Below, piece by piece: positions 1 to 64,000 of a stretch of DNA of 64,000 nucleotides. A program made the translations under genes and the position numbers. The notes under the pieces were generated by a model that was not told the DNA's origin, did no database searches, and saw only the letters and a list, made by a program, of their open reading frames with translations. Origin of the DNA: Lonepinella koalarum (lineage in GTDB: Bacteria > Pseudomonadota > Gammaproteobacteria > Enterobacterales > Pasteurellaceae); assembly GCF_004565475.1 (NCBI RefSeq), contig NZ_SRHX01000006.1, positions 62,001 to 126,000 on the forward strand, read 5' to 3'. Within the stretch, counting starts at the first letter, position 1. Each line of letters begins with the position of its first letter.

Positions 1-425
1 CTATTTCGTTCTTCAATCCAACGCTCACCTTGCTCGGTTTGTTCTTTTTTCCAAAACGGTGCTTTGGTTTTTAAATAATCCATAATAAATTCATTAGCCG
101 AATACGCATCACCACGATGAGCGGTACTCACCCCAACTAAGACAATTTCATCACCAGTATGCAACAAGCCAACTCGATGAATTATCGCCACTCTCTGTAA
201 ATTCCAACGCTGTTTAGCTTCGATCACAATTTCTTGCAAGGCTTTTTCGGTCATTGCTGGATAATGTTCTAAATATAGGCTAGATACTTTATCGCCTAAA
301 TTCATTTCACGCACTTTGCCCACAAAAATGGTGGTTGCTCCCACGGAATTTTGCTCCGATAACCAACGATAAACCGCATTTTGATCAAAAGGTTGTGTTT
401 GCACTGCGATAAAAATATCCGACAT
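1..425 (-). CDS. moaE: Molybdopterin synthase catalytic subunit MoaE (3' end cut by window)
   Basis: Large subunit of molybdopterin synthase. With thiocarboxylated MoaD it inserts the two dithiolene sulfurs into cyclic pyranopterin monophosphate in the cytoplasm. The translated 141 residues begin MSDIFIAVQTQPF and carry the family landmarks IFVGKVR, HRVGLLHTGDE and YLKTKAPFWKKE; the lysine-rich last motif lies in the active site of the E. coli enzyme. The frame is still open at base 1, and only a few residues of the usual ~150 should be missing. The ATG abuts the moaD stop codon, so the two are translationally coupled. It is the last visible gene of the moaACDE operon. The assignment is firm. 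Confidence 0.95.
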   Translation of the reverse strand, partial: MSDIFIAVQTQPFDQNAVYRWLSEQNSVGATTIFVGKVREMNLGDKVSSLYLEHYPAMTEKALQEIVIEAKQRWNLQRVAIIHRVGLLHTGDEIVLVGVSTAHRGDAYSANEFIMDYLKTKAPFWKKEQTEQGERWIEERN

Positions 426-671
426 TTAACCCCCTGTTACAGGTGGAAAAAAAGCAATTTCATCACCTGATTTTATTGTACTTTCTAATGGTAACAAGGT
501 CTGATTGATCGCCACCAATAACTTACCTTTTTGCAATGCTAACGCCCATTTATCGCCCTGTTTAACCAAGTGCTGACGTAGGCTTTCTGCTGTATCAAAT
601 TCTGCTTTCAATTCTAATTGCTCAATACCAATTAATTCTCGAGTTTGAGCAAAAAATAACACTTTTAACAT
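426..671 (-). CDS. moaD: Molybdopterin synthase sulfur carrier subunit MoaD
   Basis: Small ubiquitin-like sulfur carrier of molybdopterin synthase. Its C-terminal Gly-Gly is adenylated by MoeB, converted to a thiocarboxylate, and donates sulfur inside the MoaE complex. The 81-residue length is typical. The protein starts MLKVLFFAQTREL (beta-grasp first strand) and ends FFPPVTGG, the required double-glycine tail. It sits directly between moaC (9-base gap) and moaE (no gap) in the moa operon. Its activating enzyme, MoeB, is encoded about 16 kb away in the same window. The assignment is firm. Confidence 0.96.
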   Translation of the reverse strand: MLKVLFFAQTRELIGIEQLELKAEFDTAESLRQHLVKQGDKWALALQKGKLLVAINQTLLPLESTIKSGDEIAFFPPVTGG

Positions 672-680
672 ATTTACCTA

Positions 681-1157
681 TTATTCCACTTTAAAATGTC
701 CTGATTTTCCACCGCACTTTTCTAACAAACGCAAGCCTGAAATCACCATATCTTTTTGTACCGCCTTACACATATCATAAATAGTCAATGCTGCCACGCT
801 TGCTGCCGTTAAGGCTTCCATTTCGACTCCCGTTTTGCCAGTTAATTTACACAGGCTTTCAATGCGAACTTGGTTACTGTCTGAAAGTGCGGTTAAATTC
901 ACTTCTACTTTAGATAATAACAACGGATGGCATAACGGAATCAGTTCCCACGTCCGTTTCGCCGCTTGAATCCCTGCAATTCTGGCGGTGGCAAATACAT
1001 CCCCTTTATGATGATTACCCTTAACAATCATTGCTAAGGTTTCTGGTGACATTGTCACAAACACTTCTGCTCGAGCTTCTCGCACTGTATCTTGTTTAGC
1101 CGACACATCCACCATATTGGCTTCACCATTTTGATTAATATGGCTAAATTCTGTCAT
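681..1157 (-). CDS. moaC: Cyclic pyranopterin monophosphate synthase MoaC
   Basis: Converts the 3',8-cyclised GTP made by MoaA into cyclic pyranopterin monophosphate, the second half of step one of Moco synthesis. The 158-residue protein starts [19 protein letters not shown], the standard MoaC N terminus, preceded by an AGAGA ribosome site. An in-frame upstream Met at 1262 gives 35 extra residues that run into a repeat element and were rejected. Conserved blocks are [14 protein letters not shown] (substrate-binding His), [22 protein letters not shown] and GGKSG near the C terminus. It follows moaA across a ~195-base gap that holds an inverted-repeat element. moaB is absent from this operon. 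Confidence 0.96.
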
Positions 1158-1199
1158 TCTGTTATCTCTTTTTTGGCTATGTTCGAATTTTATATTAAT

Positions 1200-1299
1200 A
1201 TTGTAGGGGCGTATTGCATACGCCCTTTTAATGCTTGCCCCAATTTTAGGGCAAATTTGCAAATTCGAGATGATGGCGTATGCAATACGCCCCTACAAT
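1200..1299. repeat. 100-base nested inverted-repeat element, copy 1
   Basis: Two perfect 25-base arms (1200-1224 and 1275-1299) begin TGTAGGGGCGTATTGC and are exact reverse complements. Each arm is itself nearly palindromic (GGCGTAT-TGC-ATACGCC). The centre holds a smaller hairpin, TGCCC...GGGCA. The element lies between moaA and moaC, so the moa mRNA would carry it as a cruciform-like structure. The same arms recur at 38346-38440, and related shorter forms occur at 50388-50461 and 56735-56766. There is no transposase and I did not identify a target-site duplication. Confidence 0.9.
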
Positions 1300-1351
1300 C
1301 ATCTCCTAAATTAAATATAATCAACACAAAAAAACAAATATTGACTATTCT

Positions 1352-2362
1352 TTACCCACCAATACTAGCTAAATTTGCTCTTACACCGCTATCGCCTTGA
1401 TGTAACAAATGATGTTCTCGTTTACCCTGTAACGCACCGAAAAGCCTTGCTTGTAAAAGTAATTGCTGGTTATCTGATTGTAACAATTCTCGCAAATCAA
1501 CGCCTTCTTCGCCAAATAAACATAAATGCAATTTGCCTTTAGCGGAAACTCGCAAGCGGTTACAGCTGACACAAAAATTCTTCTCGTACGGCATGATTAG
1601 CCCAATTTCACCTTGATAATCAGGGTGCGAAAACACTTTTGCTGGTCCATCAGTCCGTCCTTTCGGTTGTAATTGCCAACCTTGTCGCAATAATTTATCC
1701 ATCAAAATTTGCCCAGAAATATGATGTTTTTGGAAAAAATAATCCATTTCTCCCGTTTGCATTAATTCAATAAATCGCATTTGAATCGGACGATGCTTTA
1801 TCCAAGCCAAAAACTGCTCAAACTCCCGATCATTAAAGTCTTTCATCAACACTGAATTAATTTTGATTTTCTGATAACCTACTTCAAAAGCACGATCAAT
1901 ACCACGCATTACATCATCAAATTTATCTTCCCCTGTAATACGATAAAACTGACGAGGGTCAAGACTATCCACGCTCACATTAATAGATGTAATTCCCGCT
2001 TTTCGCCACACCTCTACGTCTTTCGCCATACGATAACCATTAGTGGTCAATGCCAAGGTGTGAATATTCTCAATATTCGCAATATTTTCCACTATCTCAA
2101 TAAAATCTTTGCGTAAGGTTGGCTCACCGCCGGTAATTCGAACTTTCTCTGTTCCCATAGCAGCAAACGCCTGTATCACACGACGAATTTCATCTAGGTG
2201 AAGAAATTTATCACGTTCAGGATTGGGTTGATAACCATTAGGCAAACAATAGTTACAACGAAAGTTACAAACATCGGTAATCGACATTCGTAAATAGTAG
2301 TATTCTCGCTGGAACGGATCAACAAGCCGCGCCGACAAATTTCGGATAGGAATAGATTGCAT
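1352..2362 (-). CDS. moaA: GTP 3',8-cyclase MoaA
   Basis: Radical SAM enzyme that rearranges GTP to 3',8-cyclo-7,8-dihydro-GTP, the first committed step of molybdenum cofactor synthesis. The N-terminal radical SAM cluster is visible as Cys32, Cys36 and Cys39 (CNFRCNYC), followed by [10 protein letters not shown]. The second 4Fe-4S site is in [20 protein letters not shown]. The protein ends in Gly-Gly (ANLASIGG), which is needed for activity in E. coli MoaA. The 336-residue length is normal. It is the first gene of the moa operon, with a probable Moco riboswitch in its leader and ybhK divergent, the same neighbourhood as in E. coli. Confidence 0.97.
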
Positions 2363-2389
2363 AAGATACCTTTATAAAAAAGAATAGGA

Positions 2390-2490
2390 CAAACCGTTTC
2401 CAGCGTATCCCCGAGTGATGATAAAACTAACCATCACTGGCATTGCTACCCTATCAACTCATTGAGAGACTTAGGTACACAAGCTCGGTA
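2390..2490 (-). ncRNA. Probable molybdenum cofactor (Moco) riboswitch in the moaA leader
   Basis: Read on the minus strand, the moaA leader contains GATAGGGTAGCAATGCCAG, then a 7-bp hairpin (arms 2432-2438 and 2414-2420), then CTCGGGGATACGCTGGAAAC. From memory, the last block parallels the E. coli moaA Moco RNA (CTCCCGTATCTGGAAAGG), with the variable P3-type hairpin in the same place. Bases 2484-2488 can also pair with 2411-2415 as an enclosing helix. In E. coli this RNA lowers moa expression when cofactor is plentiful. The identification is by eye; a covariance search with RF01055 would settle it. Confidence 0.72.
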
Positions 2491-2637
2491 TATGAAATTG
2501 CTTTTATTTTAAAAGAGATAACCCCAAAGTACAACCCAAAAGCAGATGATTAACACCTTTTAGGTAGAAAAATAAGTTAATTATTTTTATTCAATTATAG
2601 ATAATTTTATATAACGTAAAAATAAAATAACCTTTCT

Positions 2638-2675
2638 AAAAGTACGCAAAAATGCTAAATTAGTAGTGTACTTTT
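2638..2675 (+). promoter_or_regulatory. Inverted repeat in the ybhK promoter region
   Basis: AAAAGTAC (2638-2645) and its exact complement GTACTTTT (2668-2675) flank 22 bases, ending 16 bases before the ybhK start. The rest of the 2491-2637 stretch is very AT-rich and shows nothing else I can name. The repeat could be an operator or a short leader hairpin; no regulator can be assigned. Confidence 0.3.
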
Positions 2676-2691
2676 AATTAAAGGGAAAACA

Positions 2692-3609
2692 ATGATAACA
2701 ATGTTAAACCACGATCACCTAATACAAGTTAAACATCTCGTTGCCATCGGTGGCGGTCATGGTTTAGGGCGAGTCATGTCATCATTAAATTTTCTGAAAG
2801 AACAGCTCACTGGCATTGTTGCCACCACAGATAACGGTGGCTCAACGGGTCGAATACGACAGGATCATGGTGGTATTGCATGGGGAGATTTACGCAACTG
2901 TTTAACCCAAATTATTGCCAATCCCACTACCGCATCTGCTGTTTTTGAATATCGCTTTAGTGGCTCAGGTGAGTTAGCCGGACATAATTTAGGTAATCTG
3001 ATTTTAAAAGCCTTAGAAGATATGCACATCCGTCCCACGGATGCTATCAATTTAATTCGTAACTTTTTGCGAGTAAAATCTTTTTTACTCCCCATGTCAG
3101 ATGCTCCAGTACATTTAGGGGCAGTTTTGCCATCTGGTGAAAAAATTTGGGGTGAAGTCGCTGTTGATAATTTACAACAGTTACCCTCTTCGCTATTTTT
3201 ATCTCCGATGGTTCAGGCATCTCCTGAAGCTGTTAATGCTATTTTGCAAGCAGATGTGATTTTACTGGGGCCCGGTAGCTTTCTCACCAGCATTATGCCA
3301 ACATTATTATTACCTGAAATCGCGCAAGCTTTAAAAGCCAGTTTCGCTAAGATTATTTTTATTGATAATCTCGGTATCGAACACAGCCCATCTGCACGCT
3401 TATCTTTAGCCGATCGCATTGATTGGATAAATAAAACAGTTGGCAAAAATATTGTAAATGGCGCCATCACATCTATACAACTTAAAGATCAAAAACCATT
3501 AGATGTTAAATTATTAGTCAGAAAGTTAAACGCAGATGATGTTACCTATCGCCACGATCGTGATCGGCTTTGTTCTGCTATTAATGACATGATCGCAGAA
3601 TTAGCTTAA
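2692..3609 (+). CDS. ybhK: YvcK/YbhK family protein (CofD-like, gluconeogenesis factor)
   Basis: Cytosolic Rossmann-like protein of the CofD/YvcK family. Bacillus YvcK is needed for growth on gluconeogenic carbon and normal cell-wall synthesis, and it binds UDP-sugars; the E. coli homologue YbhK has no proven reaction. Visible family features are VAIGGGHGLGRVMSSL (N-terminal nucleotide-type loop), TTDNGGSTGRIR, DLRNCL and LLGPGSFLTSIMPTLL. The 305-residue length is normal. An AAAGGG ribosome site precedes the ATG. The gene is divergent from moaA, the same arrangement as ybhK and moaA in E. coli, which supports orthology. The family call is firm; the biochemical role is open. Confidence 0.9.
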   Translation: MITMLNHDHLIQVKHLVAIGGGHGLGRVMSSLNFLKEQLTGIVATTDNGGSTGRIRQDHGGIAWGDLRNCLTQIIANPTTASAVFEYRFSGSGELAGHNLGNLILKALEDMHIRPTDAINLIRNFLRVKSFLLPMSDAPVHLGAVLPSGEKIWGEVAVDNLQQLPSSLFLSPMVQASPEAVNAILQADVILLGPGSFLTSIMPTLLLPEIAQALKASFAKIIFIDNLGIEHSPSARLSLADRIDWINKTVGKNIVNGAITSIQLKDQKPLDVKLLVRKLNADDVTYRHDRDRLCSAINDMIAELA

Positions 3610-3693
3610 AGATATATTAGTGACTCATTTGGAAATAACGTCCCCAATAAATCATAGGCTATTTGATATTTTTTCAACTATTTTTACAAACAT

Positions 3694-4344
3694 TTATTTA
3701 ATTAATTTCAGTTGATCTAATACAGAATGTCGTTGAAAAAATTCACCGCAGTTCGGCAGATATTTCACATTAATCGACTGATTCTGGTAAACAAAATCTA
3801 AACCGTAGGCATGCAAATAAGTACGGTCAATATTTTCCGTTTTATCACCATAAAGCTCATCTCCTAAAATAGGGCTACCTAAACTTTTCATCGCCACTCG
3901 TAACTGATGTGTTTTGCCGGTTTGTGGTGTTAACACAAATAAACGTAAATTAGGCTCACAACTCACGGAATAAAAACATGTTATCGCAGGATTTTGTTTA
4001 GATGGACTCAATTTCCATGCGCCACGTCGTGCTTTTTCCATATCCCCCACGACTAATCCTTGTTTCTTTTTCGGTTTATGCGATGACAAGGCTATATATG
4101 TTTTGCTTATTTTATGTTTGGCAAATAATCCAGATAAGATAATCGCAGCAGGTTGATTTAATGCCAAAATCAACAACCCAGAAGTGACTTTATCCAAACG
4201 ATGAACTAACCAAACCTGTTTGATACCAAGTTGATTCGCTATCATTTGGGTTAATCCGATTTCCTGATCATCTTTATGCACACTTAACCCACAAGGTTTA
4301 TTGATGATGATAAAATCCTGATGTTGATATATAATTTCAAACAT
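3694..4344 (-). CDS. RluA-family RNA pseudouridine synthase
   Basis: Single-domain pseudouridine synthase of about 216 residues, without the S4 RNA-binding domain of RluC or RluD. The catalytic motif HRLDKVTSGLL supplies the nucleophilic Asp, and the N-terminal INKPCGLSVH and C-terminal PQTGKTHQLRVAMKSLGSPILGD are typical of the RluA group. The start MFEIIYQHQDFIIINKP is chosen because an in-frame Met 36 codons upstream adds unrelated residues and runs into the opposite gene. The size and lack of accessory domains resemble the uncharacterised H. influenzae HI0042 type. The RNA target cannot be told from sequence. Confidence 0.85.
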   Translation of the reverse strand: MFEIIYQHQDFIIINKPCGLSVHKDDQEIGLTQMIANQLGIKQVWLVHRLDKVTSGLLILALNQPAAIILSGLFAKHKISKTYIALSSHKPKKKQGLVVGDMEKARRGAWKLSPSKQNPAITCFYSVSCEPNLRLFVLTPQTGKTHQLRVAMKSLGSPILGDELYGDKTENIDRTYLHAYGLDFVYQNQSINVKYLPNCGEFFQRHSVLDQLKLIK

Positions 4345-4392
4345 AGTTATATTGCAATAATAAATTTGCCCCATCTTAAAGGAAAACATACA

Positions 4393-5034
4393 ATGAATAA
4401 AGATATTCGCTTTTATTTTATTCGTCATGGTCGAACCATTTGGAATGAACAAGGATTAATGCAAGGATCAGGTAATTCTAATCTCACCGAACAAGGTGTA
4501 CAAGGTGCCATCAAAACCGGTCAAGCGCTACAAGATATTCCCTTTATTGTTGCCTATTCAAGCTGTTTACAACGAACCATTGATACGGCTCAATACATTC
4601 TAGGCAAACGAGATATTCCACTGTTCCAACATAATGGCTTAAATGAACATCATTTTGGTAGTTGGGAAGGGCTTGTAGTAGATGATATTCGCCAGCATGA
4701 AGAATTTCAACAAATGCTCAATGACCCTGCCAACTATAAAGCAATCTGTAACAATGGCGAAACGTGGCAACAACTTGCCGAGCGAGCAATGAAAGCGATA
4801 CAAGATATGATTAAAATCCACCAACAAGGCAATATTTTAGTGGTTTCGCACGGTCATACTTTACGCTTACTCATTGCGTTATTAAACGGTGCAACTTGGC
4901 AAAACCATCGTGAGAATGGACAAAGCGAAACGCTTGCTAATACCTCAATTAGTGTGGTTCGTTATGTTCAACAAGGCAATCAACTAGGACAATTTATGGT
5001 AGAAAAAGTAAATGATGTAAATCATTTAGAATAA
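4393..5034 (+). CDS. Histidine phosphatase family protein (phosphoglycerate-mutase-like)
   Basis: Cytosolic phosphatase of the branch-1 histidine phosphatase superfamily, 213 residues. The phosphohistidine loop is FIRHGRTIWN near the N terminus. The second catalytic His is in VVSHGHTLRLL, and the acid is probably in EHHFGSWEG. The start at 4393 is preceded by AAAGGAAA; a longer frame from 4321 overlaps the opposite pseudouridine synthase start and was rejected. Relatives include alpha-ribazole phosphatases, GpmB-like proteins and small broad-specificity phosphatases. No cobalamin genes are nearby, so a general phosphatase role is likelier. The substrate is unknown. Confidence 0.85.
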   Translation: MNKDIRFYFIRHGRTIWNEQGLMQGSGNSNLTEQGVQGAIKTGQALQDIPFIVAYSSCLQRTIDTAQYILGKRDIPLFQHNGLNEHHFGSWEGLVVDDIRQHEEFQQMLNDPANYKAICNNGETWQQLAERAMKAIQDMIKIHQQGNILVVSHGHTLRLLIALLNGATWQNHRENGQSETLANTSISVVRYVQQGNQLGQFMVEKVNDVNHLE

Positions 5035-5039
5035 AATAA

Positions 5040-5075
5040 AATGTGGTGAAAAATATTAAAATTGTTCACCACATT
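5040..5075. terminator. Bidirectional hairpin between the phosphatase gene and folC
   Basis: AATGTGGTGAA (5040-5050) pairs exactly with TTCACCACATT (5065-5075) across a 14-base AT-rich loop. It lies between two convergent genes (stops at 5034 and 5105). A-rich and T-rich flanks let it serve both strands. Confidence 0.65.
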
Positions 5076-5104
5076 ATTATTCATCTATTGGCTGAGTGTA
5101 TAGA

Positions 5105-6442
5105 CTAAGTGCCCCCAATCTGTAAAAATTCCCCCACCGTATGAAAGGATCCAAACACCAACACGACATCATTTTTATCGGTATTTTTCACCGCACTTTC
5201 TACCCCTAAAGCTACCGAATTTTCCACTTGAACCTTGACGTTAATGGCTTGTTTCTCAGCTACTGAATATAATTTTTCCGCAAGCTGTTCACCAGTTTGT
5301 CCACGGTAGCCTGACAAGGTAACACAATGCCACTCATCAATGATTGATAACAACGGTGATAACACATTTTCCGCATCTTTATCTTGTAAAATACCACAAA
5401 CTGCGGTGATTTTTCCTGAAATTTTGCTTTTTAATTGAGTTAATTTTTCCGCTAAATAACGTGCGGCATGGGGATTATGACCAACATCAATAATAATTCT
5501 AGGCAAATCTTGTAAAGATTTTTCTGTTAACTTTATCAGTGCGGTTAAATTTTCTGCTTTAACCGTTTGAAAACGCCCGACTAATTCCACTTCATTTAAG
5601 GATTTTCGGAGAATTTCAGCAGAAATGTTAAATGGCAAAGACTGTACGGCAGCTAACGCCGTTGCCGCATTTGCTAATGGAATTTGACATAGCGGTAAAT
5701 TTCCTAGCTGACAGTTGTTATTTTGCCACTTCCACTGTTCGCCTGTTATTTCAAATTGCCAATCTTGATTGCGACAAGAAAGCTGGCAATTTAACGATTT
5801 TGCATACTCGATCATAGAATGTGGAATATCTGGCTCACCAATAATCACAGGCTTGTTTACTCTAAAAATCCCTGCTTTTTCAAACCCAATTTTTTCTCGA
5901 GTATCGCCTAAGTAATCAATATGATCAATATCAATACTGGTGATTACCGCCATATCTGCATCCACGATATTAGTCGCATCTAATCGACCACCCAAACCTA
6001 CTTCTAAGATGACCACATCTAAATTTGCTTGCTTAAATAAATGCAAGGCAGATAGCGTACTAAATTCAAAATAGCTTAAAGATTGATTTTTATGGGTATT
6101 AATAAACTGGAAAGCACGAATATGATCTTCGTCTTGCACATCTTGATTTTGAATCCGCACACGTTCGTTGTAACAAATTAAATGCGGTGAAGAATAGACA
6201 CCAACTTTAAAACCAGCATTAAGTAAAATAGTTTCCAGCAAGCGACAGGTTGTGCCTTTACCATTGGTCCCCCCCACCGTAATCACATAAGGGGCTGGAG
6301 TTAATAAATCTAATGCTTGAGCAACCGATTTTACTCTTTCCAGTCCAAGATCGATGGCTTTAGAATGACTGTGTTCTAAATAATAAAGCCACTCCTCAAG
6401 GCTAGATTGTAGCGTTGGCGTGGCTTTTGAGTTATGTAACAT
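5105..6442 (-). CDS. folC: Bifunctional dihydrofolate synthase/folylpolyglutamate synthase FolC
   Basis: Mur-ligase-type ATP-dependent enzyme. It adds glutamate to dihydropteroate to make dihydrofolate, and later adds further glutamates to folates. The P-loop is VGGTNGKGTTCRLLE, followed by GLGGRLDATNIVD and SIDIDHIDYLGDTREKIGFEKAGI. The C-terminal ligase domain contains IIDVGHNPHAARYLAEKL. At 445 residues it is slightly longer than E. coli FolC. It starts 14 bases after accD, as the last gene of a long minus-strand run, and accD-folC adjacency is conserved in gammaproteobacteria. Confidence 0.96.
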   Translation of the reverse strand: MLHNSKATPTLQSSLEEWLYYLEHSHSKAIDLGLERVKSVAQALDLLTPAPYVITVGGTNGKGTTCRLLETILLNAGFKVGVYSSPHLICYNERVRIQNQDVQDEDHIRAFQFINTHKNQSLSYFEFSTLSALHLFKQANLDVVILEVGLGGRLDATNIVDADMAVITSIDIDHIDYLGDTREKIGFEKAGIFRVNKPVIIGEPDIPHSMIEYAKSLNCQLSCRNQDWQFEITGEQWKWQNNNCQLGNLPLCQIPLANAATALAAVQSLPFNISAEILRKSLNEVELVGRFQTVKAENLTALIKLTEKSLQDLPRIIIDVGHNPHAARYLAEKLTQLKSKISGKITAVCGILQDKDAENVLSPLLSIIDEWHCVTLSGYRGQTGEQLAEKLYSVAEKQAINVKVQVENSVALGVESAVKNTDKNDVVLVFGSFHTVGEFLQIGGT

Positions 6443-6456
6443 CGCTCAAATATATC

Positions 6457-7392
6457 CTATTTAAGCTCTGTTGCAATAGTGCTTTCTGCGGTAACGTTTT
6501 CTACTGTATTTTCAAGTAATTCAGCTTCAATAAATGGTGATGGCAAGCCCATTAATTGACTTAATACATTTGCCAATTTTTCACGCATTTCGGCACGTTT
6601 CACGATCATATCAATGGCTCCGTGTTCTAATAAAAATTCAGAACGTTGGAAACCTTCTGGCAATTTTTCACGTACTGTTTGCTCAATGACTCGCGGACCG
6701 GCAAAACCGATTAAGGCTTTCGGTTCAGCAATATTTAAATCACCAAGCATGGCAAAGCTGGCTGATACGCCACCTAAAGTTGGATCAGTTAATACCGAGA
6801 TAAACGGTACCCCTTTTTCTTTCATTTTTGCCAACACCGCACTGGTTTTTGCCATTTGCATGAGAGATAACAAGGCTTCTTGCATTCTCGCACCACCACT
6901 AGCAGAAAAACACACAAACGGACAATTTTTTTCAATAGCTTGTTCCGCCGCCTGTACAAACTTCGCCCCAACTACCGATCCCATGGAACCACCCATAAAG
7001 CTAAAGTTTGATGCTGCTGCGACAATCGGCATGCCATACAGCGTACCAGAAACGGTGATTAACGCATCTTTTTCGCCAGTTTCTTTTTGCGCTGCTGTAA
7101 TACGATCTTTATATTTTTTCAAGTCTTTGAATTTTAACACGTCTTGTGGTTCAAGATCAGCGGCTATTTCTACAATACTGTCCTTATCCAACAACGCATC
7201 TAAGCGCTCACGAGCATCAATCCGCATGTGATGACCACATTTCGGACAAACTTCCAAATGGCGTTTTAATTCATCACGATATAATACTTGTTCACATGAC
7301 GTACATTTTGTCCATACACCTTCTGGCACATTGGCTTTTTTTCTTGCCGAAGATGACGGTGATTTACTAAAAATTTTATCAATCCAGCTCAT
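6457..7392 (-). CDS. accD: Acetyl-CoA carboxylase carboxyltransferase subunit beta
   Basis: Beta subunit of the carboxyltransferase. With AccA it moves the carboxyl group from biotin to acetyl-CoA to make malonyl-CoA for fatty acid synthesis. The N-terminal zinc ribbon is visible as Cys30, Cys33, Cys49 and Cys52 (CTSC...CPKC). The crotonase-type core contains [18 protein letters not shown] and [16 protein letters not shown]. The 311-residue length is close to E. coli AccD (304). It lies between truA and folC, a common gammaproteobacterial order. The zinc ribbon is known to bind accDA mRNA in E. coli. Confidence 0.97.
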
Positions 7393-7465
7393 TATTTAAC
7401 CTTAATTTTGTTAAATGAAAATCCTACGTATTTAACCACAAATTTGACTTGTTTTGTAGATATTT

Positions 7466-8290
7466 CTACCATAATTTTAATCTTTCGATAATAAATGCTG
7501 GCAATTCATCTGGTAAGAACAAAGGTCCTAGCGGTGTTTGTGGCAACTGAAAACGTCTTGGATATTGCACATTCACCAAATATAACCCATCTGGTTTCGC
7601 TGTGGGAGCAGCTAAAGTGCGGTCTTTTTTAGCTAATAATTCCGCTATCCAACTTTCAGGCTTTCGCCCACAACCCACTTCCATTAAACTCCCCACAATA
7701 TTGCGAACCATGTGATGTAAAAAGGCGTTAGCTTGAATTTCGACAATAATATAATCACCAAATCGAGATACCATTAACGAATGTACATTTCGCCATGGAC
7801 TATGAGATTGACATTGAGCTGCTCGGAAACTTGTGAAATCCCGTTCGCCTAATAATGCTTGTCCTGCTTCACGCATTCTATTGTAATCCAAGTCTAAATG
7901 GGTATGCGTCACGCCAGTAGGTAAAATAGCAGAACGCAATCGATTACAATACAAAATATAACGATAACGCCGTGCAGTAGCACTAAAGCGAGCATGAAAA
8001 TCATCAGGCACGATCTTCGCCCATTTCACGGCAATATCATCTGGTAAATTGGCATTTGTGCCAAATTCCCACGCTTTTTCAGGGCGATCTACATTTGTTT
8101 CAAAATGTACCACCTGCCCTGTCGCATGCACACCGCTATCCGTTCTCCCTGCACAAAATACTTCTATATTTTGATTAGCCACCACCGACAAGGCTTTTTC
8201 CAGTTCTGCCTGAATACTCGGTAGATTTTGTTGTCGTTGCCAACCCAAATAATGTGTACCGTTATATTCTACACCAAGGGCAATTTTCAT
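7466..8290 (-). CDS. truA: tRNA pseudouridine(38-40) synthase TruA
   Basis: Isomerises uridines 38, 39 and 40 in the anticodon arm of many tRNAs. The catalytic Asp51 lies in [18 protein letters not shown]. Other conserved blocks are [12 protein letters not shown] at the N terminus, [13 protein letters not shown], and [17 protein letters not shown]. At 274 residues it is within a few residues of the E. coli enzyme. The ATG overlaps the rlmM stop by four bases, so it is translationally coupled to rlmM. accD follows after 73 bases. Confidence 0.97.
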
Positions 8291-9393
8291 TGTGTTACTC
8301 CATGGCTTATTAATTGAATATGCACCGTAATTTCTTCTCTATCATGGTATAAATGTTTGGCTTGTAAACGGAATTTTATACCCTGACTATCCAAACTATC
8401 AGATAATTGTTGCAAACATTTTTGCACTTCTTGATAACGTTTTTTCATGGGTAATTTAAGATTAAAAATCGTTTCTCGACACCAACCATTGAGTAACCAT
8501 TTGCTAATTAAATCTGTAATTCTGCTCGGTTGTTCCACCATATCACAAACTAACCAATCAATTTTTTTGCGTTTTGGGGGTTGAAATTTAAACCCGTCTT
8601 CAGGACAATGTTCAATTCGTCCAGTATCATGTAAACTGGCTGCCATCTTGCCATGATCCACCGCATACACAAACAACCCTCGTCGCACTAGTTGATAGGT
8701 CCAACCGCCTGGACAAGCCCCTAAATCTACACCAATCATATTTTCATTTAGGCGTTTGGCTTCTTGTTCGGCAGGAATAAAGGTTAAAATAGCATCTTCT
8801 AATTTTAAGGTTGAACGACTCGGTGCGTCCATAGGGAATTTTAAGCGTGGAATACCCATAAAATGAGCGGAATGATTGTTATTATAAGAATAACCAATAT
8901 AACAGGCATTATTTGCTATAAATAAACAATGTAAGGTAACACCACTTTTTTTAATTTCTTGGCATTGCAACCATCCCTGTTTTCGCAAGGCTTGGCGTAA
9001 TGGTACAGTAAATTTTCGACAGAATCCTAATAATTCTTTTGCTTCATTAGTATCAGCGGTTTCTACCCAAATTTCAGTGCTTTGTTTTAGGTTAAACTGC
9101 GGTGAAAATTGGTGAAATTTTTCAATAATGGGACTAACGCGATCAGTAGGATCTAAATTTGTTAATAAATCCGATATGACGATTATTTGACGAGCAAAAA
9201 TTAATTGCTGAAATGGAATCTCACGAGCTAATTTATCTGCCTCTCCAGCTTGATAACATTCAAAAATCACATAACCACTATTTTCTTGCACTCGAGCAAA
9301 ACCGAACACGCCACGCTCTGTCGCTTTATCCGTTATTTCAGCCGCCACTTCTTTTTCGAAACCAATACGGCAATATAATGCTAATTTATTCAA
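8287..9393 (-). CDS. rlmM: 23S rRNA (cytidine-2498 2'-O)-methyltransferase RlmM
   Basis: SAM-dependent 2'-O-methyltransferase that modifies C2498 in the peptidyl-transferase region of 23S rRNA. The 368-residue protein has an N-terminal THUMP-like half and a C-terminal Rossmann methyltransferase. The SAM loop is [21 protein letters not shown], followed by [10 protein letters not shown] and the catalytic-region motif [11 protein letters not shown]. The [14 protein letters not shown] block near the end supplies the lysine of the K-D-K-E set. It follows ygdD by nine bases and overlaps truA; gcvA-ygdD-rlmM order is the same in E. coli. Confidence 0.96.
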
Positions 9394-9402
9394 TGAATTT
9401 CC

Positions 9403-9819
9403 TTATTTCGTCGCTCTTCTGGCGAAACTAGAACGGACCGAAACCACCAATAATGTCGCCCAGCCAAATAAAAAAGCTATTCCCCCGACTGGCACAAACA
9501 TAGCAATGGCGCGAGTATTTAACACTGCCATGGTATAAAGTGAACCACTAAATAACAGCATACCTAACAGCCATGAAAAACCGATAATATTCACCGCAGT
9601 TTGACGACATTTAGGTGTATTCTGTGGCATAGTGGCAGAAATAAACCAGCCTAATGCTAACAAAGCAACCGTGTGAAAAGTATGATATTTCCATGCAGTA
9701 TCAAACCAATTTAATTGTTGTAGTGAAAATTCAGGCTGCAAACCATGAGAAACAAAAGCCCCAAAAGCAACACTAATAAACCCGCTCAAGGCGGCAAACG
9801 ATAAAAATTTATTTCCCAT
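9403..9819 (-). CDS. ygdD: DUF423 family inner-membrane protein YgdD
   Basis: Small integral membrane protein with four predicted hydrophobic segments, roughly residues 5-25, 45-65, 75-95 and 100-120, and a basic tail (SSFARRATK). The function of DUF423 proteins is unknown. The N terminus GNKFLSFAALSGFISVAFGAF and the central HTFHTVALLALGW are typical. The reading could start one codon earlier (ATGATG). The second ATG was chosen because the AAGGAG site is then five bases away, and its first base overlaps the gcvA stop (TGATG). Position between gcvA and rlmM matches E. coli ygdD. Confidence 0.88.
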   Translation of the reverse strand: MGNKFLSFAALSGFISVAFGAFVSHGLQPEFSLQQLNWFDTAWKYHTFHTVALLALGWFISATMPQNTPKCRQTAVNIIGFSWLLGMLLFSGSLYTMAVLNTRAIAMFVPVGGIAFLFGWATLLVVSVRSSFARRATK

Positions 9820-10718
9820 CATATCTCCTTATTTATTCCTGATTTATCAATTTCTTGTACAATCCAATGGCGAAATGATTGGATCGTTTTTTCATTATTT
9901 CTAACCTGATTATTGACCACATAAAAAGATTTAGGATCTGGCAATTTCATGGGTAATACTATTTGTAAATTACCTTGATCGATTTCTTGCTGAGCTAACA
10001 TCTGATTCGCTAGAATTAATCCTTGACCATATAAAGCTGTTTGTAAAGCCATTAATGTATGGCTAAATATACATCCATTTTGTACATTTGGCAACTCGAT
10101 ATTTAAAAAATGTGCCATCATTTGCCAGTTATCGTGATTATGAATATGAATCAATTGATGTTGTTGCAAATCTTGTGCCGAATGAATCGGTTTTTTCTCC
10201 AATAATTTAGGTGATGCTAATATCACCAAATCCGCTTTAGCTAATCGCTCCGCATAGAGGTTATCCCAATTACCATAGCCATAATAAATAGCAACATCAA
10301 TATCTTTATTTAAGATACCCTCATCTTGTTCTGTCGCTCGAATCCGAACTTCAATATCTGGATATAATTGATTAAATGAAAATAAATGTGGTACAAGCCA
10401 TTGAATAGCAAAAGTTTGTGGTACACTGATGTTTAACTGAGATTTGTCTTTCGACATAATTTTCTCCGTCACATGAGCGAGTTTCTGCAACAATGGAGAG
10501 ATCTCACCATAATACAGCTTCCCTTTTTCAGTCAGTTCTAACAGCCTATTTTTTCGTATAAATAACTCAATACCTAAAAAATCTTCTAATAATTTAATTT
10601 GATGACTGACAGCCGCTTGGGTAACAAAAAGTTCTTCTGCTGCTTTGGTAAAACTTAAATGGGTAGCTGAACTTTCAAAGGCTTTTAATGAATTTAAAGG
10701 CGGTAAACGTTTCCCCAT
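9819..10718 (-). CDS. gcvA: LysR-type regulator, GcvA (glycine cleavage system regulator)
   Basis: LysR-family DNA-binding regulator, 299 residues. The N-terminal winged helix is very close to E. coli GcvA: GKRLPPLNSLKAFESSA, LSFTKAAEELFVTQAAVSHQ, IKLLEDFLGIELF. The C-terminal half is the effector-binding fold. In E. coli, GcvA activates the gcvTHP operon in glycine and drives the divergent sRNA gene gcvB. Both neighbours agree here: ygdD-rlmM follow, and a GcvB-like sRNA gene lies divergently upstream. No gcvTHP genes are in the window. Confidence 0.93.
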   Translation of the reverse strand: MGKRLPPLNSLKAFESSATHLSFTKAAEELFVTQAAVSHQIKLLEDFLGIELFIRKNRLLELTEKGKLYYGEISPLLQKLAHVTEKIMSKDKSQLNISVPQTFAIQWLVPHLFSFNQLYPDIEVRIRATEQDEGILNKDIDVAIYYGYGNWDNLYAERLAKADLVILASPKLLEKKPIHSAQDLQQHQLIHIHNHDNWQMMAHFLNIELPNVQNGCIFSHTLMALQTALYGQGLILANQMLAQQEIDQGNLQIVLPMKLPDPKSFYVVNNQVRNNEKTIQSFRHWIVQEIDKSGINKEI

Positions 10719-10782
10719 AATTTTTCCCTAATTTTGATGAGTAGGATTAGTTTTTTTTATGTGACAAATTAATTTTTCTCAA

Positions 10783-10811
10783 TTGTCTGGTCTATCCAGC
10801 TACATTATACT
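10783..10811 (+). promoter_or_regulatory. Promoter of the gcvB sRNA gene
   Basis: TTGTCT (10783-10788) and TATACT (10806-10811) form a near-consensus sigma-70 promoter with exactly 17 bases between them. It points away from gcvA into the GcvB sequence, so transcription should begin around 10818. GcvA would be expected to bind just upstream, between the two genes; I could not define its site by eye. Confidence 0.65.
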
Positions 10812-10817
10812 ACAAAC

Positions 10818-10981
10818 ATACTTAATCATGAGTAATTCTTTGATTAATTAGAAGTTCCTTACTTTTAATTAAGTATTATGTTGTGTTTGCATATTGTTCG
10901 GGAAACTGAACATAACTTCCTGTATATTTCGCCCTAAACTTGGGGTAATAACACCGTACTTTACAAGTGCGGTGTTTTTTT
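10818..10981 (+). ncRNA. gcvB: GcvB small regulatory RNA
   Basis: Hfq-dependent sRNA that base-pairs with mRNAs of amino acid and peptide uptake genes. It is divergent from gcvA, as in E. coli. The G/U-rich seed TATGTTGTGTTTGC (within 10874-10890) matches the R1 region of enterobacterial GcvB and the AACACAACAT-type target seed reported in Pasteurella multocida. A second conserved block, ACTTCCTGTATATTTCGCCC (starts 10914), matches E. coli CACTTCCTGTACATTTACCC. A 5' hairpin (10822-10828 with 10841-10847) and a 3' terminator (10950-10981) bound it. The 5' end is inferred from the promoter at 10783-10811. Confidence 0.82.
10950..10981 (+). terminator. Rho-independent terminator of gcvB
   Basis: AACACCG (10950-10956) pairs with CGGTGTT (10970-10976) and is followed by a run of T. 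The right arm includes a full uptake signal AAGTGCGGT, so the DNA uptake signal and the terminator are the same sequence. After it, 10982-11094 holds only the AT-rich ilvE leader. Confidence 0.85.
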
Positions 10982-11094
10982 ATGGTGTCATTCTAACATT
11001 AGCCCATAGAAAATCTCAAATAATAGTTTTCAATCTTTGCATTATCATGTAAATTTAGCGACATCATCTTTTTTAAATACAATAAGGATAAATT

Positions 11095-12111
11095 ATGAAA
11101 GATCTTGACTGGAATAATCTTGGATTTAGTTATATAAAAACAGACTATCGCTATATAGCCTACTGGAAAAATGGCGAATGGCAAAAAGGCGAATTAGTGA
11201 CGGATAATGTGCTACATATTAGCGAAGGTTCCACCGCACTGCACTACGGACAACAATGTTTTGAAGGATTAAAAGCCTACCGCTGTAAAGACGGTTCAAT
11301 TAATCTATTCCGCCCGGATGAAAATGCCAAACGGATGCAACGTAGTTGCCAACGTTTGTTAATGCCTGAAGTGTCTGTTGAAATGTTTGTTGACGCTTGT
11401 AAACAAGTGGTGAAAGCTAATGAACAATGGGTTGGACCTTATGGTTCAGGCGCCACCTTATATTTACGTCCATTCTTGATTGGTGTAGGAGATAATATCG
11501 GCGTGAATACGGCTCCTGAGTACATCTTTTCTATTTTTGTTTGTCCAGTGGGCGCTTATTTTAAAGGTGGTTTAAAACCAACTAATTTTATGGTATCCAA
11601 TTACGATCGTGCCGCTCCACATGGAACTGGGGCTGCCAAAGTCGGTGGAAACTATGCGGCTAGCCTTTATCCGGGTAAAAAAGCTAAAACTCAAGGTTAT
11701 GCCGACTGTATTTATTTAGATCCAACCACACACACCAAAATTGAAGAAGTAGGATCAGCAAATTTCTTTGGTATTACCAAAGACAATAAATTTATCACCC
11801 CTATTTCCCCGTCTATTTTACCAAGTATCACCAAATACTCACTACTCTATTTGGCAAAAGAACGCTTTGGTATGGAAACGATTGAAGGTGATATTTATAT
11901 TAATCAATTAGATCAATTTAGCGAAGCTGGGGCTTGTGGCACAGCAGCAGTGATTACGCCAATCGGCGGTATTCTCAATGGTGATGATTTTCATGTTTTC
12001 TATTCAGAAACCGATGTTGGACCTGTAACTCGTCAACTTTACGAAGAATTAGTTGGTATTCAATTTGGCGACAAACCTGCTCCAGAAGGCTGGGTGGTTA
12101 AAGTCGAATAA
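11095..12111 (+). CDS. ilvE: Branched-chain amino acid aminotransferase (class IV)
   Basis: PLP-dependent fold-type IV transaminase for the last step of leucine, isoleucine and valine synthesis. The 338-residue protein belongs to the longer, eukaryote-like BCAT branch also used by H. influenzae, not the ~309-residue E. coli IlvE branch. Visible motifs are [36 protein letters not shown] (PLP lysine region) and [10 protein letters not shown]. It is transcribed alone, with a strong terminator downstream. GcvB represses several branched-chain amino acid genes in other bacteria, so its position beside ilvE is worth noting but may be coincidence. Confidence 0.95.
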
Positions 12112-12133
12112 ATAAACTTAAATAATCTTCTTC

Positions 12134-12160
12134 AGTGCGATATTTTATATCGCACTATTT
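12134..12160 (+). terminator. Terminator of ilvE
   Basis: AGTGCGATA (12134-12142) pairs exactly with TATCGCACT (12148-12156) and is followed by a T-rich tract. Confidence 0.8.
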
Positions 12161-12201
12161 CCTTTTTAGACTTCTTTTTCTAAATTATCTCTTGAAAATA
12201 C

Positions 12202-12229
12202 TGAACATTTTCCCCATTTTCTTGTCATA
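12202..12229 (+). promoter_or_regulatory. Candidate sigma-E promoter for degP
   Basis: TGAACAT (12202-12208), 15 bases, then GTCATA (12224-12229) resemble the envelope-stress sigma-E pattern GGAACTT-N15/16-GTCAAA. degP is a classic sigma-E target in gammaproteobacteria, and the element lies 43 bases before the ATG. It is assigned by eye from pattern and context only. Confidence 0.5.
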
Positions 12230-12271
12230 TTCATACGCAAACTATTCACTTAATTTTAGAAAGGAAATATT

Positions 12272-13657
12272 ATGAAAATAAAAAAAACGAGTTTTACCTT
12301 AACGGCTATTGCATTGGGATTAAGTGTGTTAACCAGCCCACTGACTACAATGGCAGAACTACCAAATGAAGTAGCTGGTACAACTTTACCTACTCTAGCG
12401 CCAATGCTAGAAAAAGTGCTTCCTGCCGTGGTTTCAATTAATGTGGAAGGTAAAGAACAAAACACTGTTAGAAATCAAAATATTCCAGAAGAATTCCGTT
12501 TTTTCTTCGGTGATGACTTCTTTGGTAACCGTGGTGGTTCGATCCCAAGACAATTTAAAGGTATGGGTTCTGGTGTAATTATTAACGCACAGAAAGGCTA
12601 TATTTTAACTAACAACCATGTTATCGACAAAGCAGATAAAATCACGGTAATCTTACAAGACGGACGAGAATTAAAGGGTAAAGTAGTGGGTACTGATACA
12701 CAATCTGATGTGGCATTAGTACAAGTAGAAAATCCCAAAAACTTAACTGAAATTAGCATAGCAGACAGTGATAAATTACGTATAGGTGACTTTACTGTGG
12801 CTGTGGGTAATCCGTTCGGATTAGGTCAAACCGTTACTTCGGGGATCGTATCTGCTTTAGGTCGTTCTACAGGTTCTGACAGCGGTACTTACGAAAACTA
12901 TATTCAAACCGATGCAGCGGTAAACCGTGGTAATTCGGGAGGACCATTAATCAATCTAAACGGTGAATTGATTGGCATAAACACGGCTATTATCTCTCCA
13001 AGTGGCGGTAATGCGGGGATTGCTTTCGCTATTCCGTCCAATATGGCAAACAATTTAGTGCAACAAATCATTGAATTTGGTGAAGTTCGTCGTGGTGTAT
13101 TAGGTATCAAAGGTGGAGAACTTAATGCAGATTTAGCTAAAGCCTTTAATATTGATGCACAACAAGGAGCGTTTATTAGCGAAGTATTACCGAATTCAGC
13201 AGCTGCCAAGGCGGGTCTAAAAGCAGGTGATGTGATTACTGAGCTAAATGGTCAAAGAATTAGAAGTTTTGCCGAATTAAGAGCAAAAATTGCCACGTCT
13301 GGAGCCGGCAAAAAATTTGAACTCACTTATTTACGTGATGGTAAAGCAGAAAAAACCGAGGTTACTTTGCAAGCAGATGATTTTGTAAATTCTGGTGAAA
13401 CCAGTACAAATAATATGTTACCTGCTCTTGAAGGGGCTTCTTTAACTAACAGTAAAGAAGGTATTGAAATCGAAAAAATAGAGAAAAATTCCCCAGCGGC
13501 TCAAAGTGGATTAAAAGTAGGCGATGTGATTGTCGGTATTAACCGTCAACCAATAAAAACATTAAAAGACTTACGTAATGCATTAGATGAAAAACCATCT
13601 GCCATTGCACTTAATGTGAAACGTGGACAAAATAATTTCTATTTATTAGTACAATAA
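12272..13657 (+). CDS. degP: Periplasmic serine protease/chaperone DegP (HtrA)
   Basis: Envelope quality-control protease. A signal peptide ends at about Ala28 (TMA|EL). The trypsin-like domain carries the full catalytic triad: His116 (TNNHVIDK), Asp146 (TQSDVAL) and Ser222 (RGNSGGPL). Two PDZ domains follow, at about 260-360 (RRGVLGIKGGEL, PNSAAAKAGLKAGD) and 375-461 (NSPAAQSGLKVGD). The 461-residue length fits DegP/DegQ. The long Q-loop insertion of E. coli DegP is short here, so DegQ is an alternative name. A sigma-E-like promoter upstream favours a stress-inducible DegP role. Confidence 0.93.
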   Translation: MKIKKTSFTLTAIALGLSVLTSPLTTMAELPNEVAGTTLPTLAPMLEKVLPAVVSINVEGKEQNTVRNQNIPEEFRFFFGDDFFGNRGGSIPRQFKGMGSGVIINAQKGYILTNNHVIDKADKITVILQDGRELKGKVVGTDTQSDVALVQVENPKNLTEISIADSDKLRIGDFTVAVGNPFGLGQTVTSGIVSALGRSTGSDSGTYENYIQTDAAVNRGNSGGPLINLNGELIGINTAIISPSGGNAGIAFAIPSNMANNLVQQIIEFGEVRRGVLGIKGGELNADLAKAFNIDAQQGAFISEVLPNSAAAKAGLKAGDVITELNGQRIRSFAELRAKIATSGAGKKFELTYLRDGKAEKTEVTLQADDFVNSGETSTNNMLPALEGASLTNSKEGIEIEKIEKNSPAAQSGLKVGDVIVGINRQPIKTLKDLRNALDEKPSAIALNVKRGQNNFYLLVQ

Positions 13658-13673
13658 TTTTTCTAATCTAGCT

Positions 13674-13704
13674 AAAAGTGCGGTAAAATCTACCGCACTT
13701 TTTT
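13674..13704 (+). terminator. Terminator of degP built from two uptake signals
   Basis: AAAAGTGCGGTA (13674-13685) and its complement TACCGCACTTTT (13691-13702) flank five bases and are followed by T residues. Two facing copies of the uptake signal form the hairpin. Confidence 0.85.
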
Positions 13705-13722
13705 CATTATTAAGGCAAAAGA

Positions 13723-14509
13723 ATGCAAGTTTCCCAACTCTTTATCTACCCAATTAAATCTATCCAAGCTCATCGTATTTATGAAACTTTAGTACAACCA
13801 CAAGGGTTAAATTTTGACCGCCAATTTATGCTCACCGAACCTAACGGCAAATTTATTACCGCACGCAAAGATGGAGAACTTTATCATTTTTCCGCTTATC
13901 CGATTCCACAGGGGTTACAAATTGTGCATAAAGATGGTTCACAACTTATTGTTCGTTATGCCGATTTTAACCAATTACAACCCAATGAAGTATGGGCACG
14001 GAATTTTTATCCTATGTAGCAAGCGATGAAATAAATCAATGGGTTAGTGAAAAACTCAAGCGCCCTGTACAACTACGCTGGCTAGGCAACCAATCACAAC
14101 GTAGAATTAAACATTTTCCCGATAATCCAGTTTCTTTTGCTGACGGCTATCCATTATTACTTTGTACTCAACAATCCCTTGATTTTGTACAACAGCATTG
14201 CCCTACACCGATCCAAATAACCCAATTCCGTCCTAATATTGTGATTGATAGTGAAAATCCAAATGAAGAACATCAATGACAAAAAATTCAAATTGGCGCA
14301 GTACGTTTTTTAAATGGTAAATCTTGCGTACGCTGCTCTCTGACAACAAGAAACCCGACCACAAACAGTTACACGAAAAAATGGAACCTTATCGCACCTT
14401 AAAGAAAGTCAGTAAAGATGATGAAAACCAACCAATTTTTGGGATTAATTTAATTCCGCTAAATTTGGGCATAATTCGGGTTGGAGATAATGTTCAAATA
14501 TTAAAATAA
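13723..14509 (+). pseudogene. ycbX-like MOSC-domain protein, disrupted by two frameshifts and a stop
   Basis: Three overlapping frames together encode one MOSC-domain protein of about 260 residues. YcbX in E. coli binds molybdenum cofactor and helps reduce N-hydroxylated bases. The N-terminal MOSC beta-barrel is intact (QVSQLFIYPIKSIQA, LNFDRQFMLTEPNGKFITAR). The reading moves from NEVW to GTEFLSYVASDEINQW at 13994-13996, consistent with loss of one G from a GGGG run. An in-frame TGA at 14277-14279 stands where Trp is expected (NEEHQ-stop-QKIQIGAVRF). A further one-base loss near 14340-14350 follows CVRCSLTT. Three separate lesions argue for a true pseudogene rather than one sequencing error. 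Confidence 0.85.
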
Positions 14510-14522
14510 TCTACTCAAATAA

Positions 14523-14548
14523 CAAAGGTGCGTTAATTAGCACCTTGT
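14523..14548 (-). terminator. Hairpin downstream of folE
   Basis: CAAAGGTGC (14523-14531) pairs with GCACCTTG (14540-14547) between the ycbX pseudogene and folE, which converge. It is likely the folE terminator. Confidence 0.6.
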
Positions 14549-14557
14549 GTGGACTAT

Positions 14558-15214
14558 TTACTTATTAATCAAACTTAAAAATTCTTTACGTGTTTCCCGA
14601 TCTTCAAGGAATACGCCACCAAAAGCTGATGTTACCGTGTAACTATTGCTATCTTTAATTCCCCTGCATTTCACACAAAAATGGGTAGCTTTGACATAAA
14701 CTGCCACATCTTCTGTTTCCAAAATGGTTTGGAATGCCAACAAAACTTGTTCAGTTAAACGCTCTTGCACTTGTGGACGTTGTGCAAAAAACGCTATCAC
14801 GCGATTAATTTTGGATAATCCAATCACCCATTTTTTCGGGTAATACGCTACTGATACTGTGCCATCAATAGTGACAAAATGATGTTCACAAGTGCTGGTT
14901 AAAGTTACGTCATTGACTAATACCATTTCGCTCACTTTCATGCGATTTTCAATGTTGGTAATCTTCGGAAAATTGGCATAATCTAAGCCACTGAAAATCT
15001 CATCCACAAACATCTTCGCCAAACGGTGTGGAGTTTCTTCAATACTATCATCAGTTAAATCCAGCCCAATTAACGTCAACACATCTCGCATTTTTTGTTC
15101 AATTTCATCACGACGTTGATCTTTGCTTTTGGTCAAGTTTATCATCGGGGTTTCAATCCCTTTCGCCACTAAAGCATCTCGTACCTTAATCGCTTCTGCT
15201 AAAATATTGCTCAT
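14558..15214 (-). CDS. folE: GTP cyclohydrolase I (type 1) FolE
   Basis: Converts GTP to 7,8-dihydroneopterin triphosphate, the entry to folate synthesis. The 218-residue length is standard. Zinc ligands are visible in [13 protein letters not shown] (Cys and His) and [13 protein letters not shown] (second Cys). Other family blocks are [18 protein letters not shown] and [23 protein letters not shown]. It is divergent from moeA across 132 bases. GTP is thus drawn to both folate (FolE) and Moco (MoaA) by genes in this window, though they are not in one operon. Confidence 0.97.
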
Positions 15215-15346
15215 TTACGACTCCAATAAAATAATGGGCTATTCTAACAAACATTCAGCTAAGAATAAAATGAGATTATCATTAACGAGATGAAAAGTTT
15301 TAGTATAGAATAGGGATATGATTAATATTCAACAAATAGGATTACT

Positions 15347-16558
15347 ATGCTCACCCTACAACAAGCTCTAGATAAAATTCTCAATACATTACCAACGCCA
15401 ACCATTCATCAGCAAATTTCCATTGAACAAGCAATAAATTTAGTTTGTGCCGAAGATGTAATTTCACCGATTAACGTACCGTCTTTTGATAATTCGGCAA
15501 TGGACGGTTATGCGATTCGTTTGGCAGATGTAGAAAACTCCTTAACCCTTTCGGTAGCTGGCAAATCCTTTGCCGGCAATCCCTTTACAGGGAAATGGGA
15601 GGCACAAAGTGCGGTACGAATCATGACTGGCGCAATGTTACCACAAGGGGCGGATAGCGTGGTGATACAAGAAGATGTCTCGCTCAATGATGATGGTTCA
15701 ATTACACTTGCCGCGGTACCGAAAAATAATCAAAATATTCGTCGAATTGGAGAAGATGTGAAAGTGGGTGATGTGGTACTAAAAAAAGGACAAAAACTTA
15801 GCGCAGTTTCCTTACCATTATTAGCATCGCTTGGCATTACGAAAGTTGCCGTGTATCCACGCTTAAAAGTGGCTGTGCTTTCTACTGGAGATGAACTTGT
15901 GCCGGTAGGAAAACCATTGCAAACAGGACAAATTTACGATACTAACCGTTTTTGCGTGAAATTAATGCTCGAAAAACTCGGTTGCGACGTGTTGGATTTT
16001 GGTATTTTACCTGATGATGAACAACAATTTGAACACGCCTTTTTACAAGCTCAAGCCCAAGCAGATTTGTTAATTACGAGTGGTGGCGTATCCGTAGGAG
16101 AAGCAGATTTCACTAAAACTGTGTTAGAAAAAGTGGGAAACGTGAATTTCTGGAAATTAGCCATGAAACCGGGTAAGCCGTTTGCCTTTGGAAAATTACC
16201 GAATGCTTGGTTCTGTGGTTTACCGGGGAATCCTGTGTCTGCCTTAGTCACTTTCTATCAACTTGTGCAACCTGTGATCGCTCGTTTATCAGGAGCGAAC
16301 TATCAGCCAGCTACCCTATTACACGCGGTAGCCGTAGCCCCCATGAAAAAAGCCGTAGGGCGTTTAGATTTTCAGCGTGGTTTTTATCAAGTCAATGCTC
16401 AAGGACAAATTGAAGTTTATCCTGTCGGTTTTCAAGGGTCGCATTTGTTTAGCGCTTTTGTAAAAAGCAACTGTTTTATTCGTCTTGAACAAGCGCGTGG
16501 CAATGTAGCAATAGGCGAGACCGTGATGATTGAGCCATTTAGTGATTTATTGGGGTAA
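15347..16558 (+). CDS. moeA: Molybdopterin molybdenumtransferase MoeA
   Basis: Inserts molybdate into adenylated molybdopterin to make active Moco. The 403-residue, four-domain protein shows the domain I/II start SFDNSAMDGYAIR, then RIMTGAMLPQGADSVV. The MoCF-like domain III contains VLSTGDELV, GQIYDTNRF, TSGGVSVGEADFTK and MKPGKPFAFGKL, and the molybdopterin-binding GLPGNPVSALVTF follows. The C-terminal beta domain ends the protein. Its stop codon overlaps the moeB start by one base, so moeA and moeB form a translationally coupled operon, as in E. coli. Confidence 0.97.
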   Translation: MLTLQQALDKILNTLPTPTIHQQISIEQAINLVCAEDVISPINVPSFDNSAMDGYAIRLADVENSLTLSVAGKSFAGNPFTGKWEAQSAVRIMTGAMLPQGADSVVIQEDVSLNDDGSITLAAVPKNNQNIRRIGEDVKVGDVVLKKGQKLSAVSLPLLASLGITKVAVYPRLKVAVLSTGDELVPVGKPLQTGQIYDTNRFCVKLMLEKLGCDVLDFGILPDDEQQFEHAFLQAQAQADLLITSGGVSVGEADFTKTVLEKVGNVNFWKLAMKPGKPFAFGKLPNAWFCGLPGNPVSALVTFYQLVQPVIARLSGANYQPATLLHAVAVAPMKKAVGRLDFQRGFYQVNAQGQIEVYPVGFQGSHLFSAFVKSNCFIRLEQARGNVAIGETVMIEPFSDLLG

Positions 16559-17283
16559 TGATGGCAGAATTAACTTATCAAGAAGAACTGCGTTATAACC
16601 GCCAAATTATTTTAAAAGCCGTGGATTTTGCTGGTCAGGAAAAACTTAAGGATAGCCGAATGTTGATTGTGGGTTTAGGCGGATTGGGGTGTTCTGCCAG
16701 TCAGTATTTAGCGGCAGCCGGGATAGGACATTTGACTTTATTGGATTTTGATACGGTGTCGCTTTCTAACTTACAGCGACAAGTGTTACACACCGATGAA
16801 CGAATTGATATGCCAAAGGTACTATCTGCTAAAATTGCCTTGCAGACCATCAATCCTCATATTGAGATTACAGCACTCAACCAAAAACTTGATAAAGAAA
16901 AATTAGCTCAATTAATACCGCAGTTTGATGTGGTACTAGATTGTACCGATAATGTAGAAAGCCGTAATCAATTAGATCGCTGTTGTGAATTAGCCAAAGT
17001 GCCTTTAGTTTCCGGCTCAGCTATTCGAATGGAAGGGCAAATTTCAGTGTTCACCTATGAACCCAATACACCGACTTATCGCCATTTAAGCCAATTATTT
17101 GGTGATAATAGCCTAAGTTGTGTTGAAGCCGGTATCTTGTCACCCTTGGTGGGTATTGTTGGCTCAATTCAAGCATTAGAAGCGATCAAAGTGCGGTTAA
17201 AAATCGGAAATGTTTTAACCGGACGATTATTGATGATTGACGGGTATTCCATGCATTTTCGGGAAATTAAATTGCCTTGTTGA
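16558..17283 (+). CDS. moeB: Molybdopterin-synthase adenylyltransferase MoeB (zinc cysteines absent)
   Basis: E1-like enzyme that adenylates the C-terminal glycine of MoaD so it can receive sulfur. The ATP loop is LIVGLGGLGCSASQYLAAAG, followed by DFDTVSLSNLQRQVLH and VVLDCTDNVESRNQLD. The conserved Cys of LSCVEAGILSPLVGIVG is present. The zinc-binding CxxC pair of E. coli MoeB (PCYRCLS) reads PTYRHLS here. The protein stops at REIKLPC (241 residues), so the second CxxC is missing too. I recall H. influenzae MoeB being similar, so this may be a family trait. An ATG three bases further (16561) is an equally good start. Confidence 0.94.
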   Translation: MMAELTYQEELRYNRQIILKAVDFAGQEKLKDSRMLIVGLGGLGCSASQYLAAAGIGHLTLLDFDTVSLSNLQRQVLHTDERIDMPKVLSAKIALQTINPHIEITALNQKLDKEKLAQLIPQFDVVLDCTDNVESRNQLDRCCELAKVPLVSGSAIRMEGQISVFTYEPNTPTYRHLSQLFGDNSLSCVEAGILSPLVGIVGSIQALEAIKVRLKIGNVLTGRLLMIDGYSMHFREIKLPC

Positions 17284-17448
17284 TTTCATTGCCCTTTTCC
17301 CTTTATAATTCCACTCGTGCGATATTTTCGCGCTTCATTGATATATTGCAAGTTTTGTGTATAGGAAATGAGCCAATCTGAATCTCAATTCATATCATCA
17401 TTGTTATACCTTTCTTGTGTTTTTTCACTTACATTTTATGGACATTTT

Positions 17449-18669
17449 ATGCAAGAAATTTGGCAACAATTTAAACAAAATTATCTCGTTAAGTTTTGGA
17501 ATCCCACGGTTGCTGTCGTTGCTGCTGGTTTGCTTTCTGCTTACTATTTCGGCTTAACGGGCACATATTGGGCGGTGACTGGGGAATTTACGCGTTGGGG
17601 CGGACATGTTTTACAAAATCTTGGAGTGGACTTATCCGACTGGGGCTATTACAAACTGATCGGCTTACAGGGTACAGTGTTAGATCGTGTGGATGGTGTG
17701 ATGATTTTGGGCATGTTTGCGGGCTGTATTGCCGCTGCACTCTGGGCAAACAACGTCAAAATCCGTATGCCACAAAATAAAATCCGTATTGTGCAAGCCT
17801 TAGTGGGAGGTGCATTGGCGGGTTTTGGAGCAAGATTGGCGATGGGCTGTAATTTAGCATCACTTTTCACTGGGATTCCACAATTTTCTGTGCATGCTTG
17901 GTTTTTCACCATTGCTACCGCTATCGGTACTTATGCAGGTGTGCGTTTTACTTTGCTACCGATTTTCCGTGTTCCCTTAAAAATCACCAAAGGGGCGACC
18001 AAAGTCAAAGAAAGTAACCCAAATCAAGCGAAATTTCGCTTTAAACTAGGTGTGGTAATTTTTATCATTTATCTACTCCTTTCTTTTTATGTGATGCAAA
18101 ATTCAATGAAACTCGGCTTTGCAATGTTGTTTGGGTTAGCTTTTGGTTTATTGATTGAACGGGCTCAAATTTGCTTTACTTCGGCTTTCCGAGATTTATG
18201 GGTAACCGGACGTGCCTACATGAGTAAAGCCATTATTTACGGTATGTTAATCGGTACAATTGGCGTATTTAGTTATGTGCAACTAGGCATGAATCCGAAA
18301 ATTATGTGGGCTGGTCCAAATGCCATTATCGGTGGTTTATTATTCGGTTTTGGTATCGTTCTTGCTGGTGGTTGTGAAACAGGCTGGATGTATCGCGCAA
18401 TGGAAGGTCAAGTACATTTTTGGTGGGTCGGTATCGGTAATGTAGCAGGCTCTACCCTACTGGCTTATTGGTGGGATGATCTTGCTCCGGTACTAGCCCT
18501 AGATTATGAAAAAATCAATCTACTCAAATCATTCGGCGCTGTAGGTGGATTAATCGTCAATTATAGCCTAATGATTATTTGTTTAGTCGCCGTGATTTGG
18601 TGGGAAAAACGTTTCTTACGCAAAGCCAAAGAACGTGTTGCACTCACCAATACTTATACTATTCGTTAA
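17449..18669 (+). CDS. yedE: YeeE/YedE-family membrane transporter YedE
   Basis: Polytopic inner-membrane protein of about 406 residues, strongly similar to E. coli YedE along its length. Landmarks are TWAVTGEFTRWGG-like blocks, FGARLAMGCNLASLFTGIPQ, RAQICFTSAFRDLWVTGR and GGCETGWMYRAMEGQ; the conserved Cys residues in these are typical of the family. Relatives (TsuA) import thiosulfate, and YedE is proposed to move a sulfur or selenium compound. The start at 17449 aligns with the E. coli N terminus (WQQFK...KFW); an in-frame ATG at 17368 adds 27 hydrophobic residues and was rejected. yedF follows after 18 bases. Confidence 0.88.
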   Translation: MQEIWQQFKQNYLVKFWNPTVAVVAAGLLSAYYFGLTGTYWAVTGEFTRWGGHVLQNLGVDLSDWGYYKLIGLQGTVLDRVDGVMILGMFAGCIAAALWANNVKIRMPQNKIRIVQALVGGALAGFGARLAMGCNLASLFTGIPQFSVHAWFFTIATAIGTYAGVRFTLLPIFRVPLKITKGATKVKESNPNQAKFRFKLGVVIFIIYLLLSFYVMQNSMKLGFAMLFGLAFGLLIERAQICFTSAFRDLWVTGRAYMSKAIIYGMLIGTIGVFSYVQLGMNPKIMWAGPNAIIGGLLFGFGIVLAGGCETGWMYRAMEGQVHFWWVGIGNVAGSTLLAYWWDDLAPVLALDYEKINLLKSFGAVGGLIVNYSLMIICLVAVIWWEKRFLRKAKERVALTNTYTIR

Positions 18670-18687
18670 TATAAAAAGGAAATAAAT

Positions 18688-18957
18688 ATGGCATTTACCA
18701 TCATTGAAAAATTAGATAAAGATCCCAAAGACATTGTCCCCACTTACAGCTTAGATATGCTCGGCGAACCCTGTCCTTATCCTGCGATTGCGACACTTGA
18801 AACGATGCCGACCTTAAAAGACGGGGAAATTCTTGAAGTATTAAGCGACTGTGCTCAATCTATTAACAATATTCCTGTTGATGCCAGAAATCACGGTTAT
18901 AAAATGTTAAGCATTGAGCAAGATGGAGCAACCTTGCGGTATTTGATTCAAAAATAA
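18688..18957 (+). CDS. yedF: TusA-family sulfurtransferase YedF
   Basis: Small cytosolic SirA/TusA-fold protein of 89 residues. The sulfur-accepting Cys lies in the family motif LGEPCPYPAIATLE. It is encoded directly after yedE, as in E. coli and in selenium- or thiosulfate-related loci. A likely role is to accept or relay the sulfur or selenium species imported by YedE. The sequence does not tell which. A moderate AAAAGGAAA ribosome site precedes the ATG. Confidence 0.92.
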   Translation: MAFTIIEKLDKDPKDIVPTYSLDMLGEPCPYPAIATLETMPTLKDGEILEVLSDCAQSINNIPVDARNHGYKMLSIEQDGATLRYLIQK

Positions 18958-18973
18958 CATTTTTATAAATAAA

Positions 18974-19010
18974 TGTGCGGTGAAAACTTGTTAAGTTTTT
19001 CACCGCAGTT
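18974..19010 (+). terminator. Terminator of yedEF
   Basis: GTGCGGTGAAAACTTG and TTAAGTTTTTCACCGCAG form a long hairpin right after yedF. The arms contain degenerate uptake-signal sequence. Confidence 0.7.
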
Positions 19011-19042
19011 TACATTGATGATAATTAAAAATTAACCATCTT

Positions 19043-19152
19043 ATTCTCCCCAACGCCAGTTACATGGATTTCTGAAGATGACTATTAAAAAATGATCGAT
19101 GAAATCAGGTAAATGTTTCACTTCTTGTAAATTGGCTAAAACCGAGTTTCTA
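19043..19152 (-). pseudogene. Unrecognised 3' gene fragment
   Basis: On the minus strand, an open frame of about 36 codons with no start codon ends in a TAA at 19043-19045. It reads NSVLANLQEVKHLPDF then IDHFLIVIFRNPCNWRWGE. It is protein-like in composition and looks like the tail of a lost gene, but I do not recognise the family. An in-frame stop closes it upstream. It borders the moeB relic, suggesting a decaying region. Confidence 0.3.
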
Positions 19153-19159
19153 TAATTTA

Positions 19160-19465
19160 GTTAATAATGCTGTTTTAGACTTAATATTTTTAGCTGAAAT
19201 GATACAGCAATTTGACGTAGTAAGAGATTACACCGATAATGCGAGAAACTGTAGTCAATTAAATTATTACCTATATTATCCAAATATTGTTAATCGCTAT
19301 TTAAGCTTATAGCAATAACGCTTTAAGTCATATTAAAGTTAGTGTGCTTTTTGCTTTTCATCTATAGCGCGCTTAGAGAGCTCTATTCAATCGTTGGAAA
19401 TAGCTCGCTGTATGGTTAAATTTGGATAACGTTTCAATTGGGTAGTGATGAATAATGACTATTTT
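19160..19465 (+). pseudogene. Decayed moeB/ThiF-family paralogue (relic)
   Basis: With no intact frame, this stretch aligns with the middle and end of moeB 2.3 kb upstream. One frame reads NNAVLDLIFLAEMIQQFDVV then RDYTDNARNCSQLNY, against moeB KLDKEKLAQLIPQFDVV and LDCTDNVESRNQLDR. Then YPNIVNRYLSL parallels PNTPTYRHLSQL, and SSIQSLEIARCMVKFG parallels GSIQALEAIKVRLKIG. Spacing between these blocks is nearly the same as in moeB. Stops (for example after RYLSL) break it. It is either a moeB duplicate or a ThiF relative. The sequence from 19466 to 19590 is an AT-rich leader with no further gene. Confidence 0.75.
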
Positions 19466-19590
19466 TTCATGATATTTCGTGAAATAAAAATACTTTGTTA
19501 ATTTGATTTTTTAATTCGACGTATTTATTCCTTTTGAATAAATCGTTTATCTACTTTTTTATTTATAAATTAGGATTTAGGGGTACTGCA

Positions 19591-20598
19591 ATGAAAAACT
19601 CATTGTTCGGTTTAGTTATTGTTGGCATTCTTACGCTCATTGCCAAAATACTTTCGTTAACGAATATCGCCAATGCGTTCCATCTTGGCGCATTAACGCT
19701 CGCGATTTTGTTTGGCTTATTCATCGGTAATACGCTTTATCCGAAATGGCAACATCAAGCTCAAGATGGCGTAACATTTGCAAAAGGAAAATTGTTACGT
19801 ATTGGGATTGTGTTATATGGTTTCCATATCACTTTTCAAGATATTGCTCATGTAGGTGCAAATGCCATTATTTGTGATGCAATTATGCTGATTTTTACCT
19901 TTTTTATTACCTATGCATTAGGCATTTATTTCTTGAAGATCGACAAACAAATTGTCTATCTTACCGCTTCAGGATGTAGCATTTGTGGTGCAGCTGCCAT
20001 TTTAGCGACTGAACCTGTGGTAAAATCAGATTCACATAAGGTTTCTGTCGCCATTGCATTAATCGTGATTTTCGGCACTATTTCAATGTTTCTCTATCCT
20101 ATTTTATATGATTATATTCAAGGACTAACCGATAACCAATTTGGTATTTATATCGGTTCTTCCGTCCATGAAGTGGCTCAAGTTTATACGGCGGGGAAAA
20201 ATATTAATCCAGAAGTCGCTGATATTTCGGTGATCACCAAAATGTTACGCGTCATGATGCTTGCTCCATTTTTAATTGTACTGTCATTTTATTTACACAA
20301 ACAACAAAACCAAACCGATCAAAAAAGTCAATTTAATATGCCTTGGTTTGCATTATATTTTGTTTTAGTTGCCATGTTTAATTCTTTTAAATTATTGCCG
20401 GAACCCTTAGTCCAACTCTTAATTCAACTGGATGGCATTTTACTGATGATGTCAATGGTGGCATTAGGTTTAACTACACATATTAGTGCCATTAAACAAG
20501 CTGGGATAAAACCATTAATTTTAGGTTTCTTAGTATTTTTATGGTTAGTTATTGGGGGATTTGTGGTGAATTTGGGAATGCAGAATTTATTTGACTGA
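19591..20598 (+). CDS. yeiH: YeiH/UPF0324 family membrane protein (putative sulfate exporter family)
   Basis: Inner-membrane protein of about 335 residues with roughly ten hydrophobic segments. Family landmarks are LFGLFIGNTLYP, GKLLRIGIVLYGFHITFQDI, LTASGCSICGAAAILATEPVVKS and SVHEVAQVYTAG. It matches the H. influenzae HI1643 / E. coli YeiH group, annotated as putative sulfate exporters with no proven substrate. The ATG at 19591 has an AGGGG site eight bases ahead; the longer frame from a TTG at 19534 was rejected. It faces the dsrE gene across a shared terminator. Confidence 0.87.
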   Translation: MKNSLFGLVIVGILTLIAKILSLTNIANAFHLGALTLAILFGLFIGNTLYPKWQHQAQDGVTFAKGKLLRIGIVLYGFHITFQDIAHVGANAIICDAIMLIFTFFITYALGIYFLKIDKQIVYLTASGCSICGAAAILATEPVVKSDSHKVSVAIALIVIFGTISMFLYPILYDYIQGLTDNQFGIYIGSSVHEVAQVYTAGKNINPEVADISVITKMLRVMMLAPFLIVLSFYLHKQQNQTDQKSQFNMPWFALYFVLVAMFNSFKLLPEPLVQLLIQLDGILLMMSMVALGLTTHISAIKQAGIKPLILGFLVFLWLVIGGFVVNLGMQNLFD

Positions 20599-20612
20599 TT
20601 ATCTCATAAACG

Positions 20613-20641
20613 GCGGTGAAAAGATCGAAAATTTTCACCGC
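20613..20641. terminator. Bidirectional terminator between yeiH and the DsrE gene
   Basis: GCGGTGAAAA (20613-20622) pairs exactly with TTTTCACCGC (20632-20641). It lies between convergent genes, and the right arm overlaps a complete uptake signal. Confidence 0.75.
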
Positions 20642-20658
20642 ACTTCACATCAATAATA

Positions 20659-21015
20659 CTAAAAATTGATCACTTTATCCGCCCACAATGTCCAAGCGGA
20701 CACATCATCCAATGTACCTACACTGACCCCTTGTACTAACGGTAAATGTGTAATGCCACGAGCTTTAGTACAGCTGGTGCAAAGTTTAGCTTCTGCCCCT
20801 AAGCCCGTTAATACTTCTAAAGTTTGTTGTACATTGTAACCATCATTCGGATTTTGACCTGCAAGCCCCGCTAATACTGAATCAGAGAAGAAAAAGGCTT
20901 TGATTTCCACTTCTTTACCATTTTCTTCTAATAAATTTACCGCAAAACGCAAGCCGTTAAAGGTTTTTTCTGTGCCATAGGGTGATTCGTTAAAAATAAA
21001 TAATAGTTTTTGCAT
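20659..21015 (-). CDS. DsrE-family protein
   Basis: Small cytosolic protein of about 118 residues with the DsrE/YchN-type alpha/beta fold: QKLLFIFNESPYGTEKTFNGLR at the start, LCTSCTKARGI in the middle, and TLDDVSAWTLWADKVINF at the end. The paired cysteines (CTSC) sit where sulfur-relay members have reactive Cys. Some relatives are sulfur carriers and others have no known role. The start MQKLLF at 21015 follows an AGGAC site; an in-frame Met eight codons upstream overlaps the preceding permease gene. It sits just downstream of the purine permease, so it may be co-transcribed. Confidence 0.8.
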   Translation of the reverse strand: MQKLLFIFNESPYGTEKTFNGLRFAVNLLEENGKEVEIKAFFFSDSVLAGLAGQNPNDGYNVQQTLEVLTGLGAEAKLCTSCTKARGITHLPLVQGVSVGTLDDVSAWTLWADKVINF

Positions 21016-21031
21016 AATATGTCCTCGTTGT

Positions 21032-22327
21032 TTAGCCAACCCAAATAAATTTGATTAAGAATAAAATAGATACCGCCCAAACAGATCCATTGATTTCTTT
21101 CCAACGACCAGTACAGGCTTTCATAATGCAGTAAGTAATAAAACCAAAGGCAATGCCTTCCGTAATAGAATAAGTAAATGGCATGATTGCGGTGGTAATA
21201 AAGGCTGGCGTGGCTTCGGTTAAATCATGCCATTCCACTTCGATTAAGCTAGATGCCATTAAGATGCCGACAAACACCAATGCTCCTGCTGTCGCATAAG
21301 CGGGTACTAAACCAGCTAATGGTGAGAAGAAAATGGTTAATAGGAATAATACCCCCACGACAACCGCCGTTAAGCCAGTGCGACCACCGACAGAGACCCC
21401 TGAACCACTTTCAATATAAGTACTAATCGCCGATGTTCCCATAAATGAACCCACCATGGCAGATGTACTATCCACTAATAAGGCTTGTTTCATTTTCGGG
21501 AAACGTCCTTGTTCATCCGCAAAACCCGCTTTGGTGGTCACCGCAATTAATGTCCCAGATGAATCGAACAGGTTGACTAATAAGAAAGAAAAGATAATTC
21601 CGAGCAAACCTAAATCAAATGCCCCAGCAATATCCACTTGCCCAACCACAGAATCTAAACTTGGTGGCATTGACATAATACCGCTAAATTGTACGGTAGG
21701 ATCAAAAATTAAGGCTAAGGCGGTAATCACCACGATAGACACTAACACACCTGAATGAATACCTTTCGCAGATAACACGACAATAATAAAAAAGCCTAAA
21801 ATTCCCATCAAGATGGTGGGATCGTGCAAATCGCCTAAAGCAACCAAGGTAGCCTCATTCGGAATAATTAATCCCATATTTTTGAAACCGATTAAGGCAA
21901 TTAATAAACCGATCCCCGCTCCGATCCCAACACGCAAGCCCTTGGGAATAGCCGACATAAACCAGTAACGAATTTGTAATACAGTGAGCAAGAATAAGCC
22001 AACTGAGCCTAGAAAAATGGCGCCCATCCCCACTTGCCAAGAATAGCCCATTTTTAACACCACACCATAGGCGAAAAAAGCGTTTAATCCCATCGCTGGA
22101 GCAAGAGCAATCGGCAAGTTACTAAACAAGCCCATAGCAATTGTACCAAATGCGGCAATTAAACAAGTGGTGACAAATACCACTTGGGTATCCATGCCTG
22201 CGACACCTAATACAGATGGGTTAACAAACACAATATAAACCATCGTGAAAAAGGTGGTAATCCCGGCGATCACTTCAGTTTTGGCATTGCTACCTTTTTG
22301 TTTTAGCTGAAAAAATTTTTCTAGCAT
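21032..22327 (-). CDS. NCS2-family purine permease (adenine/hypoxanthine-type)
   Basis: Inner-membrane nucleobase:proton symporter of the AzgA-like NCS2 branch, 431 residues, about 12-14 membrane segments. Landmarks are AGITTFFTMVYIVFVNP, LAPAMGLNAFFAYGVV, FDSSGTLIAVTTKAG and STYIESGSGVSVGGRTGLTA. These resemble E. coli AdeP/AdeQ (adenine) more than GhxP; a clear GhxP-type gene is at 52907. It follows usg by 17 bases and precedes the DsrE gene by 16 bases, so the three form an operon-like run. Substrate preference within the purines is inferred. Confidence 0.88.
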   Translation of the reverse strand: MLEKFFQLKQKGSNAKTEVIAGITTFFTMVYIVFVNPSVLGVAGMDTQVVFVTTCLIAAFGTIAMGLFSNLPIALAPAMGLNAFFAYGVVLKMGYSWQVGMGAIFLGSVGLFLLTVLQIRYWFMSAIPKGLRVGIGAGIGLLIALIGFKNMGLIIPNEATLVALGDLHDPTILMGILGFFIIVVLSAKGIHSGVLVSIVVITALALIFDPTVQFSGIMSMPPSLDSVVGQVDIAGAFDLGLLGIIFSFLLVNLFDSSGTLIAVTTKAGFADEQGRFPKMKQALLVDSTSAMVGSFMGTSAISTYIESGSGVSVGGRTGLTAVVVGVLFLLTIFFSPLAGLVPAYATAGALVFVGILMASSLIEVEWHDLTEATPAFITTAIMPFTYSITEGIAFGFITYCIMKACTGRWKEINGSVWAVSILFLIKFIWVG

Positions 22328-22344
22328 ATTGATTCCTTAAGTAT

Positions 22345-23301
22345 TTAAGATTGTTGATTAAAAATTCTTGCTAACAAATTGATCGCTAAGAAAGCCAAAT
22401 TAAAACGTTGTTCATCCGCGACCGTCCAAAATTCTACGCCATTTTCTATCACTTTCAAATCACTAATATGCAATTTAACTGTTTCTTCATTATTTTCCTG
22501 TTCACCATTTAATACAGGTGTTATTTTTTCGTCTAATTGAATAAAGTCATTTTGTTGGTATGCAGATTTCACCACATCAATATCTATAGCATAATCAGAA
22601 AATGCGCTAATTTTTTGCGCTAAACCGTAAAATACGGGTACTTGAATACTATGCAACACCACATTCAAACTCGGAAAAATCTTACTTAATTGCACTGAAA
22701 AATCATGATGATGTGGCGAAACATCAAAGGCAAGGCGCTGTTCATCTTCATCTAACGGAATGCCATTTAACAATCTTGCGGTTTGCCCGACTAACTTAGT
22801 CACAGTTTCGCCACTATGATAAGATGCTGGCAACAAGGAACTAATAATCACTTGATTTAATGGATAATGTTCCATTAAGGATGCTAATGCTAAAACAATT
22901 TGACTCACTTGTGGATTCGGCAAACAGACTATGTTACGTTGTCGCAAATTCCCTAATTGTTCATCATTTACGGTTGGTACCACCACTGGCACACCTGAAA
23001 TAGATGCGCACACGCCCAACATATCAATCACCACACAACCACTTTCTGCGGCATTCGCAATATGTGTCGCCTGAGCTGTTTCACCAGCAAATAGTACACA
23101 ATCAAAATCGCCCCAATTTACATCTTCTGTAGCAATTTGTGCCACGGCTTTATTATTAAAACGTACACCTTGTTCTTCATTGAAAGGATAAATTTCCACA
23201 ATGGATAGCTGACCGACATTTAGCTCACTTTGTTGTAAAAAATCCGCTATTTTTTCACAAAGATCAAATTCTGCGGCAATAGCGATATTTAATTTATTCA
23301 T
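22345..23301 (-). CDS. usg: USG-1-like protein (aspartate-semialdehyde dehydrogenase homologue)
   Basis: 318-residue protein related to aspartate-semialdehyde dehydrogenase (NAD(P)-binding N-terminal half, dimerisation C-terminal half), of the non-essential USG-1 branch. The N terminus [18 protein letters not shown] and the block [24 protein letters not shown] fit. Where Asd has its catalytic Cys (GNCS/GNCT), this protein has [14 protein letters not shown], so dehydrogenase activity is unlikely. In E. coli usg lies near truA; here it leads the purine permease instead. Its function is unknown. Confidence 0.85.
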
Positions 23302-23362
23302 TTTTTGTTCTCGTCGTAATAAAATAACGCTACATTCTATACTTTTTCAGGAAGAAAAGAAA

Positions 23363-23851
23363 ATGACACCAGCCATTGATTTATTAAAAAAACAGAAAAT
23401 TGCCTTTAGCCTACATGCTTATGAGCATGATCCCCATAATACGCATTTCGGTGATGAAGCAGCCGAAAAATTAGGACTTGATCCAAGACAGTCCTTTAAA
23501 ACCTTATTAGTGGCAGAAAATGGCGATCAAAAGAAACTCGCTTGTTTTGTATTACCGACAGCCAATATGCTCAATCTCAAAAAAGCAGCAAAAGCACTCG
23601 GCGTAAAAAAAGTCGAAATGGCAGATAAAGATTTTGCACAAAAAAGCAGTGGCTATTTAGTGGGTGGAATCAGTCCCTTAGGACAAAAGAAACGATTAAA
23701 AACGGTAATTGACCAAAGTGCGGTGAATTTTGAGCATATTTTTGTTTCAGGAGGAAAACGTGGATTAAGTGTAAAACTTGCCCCACAGGATTTAGCCAAG
23801 GTGCTGGGGGCAGAATTTTGGAATATTGTGGATGATGGAGATAACACATAA
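23363..23851 (+). CDS. ybaK: Cys-tRNA(Pro) deacylase YbaK
   Basis: Trans-editing factor that hydrolyses cysteine mischarged on tRNA-Pro by prolyl-tRNA synthetase. The 162-residue single-domain protein carries [12 protein letters not shown] (catalytic Lys of the family), [19 protein letters not shown] and [16 protein letters not shown], the YbaK signature. The H. influenzae orthologue, HI1434, is the structurally studied member. It is divergent from usg and convergent with tyrA. The short region after its stop (23852-23939) holds only a weak 19-codon frame. Confidence 0.95.
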
Positions 23852-23939
23852 CAATACGGATGTACTGGGCTACGCACAATAAAATGAAGATGTGGATCAT
23901 CATTGTTACGCTATTAGCCCTGTACACTAGCGCAAGTCA

Positions 23940-25067
23940 TTAACCATGCTGCCGACTATCATTCGCCTGTTGCAATAACTGACGACTTTCTTTCATAAAC
24001 AGATCGGAATATTCACCGAACCATTGGCTAACTTGATTAAAGGTATCAATAAAACCTTGTTTATCACCTGTTTCAAAGAATTTCAAACTTTCTTCGTAGC
24101 TTTGTTTTAGGCTTTCAATTACAGCTAAATTTTCTGGTTTATCCATAATAATATCCGCATATAATCCGCCGTCTTGAGCAAATAAACGCCCTATCATGGC
24201 TAATTCTAAGCGATAAATCGGAGAAGAAAGCGCTAAAAGATTAGCCAGTTTGACTGGTTGTTTAGACAAATGCAACCCATTAGCAAAGGTAGCAAAATGG
24301 CGTAAGGCTTGAATATAGGTCATACTATGATCGTGTTCTGTCGCATCCACTTGATAAATTTTTGCTCCCCAAATGGTAATTTGATCCAGCAACCATTGAT
24401 AACGTTCAGGATAACGCCCATCACAACGTACTATCACTTGTTTTGCCATACTGGCAATATCGGGACCAAACATGGGGTGTAAACCTACTACGGCACCATT
24501 ATGTACTTCTAACATTTTTTGTAGTGGCTGACGTTTCACCGATGTTAAATCCGTTAATAGCATGTTTTCTGTTAAATAAGGTTGTAGGCGCTCAATCGTT
24601 TGTAAGGTATTAGCAATTGGCACACAGACAATGACCACATCAGAATGTGCCAAAATTTGATCCGCACTTTGCCAATCTTGACGACCAAGTACATCCACAA
24701 AATAACCGGATGCTTGTAAAAATCGAGCAAATAATCCGCCCAATTTTCCTTTACCACCGACAATCACGATTTTTTTAATGTTAGGATTGACCGTTTTAAA
24801 TCCTAAATGATGCTCACTGGTATAGGATTCACGCATCACACGGCGTAGCACATCTTCAATTAAATCTGCTGGTATCCCCATTTTTTCTGCTTCTTGACGA
24901 CGCGCCGCTAACATATCCGCTTCACGTTCAGGCACATAAATCGGTAAACCGTGCTGATGTTTTACTTCCCCAACTTTTTTCACCAACGCAAGACGTTTAG
25001 CGAAAAGGTCAATTAATTCACTATCTAGCCGATCTATTTCGTTTCTTATCTCTTTTAATACGTCCAT
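23940..25067 (-). CDS. tyrA: Bifunctional chorismate mutase/prephenate dehydrogenase TyrA
   Basis: Makes 4-hydroxyphenylpyruvate for tyrosine. The chorismate mutase domain (about residues 1-90) shows [30 protein letters not shown] and [17 protein letters not shown]. The NAD-dependent dehydrogenase domain follows, with [36 protein letters not shown] and [11 protein letters not shown]. The 375-residue length matches E. coli TyrA. aroG lies 29 bases upstream on the same strand, so the two form an operon under the TyrR-like boxes at 26170-26210, parallel to aroF-tyrA of E. coli. Confidence 0.96.
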
Positions 25068-25096
25068 TTTCTATTCCATACAGACAAAAGTGCGGT

Positions 25097-26155
25097 CTAT
25101 TTTACTCGATTTTTTAATCCATCTGCAATTTTGCGTAGCAGCTCATCCGTTGTTTCCCAATCAATACAGGCATCGGTAATGGATACGCCATATTTCATCT
25201 CATTCACTGGTTGCTCTGCACTTTGGTTGCCAGCGTTAATATTACTTTCTAACATCAAACCAATAATTGAGCGACTACCATTCACGAGCTGTTGTAATGC
25301 ATTTTCGGCAACTGATGGTTGTAAGCGGTAATCTTTATTAGAGTTAGCATGACTACAATCGATCATAATCGCCGTTTCTAATCCTGCTTTTTCTAATGCC
25401 TGTTCACATTGTTGTACAAACTCTGTTTGGTAATTCGGGGTTTTGCCGCCACGTAAAATCACATGGCCGTCTGGATTGCCTTCGGTATGTAATAAATTGA
25501 CTTGCCCTTTTTGGTTGATGCCAATAAAACTATGTTGCATTGAAGCCGCTTTCATGGCATTAATGGCTGTTGCTAAACTGCCGTCTGTACCGTTTTTAAA
25601 GCCCACAGCCATCGACAAACCAGATGCCAATTCACGGTGAGTTTGTGATTCCGTGGTTCTTGCACCAATGGCTGACCAGCTAAACAAATCTGCTAAATAT
25701 TGTGGCGTAATTGGATCAAGCGCTTCGGTCGCTAACGGCAAGCCCATATCCACCAGTGCTAGTAATAATTTTCGAGCAATATGTAACCCATTTTCAACAT
25801 CAAAAGAACCATCAATTTTCGGGTCATTAATTAAACCTTTCCAGCCAACCGTGGTGCGTGGTTTTTCAAAGTAAACACGCATGACAATATAAAGCTGATC
25901 TTGCAATTCGTCTGATAGTGCTTTTAAACGTTTAGCGTAATCTAATGCGGCTTCAATATCATGAATAGAACAAGGTCCAATGACCACTAATAGACGAGAA
26001 TCTTTTTTGTGGATAATAGACGAAATATCTTGACGGTGTTGTTCAATTCGTTGGCGCAAATGTTGCGGTAGGGGTAATTTTTGCTTTAATTCGGCGGGAG
26101 TGATTAATACTTTTTCATCAACGATATGGACGTTATGAATACTATCTTTGTTCAT
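25097..26155 (-). CDS. aroG: 3-deoxy-7-phosphoheptulonate (DAHP) synthase, AroAI-alpha type
   Basis: First enzyme of the shikimate pathway, joining phosphoenolpyruvate and erythrose-4-phosphate. The 352-residue protein has the type-I-alpha blocks LLVVIGPCSIHDIEAALDYA, MRVYFEKPRTTVGWKGLINDP, GARTTESQTHRELASGLSM and IMIDCSHANSNKDY (metal-binding Cys/His/Glu/Asp region). By context it is an aroG/aroF-type isozyme; the feedback amino acid cannot be decided by eye. Pairing with tyrA and tandem TyrR-like boxes in the leader suggest tyrosine- or phenylalanine-linked control. Confidence 0.94.
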   Translation of the reverse strand: MNKDSIHNVHIVDEKVLITPAELKQKLPLPQHLRQRIEQHRQDISSIIHKKDSRLLVVIGPCSIHDIEAALDYAKRLKALSDELQDQLYIVMRVYFEKPRTTVGWKGLINDPKIDGSFDVENGLHIARKLLLALVDMGLPLATEALDPITPQYLADLFSWSAIGARTTESQTHRELASGLSMAVGFKNGTDGSLATAINAMKAASMQHSFIGINQKGQVNLLHTEGNPDGHVILRGGKTPNYQTEFVQQCEQALEKAGLETAIMIDCSHANSNKDYRLQPSVAENALQQLVNGSRSIIGLMLESNINAGNQSAEQPVNEMKYGVSITDACIDWETTDELLRKIADGLKNRVK

Positions 26156-26169
26156 GCTGAGTTCCTTTG

Positions 26170-26210
26170 TGTAAAAAATTAATTACATATGATGTAAATA
26201 ATAAAATACA
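26170..26210 (-). promoter_or_regulatory. Two tandem TyrR-box-like sites upstream of aroG
   Basis: TGTAAA-N6-ATTACA (26170-26187) and TGTAAA-N6-AATACA (26193-26210) each resemble the TyrR consensus TGTAAA-N6-TTTACA with one or two mismatches. They lie 15 and 38 bases before the aroG start. Control of aroG-tyrA by TyrR fits E. coli precedent. A similar site precedes the TyrP-like permease at 54431-54448. Base composition is AT-rich, so chance matches are possible. Confidence 0.5.
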
Positions 26211-26292
26211 TTATAATAAAATAAATAGCAATCTTTTTCCTTGCACTAACCTACAAGGTTATTAATATAACGATGCGCCGCATCTTTTCCAA

Positions 26293-26313
26293 ATAAAAAA
26301 GCCACAGCGTGGC
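26293..26313 (-). terminator. Terminator at the end of the qmcA-nfeD-oxidoreductase run
   Basis: On the minus strand GCCAC-GCT-GTGGC is followed by six T residues (26295-26300 in plus coordinates), a compact intrinsic terminator. It lies beyond the 14-base tandem repeats that abut the oxidoreductase stop codon. Confidence 0.7.
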
Positions 26314-26324
26314 GTCACATAACT

Positions 26325-26377
26325 AACCCCGTACGTCAGTGCGGGACTATCAGTACGGGGTTATCGGTGCGGGGTGA
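26325..26377. repeat. Three 14-base tandem repeats with an inverted GC-rich arm
   Basis: Units are TCAGTGCGGGACTA (26336-26349), TCAGTACGGGGTTA (26350-26363) and TCGGTGCGGGGTGA (26364-26377), end to end, the last abutting the stop codon of the next gene. AACCCCGTAC (26325-26334) is the perfect complement of GTACGGGGTT inside units 2 and 3, so the block can also fold into a 10-bp hairpin. It is much more GC-rich than its surroundings. Confidence 0.85.
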
Positions 26378-26971
26378 TTAAAGTGCGGTCAAATTCTGTA
26401 AAGTTTTTTCACCCACTTCCTGCAACATAGCTTGACGTTCTTGATCACTAATAATATGCAAATCACCAAATAATGTATGCTCAATATCTGTAATCCCACA
26501 ATAATTAAACAAACCATTGACTAAGCACACATCCAAAGCTTGAGCAAAACCTATTTCTTGATAATTAACAACGTTATTGCCAATATTAATAAACTGTTGC
26601 ATCTTCTTACCTTGCAACAATCCAACCGACCCCTCTTCACTCGTTTGATAAGCAAAACCATGAGTTAAAACGCGATCAAAATAGCCTTTTAAAATAGCAG
26701 GATACCCCATCCACCACACAGGATAAACCAAGGTAATTAAATCTGCTTGTTGAATCAGTTTTTGTTCATAACTCACTTCTTCCGGGATAATTCCTTGACA
26801 TACGCCTTGCATTTCGTCTTTGGATAACACAGGATTAAAATTCAAAGCGTAAAGATTTCTTACCACCGTATTCGCCCCAAACTGGTCGCTGGTTTTTATG
26901 ACTTCATTCACCATCGCTTTAGTAAAACTATGATGGTTTGGATGTGCGAAAATAACTAAATGTTGCTTCAT
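26378..26971 (-). CDS. NAD(P)H-dependent oxidoreductase, flavodoxin-like fold
   Basis: Cytosolic flavoprotein of 197 residues, in the NAD(P)H:quinone reductase / KefF-YwrO group. The FMN-binding start is LVIFAHPNHHSFTKAM, and the central LVYPVWWMGYPAILKGYFDRVLTHGFAYQ is the family hallmark. Probable reactions are two-electron reduction of quinones or similar electrophiles; the substrate is not known. Its ATG overlaps the nfeD stop by one base, so it is coupled to the nfeD-qmcA membrane pair. A 14-base tandem repeat block follows it directly. Confidence 0.85.
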   Translation of the reverse strand: MKQHLVIFAHPNHHSFTKAMVNEVIKTSDQFGANTVVRNLYALNFNPVLSKDEMQGVCQGIIPEEVSYEQKLIQQADLITLVYPVWWMGYPAILKGYFDRVLTHGFAYQTSEEGSVGLLQGKKMQQFINIGNNVVNYQEIGFAQALDVCLVNGLFNYCGITDIEHTLFGDLHIISDQERQAMLQEVGEKTLQNLTAL

Positions 26972-27429
26972 TAATTCACCTTTTGAACTGTTAATGTGAT
27001 ACCTTGTACACTGATGACTTGGATACGATCTCCCACTTGTAACCTCTCATCTGACAATTGTTGGATTCGCCAAGTGGTATCACCGAAATGTCCTCGACCA
27101 ATACCATTATGATTGATTTCTTGCACAATACCGATAGTGCCGAGCATAGCATGATCACGTTGATTTAAACGAGATTGTTTTTCATCTACCAGATCTTTTT
27201 TATGCTGATATTTCCACCAAATCACACTCAAAATGCTGGCTAAAATGGCATAAATAATCCCTGCTGAGGCAAGGGAAAGCGTTGGGAAAACTTTTATTAT
27301 ACCCGCCACTACAATGGCAGCTAATCCCCACCAAAGTAAGAAAACACCCGGCAGTATAATTTCAGCAATCAATAAGGCAAACCCTAAGATCAACCAATGC
27401 CATGCCGTCCACGTTGCCAACCATTCCAT
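26971..27429 (-). CDS. NfeD-like membrane protein
   Basis: 152-residue protein with two to three N-terminal membrane segments (about 10-35 and 40-75) and a C-terminal OB-fold-like beta domain ending RIQVISVQGITLTVQKVN. This is the short NfeD form without the ClpP-like protease domain. Such proteins are nearly always encoded beside a stomatin/SPFH protein and are thought to act with it in membrane organisation. It follows qmcA by nine bases, which fits that partnership. It corresponds to the E. coli ybbK (qmcA)-ybbJ gene pair. Confidence 0.9.
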   Translation of the reverse strand: MEWLATWTAWHWLILGFALLIAEIILPGVFLLWWGLAAIVVAGIIKVFPTLSLASAGIIYAILASILSVIWWKYQHKKDLVDEKQSRLNQRDHAMLGTIGIVQEINHNGIGRGHFGDTTWRIQQLSDERLQVGDRIQVISVQGITLTVQKVN

Positions 27430-27438
27430 CGCAACTCC

Positions 27439-28359
27439 TTATTTTTTATCGACTTTTAATAATTCCGCAATCCCTGCCACTGAGCCAATTAAATTGCCTG
27501 CTTCTAATGGCATTAATACAACTTTGCTATTATTTGAACTACCAATATGTTTCAAAGCTTCGGTATATTTTTGTGCAATAAAATAATTAATTGCTTTGGT
27601 ATCCCCATTGGTAATTGCTTCAGATACCATTTGGGTGGCTTTTGCTTCCGCTTCTGCCGAACGTTCGCGTGCTTCCGCTTGTAAAATCGCTTCTTGTTTT
27701 TCCCCTTCTGCACGCAAAATACGGGATTGTTTCTCCCCTTCTGCACGTAAAATTTGTGCCTGACGAACCCCTTCGGCCTCCAACACTTCCGCCCGTTTAT
27801 TACGTTCTGCTTTCATTTGTGCATTCATGGCTTCACTTAATTCACGTGGCGGACGCACATCTCGAATTTCAATACGGGTCACTTTTACGCCCCAAGGATT
27901 AGTCGCTTCATCAACGATAGCAAGCAAACGACCATTAATACTATCTCGTTGTGAAAGCATTTCATCTAATTCCATACTCCCTAACACAGTACGAATATTG
28001 GTCATCACCAAATTCACAATAGCTTGTTCTAAGTGATTGACTTCATAAGCCGCACTGCGTGCATCAATCACTTGCACAAAACACACCGCATCAATGGACA
28101 CATTGGCATTATCTTTCGAAATCACTTCTTGCGATGGAATATCTAACACTTGTTCCATCATATTAATTTTACGACCCACACGATCCACAAAAGGAATGAC
28201 AAAGTTTAATCCCGGTGAAAGGGTTCTGGTATAACGACCAAAACGCTCAATCGTCCAGTGATAACCTTGTGGCACAGTTTTTAAGGTTGAATATAAGATA
28301 AACGCAACTAAAGCAATAAACACAATAGTTGCAACGGGTAAGCCATCATAGAAATCCAT
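27439..28359 (-). CDS. qmcA: SPFH/Band 7 membrane protein QmcA
   Basis: Stomatin/prohibitin-like protein anchored by one N-terminal membrane segment (about residues 8-25, [18 protein letters not shown]). The SPFH domain follows: [34 protein letters not shown] and [19 protein letters not shown] long charged coiled coil covers about 190-250 with repeated RAEGEKQ-type units. The 306-residue length matches E. coli QmcA. It forms an operon with the NfeD-like gene. QmcA multicopy suppresses loss of FtsH with HtpX in E. coli; the exact role is unknown. Confidence 0.93.
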
Positions 28360-28399
28360 ACTAATCTCCTTAATAAAAAATCTTCAAAACTATAGCATT

Positions 28400-29851
28400 T
28401 TACACCGCAGTTTGTACATATTTATAACCTTTTTCTTGCGGTACAAATTCAAAAATGTGGGTAATACATTGTGGTGCATCTTGATCCTGATGAGAGACAA
28501 ATAATAATTGAGTGCCACTATTCTTAACTAGCTGATCAATAAAGGATTTTACCAATGTACGATTTAACCCATCCAAACCTTGTAGGGGCTCATCTAAAAT
28601 TAATATCGGAGGATATTTTACCATTGCTCGCGTAATCAATAATAACCGTTGCTGTCCCCAAGAAAGGGAACGAAAAGGCTTTTTAGCTAAATTCGCAAGA
28701 TTTATTCGTGCTAGCCATTGCATTGCTTTTACTCGCAAGGCATCTGGAATACGCTGATAAATCCCTATACTATCAAAAAAGCCCGAAATAATCACATCTA
28801 ACACGGAACAATTGACTCGATAATCCATATGTAGTTGACTGCTGATGTAACCCATTTTGGATTTAATATCCCAAATACTTTCTCCTGTTCCCCGCTGACG
28901 ACCAAATAATCGTACAATATTGCTATAAGATTGCGGATGATCACCGGTAATAATCGAAAGTAAGGTAGATTTACCGGCTCCATTTGGTCCTTTAATCCAC
29001 CAGTGTTGATGGGGTTGTACAACCCAGTTCAACTTATCTAAAATGACCTTATCCGCATATTGAATAGTTACGTTTTCCAATTCAAAGTGCGGTATATTTT
29101 GATCGATTTTTAGTATTGGAGCAGCACTCTCAGGTAGTGGTACATTAATCGCATTTTCAGCATATTTTAGTTGCTGAAAAATACTATGTTGTTCAATCTC
29201 CGTTCGCTTACCCTGTAAAATTAATTCACAATGCGCAAGTAAAGCTATTTGTTTGGCACAGATTGGAATATCATTAAAACGATTAATAATCAGTAATAAA
29301 GTGGTTTGTTCTGATAATTGTTGTAATAAATATTGCCACTCTTGTACAGATTTCTGATCCAATCCCTCAAAAGGTTCATCTAAGATCAATAAATCAGGTT
29401 GTTGCACCAAGGTTTGAGCTAGCAATATTTTACGGCTTTCACCGGTAGAAACATGCATAAAAGGGCGATCTAGAAATGTCGTGATACCGAGTAATTCAGC
29501 ATATTGTTCACATAGTTGATGGTGATTTGACCCATTTAAAATAGTCTCACGGGCGGTTTTACCAAAATCATCCGGGCTAATACAATCATTATTACGTTCA
29601 CGAAAGGTCTGTTCCAAAATCTTCTGTTGTTTTTCAAAAGAAAATTGCTGAATATTATCAAAGGTATTTTCATATAATCCATCATAAACAGGTATTTTAC
29701 CTTCAATTGCTAAGGAAAAAGCGGTTTTACCACTTCCATTACTCCCCACCACAACCCAAAAATCACCTTGTTGAATTTGAAAGTGCGGTATTTTTAAACG
29801 ATTTTTTTGATTTAATAAGCATTCTGCTTGTTGAAGATTGACTTGTTTCAT
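28400..29851 (-). CDS. modF: ModF-like duplicated ABC ATPase
   Basis: 483-residue soluble protein with two ABC ATPase cassettes. Walker A motifs are GSNGSGKTAFS (first) and GPNGAGKSTLL (second). Signature motifs are STGESRKILLAQ and SWGQQRLLLITR. Walker B motifs are LLILDEPFEGLD and ILILDEPLQGLD. Size and arrangement match E. coli ModF (photorepair-type protein PhrA), historically linked to the molybdate transporter operon but with no proven role. No modABC genes are adjacent. It precedes qmcA by 40 bases on the same strand and may lead that transcript. Confidence 0.85.
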   Translation of the reverse strand: MKQVNLQQAECLLNQKNRLKIPHFQIQQGDFWVVVGSNGSGKTAFSLAIEGKIPVYDGLYENTFDNIQQFSFEKQQKILEQTFRERNNDCISPDDFGKTARETILNGSNHHQLCEQYAELLGITTFLDRPFMHVSTGESRKILLAQTLVQQPDLLILDEPFEGLDQKSVQEWQYLLQQLSEQTTLLLIINRFNDIPICAKQIALLAHCELILQGKRTEIEQHSIFQQLKYAENAINVPLPESAAPILKIDQNIPHFELENVTIQYADKVILDKLNWVVQPHQHWWIKGPNGAGKSTLLSIITGDHPQSYSNIVRLFGRQRGTGESIWDIKSKMGYISSQLHMDYRVNCSVLDVIISGFFDSIGIYQRIPDALRVKAMQWLARINLANLAKKPFRSLSWGQQRLLLITRAMVKYPPILILDEPLQGLDGLNRTLVKSFIDQLVKNSGTQLLFVSHQDQDAPQCITHIFEFVPQEKGYKYVQTAV

Positions 29852-29913
29852 GACTTATTACCCTTATTTTATACTAAAATTTCCACCATATTATCTGACT
29901 AACAAACAAAAGA

Positions 29914-29943
29914 AAAGGTTAAACCAACGTTTAACCTTTGCAT
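29914..29943 (-). terminator. Terminator of the OmpA-family lipoprotein gene
   Basis: AAAGGTTAAAC (29914-29924) pairs exactly with GTTTAACCTTT (29929-29939). On the minus strand the stem is followed by a T-rich tract, so it ends the lipoprotein transcript before modF. Confidence 0.75.
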
Positions 29944-29959
29944 CAATCAAAACACTATA

Positions 29960-30805
29960 TTATTTTTGATAGTAAGGAGTCGGACCTTTAGGACCTGCAA
30001 CATTACTTGATTCAGATTGGTTCAATACGATACCGGAAGATTTAATTTCTACGCGACGGTTAGGACGTAAACAATCTCTCAACGCCTGACCACTTTCTCC
30101 ATCACAAGCTTTAACTTGATTCGCTTTACCATGTCCGGTGACAACAAAATTAGCGTGAACACCTTGTTCAATTAATCGCACTTTAACGCGATCTGCACGA
30201 CGTTGTGATAAATCTAAGTTATAAGCGTCAGAACCTAAACGGTCGGTATAACCATCAATAGAAACGTTTTTCGCACCTGATTTAATCAATTGTGCTGCCA
30301 CACTATCGACCACTTCTCGACCTTTAACCGTTAACATGTCGTTATTAAAGTCAAATAAGAAATCACCACTTAAATCAAACGATGAATGACCATTACAGCC
30401 ATTAGGGTACCAGAAGAAACTTTGTGCATTCATGTTTTTGTCAAACAAAATTTTGTATTGACAAATTTTGTGTTCACCATTTTCACGATAGTTAAAGGCA
30501 TAATCCCATTCACGCACGCCATATAAACCTTCGGCAAAATGTGGACGACCTAATAAATTACGTATTTGGTCTTTATTCATACCTCGTTCAATCATACGAA
30601 CATTATCCCAATTTGGCCAAGATCCAAATTGAGATCCATCATGATTAAAAAGAGATTTATCAATTTTAGGCCATACTAAATTAGCCACAGCCTGCTCTGT
30701 TGTTTCCCCTGAGGGCTGTCCCTCATCGGTAATATTGCTTAAATTTCCACAAGCTACCAAGGTCGTTGCGGTAATAGTTGATAATAAAAAATGTGATAAT
30801 TTCAT
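29960..30805 (-). CDS. Outer-membrane lipoprotein with BamE-like and OmpA-like domains
   Basis: 281-residue predicted lipoprotein. The start MKLSHFLLSTITATTLVAC gives a short signal and lipobox LVAC, placing the acylated Cys at about residue 19; an upstream Met (30853) would spoil the signal and was rejected. Residues about 70-140 resemble the BamE/SmpA fold (MIERGMNKDQIRNLLGRPH, GVREWDYAFNYR). Residues about 155-265 are an OmpA-like peptidoglycan-binding domain (LFDFNNDML, SIDGYTDRLGSDAYNLDLSQRRADRV, RPNRRVEIK). It probably ties the outer membrane to peptidoglycan. The exact role is unknown. Confidence 0.85.
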   Translation of the reverse strand: MKLSHFLLSTITATTLVACGNLSNITDEGQPSGETTEQAVANLVWPKIDKSLFNHDGSQFGSWPNWDNVRMIERGMNKDQIRNLLGRPHFAEGLYGVREWDYAFNYRENGEHKICQYKILFDKNMNAQSFFWYPNGCNGHSSFDLSGDFLFDFNNDMLTVKGREVVDSVAAQLIKSGAKNVSIDGYTDRLGSDAYNLDLSQRRADRVKVRLIEQGVHANFVVTGHGKANQVKACDGESGQALRDCLRPNRRVEIKSSGIVLNQSESSNVAGPKGPTPYYQK

Positions 30806-31007
30806 TCGTTTTACCTTAAATAATATGCTCATAATCCTAAAACGCCCAATCATAATTATAGCTAAACTAAAAACAATAATTATCTTAATTCTCGTTATTA
30901 TTGCAATAATTACTACTATAACCCCAGATTATGGTAATATTAAACAATAATAAAGTAAAACAAATTTCTCCGTATCATAAAAATTTTTTGTAAAGATTGT
31001 AAAGACA

Positions 31008-32069
31008 CTATAAAAAGGTTCTTTCATCACCTTTTAACCAATTAAGTAACAAATTATTGGCACTTTCTTCGGTTTGTTTACCTATTTTTTGTAACAAAGA
31101 TTTTTTCTGCTTATACTGTACACCTAGTACGGATTTTTCACCCATCGCTTGCAAAATTATATCATCGCTGGTGGCAATTTCATCGACCAAATGTAAATCC
31201 AAGGCTTGTTGACCAAACCAATGCTCGCCAGTGGCAATTTTCGCCACATCTAACTGCGGTCGATGTTGCGTGACAAATTGTTTAAATAATTCGTGGGTTT
31301 GTTCCAATTCTTGCTGGAATTTTTGTTTGCCTTTTTCGGTGTTTTCCCCCAACACCGTAACCGTACGTTTATATTCGCCTGCTGTCATGACATCCACATC
31401 TACATCATGTTTTTTCAATAAACGATGAATGTTTGGAATTTGTGCCACCACCCCAACGGAACCGATAATCGCAAAAGGTGCAGAAATAATACGATCTGCC
31501 ACACAAGCCATCATATAACCTCCACTGGCTGCCACCTTATCCACCGCTACCGTGAGTTTAATCCCTTTTTGTTTTAAACGAGCCAGCTGCGAAGCGGCTA
31601 AACCATAGCCATGCACCACACCACCGGGGCTTTCTAAACGTAATAATACTTCATCTTTTGCAGGATCGGCCACTTGCAAAATGGCACTAATTTCTTCACG
31701 TAATGCAGTGGTTTCAGACGCTTGAATATCGCCTTTAAAATTCAACACATATAAAATTGGTTTCGTTTCTTCTTCAATCACTTCACCTTTTTTACGTTTA
31801 GCTTTCAAGGCTTTCACTTTGGCTTTTTCCGCTTTTTTCTCGGCTTTTTGTTGTTCCTTTAATTCATCTTCAGTTAAATGAAAATCACGCAATTTTTTGC
31901 TGTTATCCTCATATTGTTCCGATAAATCGGTAATCTTTAATTCACCATGAGAATGAGCAGACTTCTCTTTTAACGCCATAATCACGGCGACAATCCCAGC
32001 AATAACTAATAAAATGGTTAAAATTTCTAAAATAAAAATCCCATAACCGATTGCAATTTCAGACCACAT
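31008..32069 (-). CDS. sohB: Inner-membrane peptidase SohB (S49 family)
   Basis: Signal-peptide-peptidase-like serine protease of 353 residues. One N-terminal membrane segment (about 8-32) is followed by a charged Lys/Glu-rich linker at about 65-100. The S49 domain has the catalytic Ser in VDKVAASGGYMMACVADRI and the general-base Lys in TAGEYKRTVTVLG. LRLESPGGVVHGYGLAASQL is also typical. E. coli SohB was found as a multicopy suppressor of degP mutants, linking it to envelope protein turnover. It is transcribed alone. Confidence 0.94.
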   Translation of the reverse strand: MWSEIAIGYGIFILEILTILLVIAGIVAVIMALKEKSAHSHGELKITDLSEQYEDNSKKLRDFHLTEDELKEQQKAEKKAEKAKVKALKAKRKKGEVIEEETKPILYVLNFKGDIQASETTALREEISAILQVADPAKDEVLLRLESPGGVVHGYGLAASQLARLKQKGIKLTVAVDKVAASGGYMMACVADRIISAPFAIIGSVGVVAQIPNIHRLLKKHDVDVDVMTAGEYKRTVTVLGENTEKGKQKFQQELEQTHELFKQFVTQHRPQLDVAKIATGEHWFGQQALDLHLVDEIATSDDIILQAMGEKSVLGVQYKQKKSLLQKIGKQTEESANNLLLNWLKGDERTFL

Positions 32070-32103
32070 CTCTGTTGTTTCTCCTATAAAAATGCCTAAA
32101 AAT

Positions 32104-32121
32104 ACACCGCACTTTCGGTGT
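32104..32121 (-). terminator. Terminator downstream of yadH
   Basis: ACACCG (32104-32109) pairs with CGGTGT (32116-32121), and on the minus strand the stem is followed by ATTTTT. The loop contains part of an uptake signal. It separates yadGH from sohB. Confidence 0.6.
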
Positions 32122-32137
32122 GACTAACGATTCAATC

Positions 32138-32905
32138 TTAACTACGTAACCCAATACCACGGCTAATTAAGTAATACGCAATGCCGTATAACACGGAAAT
32201 AAACAAGATCAAAACTGTAAAGGTATAAACCAAGGGTACATCACTTATGCCTAAAAAACCATAACGAAAACCATTGATCATATACACAATCGGATTTAAT
32301 TTCGATACACCTTGCCAAAAGGGCGGTAACAGGGCGATCGAATAAAATACCCCTCCTAAATAGGTTAACGGCGTTAACACGAAAGTCGGAATAATACTAA
32401 TATCATCAAATGATTGAGCAAAAATCGCATTTATCAAGCCCCCCAAGGAAAACGTGGCAGTGGTAAATAACAAGGTCAAAGCAATCACGCCCCAAGCATA
32501 AATATCAAAGGACACAAAAAATAACGACACCATGGTGACTAATATCCCGACCAATACTCCCCGTACCATACCACCTGCCATATAGCCTAAAATAATAATA
32601 TGGGGGGATACTGGGGAAATCAGCAATTCTTCCACATTACGTGCAAATTTCGTGCTATAAAAAGACGAAGCGACATTCGCAAAAGAATTGGTTAAGGACG
32701 ACATCATAATCAAGCCCGGCACAATAAATTGCATATAACTAAAGCCAGCCATCTCCCCAATTCGACTACCAATTAATTGTCCAAAAATCACAAAATACAA
32801 CGTCATGGTAATCACCGGAGGCACCAGCGTTTGTACCCAAATCCGCATAAAACGGCGAATTTCTTTGCGTAGAATGGTGTAAAAAGCCACCCAAATTAAT
32901 TTCAT
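32138..32905 (-). CDS. yadH: ABC-2 type transporter permease YadH
   Basis: Integral membrane subunit of 255 residues with about six membrane segments. It starts LIWVAFYTILRKEIRRFMRIWVQTLVPPVITM and has the ABC-2 landmarks YMQFIVPGLIMMSSLTNSFAN and TYLGGVFYSIALLPPFWQGVSKLNPIVYMINGFRYGF. It pairs with the ATPase gene 1 base upstream, matching E. coli yadG-yadH. The exported substrate is unknown; related exporters move drugs, polysaccharides or lipids. Confidence 0.92.
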   Translation of the reverse strand: MKLIWVAFYTILRKEIRRFMRIWVQTLVPPVITMTLYFVIFGQLIGSRIGEMAGFSYMQFIVPGLIMMSSLTNSFANVASSFYSTKFARNVEELLISPVSPHIIILGYMAGGMVRGVLVGILVTMVSLFFVSFDIYAWGVIALTLLFTTATFSLGGLINAIFAQSFDDISIIPTFVLTPLTYLGGVFYSIALLPPFWQGVSKLNPIVYMINGFRYGFLGISDVPLVYTFTVLILFISVLYGIAYYLISRGIGLRS

Positions 32906-32906
32906 G

Positions 32907-33833
32907 CTATTTATCCTCTATTGCCGGTTTATTTAACGCCATTCTGACAAATAATTCTTCTAAGCGATTAGTTTTATTCCGCATACTGAGTACCTGTACC
33001 TGTTGTGTTGCCAGTTGAATGAACAGAGAATTTAGCCCTTGTTCTCGGTGGACTTCTACTTCAATAGAACATTGCTCCAACGCCTTTATCTGGTAACCTT
33101 TAATTTGTGACAACGTCGCATTTTTATCTAAATCTAGAATAAAGGTTTCTGTTTCCAATTTAGCCAGAAGATCTTTCATTGCCATATTTTGCACTAATCG
33201 CCCTTGCTGAATAATCCCGATATGGCGACATAACATCTCTGCTTCTTCTAAATAATGCGTGGTTAAAATAATGGTGGTGCCTTGCTGATTGATTTCCGCC
33301 AAAAACATCCATAAACTGCGACGTAATTCAATATCCACCCCTGCAGTGGGTTCATCTAAAATCAATAAGTTAGGTTGATGCATTAAGGCTCGTGCAATCA
33401 TCAAACGGCGTTTCATACCCCCTGATAATCTTCTCGCTTGCTGATGACGTTTATCCCATAAATCCAATCGTTTTAACCAGATTTCAGCTCGCTGCACAGC
33501 ATCCGCACGCACAATCCCATAATAACCCGCTTGATTAATTAAAATATCCATCACTTTTTCAAACTGGTTAAAATTAAATTCCTGTGGCACTAACCCGATA
33601 CATTGCTTAACTAAATTCAGCTGTTGATCTAAATCATAGCCAAACACTTTTACCGTGCCACTGGTTTTATTCACCAACGAGCTGATAATGCCGATAGTCG
33701 TAGATTTCCCTGCCCCATTATGTCCAAGTAACGCATAAAAATCGCCACGTTCTACGGTTAAGTCAATCCCATGTAAGGCTTTGACACCATTTTTATAAGC
33801 CTTGGTTAAGCCTTTTATTTCTAATGCAAACAT
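32907..33833 (-). CDS. yadG: ABC transporter ATP-binding protein YadG
   Basis: 308-residue ATPase subunit for the YadH permease. Walker A is LLGHNGAGKSTTIG, the Q-loop is VPQEFNFNQF, the signature is RRLSGGMKRRLMIARALMHQP, Walker B is LLILDEPTAGVD, and the switch His is in ILTTHYLEEAE. The C-terminal ~80 residues are a regulatory tail typical of ABC-2 ATPases. It forms a tight two-gene operon with yadH. The upstream 200 bases to vapB are AT-rich and carry the divergent vapBC promoter. Confidence 0.93.
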   Translation of the reverse strand: MFALEIKGLTKAYKNGVKALHGIDLTVERGDFYALLGHNGAGKSTTIGIISSLVNKTSGTVKVFGYDLDQQLNLVKQCIGLVPQEFNFNQFEKVMDILINQAGYYGIVRADAVQRAEIWLKRLDLWDKRHQQARRLSGGMKRRLMIARALMHQPNLLILDEPTAGVDIELRRSLWMFLAEINQQGTTIILTTHYLEEAEMLCRHIGIIQQGRLVQNMAMKDLLAKLETETFILDLDKNATLSQIKGYQIKALEQCSIEVEVHREQGLNSLFIQLATQQVQVLSMRNKTNRLEELFVRMALNKPAIEDK

Positions 33834-33976
33834 TTGCGTTTACCTTTTTTGTTATTCTTCTTATTTTCAAGCCGACTATGATAACGTTTTTTACAAAATC
33901 AGGCAAAAAACACCGCACTTTTTCTATTTAATCGCTACAAAAAAATCCGAACGCTTAAAGATTGTTGATATTTTGG

Positions 33977-34005
33977 TTTACACGCCCTGCTATCAAGTAT
34001 ATACT
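33977..34005 (+). promoter_or_regulatory. vapBC promoter with palindromic -10 (likely autoregulatory operator)
   Basis: TTTACA (33977-33982), 17 bases, TATACT (34000-34005) is a near-consensus promoter ending 32 bases before vapB. The -10 lies inside the perfect palindrome AGTATATACT (33996-34005). VapB-VapC complexes usually repress their own promoter by binding such palindromes, so this is a plausible operator. Confidence 0.6.
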
Positions 34006-34037
34006 CTTGCTAAATACAAAAATAAAAGGAGCATAAA

Positions 34038-34271
34038 ATGGTTGAAGCATCTGTTTTTATGACTAATCGCACGCAAGCTGTGCGTTTGCCTGCGGAAGTA
34101 CGATTTGACGAAAATGTAAAAAAAGTCGCCGTGCGAGTGGTTGGGCAAGAACGTATTTTGACCCCATTAGATCAAATGTGGGAGAGCTTTTTCCTATCAC
34201 CTAATAAGGTCAGTGATGATTTTATGAATGAGCGTAATCAAGGCGTGCAACCTGAGCGTGAGAGTTTTTAA
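34038..34271 (+). CDS. vapB: VapB-family antitoxin
   Basis: 77-residue antitoxin with an N-terminal swapped-hairpin AbrB-type DNA-binding region: [20 protein letters not shown], the VapB/MazE pattern. The C-terminal third ([22 protein letters not shown]) is expected to wrap the VapC active site. A strong AAAAGGAG site precedes the ATG. It is followed by vapC after 12 bases. It resembles the second VapBC pair of H. influenzae. It probably represses its own promoter together with VapC. Confidence 0.92.
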
Positions 34272-34283
34272 TCGGAGAAAATA

Positions 34284-34688
34284 ATGCTGAAATATATGCT
34301 AGACACCAATATGGTGATTTATGTCATCAAACACCGTCCGCTTGAAGTGTTGAATATGTTTAATCTCAACATTGGGCGAATGTGTGTGAGTAGCATTACC
34401 GTTGGCGAGTTGTATTATGGTGCAGAAAAAAGTGCTTATCCTGAGCGTAATTTGAGTGTGATTGATGACTTTCTTTCTCGCCTAAAAGTCGTAGATTACA
34501 CGCCCAAAAATGCCGCCCATTATGGCAATATTAAAGCCGAATTAAGCAAACAAGGTAATCTTATCGGTGAAAATGATCTGCATATTGCCGCTCACGCTCG
34601 CAGTGAAGGATTAATTTTGGTAAGTAATAATCTGCGAGAATTTGAGCGAGTTTCAGGATTAATCACCCAAAATTGGATTAAAGAATAA
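34284..34688 (+). CDS. vapC: VapC PIN-domain ribonuclease toxin
   Basis: 134-residue PIN-domain toxin; VapC enzymes of this group cleave initiator tRNA in the anticodon loop in several bacteria. The acidic metal site is visible as Asp7 (YMLDTNMV), Glu42 (TVGELYYGAEKS) and Asp98 (IGENDLHIAAHA). The C-terminal VSNNLREFERVSGL is the usual VapC tail. It looks intact and close to H. influenzae VapC2. It lies between yadG and the trp operon, with vapB as its antitoxin. Confidence 0.94.
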   Translation: MLKYMLDTNMVIYVIKHRPLEVLNMFNLNIGRMCVSSITVGELYYGAEKSAYPERNLSVIDDFLSRLKVVDYTPKNAAHYGNIKAELSKQGNLIGENDLHIAAHARSEGLILVSNNLREFERVSGLITQNWIKE

Positions 34689-34738
34689 AAGTATAGCAAA
34701 CCTATTTCAACACTCTCGTGAAATAACACAAAAATCCC

Positions 34739-34767
34739 TTGACAAAATTCTTTTGTACTAGTTTAAT
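34739..34767 (+). promoter_or_regulatory. trp promoter
   Basis: Consensus TTGACA (34739-34744), 17-base spacer, TTTAAT (34762-34767). The spacer and -10 lie inside the long TrpR-type palindrome, so bound repressor would block RNA polymerase directly. Only about 30 bases separate the -10 from the trpE ATG. Confidence 0.8.
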
Positions 34768-34783
34768 AGTACAAAAGAATTTT
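34744..34783 (+). promoter_or_regulatory. TrpR operator: 17-bp perfect inverted repeat
   Basis: AAAATTCTTTTGTACTA (34744-34760) and TAGTACAAAAGAATTTT (34767-34783) are exact complements around GTTTAA. The core GTACTAG/TAGTAC matches the TrpR operator half-sites of E. coli (CTAGTAC). There is no room for a leader peptide or attenuator before trpE, so repression is likely the main control. Confidence 0.8.
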
Positions 34784-34797
34784 AATAAGGATATTTT

Positions 34798-36339
34798 ATG
34801 TTTCAACCTTATATTCAGGTATTGAATAAACAAGTAGATTATCATCTTGATCTCACCCAAGTGCTAACCACCCTTTGTCCACCCAATACGAATAGTTTAC
34901 TGCTTGAAAGTGCGGAGATTTCCAGTAAAAATAGTTTAAAAAGTTTGTTACTGATCAATGCGGCAGTAAAAATTTCTTGCACAGGACAAATTGTCACATT
35001 TAAAGCATTAACGGATAATGGAAATACCGTTTTAATTCACCTTGAACAAAAGTTACAGGGTTTAGCTACACTCACGAAACTTAATCAAACTACCCTACAA
35101 GCAGAATTTGCAGCACTCGATCAAAATCTTGATGAAGACAGTAAATTACAATCTGCCACTGTATTTGACGGACTTCGTCAAATTGCTACGCTTTATTCTC
35201 ATAGTCAAACGCCCATTTTTTTAGGCGGATTATTTGCCTATGATTTAGTGGCAAATTTTATTCCGATGGACGGTATTCAGTTACAAGATGATGGTTTAAC
35301 CTGCCCCGATTATGTCTTTTATCTAGCAGAAAATTTACTGCGTTTTGATCACCCAACCCAACAGGCAACATTGCAAACTTTCTGTTTTAATTCCAAAGCA
35401 TTAGCGGATTTGCAACAAAGTGCGGTGAAAATTTCGCAAGATTTACAGAACTTGAAACCGTTACCCGCCATTCAAAAAGCGGATACGCAGGTACAAATTA
35501 ATCACGATGACGGCAAATTTAAACAAATTATCACCGCACTTAAACGTCATATTTATGACGGTGATGTATTCCAAATTGTGCCATCTCGCCGTTTTTCGTT
35601 GCCTTGTCCCAATACGCTGGCGACCTATCGTCAGTTAAAATTGAATAATCCAAGCCCCTATATGTTCTTTATGCAAGATGATGAATTTACCCTATTCGGT
35701 GCATCACCTGAAAGTGCATTAAAATATTCAGCGGAAAATCGCCAGTTGGAAATTTACCCGATTGCAGGATCTCGCCCACGGGGATTTGATGCCAATGGTC
35801 AGATCGATCCTGAACTTGATGCTCGTTTAGAATTAGAAATGCGATTAGATCATAAAGAATTAGCCGAACATTTGATGTTGGTGGATTTAGCCCGTAACGA
35901 TATTGCTCGAGTCTGCGAAAGTGGTACACGTCAAGTGTGTGATTTAATGCAGGTCGATCGCTATTCACATATTATGCACTTGGTTTCTCGTGTAGTGGGT
36001 AAACTTCGCTCTGAATTAGATGCCTTACATGCTTATCAAGCCTGTATGAATATGGGAACGCTAACAGGTGCGCCGAAAATTAAAGCTATGCAGTTGATTT
36101 ATCAATTTGAGCAAGAAAAACGCCATAGCTACGGCGGTGCAGTGGGCTATTTAGGTTCAGACGGTAATTTCGACACTTGCATTGTGATTCGTTCCGCCTT
36201 TGTACAAAATGGCATAGCACACGTGCAAGCAGGCTGTGGCGAAGTGTTGGATTCCGATCCACAAATGGAAGCGGACGAAACTCGTCATAAAGCTCGTGCG
36301 GTGTTAAATACCATTATTCAAACTAACCAACTCGCATAA
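34798..36339 (+). CDS. trpE: Anthranilate synthase component I TrpE
   Basis: Chorismate-binding subunit that makes anthranilate with ammonia from TrpG. The 513-residue protein carries the N-terminal tryptophan-binding LLLESAEISSKNSLKSLL motif for feedback inhibition. The catalytic core contains DGDVFQIVPSRRFSL, GASPESALKY, YPIAGSRPRGFD, ELAEHLMLVDLARNDIARVC and TGAPKIKAMQLI. It is first in the trp operon. TrpG is a separate gene (E. coli fuses TrpG to TrpD). Internal uptake signals occur at about 35420 and 35534. Confidence 0.97.
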   Translation: MFQPYIQVLNKQVDYHLDLTQVLTTLCPPNTNSLLLESAEISSKNSLKSLLLINAAVKISCTGQIVTFKALTDNGNTVLIHLEQKLQGLATLTKLNQTTLQAEFAALDQNLDEDSKLQSATVFDGLRQIATLYSHSQTPIFLGGLFAYDLVANFIPMDGIQLQDDGLTCPDYVFYLAENLLRFDHPTQQATLQTFCFNSKALADLQQSAVKISQDLQNLKPLPAIQKADTQVQINHDDGKFKQIITALKRHIYDGDVFQIVPSRRFSLPCPNTLATYRQLKLNNPSPYMFFMQDDEFTLFGASPESALKYSAENRQLEIYPIAGSRPRGFDANGQIDPELDARLELEMRLDHKELAEHLMLVDLARNDIARVCESGTRQVCDLMQVDRYSHIMHLVSRVVGKLRSELDALHAYQACMNMGTLTGAPKIKAMQLIYQFEQEKRHSYGGAVGYLGSDGNFDTCIVIRSAFVQNGIAHVQAGCGEVLDSDPQMEADETRHKARAVLNTIIQTNQLA

Positions 36340-36349
36340 GGAACAAATT

Positions 36350-36928
36350 ATGGCAACTATCGTATTTTTAGACAATTTTGATTCCTTTACTTACAATCTG
36401 GTGGATCAATTCCGCACACTGGGGCATAACGTAAAAGTCTATCGCAACGACTGCGATCTGGATTTTTTAACCAAAATCTGCCTTGAACCTGACAGTATTT
36501 TGGCACTCTCTCCCGGACCTGGTACACCTGCTCAAGCTGGCAATATGCTTGCCTTAATTGAGAAAGTCAAAAATCAAGTGCCGATTATTGGGATTTGTTT
36601 GGGACATCAAGCCTTAATTGAATCTTTCGGCGGCAAGGTGGTTCATGCAGGCGAAGTGTTACACGGCAAAGTGTCAAAAATCAACCATGATGAACAAGCC
36701 ATGTTTAAGAATTTACCTAATCCAATGCCCGTGGCTCGCTATCATTCCCTCATGGGAACCGAATTACCCGATGAATTAATCGTCAATGCAGAATATCACC
36801 ATATTATTATGGCAATTCGTCATCGCACCTTGCCAATTTGTGCCTTTCAATTTCACCCTGAAAGTATTTTAACTGTTCAAGGTGGAAAATTATTAGAAAA
36901 TTCAATTCGTTGGTTAGTTAACCGATAA
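36350..36928 (+). CDS. trpG: Anthranilate synthase component II (glutamine amidotransferase) TrpG
   Basis: Class I glutamine amidotransferase of 192 residues supplying ammonia to TrpE. The start IVFLDNFDSFTYNLVDQF, oxyanion region LSPGPGTPAQAG, nucleophile Cys in PIIGICLGHQALIE, and the His-Glu pair in CAFQFHPESILT are all present. It begins 10 bases after trpE. A stand-alone trpG is the usual Pasteurellaceae arrangement. pabA could be confused with it, but the operon context decides. Confidence 0.97.
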   Translation: MATIVFLDNFDSFTYNLVDQFRTLGHNVKVYRNDCDLDFLTKICLEPDSILALSPGPGTPAQAGNMLALIEKVKNQVPIIGICLGHQALIESFGGKVVHAGEVLHGKVSKINHDEQAMFKNLPNPMPVARYHSLMGTELPDELIVNAEYHHIIMAIRHRTLPICAFQFHPESILTVQGGKLLENSIRWLVNR

Positions 36929-37324
<396 letters not shown>

Positions 37325-37334
37325 GGAGAACAAA

Positions 37335-38336
37335 ATGACAACCGAACAATTACTGGCTCAACTCTTTGAAAAACAACCATTAAGCCAAAAACAAGCAGAA
37401 CAACTATTTAACGCTGTTATGCACGGTGAATTAGCCAATGAACAATTAGCAGGGGCATTAATTGCCTTAAAATTACGTGGCGAAACACCAGAAGAAATCA
37501 GTGGTGCAGTCAATGCTGTGGTGGCAAATGCTCAACATTTCCCTACCCCATATTATGATTTTGCCGATATTGTCGGAACGGGGGGAGATGGTGCCAACAC
37601 CATTAATATTTCCACTGCCTCTGCCATTGTGGCTGCCAGTCTTGGTTTTAAAGTTGCCAAACACGGCAATCGTAGTGTATCGAGCAAAACTGGGGCGAGT
37701 GATGTACTGAGTGCGTTAGGGGTAAATATTGGAATGCGTGCTGAAACCGCACGCAAGGCGTTAGATGAAACCAATATTTGCTTTTTATGGGCGCAACAAT
37801 ATCATCAAGGTTTTAAATATGCTGCTCCAGTTCGCCAAGCCTTGAAGACTCGCACATTGTTTAACATTCTTGGTCCATTATGTAACCCTGCTCGCCCAAC
37901 GCATCAATTATTAGGGGTGTATTCGCCAGATTTAATTAAACCTTATGCGGAAACGGTAGTCCGTTTAGGAGGTAAAAATACCATTGTGGTACATGGTTTA
38001 GGGCTAGATGAAGTCGCCATTCATGGCAGAACGGATATCGCAGAAATTAGAAACGGCAAGATTGAATATTACAGGGTCACACCGTATGATTTCGGTTTTG
38101 AACCACAACCACTAGAAAGCCTACGTGGTGGTGAACCAGCAGAAAATGCACAATTTCTCACCGCACTTTTACAAGGCAAAGGCAAAACCGAACACGTTCA
38201 AGCCGTGGCAATGAACGTAGCCATGTTAATGAAAGTGTTTGGTCATCAAGATTTGAAACAAAATGCAGAACAAGTCCTTGGTGTGATAGCAAGCGGTAAA
38301 CCTTATCAAACTTTGCTAAAATTAACCCAGTATTAA
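37335..38336 (+). CDS. trpD: Anthranilate phosphoribosyltransferase TrpD
   Basis: Transfers phosphoribosyl from PRPP to anthranilate. The 333-residue protein contains the PRPP loop [16 protein letters not shown], then [21 protein letters not shown], the anthranilate-binding region and [16 protein letters not shown]. The N-terminal helical domain starts at [22 protein letters not shown]. It is a stand-alone enzyme, not fused to TrpG as in E. coli. A 95-base inverted-repeat element follows before trpCF. Confidence 0.97.
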
Positions 38337-38345
38337 CATATAAAC

Positions 38346-38440
38346 ATTGTAGGGGCGTATTGCATACGCCCAAAAATCCTACATAAATCATGAATAATGA
38401 TAAAATTGAGCGTTAGGGCGTATGCAATACGCCCCTACAA
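38346..38440. repeat. 95-base nested inverted-repeat element, copy 2
   Basis: Perfect 25-base arms (38347-38371 and 38416-38440) share the sequence TGTAGGGGCGTATTGC with copy 1 at 1200-1299, while the central ~44 bases differ. Arms are self-palindromic as in copy 1. The element fills the trpD-trpCF gap, inside the operon. The matching arms with unrelated centres suggest that the ends define the element. Confidence 0.9.
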
Positions 38441-38468
38441 CTATCAAAACAATCCAGAATAAAAAAAT

Positions 38469-39902
38469 ATGAACATCAACAAAAACGCCCCAACCATTCT
38501 CCAAAAAATCGTACTCGATAAATTGGACTGGGTAAAACAGAAAAAAACCGAATTTCCGCTAAACGAATTTCAACAAAAAATCACCCATTCTGACCGCAGT
38601 TTTTATCAAGCCCTAATGTCATCAAAGACACAAGGCAATCATCAACAACCTGCTTTTATTTTAGAATGTAAAAAAGCCTCGCCGTCTAAAGGCTTAATTC
38701 GTGCCGAATTCAATTTGGCAGAGATTGCTCATGTATATAAACATTATGCGACCGCTATTTCCGTACTGACTGATGAAAAATATTTCCAAGGTGATTTTGC
38801 TTATATTCAGCAAGTACGAAATATCGTCAGCCAGCCCGTGTTATGCAAGGATTTTATGGTGGACGAATACCAAGTTTATTTGGCTCGCTACCACCAAGCA
38901 GATGCGATTTTATTAATGCTTTCCGTGGTAGATGATGAAACATACCAAAAATTATCTGACCTTGCTCATCAGCTTGATATGGGTGTATTAACCGAAACCA
39001 GTAACGAAGCGGAATTTGAACGAGCCTTGAGCTTAGGGGCAAAAATTATCGGGGTAAATAACCGTAATTTGCACGATCTCACGGTGGATTTAAATCGGGT
39101 CAAATACTTGGTGGAAAAATATCAACATCAGATTCCAGCGGATTCTCGCATTATCAGCGAATCAGGGATTTATACACACGCTCAAGTGCAACAGCTAAAA
39201 TCTGTGTCACACGGCTTTTTAATCGGCAGTAGCTTAATGGGTAGTACAGATTTAAATAATGCCGTACGTTCAGTGATTTTCGGCGAAAATAAAGTCTGCG
39301 GTTTAACTCGTCCGCAAGATGTGCAAGAAGCATACAAGCAAGGCGCTTTATACGGCGGTTTAATTTTTGCGGAAAAATCCCCAAGGAAGCTCAGTTTGAG
39401 ACAAGCACAAGAATTAGTCACCACTGCCCCATTGCGTTTTGTCGGTGTTTTCCAGAATCAGGAAATTGATTTTATCGTGAAAATTGCCAGCCAACTGCAA
39501 CTTTTTGCGGTGCAATTACACGGTTCAGAAAATGCCGAATTTATCACCGCACTTCGTGCCGAACTGCCTGAAAATATTCAAATCTGGCAAGCGGTTTCGG
39601 TGGATATTGACAACCAAACTGCGCTGCAAATTGATGAAATTTCAGTGGTCAATCGCTATGTTCTCGATAGTCAAATAGGTAATCAACAAGGCGGTACAGG
39701 CAAACCCTTTGACTGGTCAAAAATTCCTGCCGAATTGAAAAATCGCATTATGCTAGCAGGTGGGATTAGTCCAGAAAATATTGATCTTGCGCTTCAACAA
39801 GGCTGTTTAGGACTAGACTTAAATTCAGGCGTAGAAAGTGCCAAAGGGATAAAAAGTGCGGAGAAATTGACTGCAGTTTTTGAAAAAATTCATCGTTTTT
39901 AA
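38469..39902 (+). CDS. trpC: Bifunctional indole-3-glycerol phosphate synthase/phosphoribosylanthranilate isomerase TrpCF
   Basis: Two TIM-barrel enzymes in one 477-residue chain. The N-terminal synthase half (about 1-260) has [30 protein letters not shown] and [14 protein letters not shown]. The C-terminal isomerase half (about 265-477) has [44 protein letters not shown] and [11 protein letters not shown]. The fused form matches E. coli TrpC. It is the last gene of the operon; trpB and trpA are not here and are separate in Pasteurellaceae. Confidence 0.97.
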
Positions 39903-39911
39903 ATGAACTAA

Positions 39912-39931
39912 AGGGCGGATTTTTCCGCCCT
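39912..39931. terminator. Terminator between trpCF and mscS
   Basis: AGGGCGGA (39912-39919) and TCCGCCCT (39924-39931) form a tight GC-rich hairpin with a four-base T loop, between convergent genes. Confidence 0.8.
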
Positions 39932-39949
39932 AATATTTCCGCTCAAACC

Positions 39950-40846
39950 TTAATCTTGCTGATTGCTCGCATTGCTCACAATATGCAAATCCATTTGGTC
40001 ATAAGGAATAGATACACCCGCTTCATCAAAGGCAAGTTTGACCTGTTCCAACATATCCCAATACACCGTCCAGTAATCGGAGGTTTTCACCCAGCAACGA
40101 GTTTTTAGCTGCACACTGCTTGCTTCTAATGCACCAACCACCACGGTAGCGGCTGGATTTTTTAGGATCAACTCGTGTTTTGCCAACAAACTATCCACGA
40201 TTTCTTTGGCTTGTTTTAGGTTAGATTCATAGGAAATATCAAAATCCCATTCCACACGGCGAGTGTGATTAAGGGAATAATTGACAATGCTATCGGAAAA
40301 CACCTTACCATTTGGTACGAGTACACCTTTGTTATCGCCCGTTTTTAGCTCTAACATCAGCAAGCCCATTTGTTTCACGGTACCTGATTTTCCCCCTGCT
40401 TCAATAAAATCGCCTGTTTTAAAAGGTTTGAAAATCAGCAACATCACACCCGCAGCGAAATTTTGCAAGGAATTTTGCAAGGATAAACCAATGGCTAAAC
40501 CAGCCGCACCGATTAATGCCACCAAGGAACTGGTGTTAATGCCTAATTGAGATAAAGCGGCAATCACCGTAATTAATAACAATAAGAAATAACTGATAGA
40601 GCTAACAAAACTTTTTAGCATATCATCTTTAGAAGAAGCCAATACCGCTTTGCCTAAAATATTGCTCACAAATCTAGAAATGTGTTTACCGATCCAAAAA
40701 ATTAAAATAGCAAGTAAAATCTTGGTTCCATAAGGAATAACCCACTCATTAAGAATTTGTTTAATATCCATATTGATAAAAGATTCAACAATTTGCCCCG
40801 TTTGTCCAACGATGTCTAACTGTACGTTTTCTGTATTTTCTGACAT
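39950..40846 (-). CDS. mscS: Small-conductance mechanosensitive channel MscS
   Basis: Inner-membrane tension-gated channel that releases solutes on hypo-osmotic shock. The 298-residue protein has three membrane segments (about 40-60, 85-105 and 110-135). The pore helix ALIGAAGLAIGLSLQNSLQNFAAGVMLLIFKPF shows the Gly/Ala packing pattern of MscS TM3. The cytoplasmic beta domain begins KTGDFIEAGGKSGTVKQMGLL, and PNGKVFSDSIVNYS is typical. Length is close to E. coli MscS (286). It is transcribed alone. Confidence 0.95.
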   Translation of the reverse strand: MSENTENVQLDIVGQTGQIVESFINMDIKQILNEWVIPYGTKILLAILIFWIGKHISRFVSNILGKAVLASSKDDMLKSFVSSISYFLLLLITVIAALSQLGINTSSLVALIGAAGLAIGLSLQNSLQNFAAGVMLLIFKPFKTGDFIEAGGKSGTVKQMGLLMLELKTGDNKGVLVPNGKVFSDSIVNYSLNHTRRVEWDFDISYESNLKQAKEIVDSLLAKHELILKNPAATVVVGALEASSVQLKTRCWVKTSDYWTVYWDMLEQVKLAFDEAGVSIPYDQMDLHIVSNASNQQD

Positions 40847-40898
40847 TACTGCCCCTCATTTGTTAATAAAATGTTATTACAACATAAATTCACTCAGA

Positions 40899-41996
40899 TT
40901 ACAAACCTGCTCCCGCCTTAATCCGATCCGCAAACATGCCGACACTTAACGCATAATAGTTGGAACGGTTCCAGTCTAAAATGGTGCGAAAATTATTTGA
41001 AACTAAGAATGCTCTTCCTACTTGTTTATCAGGTAACACCAACCAAAGATCCGCAGAAGATAAGGCAGTTAATTTTTGTGCTTCGGCACTGCTTTTTAGC
41101 ATGATACCTTGAGCTTGCCAATTTGTTAAAGAACGTGCTTTATTTTTTTCCGTACCAGATAAAGCAAGATTAACGGGCTGAGTAAGCTGTACTTCTACGC
41201 CCCAAGGTAAACGGTTATCCCAGCCGACAGTATGCAAATAATTTGCAATCGAAGCAAAAACGTCATGTTCATTTTGCCAAATATCTTTACGACCGTCATT
41301 ATCACCATCTACAGCATAATTTAGATAGGAGGTTGGCATAAATTGGGTTTGTCCCATTGCACCCGCCCATGAACCTAGCATTTGAGTTCGGTTTAAATAA
41401 CCTTGATCCAGCATTTTCATTGCATTAATAAATTCTTGGCTAAATAATTTTTCACGGCGACCGTCAAAAGCCAAGGTGGCTAACACAGAAAGCACATCAT
41501 AGTTACCTTGATAGTAACCAAAACTGCTTTCCATGCCCCACAGTGCCAAAATAAATTCTTGTTGCACACCGTATTTTTGGCTGGCTTTTTGCAATGACGT
41601 GCGAACGTCCCAATAATTATCTTCCGCTTTATTCACCTTGGCTTGGGTTAAGTGTTTATTAATATAATTTGTTACGCCGTTCGGATTGGGTGGTAACGGT
41701 GGTTGATTTTTAAGGCGTGCCGCATTGCCCGCTTGTTTTTGATCTAAACGTACCGCACTTTCAATATAATGAATGTTATTTTGAGCATTTAAGGTTTTCG
41801 CAGATACGCCCTGTCCCACGGCTTTTTGTTTTAAAAATTGTACGTAATCATTAAAATTATCTAACGTACGATCTTTGCTGTAGATTGCATTACTGTCTAA
41901 CGCATTGACGGCTGAGTTTGACGTATTATTTGATGAAGAACAACCAGCTAAGATTAACCCCGTACAAAGTGCGGTGATTTCTAATAAAGTTTTCAT
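40899..41996 (-). CDS. mltB: Membrane-bound lytic murein transglycosylase B
   Basis: Outer-membrane lipoprotein that cleaves peptidoglycan glycan strands with formation of 1,6-anhydro ends. The signal and lipobox LILAGCSSS place the acylated Cys at about residue 19. The catalytic Glu is in FILALWGMESSFGYYQGNYDVL. Other landmarks are SWAGAMGQTQFMPTSYLNYAVD and RKDIWQNEHDVFASIANYLH. The 365-residue length fits MltB. It follows the glycan cluster (8-base gap to the last GT2 stop side) but is probably a separate housekeeping gene. Confidence 0.95.
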   Translation of the reverse strand: MKTLLEITALCTGLILAGCSSSNNTSNSAVNALDSNAIYSKDRTLDNFNDYVQFLKQKAVGQGVSAKTLNAQNNIHYIESAVRLDQKQAGNAARLKNQPPLPPNPNGVTNYINKHLTQAKVNKAEDNYWDVRTSLQKASQKYGVQQEFILALWGMESSFGYYQGNYDVLSVLATLAFDGRREKLFSQEFINAMKMLDQGYLNRTQMLGSWAGAMGQTQFMPTSYLNYAVDGDNDGRKDIWQNEHDVFASIANYLHTVGWDNRLPWGVEVQLTQPVNLALSGTEKNKARSLTNWQAQGIMLKSSAEAQKLTALSSADLWLVLPDKQVGRAFLVSNNFRTILDWNRSNYYALSVGMFADRIKAGAGL

Positions 41997-42004
41997 TTAC
42001 GTTC

Positions 42005-42808
42005 CTACTTCCGAATAAATTTATAGATTATTTCCAATAATGATTTTGGCAATAAGCGTAGCAACATGCGAGATAAAAAGACCACCAAACCTGACACCGG
42101 ATTTTGTAATTTCACTTGCGATTTTAATTGATAAAGTTGCCATTCAAATTTGGCTTGCTCAATGCCACGTCGGCGACCCACCATGCCATTCCCTACCCTT
42201 GCATAAACCAGTACATCAGGCAAATTGGCGACATTTGTCGGATGGTGAGCGACTAAGTTAATCCATAAATAATAATCTTCTTGCAAACCTTGATAACCGC
42301 CTGCATTCAATACCGCTTGGCGTTTATAAGCCACGGTCATGTGATTAAACGGGCAACGTTTTTGGGTGAATTTTACAATTTCATCCGCAGTGGTTGGCAC
42401 TTTACGGAAGCTAACAATATCCTCAATCGATGATCCAAATTCTGCAATTTGTCCGCCGAAAATCACCACATCAGGATTTTCTTCAATAAAAGCAAGCTGT
42501 TTTTCAAAACGGTCAGGATAGCAAATATCGTCCGTATCCATGCGGAAAACCCATTCATGGCTCGCCGATTTTATCCCTTGATTTAACGCTTTACCTAAAC
42601 CAACATTTTGTTCTAATGGGACTAATTTAAAAGGTAATGTTGCTTTAAATTCATCAATCACCGCCTGCAATTCTGATGTAATCGCACCGTCTAACACCAA
42701 CACAATTTCATCGGCTGGGTGAGTTTGATCGACTAAACTTTGTAAACATTCCCGTAAGAATGTGGGATTTTCCTTGATGTATAAGGACATTAATACTGAA
42801 AATTTCAT
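42005..42808 (-). CDS. Glycosyltransferase family 2
   Basis: GT-A fold sugar transferase of 267 residues, probably acting on LPS or another surface glycan at the inner face of the membrane. The start FSVLMSLYIKENPTFLRECLQSLVDQ and the metal-binding motif VFRMDTDDICYPDRFEKQ are clear; the acceptor region has CPFNHMTVAYKRQAVLNAGGY. A basic C-terminal tail (RMLLRLLPKSLLEIIYKFIRK) may bind the membrane. It is the last gene of the six-gene glycan cluster. Sugar donor and linkage cannot be told. Confidence 0.88.
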   Translation of the reverse strand: MKFSVLMSLYIKENPTFLRECLQSLVDQTHPADEIVLVLDGAITSELQAVIDEFKATLPFKLVPLEQNVGLGKALNQGIKSASHEWVFRMDTDDICYPDRFEKQLAFIEENPDVVIFGGQIAEFGSSIEDIVSFRKVPTTADEIVKFTQKRCPFNHMTVAYKRQAVLNAGGYQGLQEDYYLWINLVAHHPTNVANLPDVLVYARVGNGMVGRRRGIEQAKFEWQLYQLKSQVKLQNPVSGLVVFLSRMLLRLLPKSLLEIIYKFIRK

Positions 42809-42820
42809 TGTTTGTTCCGT

Positions 42821-43702
42821 TTAAATATAGCGTTTTAAATTTATCGCCAACCGCGGCGAAATGCTGCTCACAATAGCAATCATCAAATGCTTAACATTGT
42901 GGCTCAACATAAAAATCTTGAAATAATAATAACCTGCTTTACGTGATAAATTCATCGCATAAGGATATGCCAGCATATACAACGAATTGATGGCAAAATT
43001 TTTCGCTTGCTGTTCAGTTTTGACATATTGTTGACCGATCATCGCAATGGCTTTTTCGGTGTTTTCCGTATTCGTGGATACACTCGATCTTTTGGTATGA
43101 AAAGCACAGATACTCAATGGCTCATCAATATATTTTGGGCGAAAATCAGGGCAACTTACGGCTTTTAACACAAATTCATAATCTTCTAAAGATTTTAACG
43201 CCGTGGATAATCCACCTAACTGCCAAAAGAAGTCTTTTTTAATCGCAATCATCGGCATACCACCGATTTTATTGACCAATAAAATCCTTTCTAATGAAAT
43301 CTCTTGCTCTTTAATCGGCTTAGTCACATAACTAAATTTCTCATTCACCATTTCACATTTGGCAGGATGATAAATAAAGTTCAGCGTTGAATTTTGCTCA
43401 ATGGTTTCGGCAATCATTTGACATTTTCGCTCATCAAAACGATCATCATCATCTAAAAATAATAACCACTCGCCTGTTGCCATTTTGGCACCATTATTAC
43501 GACTTTGAGCGGGTCCAGCATTTTGTTCATTACGAATAAGTTTAACCTCAAAGCTAAAAGTGCGGTCAATTTTTAATGGATTTGGCGAACAATCATCAAC
43601 CACAATGACATCAAAATTCTTTGCGGTTTGTTGTTCTAAACTCACCAATAAACGATTAACTTCCAGATTACGATTATAGGAAGGTATGATAATACTAAAC
43701 AT
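42821..43702 (-). CDS. Glycosyltransferase family 2
   Basis: 293-residue GT-A fold transferase. The N terminus FSIIIPSYNRNLEVNRLLVSLEQQ, ARSN-type region GPAQSRNNGAKMATGEWLLFLDDDDRFDERK (DDDD metal site) and SLEDYEFVLKAV are typical GT2 features. The C terminus is basic and amphipathic. It overlaps the upstream Wzy-like gene by eight bases, so it is translated from the same mRNA. Donor and acceptor are unknown. Confidence 0.88.
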   Translation of the reverse strand: MFSIIIPSYNRNLEVNRLLVSLEQQTAKNFDVIVVDDCSPNPLKIDRTFSFEVKLIRNEQNAGPAQSRNNGAKMATGEWLLFLDDDDRFDERKCQMIAETIEQNSTLNFIYHPAKCEMVNEKFSYVTKPIKEQEISLERILLVNKIGGMPMIAIKKDFFWQLGGLSTALKSLEDYEFVLKAVSCPDFRPKYIDEPLSICAFHTKRSSVSTNTENTEKAIAMIGQQYVKTEQQAKNFAINSLYMLAYPYAMNLSRKAGYYYFKIFMLSHNVKHLMIAIVSSISPRLAINLKRYI

Positions 43703-44903
43703 GATTTTTTCTCACAATTTGTTTACCCTGCCCACCAAACAACGAAATAAACATTAAAAAGATAAACATAATCCCAGGGTAAGCGTAGGTATCGGCTTTG
43801 ACATTTAATAAACTCAACAATAACAAGCTAGATAAAATAAATTTCCAACTGCCATTAAACCAGTTATCCGCAATCCGTTTCACAAAATAAGCAGTCACCA
43901 CAAAACAAACTGCAATATAACCGATACCACCATATAATGCCTGACGAATAAAACCAGAGTCCGATCCGCCATAATAACCTTTGCCGTTCAGATTATAATA
44001 TAAGCCGTCACCTATCATCAGTTGTTTTAAACCTGGCATAAATAAATGTTTTTGCATTAAGGTATCGGTGGAAGAAGATAACCCAGTAGAAATACCAATA
44101 AATTTAGACGCTGGACGATCTGTCCCATAAATCAAATTAATCAAGGGTTCTAAAGCATGTTCAATATAAAGGCTTGATTGATAATTTATGGCTAAAACAA
44201 AAATTAATATACCAAACAATATTATCGGCAAAATATAATCTCGTTTAAAATAAAGGACTAAGCTGAAAACGGAGAGTAATAAAAATGTTCTGCCTGAAAT
44301 CAATCCGATACATAACATTAAAAACACATAAATCCCTTGCAATTTAGCGTGCTTCTCGGCATAAGCTAATAAAAAATGCAAAAGCATTAAGTAAAAGGCA
44401 CTTAATTGGAAAAAGGCGGATGATGTTATGTTGTATAAACGATATTCCTGCTCCGATCCTGTAAACCGCGGTAAAATGGCACTGGCATTTGTACCTAATG
44501 CAATGCTGACTAAAAACGGAATACCCGTTAGTGCTAAAACACCCATAATAGACTGTGCCACTATTCCTATTTTAATATCTCGAATAAATAGGCTTTTTTC
44601 TTGTTGCAGATAAAATAAATTATAAATTGCAATCCCCAATATAAATATCACCAACAGTTTAATATACATACTCAGTACACCAAACTCTGCTGTACCATTA
44701 ATCAAAATCGGGATCACGGAAACAAGCACTAAAGCAGCACAAACGAATAAACTGTCTGCTGGAATAATCACTTGATTAATTTGTTTTTTATACCATTTAT
44801 AAGCCAACCATAACACCGCAATAACACCAGCGACTAGACTCATTCGGATAAAATGAAAAGTCCAAGGATCATAAAGATAAAATAAATTAAATAATGCTGA
44901 CAT
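43695..44903 (-). CDS. Wzy-like polysaccharide polymerase (multi-pass membrane protein)
   Basis: 402-residue very hydrophobic protein with about ten to eleven predicted membrane segments and one larger periplasmic loop at about 245-320, the usual O-antigen polymerase/ligase layout. Clear sequence motifs are lacking, as is normal for Wzy. The loop contains GDGLYYNLNGKGYYGGSDSGFIRQALYGGIG, reminiscent of the polymerase family. Position between a GT25 and two GT2 genes, downstream of a flippase, supports a Wzy role. A WaaL-type ligase is the main alternative. Confidence 0.75.
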   Translation of the reverse strand: MSALFNLFYLYDPWTFHFIRMSLVAGVIAVLWLAYKWYKKQINQVIIPADSLFVCAALVLVSVIPILINGTAEFGVLSMYIKLLVIFILGIAIYNLFYLQQEKSLFIRDIKIGIVAQSIMGVLALTGIPFLVSIALGTNASAILPRFTGSEQEYRLYNITSSAFFQLSAFYLMLLHFLLAYAEKHAKLQGIYVFLMLCIGLISGRTFLLLSVFSLVLYFKRDYILPIILFGILIFVLAINYQSSLYIEHALEPLINLIYGTDRPASKFIGISTGLSSSTDTLMQKHLFMPGLKQLMIGDGLYYNLNGKGYYGGSDSGFIRQALYGGIGYIAVCFVVTAYFVKRIADNWFNGSWKFILSSLLLLSLLNVKADTYAYPGIMFIFLMFISLFGGQGKQIVRKNHV

Positions 44904-45676
44904 TATAAATTTCTCTTAATCGCTAATAGCTTTTTGGCTGGAAATTTCAGCCATTTTTGCCACCAACTATGTTTTAAGGCAGCACGTAAATCGGCTAAAT
45001 TACTGGCTAATTTGGGGTTTTCAATCACCATTAACGGACGAATCACGACAATATCTAAGCCTAATTGTTTCTCAAACCAAATAAAATCATCTGCCAACCA
45101 GAAGATCTTTTGCTGTTGTTCAATGTAATCTAAGAACTTTTGACAAGCCGATTTTGTTATTAAATAAGCCACCGTGCCTGCAAAATAATTTTTATAAGGA
45201 TAAGCATAACGATAACCCGTTGTCGCTATCTTCTTTTGCAGAAAACGCAATGTGGTTGGATAATTAATCTTCAACTCAATATCATCAAAGGTTGGGATTT
45301 TTGATTGTCCGACTAAAATAATATCGGCGGTAAGACTTTCAGTTAAAAGTGCGGTCAAATTTTGCTGAAAATTTTCTGCCAACAACGCATCATCTTCACA
45401 GACTAAAGCATAGTCATTTGCTTGAACAGTTTCATCATCTACAATTTTTTGATAAACCGCTAAATGGCTTAAAGTACAACCGATTTCCCCTTTAGTCACT
45501 TCTCGCCCGTAGGCTTGTTTAAACCCATTAAAATCAAAACGGCTTTCTAATTCTGATGGTGACAAATTCATGGTATTAATAGCATTAAATACGTCAAAAT
45601 CTGCTGTATCTGGTTGAGAGAAAAATAATTTCCTACGTTGTATGTCTTTTTCTAAAGAAATTAAAAATTTTCGCAT
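44903..45676 (-). CDS. Glycosyltransferase family 25 (LPS-type)
   Basis: 257-residue transferase of the family containing H. influenzae Lex1/Lic2A and Neisseria LgtB, which add galactose or related sugars to lipooligosaccharide. Landmarks are FLISLEKDIQRRKLFFSQ, REVTKGEIGCTLSHLAVYQKIVDD and YALVCEDDALLAENF (EDD acidic motif). The start MRKFLISLEKD is preferred to a Met four codons upstream. Its last base is shared with the next gene's start. I saw no phase-variable tetranucleotide tract in it, unlike lic2A. Confidence 0.87.
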   Translation of the reverse strand: MRKFLISLEKDIQRRKLFFSQPDTADFDVFNAINTMNLSPSELESRFDFNGFKQAYGREVTKGEIGCTLSHLAVYQKIVDDETVQANDYALVCEDDALLAENFQQNLTALLTESLTADIILVGQSKIPTFDDIELKINYPTTLRFLQKKIATTGYRYAYPYKNYFAGTVAYLITKSACQKFLDYIEQQQKIFWLADDFIWFEKQLGLDIVVIRPLMVIENPKLASNLADLRAALKHSWWQKWLKFPAKKLLAIKRNL

Positions 45677-45692
45677 TTTACACCGCACTTTT

Positions 45693-46892
45693 TTATTCAG
45701 TTGTGTTGCTCACCAATATATCGGTGATCGGGTATTTAAAATAATAAATTAACGAAATCAATAAACGAGTTAAACTGGCTCCGATAAGGGCATAAGCCAA
45801 GCCATATAATTGAAGATCACGTAATAAATAAAATAAAACCACAAATACCACAATAGCAATTAATTGTCGCACAAACAATAAAATCTGTTTGCCAAATAGC
45901 AACATATTTTGTGATAACACCCAAGATAGACCAGCAATAATCGCATTCACAATAAACCAAATTAACACCGGTGCGACTTCTATATATTTAGCACTGAAGA
46001 AAAACGCAATCACTGGTTTGGCTAACAACGGCACTAGAATTAATGCCCCAACGCTAATTAACGCAATCACGACTAACACGGATTTAATTCGATTTAATTT
46101 ATTTAATAAGCCCGAATAATAATAATCCGCCAACATATTAATAAATTTGGTCATTAAACTATCAAAGGCAATACACACCGTGTAAAGACCTAACGTATAA
46201 TGGCCAAGAAAATACACCACCAAAAATTTATCTAAACTGGCAGTGGTCGCCCCAAAGGTTTGTAATACATTTTGCTTAAACCAAGTGGTGAAGAAAAATT
46301 TGCGTTCAATGGAAACTACTCGATTACGTTGGGTGAAATCTTTATCAATTTGATATAAATAAATAAGACAAAAAATAGCCTGAATAGTGCTGTATAAGGT
46401 TAATAAATACAGGGCAATTTGGAGTGGTTGCTCCTGAAATAACAGATAAGTCACGCCATACACCAACACCAATAAAATCGGTTGTTGTAAGGTTAAACGA
46501 CGATAAACGATCATCTTAGGATCAATTTTACTTTTTTCTAGCGTAATGGTTAACACAGCGGTTAATAGCACATTCAGCATAAATAAGCCGTAATAATCCG
46601 TCACATTAAAGAAAAACACGGCGACATTGGCGACCAATACAGCTAAGGCTAAAAATAATAGAAAATAACCTTTCCAATGTGTATATTGGTTATTCCGCAT
46701 ACTCAAAGCAAACGCAAAACCGACTCCCCCAGTGGCAAACGTAGTCACATAAGAAACCGAAGTCACAAACAGCTGATGTACTCCCCGATCTTGTACCGAT
46801 AACAAGCGAGCTAAGATAAAAGAGCTGACTAAAGTCAACCCCATGCTTAATAAAGTAATCGCAATGAGCTTAATAAAATGATTATTTTTCAT
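45693..46892 (-). CDS. Wzx-like polysaccharide flippase
   Basis: 399-residue multi-pass membrane protein (about 12 segments) of the MATE/PST-like oligosaccharide flippase group. It starts NNHFIKLIAITLLSMGLTLVSSFILARLLSVQDRGVHQLF, the classic Wzx N terminus, and TFATGGVGFAFALSMRNNQY follows. It would move lipid-linked sugar repeats across the inner membrane for the Wzy-like protein. It overlaps the upstream gene by 11 bases. No Wzz or initiating sugar-phosphate transferase is in the window. Confidence 0.85.
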   Translation of the reverse strand: MKNNHFIKLIAITLLSMGLTLVSSFILARLLSVQDRGVHQLFVTSVSYVTTFATGGVGFAFALSMRNNQYTHWKGYFLLFLALAVLVANVAVFFFNVTDYYGLFMLNVLLTAVLTITLEKSKIDPKMIVYRRLTLQQPILLVLVYGVTYLLFQEQPLQIALYLLTLYSTIQAIFCLIYLYQIDKDFTQRNRVVSIERKFFFTTWFKQNVLQTFGATTASLDKFLVVYFLGHYTLGLYTVCIAFDSLMTKFINMLADYYYSGLLNKLNRIKSVLVVIALISVGALILVPLLAKPVIAFFFSAKYIEVAPVLIWFIVNAIIAGLSWVLSQNMLLFGKQILLFVRQLIAIVVFVVLFYLLRDLQLYGLAYALIGASLTRLLISLIYYFKYPITDILVSNTTE

Positions 46893-47910
46893 AGAGCGTT
46901 GTGTAATCTATGTCTTTTGTCCATTGCTGATAATAGCCTAAATTTTTCCCATAGGAATTATCACACACTTGATTTGGAATACCCAATAAACAAGAAAAAA
47001 TATGTCCATGTAATCGGCTGGTAATCACATTATCATAGCTTAAAAAAATCCTTTGACAGCGTTCGATCACGTTTAACGCATGTTGATACCATAGATCGTT
47101 AATTTTATTTTTCATAAACGCTAAATGAAATTTATTGGCGATTTTGGAAAAACGACTACACCATAATTCAAATTTCAAATCACTTGGTAATAAAATATCT
47201 TCCCAATCTTTCACGTTATCTAGGTTAGCTAATTGAGCTTGAATTTCTGTTTCAATATAGCTTTTTTCAATATCTTTGCGTAAAAAATAGAGTGTTTTTT
47301 GCACCGCACTTTGGTGCAAACTGCGGTCTTTTTGTGGCAAGTTTCCGTAAAGCTGATGAGCCATATCAGGCGACAAATAACTATTCTTCGAAAAATGGCT
47401 TTGCATTAATTGAAAGGTTTTACTATCACGTGCAAATAAATGCAGATCAGAATGAGAAGAAAATAATTCTGCGGCTACCAACATGGCTTTTTCATCGGAA
47501 AAATGAGCAGTCTGTGGCAATAAAATGATCCGATTATGTGGAAATTCTCGCACAATATCTTCTCGCATCTGTTGAATGAGTGGATACAGATCCCCAAAGT
47601 TTCCACCGCCGTGACACAAAATCGTGGTATTCGGTTGAATATATTTTTTGACTTCATGAATATCGAAAGCCTGCAATGAACGTCTTAAACGAATCTTGAT
47701 GTGATAATCTTTGAAAAATTGTTCCGTGCCAGCATAGATTAATAAATCCCCAACATTTAAATGTAACGGATAATCAAAATACAGCACGTCATTTTTATCA
47801 ATAATTAAGCTGTTAATTTGTTGTAATTTTTGTTTTAATGATTGTAAGACTGCATTCATTCCTAAAGACGTTCCATAGCCGAGTAAAGAGATTAGCAAAT
47901 TGCTTATCAT
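46882..47910 (-). CDS. Polysaccharide pyruvyl transferase family protein
   Basis: About 342 residues in the PF04230-type fold, whose members add pyruvate ketals or act as related transferases on surface polysaccharides. Landmarks are HLNVGDLLIYAGTEQFF, TTILCHGGGNFGDLYPLIQQMRE, RIILLPQTAHF and ITSRLHGHIFSCLLGIP. Start choice is uncertain: 47910 (ATG) is used here, a GTG at 47982 is possible, and an ATG at 47859 also fits. It is the first gene of the six-gene glycan cluster and is divergent from elyC. Confidence 0.82.
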   Translation of the reverse strand: MISNLLISLLGYGTSLGMNAVLQSLKQKLQQINSLIIDKNDVLYFDYPLHLNVGDLLIYAGTEQFFKDYHIKIRLRRSLQAFDIHEVKKYIQPNTTILCHGGGNFGDLYPLIQQMREDIVREFPHNRIILLPQTAHFSDEKAMLVAAELFSSHSDLHLFARDSKTFQLMQSHFSKNSYLSPDMAHQLYGNLPQKDRSLHQSAVQKTLYFLRKDIEKSYIETEIQAQLANLDNVKDWEDILLPSDLKFELWCSRFSKIANKFHLAFMKNKINDLWYQHALNVIERCQRIFLSYDNVITSRLHGHIFSCLLGIPNQVCDNSYGKNLGYYQQWTKDIDYTTLYEK

Positions 47911-48002
47911 AGCATTTTTCAAGGGCTTTGACAGCGTTTTAATGATTGAGTTTCGTTTAATTTTCGGGAATAATAACCGCACTTTTTATTGAGAAAAATA
48001 CT

Positions 48003-48749
48003 ATGTTTGAACTAACCAAATTGATTACTGCCCTCATCTTACCGCCAGCCAATGTGATTATGCTGGCGATTTTTGCTTTATTTTGCCTATTATTTCGTTG
48101 TCCTAAATTGGCTTTTTTTAGTGCCTTATTGGCTATCGGCATTTTATACATCGTGAGCTTGCCTTATACTTCACAAAAATTCAGTGATAGCTTAATTGTC
48201 GAAGATAACCTAAGTGTAGAAGATTATCGTCAAGCTCAAGCCATTGTAGTATTAGGCGGTGGGTTGCGTGATAGCAGTGAATTGTATAATAGTTTAACGG
48301 TACCGGGTTTAGTCTTAGAACGTATGCGATATGCCACCTATTTACATAAAGAAACCGAACTACCAATTTTAGTCACGGGAGCCAGTCCAAATGGTAATTC
48401 CGAAGCCAAGGTCATGGCACAAGAATTTTTTACTTTTTTCGGTGTGCAACCAAAATGGCTAGAAGGAAAAGCGTTAAATACAGCGGAAAATGCAAAATAT
48501 AGCCAAGAAATTCTTGAGCGTGAAGGCATTTCAAAAATTATTTTAATCACTAATCAATGGCATATGCAACGTGCTAAATTATTATTTGAAAAAGCGGGGT
48601 TTAGCGTATTTCCAGCCAGCGTAGGGAATGGTGTCACCCCAGAAAGCTATGATTTAAACTATATGCACTTTATTCCACAAGCTGGAGCGATTGGTGCCAA
48701 TATGCAATTATTAAAAGAATGGCTCGGCTACTGGAAAGAGAAATTTTAA
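48003..48749 (+). CDS. elyC: Envelope biogenesis factor ElyC (DUF218)
   Basis: 248-residue membrane protein with two N-terminal segments (about 10-55) and a periplasmic DUF218 domain: [52 protein letters not shown] and [21 protein letters not shown]. In E. coli ElyC is needed for peptidoglycan assembly at low temperature and for envelope integrity; SanA and YdcF are relatives. It is one base ahead of znuC, so it shares a transcript with the zinc transporter genes, and the region upstream is divergent from the glycan cluster. Confidence 0.9.
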
Positions 48750-48750
48750 T

Positions 48751-49545
48751 ATGAAAATCAAATCCATTCAGTTGCCTAAACAACCATTGGTAGCGTTAAA
48801 TAATATTAATGTGACATTCTTCCAAAAAGTTGCGTTGCAAAATATTAATTTACGCATTTATCCGAACTCAGTGATGACTATTGTGGGACCGAACGGTGGA
48901 GGTAAATCCACTTTATTAAAGGTATTACTGAAATTATTAACGCCGACTAGTGGTGATGTGGTTTATAGTAAAAATCTACGTATTGGCTATGTGCCACAAA
49001 AAATCCATTTAGATCCAAGTTTGCCCATAACAGTGGAAAAATTTTTATCGTTGAAAAAAGGCATTACCAAAAACGATATGCAACAGGCGTTGGAATTGCT
49101 GTCAGTTTCGCATTTAATCAAAAATAGTATGCAAAAGCTGTCTGGTGGTGAAATGCAACGGGTGTTGATAGCTCGTGCGATTTTGAATAAACCCAATTTG
49201 TTAGTGCTAGATGAACCTACTCAAGGTGTCGATATTAACGGTCAAGTAGAACTGTATCAGCTGATTAAACAAACAAGAGAAAAATTAAATTGTGCCATTC
49301 TCATGGTTTCTCATGATTTACATATCGTGATGGCGGATACCAATGAAGTCTTATGCGTTAATCATCATATTTGTTGTGCTGGCACACCTGAAGCCGTGTC
49401 TAATGATCCGAAATTTATTCATTTTTTTGGTGATCAATTTGCTAAAAATATTGCCGTTTATACGCATCATCACAACCACCAACACAATATTCACGGTGAT
49501 GTCTGTTGTCAGGATGATCAGACTTGTGCAGAACATAAAAATTAA
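48751..49545 (+). CDS. znuC: Zinc ABC transporter ATP-binding protein ZnuC
   Basis: ATPase of the high-affinity zinc importer. The 264-residue protein has Walker [16 protein letters not shown], signature [17 protein letters not shown], Walker [13 protein letters not shown] and [12 protein letters not shown]. The C-terminal tail is rich in His and Cys (about 230-264, [15 protein letters not shown]...), likely a zinc-binding or sensing extension. It couples to znuB eight bases downstream. The periplasmic binding protein znuA is not in this window. A Zur site was not evident by eye. Confidence 0.94.
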
Positions 49546-49553
49546 GGAAAGAT

Positions 49554-50339
49554 ATGTTTGAAATTATTTTCCCAGCTTGGCTTGCTGGTATTTTGTTGTC
49601 ATTTATTACTGCACCTTTAGGGGCTTTTGTAGTGTGGCGAAAAATGGCCTATTTTGGTGATACCCTTGCTCATTCTGCCCTACTTGGTGTGGCATTGGGG
49701 ATTTTCTTACAAATTAATCCGTATATTGCGATTTTAATTCTCACCCTGATTTTAGCCATTACAATGGTTTGGTTAGAAAATAATACCCAATTTTCGGTGG
49801 ATACTTTACTCGGTATTATTGCTCATAGCTGTCTTTCCCTTGGTGTGATTACCGTACAATTATTACAAAATGTACGTGTAGATTTAATGGGGTATTTGTT
49901 TGGTGATTTACTGGCAGTCAACTTTGATGATCTCATTTATATTGGGGTTGGCGTTGTTGTGGTATTAAGTCTGTTACTCTATTTTTGGCGACCACTGATT
50001 TCAACCACTGTTAGCCCTGAACTAGCTCAAGTGGAAGGTATTAATGTAAAAAGAATGCGATTTATTTTAATGATTTTAACCGCACTTACTATTGCGTTAA
50101 GTATGACATTTGTCGGGGCATTAATAATTACTTCATTATTGATTATTCCAGCCGCCACCGCCAGACGTTTTGCTCGTACACCAGAAAGCATGGCAATGAT
50201 TGCGGTAATCATTAGTATAATTGCGGTAAGTTTAGGGTTAACACTTTCTGCATTGTATAACACTGCTTCTGGACCATCGGTAGTGGTTGCATCAAGTGTA
50301 CTGTTTTTATTTTCACTACTTAAAAAAGAAAACAGTTAA
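49554..50339 (+). CDS. znuB: Zinc ABC transporter permease ZnuB
   Basis: 261-residue inner-membrane permease with about eight segments. Family landmarks are FITAPLGAFVVWRKMAYFGDTLAHSALLGVALG, LLGIIAHSCLSLGVITVQ and TTVSPELAQVEGINVKRMRF. It works with ZnuC and a separately encoded ZnuA to import zinc. It is the last gene of elyC-znuC-znuB and is followed by a hairpin element at 50388-50461. Confidence 0.95.
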   Translation: MFEIIFPAWLAGILLSFITAPLGAFVVWRKMAYFGDTLAHSALLGVALGIFLQINPYIAILILTLILAITMVWLENNTQFSVDTLLGIIAHSCLSLGVITVQLLQNVRVDLMGYLFGDLLAVNFDDLIYIGVGVVVVLSLLLYFWRPLISTTVSPELAQVEGINVKRMRFILMILTALTIALSMTFVGALIITSLLIIPAATARRFARTPESMAMIAVIISIIAVSLGLTLSALYNTASGPSVVVASSVLFLFSLLKKENS

Positions 50340-50387
50340 ACCCATTAAAATTTATATGATAGAATTCGCTTATTTATCACTTTATTT

Positions 50388-50461
50388 GTAAGGGCGAATC
50401 GGTATATTTGCCCGAAAATCACGCTCCGTTTTCAGCGGCGGACACATTGGTCCGCCCTTAC
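50388..50461. repeat. Inverted-repeat element related to copies 1 and 2 (diverged)
   Basis: GTAAGGGCG (50388-50396) and CGCCCTTAC (50453-50461) are the outer pair. Inside, GGGCGAATCGG...TTTGCCC and GGCGGAC...GTCCGCC form two further hairpins. The end motif differs from the TGTAGGGGCG ends of copies 1 and 2 by one base, but the architecture is the same. It lies between znuB and mrcB and ends 25 bases before the mrcB start. Confidence 0.75.
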
Positions 50462-50486
50462 GATGCTAGGATCTATTAGGATTAAT

Positions 50487-52823
50487 ATGTCAACGAACCA
50501 AGAAACTGATTCAACCAAAAAGACGTCTATTCCATTTTCTCAACGGCACAAATGGAAATTATTTTTTGCCAAAGCTATTTTTAGCCTAGGTACGTTGGTA
50601 GTTTTTTATGGGGCTTATTTAGACTGGCAAATTCGTTCCAAAATGGATGGACAAATTTGGCGTTTACCTGCCGAAGTATATAGCCGTATTGAAAGTGTTC
50701 GTTTGCAAGATAATCTCACCCTAAATGATGTTACACAATTATTACTCAATAACGATTATCGTCAAACCAGCTTTGTGGCAGCCCCTGGGGATTTTAAAAT
50801 TGAAAATGATACTATCGTGTTATTACGTCGATCATTTCCGTTTCCTGATAAAATGGAACCACAACGGGTGATTCGTTTACGCTTTAGTGATGAGAAATTA
50901 ACGGTTATTGAAGATTTAGTCAATCAAGTGACGATTGATGAATTTCGTTTAGCCCCCAAATTAGTGGCAATGTTGCAATCTGATAATGAAGAACGCCTAG
51001 CCATTCCATTACAAAATTATCCACGACTACTGATTGATACCCTAATTTTAACCGAAGATCGCCGTTTTTATGCACATCAAGGTGTCAGTCTTATCAGTAT
51101 TGCTCGTGCTATGATCAGCAATATTCGTGCGGGTCAAACTGTACAAGGTGGAAGTACCCTAACGCAACAACTGGTCAAAAATTTATTTTTAACTAATGAA
51201 CGTTCGATTACACGTAAAATTAACGAAGCCTTAATGGCTATTATGTTGGATTTACGCTACGACAAAAACACTATTTTAGAAACCTATCTTAATGAAATTT
51301 ATCTTGGTCAAAATGGTGACACCCAAATTCACGGTTTTGAGCTGGCGAGCCATTTCTTTTTTGGTCGTCCAGTGCGAGAAATCAGCTTAGATCAAATAGC
51401 CTTATTAGTCGGCATGGTGAAAGGTCCATCATTGTATAATCCTTGGCGTAATCCAACTAATGCGAAAGAACGTCGTAATGTTGTGTTAGGCTTAATGTTA
51501 GAACATAAAATGATCGACCAAGAATTATTTGATCTGTTAAGCCAACGTCCATTAGGTGTACAAGAAAAAGGCTCGGTTACTCGCCCCTATCCTGCATTTA
51601 TTCAAACATTGCAAGCTGAATTACGCCAAAATTTGGGAGAAAATAAATCCTCCAGTTTATTGGGGGCAAGAATCTTCACAACCCTTGATGTTAAACAACA
51701 AGCTTACGCTGAACAAGCGGTTGTGGACGCTACACAAAAATTACAGTTGAAAGTGAAAAATCCACATTTACAATCTGCAATGGTCATCGCAAATTATCAA
51801 AAAGGTGAAATTAGAGCCATTGTTGGCGGATTACAAACCCAGTATGCTGGCTTTAACCGTGCATTTATGGCAAAACGTCAAATCGGTTCTTTAGTTAAAC
51901 CTTCCATTTATTTAACCGCACTTTCCGATCCTGATCGGTTTAGACTGAACAGTCCGATTAATAACCAACCAATTACTATTAATATAAAAGGTAGCCCTCC
52001 TTGGCAACCCAAAAACTATGATCGTAAATATAGCGGATCAGTGTTATTAATGGATGCGTTAACTCGTTCGCTGAATATTCCAACGGTCAATATTGGCATG
52101 AAAGTAGGATTAACCAAAGTGATTGAGACCCAGCAAGCGATGGGTTGGGATCAGGTTTCGATTCCCAAAGTCCCCGCTATGTTATTAGGTTCCTATAGCA
52201 TTTCTCCCTATGATGTAACAAAATTATTCCAAGTGATCGCAAATAATGGTGGCAAAATCCCATTAAGCACGATTAACACTATTACTGACCGTAAAGGTGA
52301 AGTAATTTACCAACATCAAACTGAACCAGAACAAGTCGTACCAAGTCAAGCGGCAGTACAAACCTTATATGCGATGCAACAAGTGGTAGAACGTGGCACG
52401 GCTCGCAGTTTACAAAATAATTTTGCCAACTTACATCTTGCCGGAAAAACAGGCACAACCAATGATGCTCGTGATACTTGGTATGTGGGTATTGATGGAG
52501 AAAACGTAGCAACCGTTTGGTTAGGACGTGACAACAATGGCGAAACGGGTTTAACTGGCGCAAGTGGTGCATTGGAAATTTATAAAAATTACTTACAACG
52601 TGCCGAAGTCAGCCCATTAGAACTGAAAAAAGTAGATGAAATTAAATGGGTAGGGATTAATAGCTATGGTAGTTGGAACTGTTACAGCCCTGTGCGGAAT
52701 ATCCCTGTTTGGGTAAATAAAGGGCAGGATTTCTGTGCTTCATCAACCATAGATCCAACCATCTTACTATCGCCCCCACGTAAAACGCCTGCACCTGTTG
52801 AAGATGCCAAACCTGCTGGTTAA
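50487..52823 (+). CDS. mrcB: Penicillin-binding protein 1b (bifunctional class A PBP)
   Basis: Inner-membrane peptidoglycan synthase of about 778 residues. One N-terminal membrane segment (about 28-48) is followed by a UB2H-like region, then the GT51 transglycosylase with ILTEDRRFYAHQGVS and QTVQGGSTLTQQLVKNLFLTNERS. The transpeptidase has the SxxK Ser in QIGSLVKPSIYL, the SxN motif in TRSLNIPT and KTG in LAGKTGTTNDARDTW. The start MSTNQETD at 50487 is preceded by AGGAT; an upstream in-frame Met at 50463 was rejected. Confidence 0.95.
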   Translation: MSTNQETDSTKKTSIPFSQRHKWKLFFAKAIFSLGTLVVFYGAYLDWQIRSKMDGQIWRLPAEVYSRIESVRLQDNLTLNDVTQLLLNNDYRQTSFVAAPGDFKIENDTIVLLRRSFPFPDKMEPQRVIRLRFSDEKLTVIEDLVNQVTIDEFRLAPKLVAMLQSDNEERLAIPLQNYPRLLIDTLILTEDRRFYAHQGVSLISIARAMISNIRAGQTVQGGSTLTQQLVKNLFLTNERSITRKINEALMAIMLDLRYDKNTILETYLNEIYLGQNGDTQIHGFELASHFFFGRPVREISLDQIALLVGMVKGPSLYNPWRNPTNAKERRNVVLGLMLEHKMIDQELFDLLSQRPLGVQEKGSVTRPYPAFIQTLQAELRQNLGENKSSSLLGARIFTTLDVKQQAYAEQAVVDATQKLQLKVKNPHLQSAMVIANYQKGEIRAIVGGLQTQYAGFNRAFMAKRQIGSLVKPSIYLTALSDPDRFRLNSPINNQPITINIKGSPPWQPKNYDRKYSGSVLLMDALTRSLNIPTVNIGMKVGLTKVIETQQAMGWDQVSIPKVPAMLLGSYSISPYDVTKLFQVIANNGGKIPLSTINTITDRKGEVIYQHQTEPEQVVPSQAAVQTLYAMQQVVERGTARSLQNNFANLHLAGKTGTTNDARDTWYVGIDGENVATVWLGRDNNGETGLTGASGALEIYKNYLQRAEVSPLELKKVDEIKWVGINSYGSWNCYSPVRNIPVWVNKGQDFCASSTIDPTILLSPPRKTPAPVEDAKPAG

Positions 52824-52838
52824 ATAATTGCGAACAAA

Positions 52839-52888
52839 AAAGTGCGGGGTATTTTGATTGAAAAATCATCAAAAATCCACCGCACTTT
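52839..52888. terminator. Long hairpin between mrcB and ghxP
   Basis: AAAGTGCGGGG at 52839 pairs with CACCGCACTTT ending at 52888, and a nested ATTTTGAT...ATCATCAAAAA stem lies inside. Convergent genes flank it. One arm carries a full uptake signal. Confidence 0.7.
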
Positions 52889-52906
52889 ATGCCAATTAGC
52901 TAAAAA

Positions 52907-54220
52907 CTAAATTGCCCAACCACAAGCATAAAATGCCACTAAAGCAATTGCAATTAACACCGTGCCAATATTGAGTTTATTGAACTCACCAGATACTACT
53001 CGACCGATCACCAACGCAGCAAAACCAAGCATAATCCCTGTCACGATATTGGCGGTTAACACAATAAATACCGCACAAATTAAACCGCTCATGGCACCGA
53101 CAAAATCAGTAAAATCTAATTTACTCACATTACTTAACATTAACAAACCCACATACATTAAAGCTGGAGCCGTTGCATAGTTCGGCACTAAAAAAGCTAA
53201 CGGTTGGAAAAATAACATTAATAGGAATAATACGCCGACCACAATGGCGGTGATCCCCGTTTTTCCGCCAGCCGCTGTTCCCGCCGCCGATTCAATATAG
53301 ACTGCCGCAGGTGCGGTACCGAAAATACCCGAGAATAAACTACTCACAGAATCCGATGTTAACGCTTTACCGCCATTAATAATTTGTCCGTCTTTATCTA
53401 ACAAATTGCCTTGCCCTGCTACCGCGCGAATGGTTCCAGTAGCATCAAATACCGCCGTCATCACCAAGGCAAAAACCACGGGTAAAATCGCAGGTTGCAA
53501 TGCACCCATAATATCTAATTGTAAAAATAAAGACTGTTCGCCAAAACTCGGCATTTTAAACACATCACCTGAAAATTTCACATTCGGATCGAAAATTAAG
53601 CCGATAATAGTAATCGCAATAATCACCCAAAGGATTGCACCTTTCACTTTCATTTTCTCTAAGCCAACAATCAACGCCAAACCGATTAATGACATCAAGA
53701 CAGGGAAAGAAGTAAATTCACCTAATTTAACTAAGGTACCGTTTGGATTGGATACCACAATGCCTACACCGCTCGTCGCAATTAAGAGTAAAAATAAACC
53801 AATACCAATCCCTGCACCATGAGCAATACTGGACGGCAGATTACGTAAAATCCAAGAACGAATGCCTGTGGCAGAAATTAAAGTAAACACTGCCCCCATG
53901 AGGAATACTGCTCCCAAAGCAACAGGAATACTCACCTGCTGCCCGATAACCAAACTAAATGCCGTAAATGCGGTTAATGAAATAGCACAACCAATCGCCA
54001 TTGGTGCATTTGCCCATAAACCAATTAAGATTGAACCTAAACCAGAAACTAAACAGGTGGCAATAAATACACTTTCTGCGGGAAAACCAGCTTGACTAAG
54101 CATATTTGGCACCACAATAACCGAGTAAACCATTGCCAAAAAGGTGGTAAGCCCAGCGGTAATTTCTTGACGAATATTTGAACCACGAGCAGAAAGCTCG
54201 AACTGTTGTTCTAAAGACAT
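52907..54220 (-). CDS. ghxP: Guanine/hypoxanthine permease (GhxP-type, NCS2)
   Basis: 437-residue purine:proton symporter of the inner membrane, with about 13-14 segments. It is highly similar to E. coli GhxP (YjcD): [101 protein letters not shown] and [21 protein letters not shown]-like C terminus. A PurR-box-like site (54279-54294) lies upstream. It is distinct from the adenine-type permease at 21032. Confidence 0.93.
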
Positions 54221-54278
54221 AAAACTTCCTAAATGAGTTAAGTTGGAAAGAAGCGTATTCTACCTGAAAGCACAAAAT

Positions 54279-54294
54279 AGTAAACGTTTGCAGA
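54279..54294 (-). promoter_or_regulatory. PurR-box-like operator upstream of ghxP
   Basis: AGTAAACGTTTGCAGA closely matches the PurR consensus ACGCAAACGTTTGCGT in its central AAACGTTTGC. It lies about 60 bases before the ghxP start. E. coli purine permease genes are known PurR targets, so repression by purines is expected. Confidence 0.65.
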
Positions 54295-54430
54295 AAATAT
54301 TTTTATCTTTAAACTAAGTGGGTTATATCCTAGCAAAATTATAGCTTCTATTGATGTGTTAAATATTTCCCCCAATTAAACCGCACTTTCTTGTTATTTC
54401 TATAAAGAAAACGTAAAAAGATTAAAACGG

Positions 54431-54448
54431 CGTAAATTTTTAATTACA
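54431..54448 (+). promoter_or_regulatory. TyrR-box-like site upstream of tyrP-like gene
   Basis: CGTAAA-TTTTTA-ATTACA resembles the TyrR consensus TGTAAA-N6-TTTACA (two mismatches) and the aroG boxes in this window. It lies 72 bases before the permease ATG. tyrP is TyrR-controlled in E. coli. An AT-rich setting makes chance matches possible. No other feature was seen in 54295-54519. Confidence 0.45.
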
Positions 54449-54519
54449 AAAATAAAAATTATCGTTAGAATGGCGATACTTTTTTATCATTTATTCTTTA
54501 TTTAACTAAGGAACGCTGT

Positions 54520-55725
54520 ATGAGAAATAAAACCTTTGGTAGTGCATTAATTGTTGCGGGTACAACAATCGGTGCGGGTATGGTGTCAATGCCATTAACA
54601 TCAGCTGGAATGGGCTTTGGCTATACCGTCGCATTGTTAGTGATGCTTTGGATATTATTATGTTATAGTGCGTTGCTATTTGTGGAAGTATATCAAAAAG
54701 CCGAACGCCAAGATGCAGGAATCGCGACCCTAGCCGAACAATATTTTGGGATGACTGGTCGAGTGTTAGCCACTTTAGCATTAGTTATTTTTATGTACGC
54801 CATTCTCACCGTTTATGTATTAATGAGTAGCGATTTAATCTCCACCGTATTACCTGCTTTAACCGAATATGGGACGGCGATTTCAGTTATCTTTACGATA
54901 TTTTTTGCGATTTTTATTATTGCCGGTACAGGACATGTTGATATTGCCACTCGCTTACTATTTATTGCCAAATTAGCCGCATTTGTCGTGTTATTATTCC
55001 TCATGCTCCCTAAAGTGACGATGGATAATCTGATGGCAATCCCATTAGATAAAGCATTATTAATTTCGGCTAGTCCATTTTTCTTTACTTCTTTTGGTTT
55101 CCATGTGGTCATTCCAAGTATCAACCGATATTTAGAAGGCAATGTTGCCCGTTTAAGAACCTCTATTATTGTGGGAACAGGGTTGCCTTTAGCACTCTAT
55201 ATTATGTGGCAAATGTCAACTCACGGTGTGTTGACACAATCTGAATTTGTGCAAATTCTTAATCAAGAACCCACATTAGGCGGATTAATCAAAGCGGTAA
55301 CACATATCACGGGTAGCCATTTTATCGGTTGGTCGGTACGTTTATTTTCATTATTTGCCTTGATCACATCTTTCTTAGGCGTTGCACTCGCCTTATTTGA
55401 TTGCTTAGATGATCTGCTAAAGCGCATAAAAATTAGATCTAACCGTCTATCGTTAGGCTTATTAACCTTTATACCCGTGTTATTCTTCGCTTTGTTCTAT
55501 AATGATTTCTTATCCGTATTAGCTTTTGCTGGACAAATGTTTACTTTCTATGGTTTAGTGTTGCCAGTGGGTATGGCGTGGCGTGCAAGAAAACGTTATC
55601 CAGAAATGCCTTATCGAGTCATCGGTGGCAACATTTCTTTACTGATTGCTTTACTACTTGGTGTGTTAATTATTAATGTGCCATTCTTAATTCAGGCAGG
55701 TTATTTACCGAATGTCATCGGTTAG
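54520..55725 (+). CDS. tyrP: Aromatic amino acid permease, TyrP-like
   Basis: 401-residue inner-membrane transporter of the HAAAP family (tyrosine/tryptophan-specific), about 11 segments. The start MRNKTFGSALIVAGTTIGAGMVSMPLTSAGMGFG is almost identical in pattern to TyrP and Mtr. It is closest in feel to the tyrosine permeases of H. influenzae (two copies there). Mtr (tryptophan) remains possible. A TyrR-like box upstream and the tyrA-aroG boxes elsewhere support a tyrosine link. It ends in a shared terminator with the fructokinase gene. Confidence 0.88.
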   Translation: MRNKTFGSALIVAGTTIGAGMVSMPLTSAGMGFGYTVALLVMLWILLCYSALLFVEVYQKAERQDAGIATLAEQYFGMTGRVLATLALVIFMYAILTVYVLMSSDLISTVLPALTEYGTAISVIFTIFFAIFIIAGTGHVDIATRLLFIAKLAAFVVLLFLMLPKVTMDNLMAIPLDKALLISASPFFFTSFGFHVVIPSINRYLEGNVARLRTSIIVGTGLPLALYIMWQMSTHGVLTQSEFVQILNQEPTLGGLIKAVTHITGSHFIGWSVRLFSLFALITSFLGVALALFDCLDDLLKRIKIRSNRLSLGLLTFIPVLFFALFYNDFLSVLAFAGQMFTFYGLVLPVGMAWRARKRYPEMPYRVIGGNISLLIALLLGVLIINVPFLIQAGYLPNVIG

Positions 55726-55766
55726 CATGAAATCTAGGTGTATGACAATGCACCTTTGAATAGTAT

Positions 55767-55805
55767 AAGTGCAGTGAAAAATAATGATTTTTTCACCGCA
55801 CTTTT
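55767..55805. terminator. Bidirectional terminator between tyrP and the fructokinase gene
   Basis: AAGTGCAGTGAAAAAT (from 55767) pairs with ATTTTTTCACCGCACTT (to 55803), one mismatch. The right arm is a full uptake signal; convergent genes flank it. Confidence 0.8.
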
Positions 55806-55822
55806 GTCTATGATGCCTGATC

Positions 55823-56704
55823 TTATTGAGCGACTTGTTTTGCCAAAGCAAAATTACCTAAAGTAGCCGAACCATTTTCCGCTACCGCTGGGATAACAAT
55901 ATATTCATTCAAATCAGGTACTGGCACATAGCCATTTAACAGTTCAGCAAATTGCTGACGAACGCGTTGCAACATATGATGCTGAGCCATGACACCACCG
56001 CCAAATACAATCACTTGTGGACGATATAATAGGGTCGCTTGTAAGGCTGCTTGTGCAATGTAATAGGCTTGAATATCCCAAATATCAGCATCTTGAGCAA
56101 TTAATTCGCCGCGAATACCAGAACGCGCTTGCAGTGATGGACCAGCGGATAAACCCTCTAAACAATTTTTATGGAAAGGGCAAGTACCGTGAAAACCTTT
56201 AGCTTGATCTTGTGGATGTAACGCCACTAAAACATGACCTGCTTCGGTATGACCAATCCCTCCGACAAATTCACCATGCTGAATAGCACCCGCGCCAATA
56301 CCTGTGCCAATCGTATAATAAACCAAACTCGTCACATTTTTACGTACAAAAGTTTCACCAAAAGCGGATGAATTCACATCGGTAGTAAAGTAGAAAGGTA
56401 CATTAACCGCTTTTTTAATCGTTCCCACTAAATCCACATTTGCCCAGTTTGGCTTTGGTGTAGTAGTAATATAACCATAGGTTGGTGAATTTTTATCAAT
56501 ATCAATCGGACCAAATGAACCAATCCCAATACCTTGTAAACGATCTGCATAACGTTGGAAAAAAACGACTGTTTGAGTGAGCGTTTCATCTGGTGTTGTA
56601 GTTGGAAATTGTACTTTTTCCACGACATTAAACTGCTCATCCCCTACTGCACAAATAAATTTTGTGCCACCCGCTTCAAGGCTGCCATATAATTTTGTCA
56701 TCAT
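55823..56704 (-). CDS. ROK-family fructokinase
   Basis: 293-residue sugar kinase of the ROK family, probably phosphorylating the fructose freed from sucrose-6-phosphate. The ATP loop is LEAGGTKFICAVG, and YYTIGTGIGAGAI is also typical. The zinc site of ROK kinases is visible as GHVLVALHPQDQAKGFHGTCPFHKNCLEGLSAGP (His and three Cys). It is downstream of the sucrose PTS gene, separated by a short hairpin repeat, and both read the minus strand. scrK is the functional name; the family relation to Mak/GmuE is also possible. Confidence 0.88.
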   Translation of the reverse strand: MMTKLYGSLEAGGTKFICAVGDEQFNVVEKVQFPTTTPDETLTQTVVFFQRYADRLQGIGIGSFGPIDIDKNSPTYGYITTTPKPNWANVDLVGTIKKAVNVPFYFTTDVNSSAFGETFVRKNVTSLVYYTIGTGIGAGAIQHGEFVGGIGHTEAGHVLVALHPQDQAKGFHGTCPFHKNCLEGLSAGPSLQARSGIRGELIAQDADIWDIQAYYIAQAALQATLLYRPQVIVFGGGVMAQHHMLQRVRQQFAELLNGYVPVPDLNEYIVIPAVAENGSATLGNFALAKQVAQ

Positions 56705-56734
56705 TAATTCTCTTTATTCTACAGTTACGAATAA

Positions 56735-56766
56735 TGTAGGGGCGAACCCATGGATTCGCCTCTACA
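56735..56766. repeat. Single-hairpin repeat related to copies 1-3
   Basis: TGTAGGGGCGAA (56735-56746) pairs with TTCGCCTCTACA (56755-56766), one mismatch, around an eight-base loop. It corresponds to one arm of the larger elements and lies in the gap between the sucrose PTS gene and the fructokinase gene, on their common transcript. Confidence 0.8.
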
Positions 56767-56774
56767 AATTAATC

Positions 56775-58697
56775 TTATTTTACTACTTTCAAGAAATTCT
56801 CACCATGAGCAGTATTACCAGTGGCAATACCTGTTACAGCTTTAAATTCATCCGTATTGGTAATAATCAACACTGTCGTGTGATCGAATCCAGCTGCTGC
56901 AATTTTAGCTAAATCAAAGTTGGCTAAAGGCGTACCCGCTTTTACTTGCTCACCTACTTTTACCAATGGTTTAAAACCGTCACCTTTCATTTTCACCGTA
57001 TCAATACCGATATGGATTAAAATTTCCGTACCATTTGTCGTTTTTAAACCATAAGCATGACCAGTATCATGAACAATTTCAACGATCGCATCGGCTGGAG
57101 CATAAGCCACACCTTCAGTTGGTTTAACCGCTAGACCATCACCCATTACACCAGATGAAAAAACAGGATCATTTACGTTTTGTAAAGCAACAATTTCACC
57201 CGTCATCGGAGCAAGCAAAATTTCTTCCTCAGGTTTACTTGCAACCGCTACAGGGGTTTCAACTGCGGTGTTTTTTTCTGCTGTTTTTGGTTCAACTTTT
57301 TTCTCAGTTGGCTTTTCATCTTCATAACCAAACATATAGGTCAATGCAAAGGCTACGGCTGTAGTTGACAACACCATGATGACATAAGACAGAATTTGCC
57401 CGTTAAGATAAAGTAATGATCCCGGAATAATGGTAATACCAAAACCCGTGCCAGCAAGCCCTAAAATGGAAGCTAAACAACCACCAAATGCACCCGCAAT
57501 TAAACCCATAATAAATGGTTTACCATAGCGTAAATTAACCCCGAAGATCGCTGGTTCAGTAATTCCTAAACCCGCAGAAAGGGCGGCTGGATAAGCCAAG
57601 GCTTTTAATTTCAATGATTTGGTTTTGAAACCAACGGCTAAGGTTGCCCCTGCTTGAGCTGTCATCGCTGCGGTGATAATCGCATTAAATGGATCCTGTC
57701 CGTCCGCAGCAATAAGTTGAGATTCAAGCAAGTTGAAAATATGATGTACGCCAGTAACAACAATGACTTGATGTACCCCACCAATAATTAGTCCTGAAAT
57801 ACCATAAGGTAAAGCTAACAAGAATTTAGTACCGGCTAGTACATAGTCTTCAACCGAGTGGAAAATCGGACCAATCACCAATAAGGCTAAAATAGACATC
57901 ACTAAAAACGTGGTAAATGGCACCACTAATAATGCTAATACATCAGGTACTCTTTTACTAAACCATTGCTCAAATTTCGCACCAATGAGACCGACAAAAA
58001 ATGCTGGTAAAACAGAGTTTTGATAACCGACTACAGGAATAAAATCAAAGAAGTAAATCGGTTCAGCACCACCAGAAGCAACAGCCCACGCATTAGGCAA
58101 AGCAGGACTGACCATCATTAAGCCTAAAACTAATCCAATAATCGGATTGCCCCCGAACACTCGGAAAGCCGACCAACAAATTAAAGCGGGGAAGAAAATA
58201 AAGGCGGTATCAGTCAACACCTGCGTATAAACATAGAAATTTGATGCGGAGAATGCGGCAGATGTTGTACCAAATAAGCTTAAAATCTCATCATTGTTAA
58301 TGGCCCCACGTACCCCCATAAACAAACCGGTTGCGACAATAGCCGGTAATAAGGGTACAAATACATCACCAAAGGTACGAATTGCACGTTTAAACCAATG
58401 CCCTTGTGGTGGAACGGGTGCGGCAGTTTGTGTCGTTTGAGTTGAACCACCATTCAATGCCATCACTTCCGCATAAATTTTGTTTACTGTCCCTGTACCC
58501 AAAATAATTTGATATTGTCCTGAATTAAAGAATGCCCCTTTGACTTTATCCAAGTCTTCGATAGTATCTTTATCAATTTTTGACTCATCTTTTACCATAA
58601 TACGTAAACGAGTCGCACAATGTGCAAAACTTTGCACGTTGTCAAAGCCGCCAATAGCTTCAACAATTTTCTTTGCAATTTCTGTATCGTTCATCAT
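56775..58697 (-). CDS. scrA: Sucrose-type PTS permease, EIIBCA
   Basis: 640-residue phosphotransferase protein that imports and phosphorylates a disaccharide, by context sucrose to sucrose-6-phosphate. Domains in order: EIIB (about 1-85) with the phosphocysteine Cys27 in SFAHCATRLRIMV; EIIC membrane domain (about 105-455); EIIA (about 490-640) with the active His in TEILIHIGIDTVKM. A Pro/Glu/Lys-rich linker joins C and A. The fused EIIA is unlike enteric ScrA, which borrows EIIA from glucose PTS. It is divergent from scrB and upstream of the fructokinase gene. Confidence 0.88.
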   Translation of the reverse strand: MMNDTEIAKKIVEAIGGFDNVQSFAHCATRLRIMVKDESKIDKDTIEDLDKVKGAFFNSGQYQIILGTGTVNKIYAEVMALNGGSTQTTQTAAPVPPQGHWFKRAIRTFGDVFVPLLPAIVATGLFMGVRGAINNDEILSLFGTTSAAFSASNFYVYTQVLTDTAFIFFPALICWSAFRVFGGNPIIGLVLGLMMVSPALPNAWAVASGGAEPIYFFDFIPVVGYQNSVLPAFFVGLIGAKFEQWFSKRVPDVLALLVVPFTTFLVMSILALLVIGPIFHSVEDYVLAGTKFLLALPYGISGLIIGGVHQVIVVTGVHHIFNLLESQLIAADGQDPFNAIITAAMTAQAGATLAVGFKTKSLKLKALAYPAALSAGLGITEPAIFGVNLRYGKPFIMGLIAGAFGGCLASILGLAGTGFGITIIPGSLLYLNGQILSYVIMVLSTTAVAFALTYMFGYEDEKPTEKKVEPKTAEKNTAVETPVAVASKPEEEILLAPMTGEIVALQNVNDPVFSSGVMGDGLAVKPTEGVAYAPADAIVEIVHDTGHAYGLKTTNGTEILIHIGIDTVKMKGDGFKPLVKVGEQVKAGTPLANFDLAKIAAAGFDHTTVLIITNTDEFKAVTGIATGNTAHGENFLKVVK

Positions 58698-58785
58698 TGC
58701 AAAATCTCCATAAGATAAGGGTTAATAAACTATCATTCACTCTATCATTTTTTGTTGATAAATTAAACATAAATAATATAAATAT

Positions 58786-58800
58786 TACTTTTTCAAAGTA
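58786..58800. promoter_or_regulatory. Palindrome in the scrA-scrB intergenic region
   Basis: TACTTT-TTC-AAAGTA is a perfect six-base inverted repeat between the divergent scrA and scrB starts, 46 bases from the scrB ATG. It is a candidate operator for a sucrose repressor. No scrR gene lies in the window, so the regulator is not identified. Confidence 0.35.
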
Positions 58801-58846
58801 CAAAGATTAGGTACTATACAAGGAAATATCATTATTGGAGAGAATT

Positions 58847-60280
58847 ATGGCATTTACCACAGAACAACGTTATCGAGCTTATGCTGACTGGTCAGCGGAG
58901 TACATCGAAAAAATTAAAAAAAACACCGCACTTTCACCATGGCGGACGCATTTTCATATTGAAACGCCACACGGTTTACTCAACGATCCAAACGGTTTTT
59001 CCTATTTTAATGGTAAATTCACCCTATTTTACCAATATTTTCCTTTCGGAGCCGCTCATGGCTTAAAATCTTGGGTACACACGGAAAGTAAGGATCTCGT
59101 GCATTTCAAACAAACTGGCACTGTCATATACCCCGATACCCCTTTAGATAGTCATGGTGCTTACTCCGGCTCCGCCATGCAATTTGGTGATAAATTATTT
59201 CTCTTTTACACAGGTAATGTACGTGATGAAAATTGGGTGCGCCACCCTTATCAAATCGGAGCGTTAATGGATCAGAAAGGCAACATTGAAAAGCTCAATA
59301 AAATACTCATTGAGCAACCTGATGATGTCACCGATCATTTTCGTGATCCTCAAATTTTTAATTACCAAGGACAATATTACGCTATTGTAGGCGGGCAAAA
59401 CCTGAATAAAAAAGGCATTATTAAGCTCTACAAAGCACATAATAATGACTACCAGCAATGGGATTACGTCAATGATCTTGATTTTGCCAATGATAATACT
59501 GCCTATATGATGGAATGCCCGAATCTTGTTTTTGTCGATAGCAAACCTGTGTTAATCTATTGTCCGCAAGGCTTAGATAAGTCCGTGTTGGATTATCAAA
59601 ATATTTATCCCAATATGTTCAAAATCGGCGATAACCTTGATGTAGAACAAGCAAAATTAGTCAATCCTACCCCATTACAACAATTAGATTACGGCTTTGA
59701 ATGTTACGCGACACAAGCCTTTAATGCACCTGATGGTCGAGCCTTATGTATCAGTTGGTTAGCCTTGCCAGATATGGAATATCCAACGGATAAATATGAT
59801 TATCAAGGCTGTCTTTCTTTAGTTAAACAGCTTGCTATTCAGAATGGCAAGTTATATCAATATCCTGTGGAAGATATTGTTAATTTAAGAACCAGCAAGG
59901 AAATTTTTGCAGAACGCCAACACACCAATAATATTTACGAATTAGCACTCAATTTCGCACCAAACATTCGTCACGAAATGGTATTAATGGCGGATAAAAA
60001 TGGTAACGGATTAACTATTATCGTTGACACCACGAAAGGTGAAATCATTGTAGATCGCTCAAACTGCGGTGAAAAATTTGCAGAAAAATTTGGTACCGTT
60101 CGCTCTTGTCAAATTGAAAAACAAGCCACCACTGCTCGTATTTTTATAGATAGATCGGTGTTTGAAATCTTTATCAATGGCGGTGAAAAGGTCTTTTCTG
60201 GACGTGTTTTCCCGAATGCGGAGCAAACTGGGATTGCCATTAAACAAGGCAATCCAACGGGCTATTTCTATCAACTATAA
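58847..60280 (+). CDS. scrB: Sucrose-6-phosphate hydrolase (GH32)
   Basis: Cytosolic glycoside hydrolase of about 477 residues that splits sucrose-6-phosphate to glucose-6-phosphate and fructose. The beta-propeller carries the three GH32 acids: nucleophile Asp in LLNDPNGFSYFNGKFTLFYQ, the RDP motif in HFRDPQIF and the acid Glu in MMECPNLVF. A C-terminal beta-sandwich ends VFEIFINGGEKVFSGRVFP. The start MAFTTEQRY at 58847 has GGAGAG ahead; an upstream in-frame Met at 58835 overlaps this site and was rejected. It is divergent from scrA. Confidence 0.94.
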   Translation: MAFTTEQRYRAYADWSAEYIEKIKKNTALSPWRTHFHIETPHGLLNDPNGFSYFNGKFTLFYQYFPFGAAHGLKSWVHTESKDLVHFKQTGTVIYPDTPLDSHGAYSGSAMQFGDKLFLFYTGNVRDENWVRHPYQIGALMDQKGNIEKLNKILIEQPDDVTDHFRDPQIFNYQGQYYAIVGGQNLNKKGIIKLYKAHNNDYQQWDYVNDLDFANDNTAYMMECPNLVFVDSKPVLIYCPQGLDKSVLDYQNIYPNMFKIGDNLDVEQAKLVNPTPLQQLDYGFECYATQAFNAPDGRALCISWLALPDMEYPTDKYDYQGCLSLVKQLAIQNGKLYQYPVEDIVNLRTSKEIFAERQHTNNIYELALNFAPNIRHEMVLMADKNGNGLTIIVDTTKGEIIVDRSNCGEKFAEKFGTVRSCQIEKQATTARIFIDRSVFEIFINGGEKVFSGRVFPNAEQTGIAIKQGNPTGYFYQL

Positions 60281-60291
60281 TGTAATCTAAG

Positions 60292-60321
60292 TATAGGGTG
60301 CATTTTACTTGCACCCTTATA
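60292..60321. terminator. Terminator between scrB and gloB
   Basis: AGGGTGC (60295-60301) pairs with GCACCCT (60311-60317), with AT flanks that extend the stem, between convergent genes. Confidence 0.7.
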
Positions 60322-60327
60322 TCCTGA

Positions 60328-61029
60328 TTAAAATTTATCTTTATCTTGTCTAAACTTAATAAATTGTGGTAAATCTTCTGCCTGCAAAAATGGATTAATG
60401 TCCTTTTCTAAGGATAAAGTCGTCGGCATACTCGGCAATCCTTGTTTTCTCAAGGATTCAACCAAAACTTTATGCTTTTGCACCGCACTTTTATCTTCTA
60501 ATACGGTTTCGGCAAACGCTAAATTCGCTAAGGTATATTCGTGTCCAGCACAAATCAATGTATCATCAGGCAAGGCTTTCAAGCGTTGAATAGATTCAAA
60601 CATCTGCTGATAATCTCCTGTAAACACTCGACCACAACCCGCTGAAAACAAACAATCACCACAAAATAAATGACTGTCAACCCAAAAACTCACATGATTT
60701 GTCGTATGCCCTCCGGTTGGAATAACTTCAATACGATAATCATTTAATTCAAATTTCCCCCTATCCACCACTTGCGTTAAACCCAAATACGCACATTCAG
60801 TTGGACCAATAATCGGCACATCAGGAAAATGGTGTTTAAATTCCGCCACACCAGCGACATGGTCATTATGGTTATGAGTCAACAAAAGTGCGGTAATTTT
60901 ATAGGGATTTTGTTCAAAAAATGATAAGATAGGCTCAATTTCTGGAATATCGATCACAATTATCGATAAATTATCTCGTGAATAAAGCCAAATATAGTTA
61001 TCATGACGGGCAGGAATTGCTTTTAACAT
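60328..61029 (-). CDS. gloB: Hydroxyacylglutathione hydrolase (glyoxalase II)
   Basis: Metallo-beta-lactamase-fold hydrolase of 233 residues that turns S-lactoylglutathione into lactate and glutathione, completing methylglyoxal detoxification. The metal motif is LLTHNHNDHVAGV, followed by GGHTTNHVSFWV, LFCGDCLFSAGCGR and ICAGHEYTLANLAFA. The start MLKAIPARHDNYIWL is chosen over an upstream Met that would enter the divergent gene. Only 24 bases separate it from yafS, the same neighbour pair as E. coli gloB-yafS. Confidence 0.95.
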   Translation of the reverse strand: MLKAIPARHDNYIWLYSRDNLSIIVIDIPEIEPILSFFEQNPYKITALLLTHNHNDHVAGVAEFKHHFPDVPIIGPTECAYLGLTQVVDRGKFELNDYRIEVIPTGGHTTNHVSFWVDSHLFCGDCLFSAGCGRVFTGDYQQMFESIQRLKALPDDTLICAGHEYTLANLAFAETVLEDKSAVQKHKVLVESLRKQGLPSMPTTLSLEKDINPFLQAEDLPQFIKFRQDKDKF

Positions 61030-61053
61030 TGTTTTCTCTCTCTCAGGTTGAAT

Positions 61054-61761
61054 ATGGCACAAATACGTTGGCACGCAAAAGCAGCGAAAGCGTTTAAATT
61101 ACCGTCTAGTTGGCAGCAGTTGCCAAAAGGTGAACAATATTGCGAAACGCTTGGGTCTTATTTTGCCAAATTTTCGCCGTTAATAACAGGAAAACAATTA
61201 GTTCGTCTAGGTGGATTAAGTGCCGAGCTAGAATGTAAAATGTCGCTCCCCTATCATTTTGTGCTCAGTCCCGAAATAAGTAACCATTTAACCGCACTTT
61301 CTAGCCAAAATAGTTATTCTCTAATTCAGGGGGATTTGATTGAATTGCCGTTTGAAAGTCAATCCGTAGATGTTTGTATATCCGCCAATACGCTCAATTT
61401 TATGCAAGATCCACATCAACTATTACGTGAAATTCAACGAATTTTAACCGATGATGGTTATTTATTTTTATCGATTTTTAATCCAATCAGTTCATTAATG
61501 CTAAAAAGAGAGTTATCCCAATCACAACGCTCAAAGCTACCGTTCCGCCATTTTCTGCCTTGTCGCATTATTGACTGGTTACATTTGCTCAATTTTGAGA
61601 TTATTCAACAACAAACTTTAGGTAATCTGTTTGCTATTGTGGCAAAAAAACAAACCTATCCATTGAGTTTGCAACCACAAAAACAGCGATTTGAGCCAAG
61701 CAAGATCTTTCAGGGCGAGCCTGTTGGGGCGTTTAAGGGAGTGGAAAAACACGAGATATAA
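61054..61761 (+). CDS. yafS: SAM-dependent methyltransferase, YafS-like
   Basis: About 235-residue class I methyltransferase-like protein. It has a weak glycine motif (LVRLGGLSAE), VLSPEISNHLTAL, the acid region LIQGDLIELPFESQSVDVCISANTLNFMQDPHQLLREIQRIL and FLSIFNPISSLMLKREL. The GxGxG loop is degenerate, so activity is uncertain. The position divergent from gloB matches E. coli yafS, whose function is unknown. The start MAQIRWHAKAA at 61054 was taken over a TTG two codons earlier. Confidence 0.82.
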   Translation: MAQIRWHAKAAKAFKLPSSWQQLPKGEQYCETLGSYFAKFSPLITGKQLVRLGGLSAELECKMSLPYHFVLSPEISNHLTALSSQNSYSLIQGDLIELPFESQSVDVCISANTLNFMQDPHQLLREIQRILTDDGYLFLSIFNPISSLMLKRELSQSQRSKLPFRHFLPCRIIDWLHLLNFEIIQQQTLGNLFAIVAKKQTYPLSLQPQKQRFEPSKIFQGEPVGAFKGVEKHEI

Positions 61762-61784
61762 GGTGCGAAAGAACGCACCTTTTA
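61760..61784. terminator. Terminator between yafS and the antitoxin gene
   Basis: AAGGTGCG (61760-61767) pairs with CGCACCTT (61775-61782) followed by TT, between convergent genes. Confidence 0.75.
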
Positions 61785-61787
61785 ATC

Positions 61788-62105
61788 TTAAAGACGAGAA
61801 ATCTGTTCAAAAATAGCAGGTGATTTATCTACCATTTTTAATAATAATATCGCTTGTGGGTTAGGTTTAGATTTTCCTTGTTCCCAGCCTTGATATGTCC
61901 GCACACTGGTACGTAATTTTTTGGCAAAAACCGCTTGAGAGAGATTGAGTTTTTCTCGAATAGTTTTTACTTCTGTCGCCGAAATATCAACAGGTTTATC
62001 ATCAGGAAGTTCTAATGTGGTTGTTTTTAGGGTGATTTTGCCTTGTTCATGTAAAATAATTTGTTCAAGACCTTCTTTTATTTCATTAAAAAGATTACGC
62101 TCCAT
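61788..62105 (-). CDS. XRE-family antitoxin (HigA/NadS-like)
   Basis: 105-residue helix-turn-helix protein. The HTH lies at about 45-90 (IREKLNLSQAVFAKKLRTSVRTYQGWEQGKSKPN). The N-terminal region (about 1-35) probably contacts the toxin. It lies two bases after a RelE-type toxin gene, giving the toxin-first order of HigBA modules. The family is often called NadS. It would bind the operon promoter and neutralise the toxin. Confidence 0.9.
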   Translation of the reverse strand: MERNLFNEIKEGLEQIILHEQGKITLKTTTLELPDDKPVDISATEVKTIREKLNLSQAVFAKKLRTSVRTYQGWEQGKSKPNPQAILLLKMVDKSPAIFEQISRL

Positions 62106-62107
62106 AA

Positions 62108-62443
62108 TTATTCTCCTTGTTTAATGACATCTAATAAATTAGCAAATACTTTTCGTTCTTCAGTACTCATGTCGTCTTTCGTATTTTTCCCATAAGCCGT
62201 AATTAAGTAGAATATTCCCCGAGAAGAACGCCAGTAATAAATCACTCTCGCACCGCCTCTTTTACCTTTATTTCTTTGCTTATCTGCAATCCGAACTTTT
62301 CGCAGTCCTCCAGTATGCTGAATAAGCTCACCTTTTTCAGGATCAGCAAGCAATTCATTTTGAAACTGTCTAAAATCTTCATCCGTTAAGAACTCATTTC
62401 GATAACGTTCAAAATAAGGTAATTCAATAAAAATGGCTTTCAT
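62108..62443 (-). CDS. RelE/HigB-family toxin
   Basis: 111-residue toxin of the RelE/ParE fold, expected to be a ribosome-dependent mRNA interferase. Landmarks are IELPYFERYRNEFLTDEDFRQFQNELLADPEKGEL, GGLRKVRIADKQRNKGKRGGARVIYYWRSSRGIFYLITAYGK and DDMSTEERKVFANLL; the basic stretch fits RNA binding. A GTG one codon upstream is a possible start. It precedes its antitoxin by two bases. It resembles the H. influenzae HI1419-HI1420 pair. Confidence 0.9.
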   Translation of the reverse strand: MKAIFIELPYFERYRNEFLTDEDFRQFQNELLADPEKGELIQHTGGLRKVRIADKQRNKGKRGGARVIYYWRSSRGIFYLITAYGKNTKDDMSTEERKVFANLLDVIKQGE

Positions 62444-62514
62444 CACAGCACTTCCTTAATCAATTTCACAGAATTAAATCATACTCTTTTTGCGTATAGT
62501 TAGCAATAATAAAA

Positions 62515-63963
62515 TCAACGCCCAAACACCAGCACATTGCCAAATCCCTGCTCTTTCAAATACAACGCCTGCAATTTGCTCATTACCCCACGTTCGCAAT
62601 ACAGTACATAATTTTTACTTTGGTCAAGATTACCAAATTGCGAACTAAGTTTATAAAATGGCATTAATTGTACGGTTTTGCCATCCAATACCAGCGGTTT
62701 TTCATCAATTTCTTCTGGGCTACGAATATCTAAAATCACGTCATTTTCGCCTAACACAGAAACGGCGTCCACTTGCACCACGTCTTTTTCGGTTTGCTCG
62801 GCAATTTGACGAATATCTAAATATTGTGCATTTTGCACCGCACTTTCTAACACGTTAAAATCAAAATTTTGTTCTTCGGCTTCAATTTTTGCCCGAATCG
62901 CTTTTACCGTTGGATTTTTAGAAATTACCCCACAAAATTCAGGCATAGATTTGGCAATATCGTCCGTGCCGATCTGTTTTGCCATGGCAATAATTTGCTC
63001 TTTATCGTGCGTAATCAGTGGACGCAATACCAATGCAGAACTTGCTTCATCAATCAAACGTAAATTAGTCAGTGTTTGGCTCGACACCTGCCCTAAAGCT
63101 TCCCCCGTAACAATCGCTTCAATAGCAAACCGTTCAGCAACTCGGCTGGCGGCTCGCACCATCATGCGTTTTAACACCACGCCCATTTGCCCGTTATCCA
63201 CTTTTTCTAAAATTTCACCCACCACATTTTCAAAATTAATCGCAATAAAACGTACTTTATGGGAACTGCTATAACGCTGCCAAATATGATACGCCATTTG
63301 TTTCACGCCAATTTCGTGTGCTGCTCCTCCAAGATTAAAGAAACAATAATGTACACGGCTACCACGACGAATCAGCATATAACTCGACACCCCCGAATCA
63401 AAGCCACCCGAAATCAAGGAAAGCACATCTTCTTGCGTGCCTATCGGATAACCACCAATACCTTCAAAGCGTTGTTTAATAAAGATTAATTTATCATTTT
63501 CTACTTCAATGCGTACCGTCACATCAGGATTTTTCAATTTCACTTTGGCGGTTTCAATATGTTGATTTAACCCACCACCCACATAACGCTCAATTTCTAG
63601 CGAACTAAAGGAATGTTGCCCACGGCGTTTGGCTCGCACACAAAAAGTTTTGCCATTTAGGCTGTCACCCACCTGTGCCAAAGTTTGCTCAAAAATATTG
63701 TGCAGATCGGTAAACGGTTTTTCTTCCACTTCTAAAAAATGATGGATCCCCGGAATTCGCCCTATTAGCTCAATTAACTGCGGTCGATATTCTTCATTTT
63801 TTGACCGCACTTCAATAAAATCCCAATGTCGCACCACCGCCAATGTATCATCGTGTTTGCTTAACACTTGGCGAATATTGCTGGTTAAAATCTTAATAAA
63901 CCGCTTACGCACGCTGTCGCTTTTAATCATGATTTCAGGGAAAAGTTTGATGATAAATTTCAT
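62515..63963 (-). CDS. thiI: tRNA 4-thiouridine synthase ThiI with rhodanese domain
   Basis: 482-residue enzyme that makes 4-thiouridine at position 8 of tRNA and supplies sulfur for thiamine thiazole. Domains in order: N-terminal ferredoxin-like and THUMP (about 1-165), PP-loop ATPase with [21 protein letters not shown] (about 180-390), and a C-terminal rhodanese domain (about 395-482) whose catalytic Cys is in [15 protein letters not shown]. The long rhodanese form is that of E. coli ThiI, so it can carry persulfide. Window ends 37 bases after its start codon. Confidence 0.96.
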
Positions 63964-64000
63964 TGGATTACTCTGTTTATTGGTTGTTAGGGTAAAAATT

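Follow-up and report, generated by a model that had tools for sequence, protein, structure and literature searches.

Hairpin doublets between moaA and moaC and between trpD and trpCF of Lonepinella koalarum are very probably REPINs of a REP-RAYT system

The window analyzed here, a stretch of 64,000 nucleotides of the Lonepinella koalarum genome, holds two inverted hairpin doublets, one in the 194-nt gap between moaA and moaC and the other in the 132-nt gap between trpD and trpCF, together with two hairpin sites of a second type. We refer to the two types as family A and family B.

681-1157, minus strand: moaC
1200-1299, no strand assigned: family A REPIN between moaA and moaC, both on the minus strand
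1352-2362, minus strand: moaA (Radical SAM and Mob_synth_C)
37335-38336, plus strand: trpD
38347-38440, no strand assigned: family A REPIN, 12 nt past the trpD stop and before trpCF
38469-39902, plus strand: trpCF
50388-50461, no strand assigned: diverged family B doublet with a GTAA-tagged half at either end
56735-56766, no strand assigned: single family B REP, a nearly full palindrome

An earlier note on this DNA had described the moa and trp elements as carrying perfect 25-base inverted arms that are themselves palindromic, and we could confirm both properties in the sequence: the arms lie at 1200-1224/1275-1299 and 38347-38371/38416-38440, and each single arm contains a hairpin of its own. 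The repeated unit is a 23-nt REP in which an unpaired GTAG directly precedes GGGCGTAT-TGC-ATACGCCC, giving an 8-bp perfect stem and a 3-nt loop. At the moa site the two REPs occupy 1203-1225 (plus) and 1274-1296 (minus) around a centre of 48 nt, and at the trp site 38349-38371 (plus) and 38416-38438 (minus) around a centre of 44 nt. The pattern GTAGGGGCGNAN{0,12}TNCGCC matched five times in the window, against an expectation of 0.00 from 100 shuffles. The predicted RNA folds have energies of −59.6 kcal/mol (z = −10.84) for 1200-1299 and −53.6 kcal/mol (z = −12.50) for 38347-38440. Assignment of the elements to a known RNA family was rejected, as the only Rfam matches in the window at the gathering threshold were a Moco riboswitch at the start of moaA (2351-2499, minus strand) and the gene of the small RNA GcvB (10820-10983, plus strand).

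The earlier note had counted four sites, and had named as its counter-case that only these copies exist in the genome. Neither view, nor that of four isolated hairpins, agrees with the 71 matches to the family A 23-mer (at most 3 mismatches; 50 exact) that we found in the 2,507,987 bases and 47 contigs searched, where the palindromic site C4:47782-47808 is counted twice, once on each strand, and where a reversed control gave none. At up to 4 mismatches, the genome stretches examined contained 73 family A REPs. Grouping of REPs with at most 5 mismatches in 35 stretches, with places retained if they held at least one REP at 3 mismatches or fewer, yielded 39 places, of which 13 hold a single REP, 2 a cluster, and 24 a pair, inverted with GTAG on the outside in 21 and otherwise arranged in 3. 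Some of those at contig ends derive from a single longer repeat, so that independent insertions number somewhat fewer than 39. The GTAG-outside inverted orientation, which is the REPIN form, thus accounts for 21 of the 24 two-member places. One contig (C30; L063:1258-1871 and 3402-4013) carries an inverted repeat of ~612 bp, 95% identical between its arms, around a 482-aa ORF, and a REPIN is present in each arm. Another carries an array of six REPs with a period of ~34 bp (C43:23169-23406; L069:1501-1738), and a search of the genome with the RAYT protein described below gave no match near it.

The centres of the doublets, which the earlier note had called unrelated, are not simply so. Near one arm, 12 of the 21 doublets match GATCGAGC at 6 or more of 8 positions, whereas 2000 shuffles gave 0.46 such doublets on average and never more than 3; the motif for this test was derived from the very data to which it was applied. 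Of these 12 centres, one pair is carried by the two arms of the 612-bp inverted repeat and a further pair by copies of a different repeat, leaving about 10 independent centres. The trp element scores 6 of 8, and the moa element, at 5, falls below the threshold. A shared centre motif is expected if a doublet moves as a unit.

The sites at 50388 and 56735 had been described as diverged or half-size relatives of the same arms. They are indeed of REP type, but they are better placed in a separate family B, a 26-nt REP with a loop longer than that of family A, for which the genome gave 22 matches at 3 mismatches or fewer (control 0), a single one of them without mismatch; the site at 56736-56765 enters this count twice, on both strands. 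The right half of the doublet at 50388-50461 (50436-50461) matches the family B pattern with 2 mismatches, and its left half is absent from the 22 matches. The genes on either side of this doublet encode an ABC-3 family permease and a PBP1b-like protein; the single REP at 56735-56766 lies between genes for a sugar PTS EIIBCA and a ROK (fructokinase-like) protein, both on the minus strand. Predicted RNA folds are −32.6 kcal/mol (z = −3.70) for 50388-50461 and −18.4 kcal/mol (z = −4.50) for 56735-56766. We read family B as an orphaned and mostly eroded relic whose transposase was not found in the genome searched: family A copies are near-identical and apparently recent, and family B copies apparently older and mostly eroded. 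In another Pasteurellaceae genome (G027), a RAYT gene is flanked by REPs of family B type (L051).

Outside the window, the genome encodes a candidate transposase for family A:

G000:C20:291468-291977 (G000 being this genome): RAYT-like gene, a 170-aa open frame

An array of family A REPs, some of them eroded and with an inverted REP at its far end, lies directly upstream of this ORF. One of its neighbouring genes we take to be bioD, and the other is an unrelated ORF. The sole NCBIfam match of the ORF was NF047646, REP-associated tyrosine transposase (E = 2.5 × 10−19; 69.6 bits against a curated cut-off of 80), a model that all 28 of 28 RAYT relatives matched at E ≤ 1 × 10−3; the Pfam model PF01797 (Y1_Tnp) scored 22.2, just below its cut-off of 23. 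A sequence search of the PDB at E ≤ 1 returned only 4er8 (TnpA_REP; E = 7.2 × 10−5), the structure of a RAYT in complex with a REP hairpin. In an alignment of 12 sequences (this RAYT and 11 relatives), N79, H80, H82, W131, Q132, Y152, N156, and P157 were invariant, and Y152 is presumably the catalytic tyrosine. The fold was judged on a homologue (L166, 56% identical), whose AlphaFold model (mean pLDDT 84.9) came closest to 4er8 when compared with the PDB library (E = 1.2 × 10−7, TM 0.62), suggesting that this RAYT is folded like the solved TnpA_REP. Genome-wide, Y1_Tnp matches comprised the RAYT place and one IS200-type transposase, and the RAYT protein matched one place in its own genome, with no second RAYT that could be assigned to family B. 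The IS200-type protein (C20:401979-402341) was rejected as the mover of the elements: it is a separate transposase of IS200/IS605 type (NF033573, 153.9 bits), adjoined by an ORF that, on reading alone, we take to be TnpB; the closest family A REP lies 4.4 kb off, at C20:397561, and the locus of the transposase (L031) contains nothing nearer than 10 mismatches to the family A REP.

REPs and RAYTs are associated across the family. RAYT homologues were found in 61 of 140 Pasteurellaceae genomes (E ≤ 1 × 10−3), 44 of which had a hit of at least 80 bits, and REPs matching the exact-type and the general pattern were found in 85 and 86 of the 140, respectively, with control patterns giving 0 apart from 1 in three genomes. 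The median number of general REPs per genome was 10.5 in the 44 genomes with a RAYT of at least 80 bits and 1 in the other 96 (Mann–Whitney test, P = 4 × 10−6, with relatedness among genomes ignored). Of 30 RAYT loci, 29 contain a hairpin tagged with GTAG, GTAA, or GTGG, often with the stem type repeated within the locus. REP-rich genomes do not always come with a RAYT: six (G016, G042, G049, G055, G084, and G095) have at least 20 general REPs and no RAYT hit, and these may have lost the transposase, may contain an assembly gap, or may depend on another mover.

We conclude that the moa and trp elements are very likely REPINs, that is, non-autonomous units of a REP-RAYT system that were spread by a RAYT and are tolerated in transcribed gaps. 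This origin is indicated by features legible in the sequences themselves: how the REPs are built, how many there are, how their doublets are oriented, the RAYT gene next to an array, the family-wide association of REPs with RAYTs, and the lack of REPs in the trp and moa gaps of most relatives compared. Both suggestions of the earlier note, non-autonomous mobile elements and sequences like REP/BIME, were right in kind, given the GTAG hairpins, the inverted doublets, the genome-wide matches, and the RAYT beside an array; the elements would have moved, and we infer that the RAYT encoded at C20:291468-291977 moves the family A copies. This single-strand HUH/tyrosine transposase would recognize the GTAG-tagged hairpin in single-stranded DNA, acting on single-stranded GTAGGGGCGTATTGCATACGCCC with its natural flanks; it would cut beside the hairpin and re-insert the doublet, or copy it, elsewhere. 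Copies would then persist for the most part where an insertion disrupts nothing, in the short transcribed stretches that separate genes of the same strand, and the family B sites would be relics of a second REP family. The elements thus represent a class of bacterial mobile DNA that has been described before, REPs and REPINs, and not a new one.

The placement of the copies bears on what they may do for the host. None of the 39 family A places lies wholly inside an ORF, as judged with a simple ORF caller. Gene context was resolved for 33 of them, and 29 of these lie between same-strand ORFs, 3 in divergent gaps, and 1 in a convergent gap. The corresponding share of same-strand gaps in the window is 52% by intergenic bases (P = 1.3 × 10−5) and 64% when gaps of at least 5 bases are counted (P = 0.0025); this background is small and hand-curated, with 57 genes picked from 68 window ORFs after overlapping and embedded ORFs had been dropped and moaC had been shortened to 681-1157. 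The earlier note had located three of its four sites in gaps within one transcript; all four lie between same-strand genes, but the genes around 50388-50461 need not form one transcript. Such a bias, together with very stable predicted RNA hairpins, is what might be seen if selection had favoured the elements as hairpins that act in the transcript, protecting the upstream message or lowering the downstream one, with adaptive placement in operons. The same placement is predicted, however, by the removal of insertions that hit genes or promoters, and a scan of the moa and trp elements for intrinsic terminators found no terminator-like site. With its strong predicted fold, the lack of a terminator-like site, and the Moco riboswitch at the start of moaA, the stretch from moaA through the element to moaC plausibly forms one message.

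Comparisons with relatives also argue against selection for an mRNA function. In most of the relatives compared, the trp and moa gaps contain no REP. The trp comparison took in 18 of 28 matching loci and called trpCF by length alone (454-486 aa): an ORF of this length is next after trpD in 9 of 17 relatives' loci (L085, L087-L089, and L096-L100), with a gap of at most 18 nt, overlapping in some, and no REP, while a different ORF follows trpD in the remaining 8 of 17, among them that of a genome of the same genus (G088). For moa, the comparison covered the 22 loci returned by the search; moaC lies downstream in 18 of 21 relatives' loci, with gaps of 9-116 nt in 15 and of 403, 606, and 750 nt in the other three. 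The G088 gap is 72 nt long and without a REP, that of G032 (L124; 403 nt) contains REP sequences, and that of G055 (L121; 116 nt) contains a GTAGGGAC inverted repeat missed by the automatic REP flag. The gaps were compared by eye, and no nucleotide-level empty site was found in the trp and moa gaps of these relatives. When 15 chosen G088 loci out of 24 matches were compared with 32 stretches of this genome, only 2 of the 14 REP places away from the RAYT shared a neighbour gene with a place here (E ≤ 1 × 10−15), and 2 further places gave only a match of 38-39 aa to a contig-end repeat. In one of the two gaps with a shared neighbour, G088 carries an inverted REP pair (L215:1501-1565) and this genome a single REP (L004:1501-1523); in the other, both genomes carry a pair and the stems differ. 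An effect of the elements on mRNA is possible, and we consider it unlikely that selection for such an effect explains them.

E. coli BIMEs bind gyrase, IHF, or Pol I, and the REPs here could likewise have been domesticated as sites of chromosome architecture, with the RAYT being only their historical source. PMC2817692 describes REPs and BIMEs as serving as binding sites. That reading seems very unlikely for family A, which occupies only 39 places in 2.5 Mb, and the variation of stem and loop among related genomes would fit a changing transposase better than a conserved host protein. It is hardly credible that the elements are MITEs of a DDE insertion sequence, with terminal inverted repeats formed by the arms; this reading would account for inverted arms around variable centres but sits badly with single arms that are GTAG-tagged hairpins, with single REPs and tandem REP arrays, and with a gene beside the array that encodes a HUH/tyrosine transposase.

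The reading of the moa and trp elements as REPINs agrees with several described systems, which we compare here from parts of their published accounts. REPINs of Pseudomonas fluorescens SBW25 (PMC3116915) are likewise doublets of inverted REP hairpins with a less conserved spacer, remnant singlets, and specific RAYTs nearby, but the REP sequence and the RAYT here are different and the copies are far fewer. The GTAG REP superfamily of 24 families shares the GTAG tag, the short stem, the dimers with GTAG outside, and the REPtrons, and prefers unidirectional and convergent gaps, as here (PMC3733652); our comparison draws on the text of that account, which makes no mention of Haemophilus, Pasteurella, Actinobacillus, Mannheimia, or Aggregatibacter. 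REPs of Haemophilus influenzae and H. parasuis also carry the GTAG tag and have RAYTs of their own (PMC2817692), but the Haemophilus stem, GTAGGGTGGG..., against GTAGGGGCGTAT... here, marks a different REP. A REP of the same dimensions, 23 nt with an 8-bp perfect stem and a 3-nt loop, belongs to REPtron Sm of Stenotrophomonas maltophilia (PMC8266576), although its stem and loop are not those of family A; the S. maltophilia genes have been placed in TnpA_REP subclass 2.5 (PMC6006769). This RAYT resembles subclass 2.4, or RAYT group 4, in its WQ motif and in the basal G-C pairs of its REP stem (PMC6006769), and carries NHMH and YIICNP, both near misses, where that subclass has NH[IFV]H and YIxNNP; the RAYT of L034 has NHIH and YIKNNP. 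A search of the open-licence literature for the exact family A arm returned one unrelated match and no relevant paper, and peptide strings, most of them typical of such genes, were not found there.

The same account describes REPs in frame inside RAYT genes of this subclass (PMC6006769), and we have therefore withdrawn in-gene REPs as a discovery of this work. Such REPs are present in close relatives of this RAYT, whereas its own frame contains none that is recognizable. Among the 30 Pasteurellaceae RAYT loci, 13 have in-gene REPs (e.g., L035, L037, and L040). In a scan across bacterial phyla (L133-L212), 61 of 80 RAYT loci had an in-gene REP, with 79 such REPs in total where codon shuffling predicts 0.05, and 79 of the 80 genes had open frames. 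These loci were the top-ranking 80 among at least 570 found by two peptide patterns, so that they represent one clade rather than all RAYTs and are not independent of one another, and they have at least 5 genes in common with the 30-locus set. REP density was 1.80 per kb within the RAYT genes; elsewhere in these loci it was 0.049 per kb within ORFs, called by a simple method, and 1.51 per kb in the remaining sequence, so that in-gene REPs are ~37 times denser per base than those of neighbouring ORFs. Forward in-gene REPs occupy frames 0 and 1 only, which follows from the open frame because the third frame would read TAG. By text match, 75 of the 79 lie between the two RAYT motifs; three of the other four look like cases in which the W motif was matched too early, and that of L134 is truly upstream. 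CTAC directly after the REP, a "double foot", is seen in 27 of 79 in-gene and 14 of 84 flanking REPs. Plus–minus order in 14 of the 17 genes with several REPs corresponds to a whole REPIN read as protein.

New in our data is that the in-gene and flanking stems of the same RAYT locus match: in 24 of the 32 loci that have both kinds of REP, an in-gene and a flanking REP share the same 8-nt stem, where permutation gives 3.5 such loci on average and at most 9 in 2000 runs; the flank window had been widened from 400 to 600 bases. This measurement was not found in the main-text parts of PMC6006769 considered here. We tentatively raise, as a rather unlikely reading, that the in-gene REP of this RAYT clade is a kept cis-element, either a hairpin that limits the gene's own expression or a resident master copy, and not passive debris; as a master copy, it would keep transposase and target sequence matched. 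As a separate observation, the family A 23-nt REP occurs in or beside the RAYTs of Acinetobacter puyangensis and two Capnocytophaga (L133, L135, and L138), which are only 45-52% identical to the RAYT of this genome; Capnocytophaga belongs to another phylum.

These findings turn an unexplained repeat into what is very probably a complete REP-RAYT system in Pasteurellaceae, with its REPs, a candidate transposase beside an array, and an older orphan family. The 140 genomes and the 80 RAYT loci amount to a natural experiment in which joint change of a transposase and of the hairpin it targets can be followed. The elements in the moa and trp gaps are ready-made sites at which a neutral passenger might be told from one that alters operon expression.
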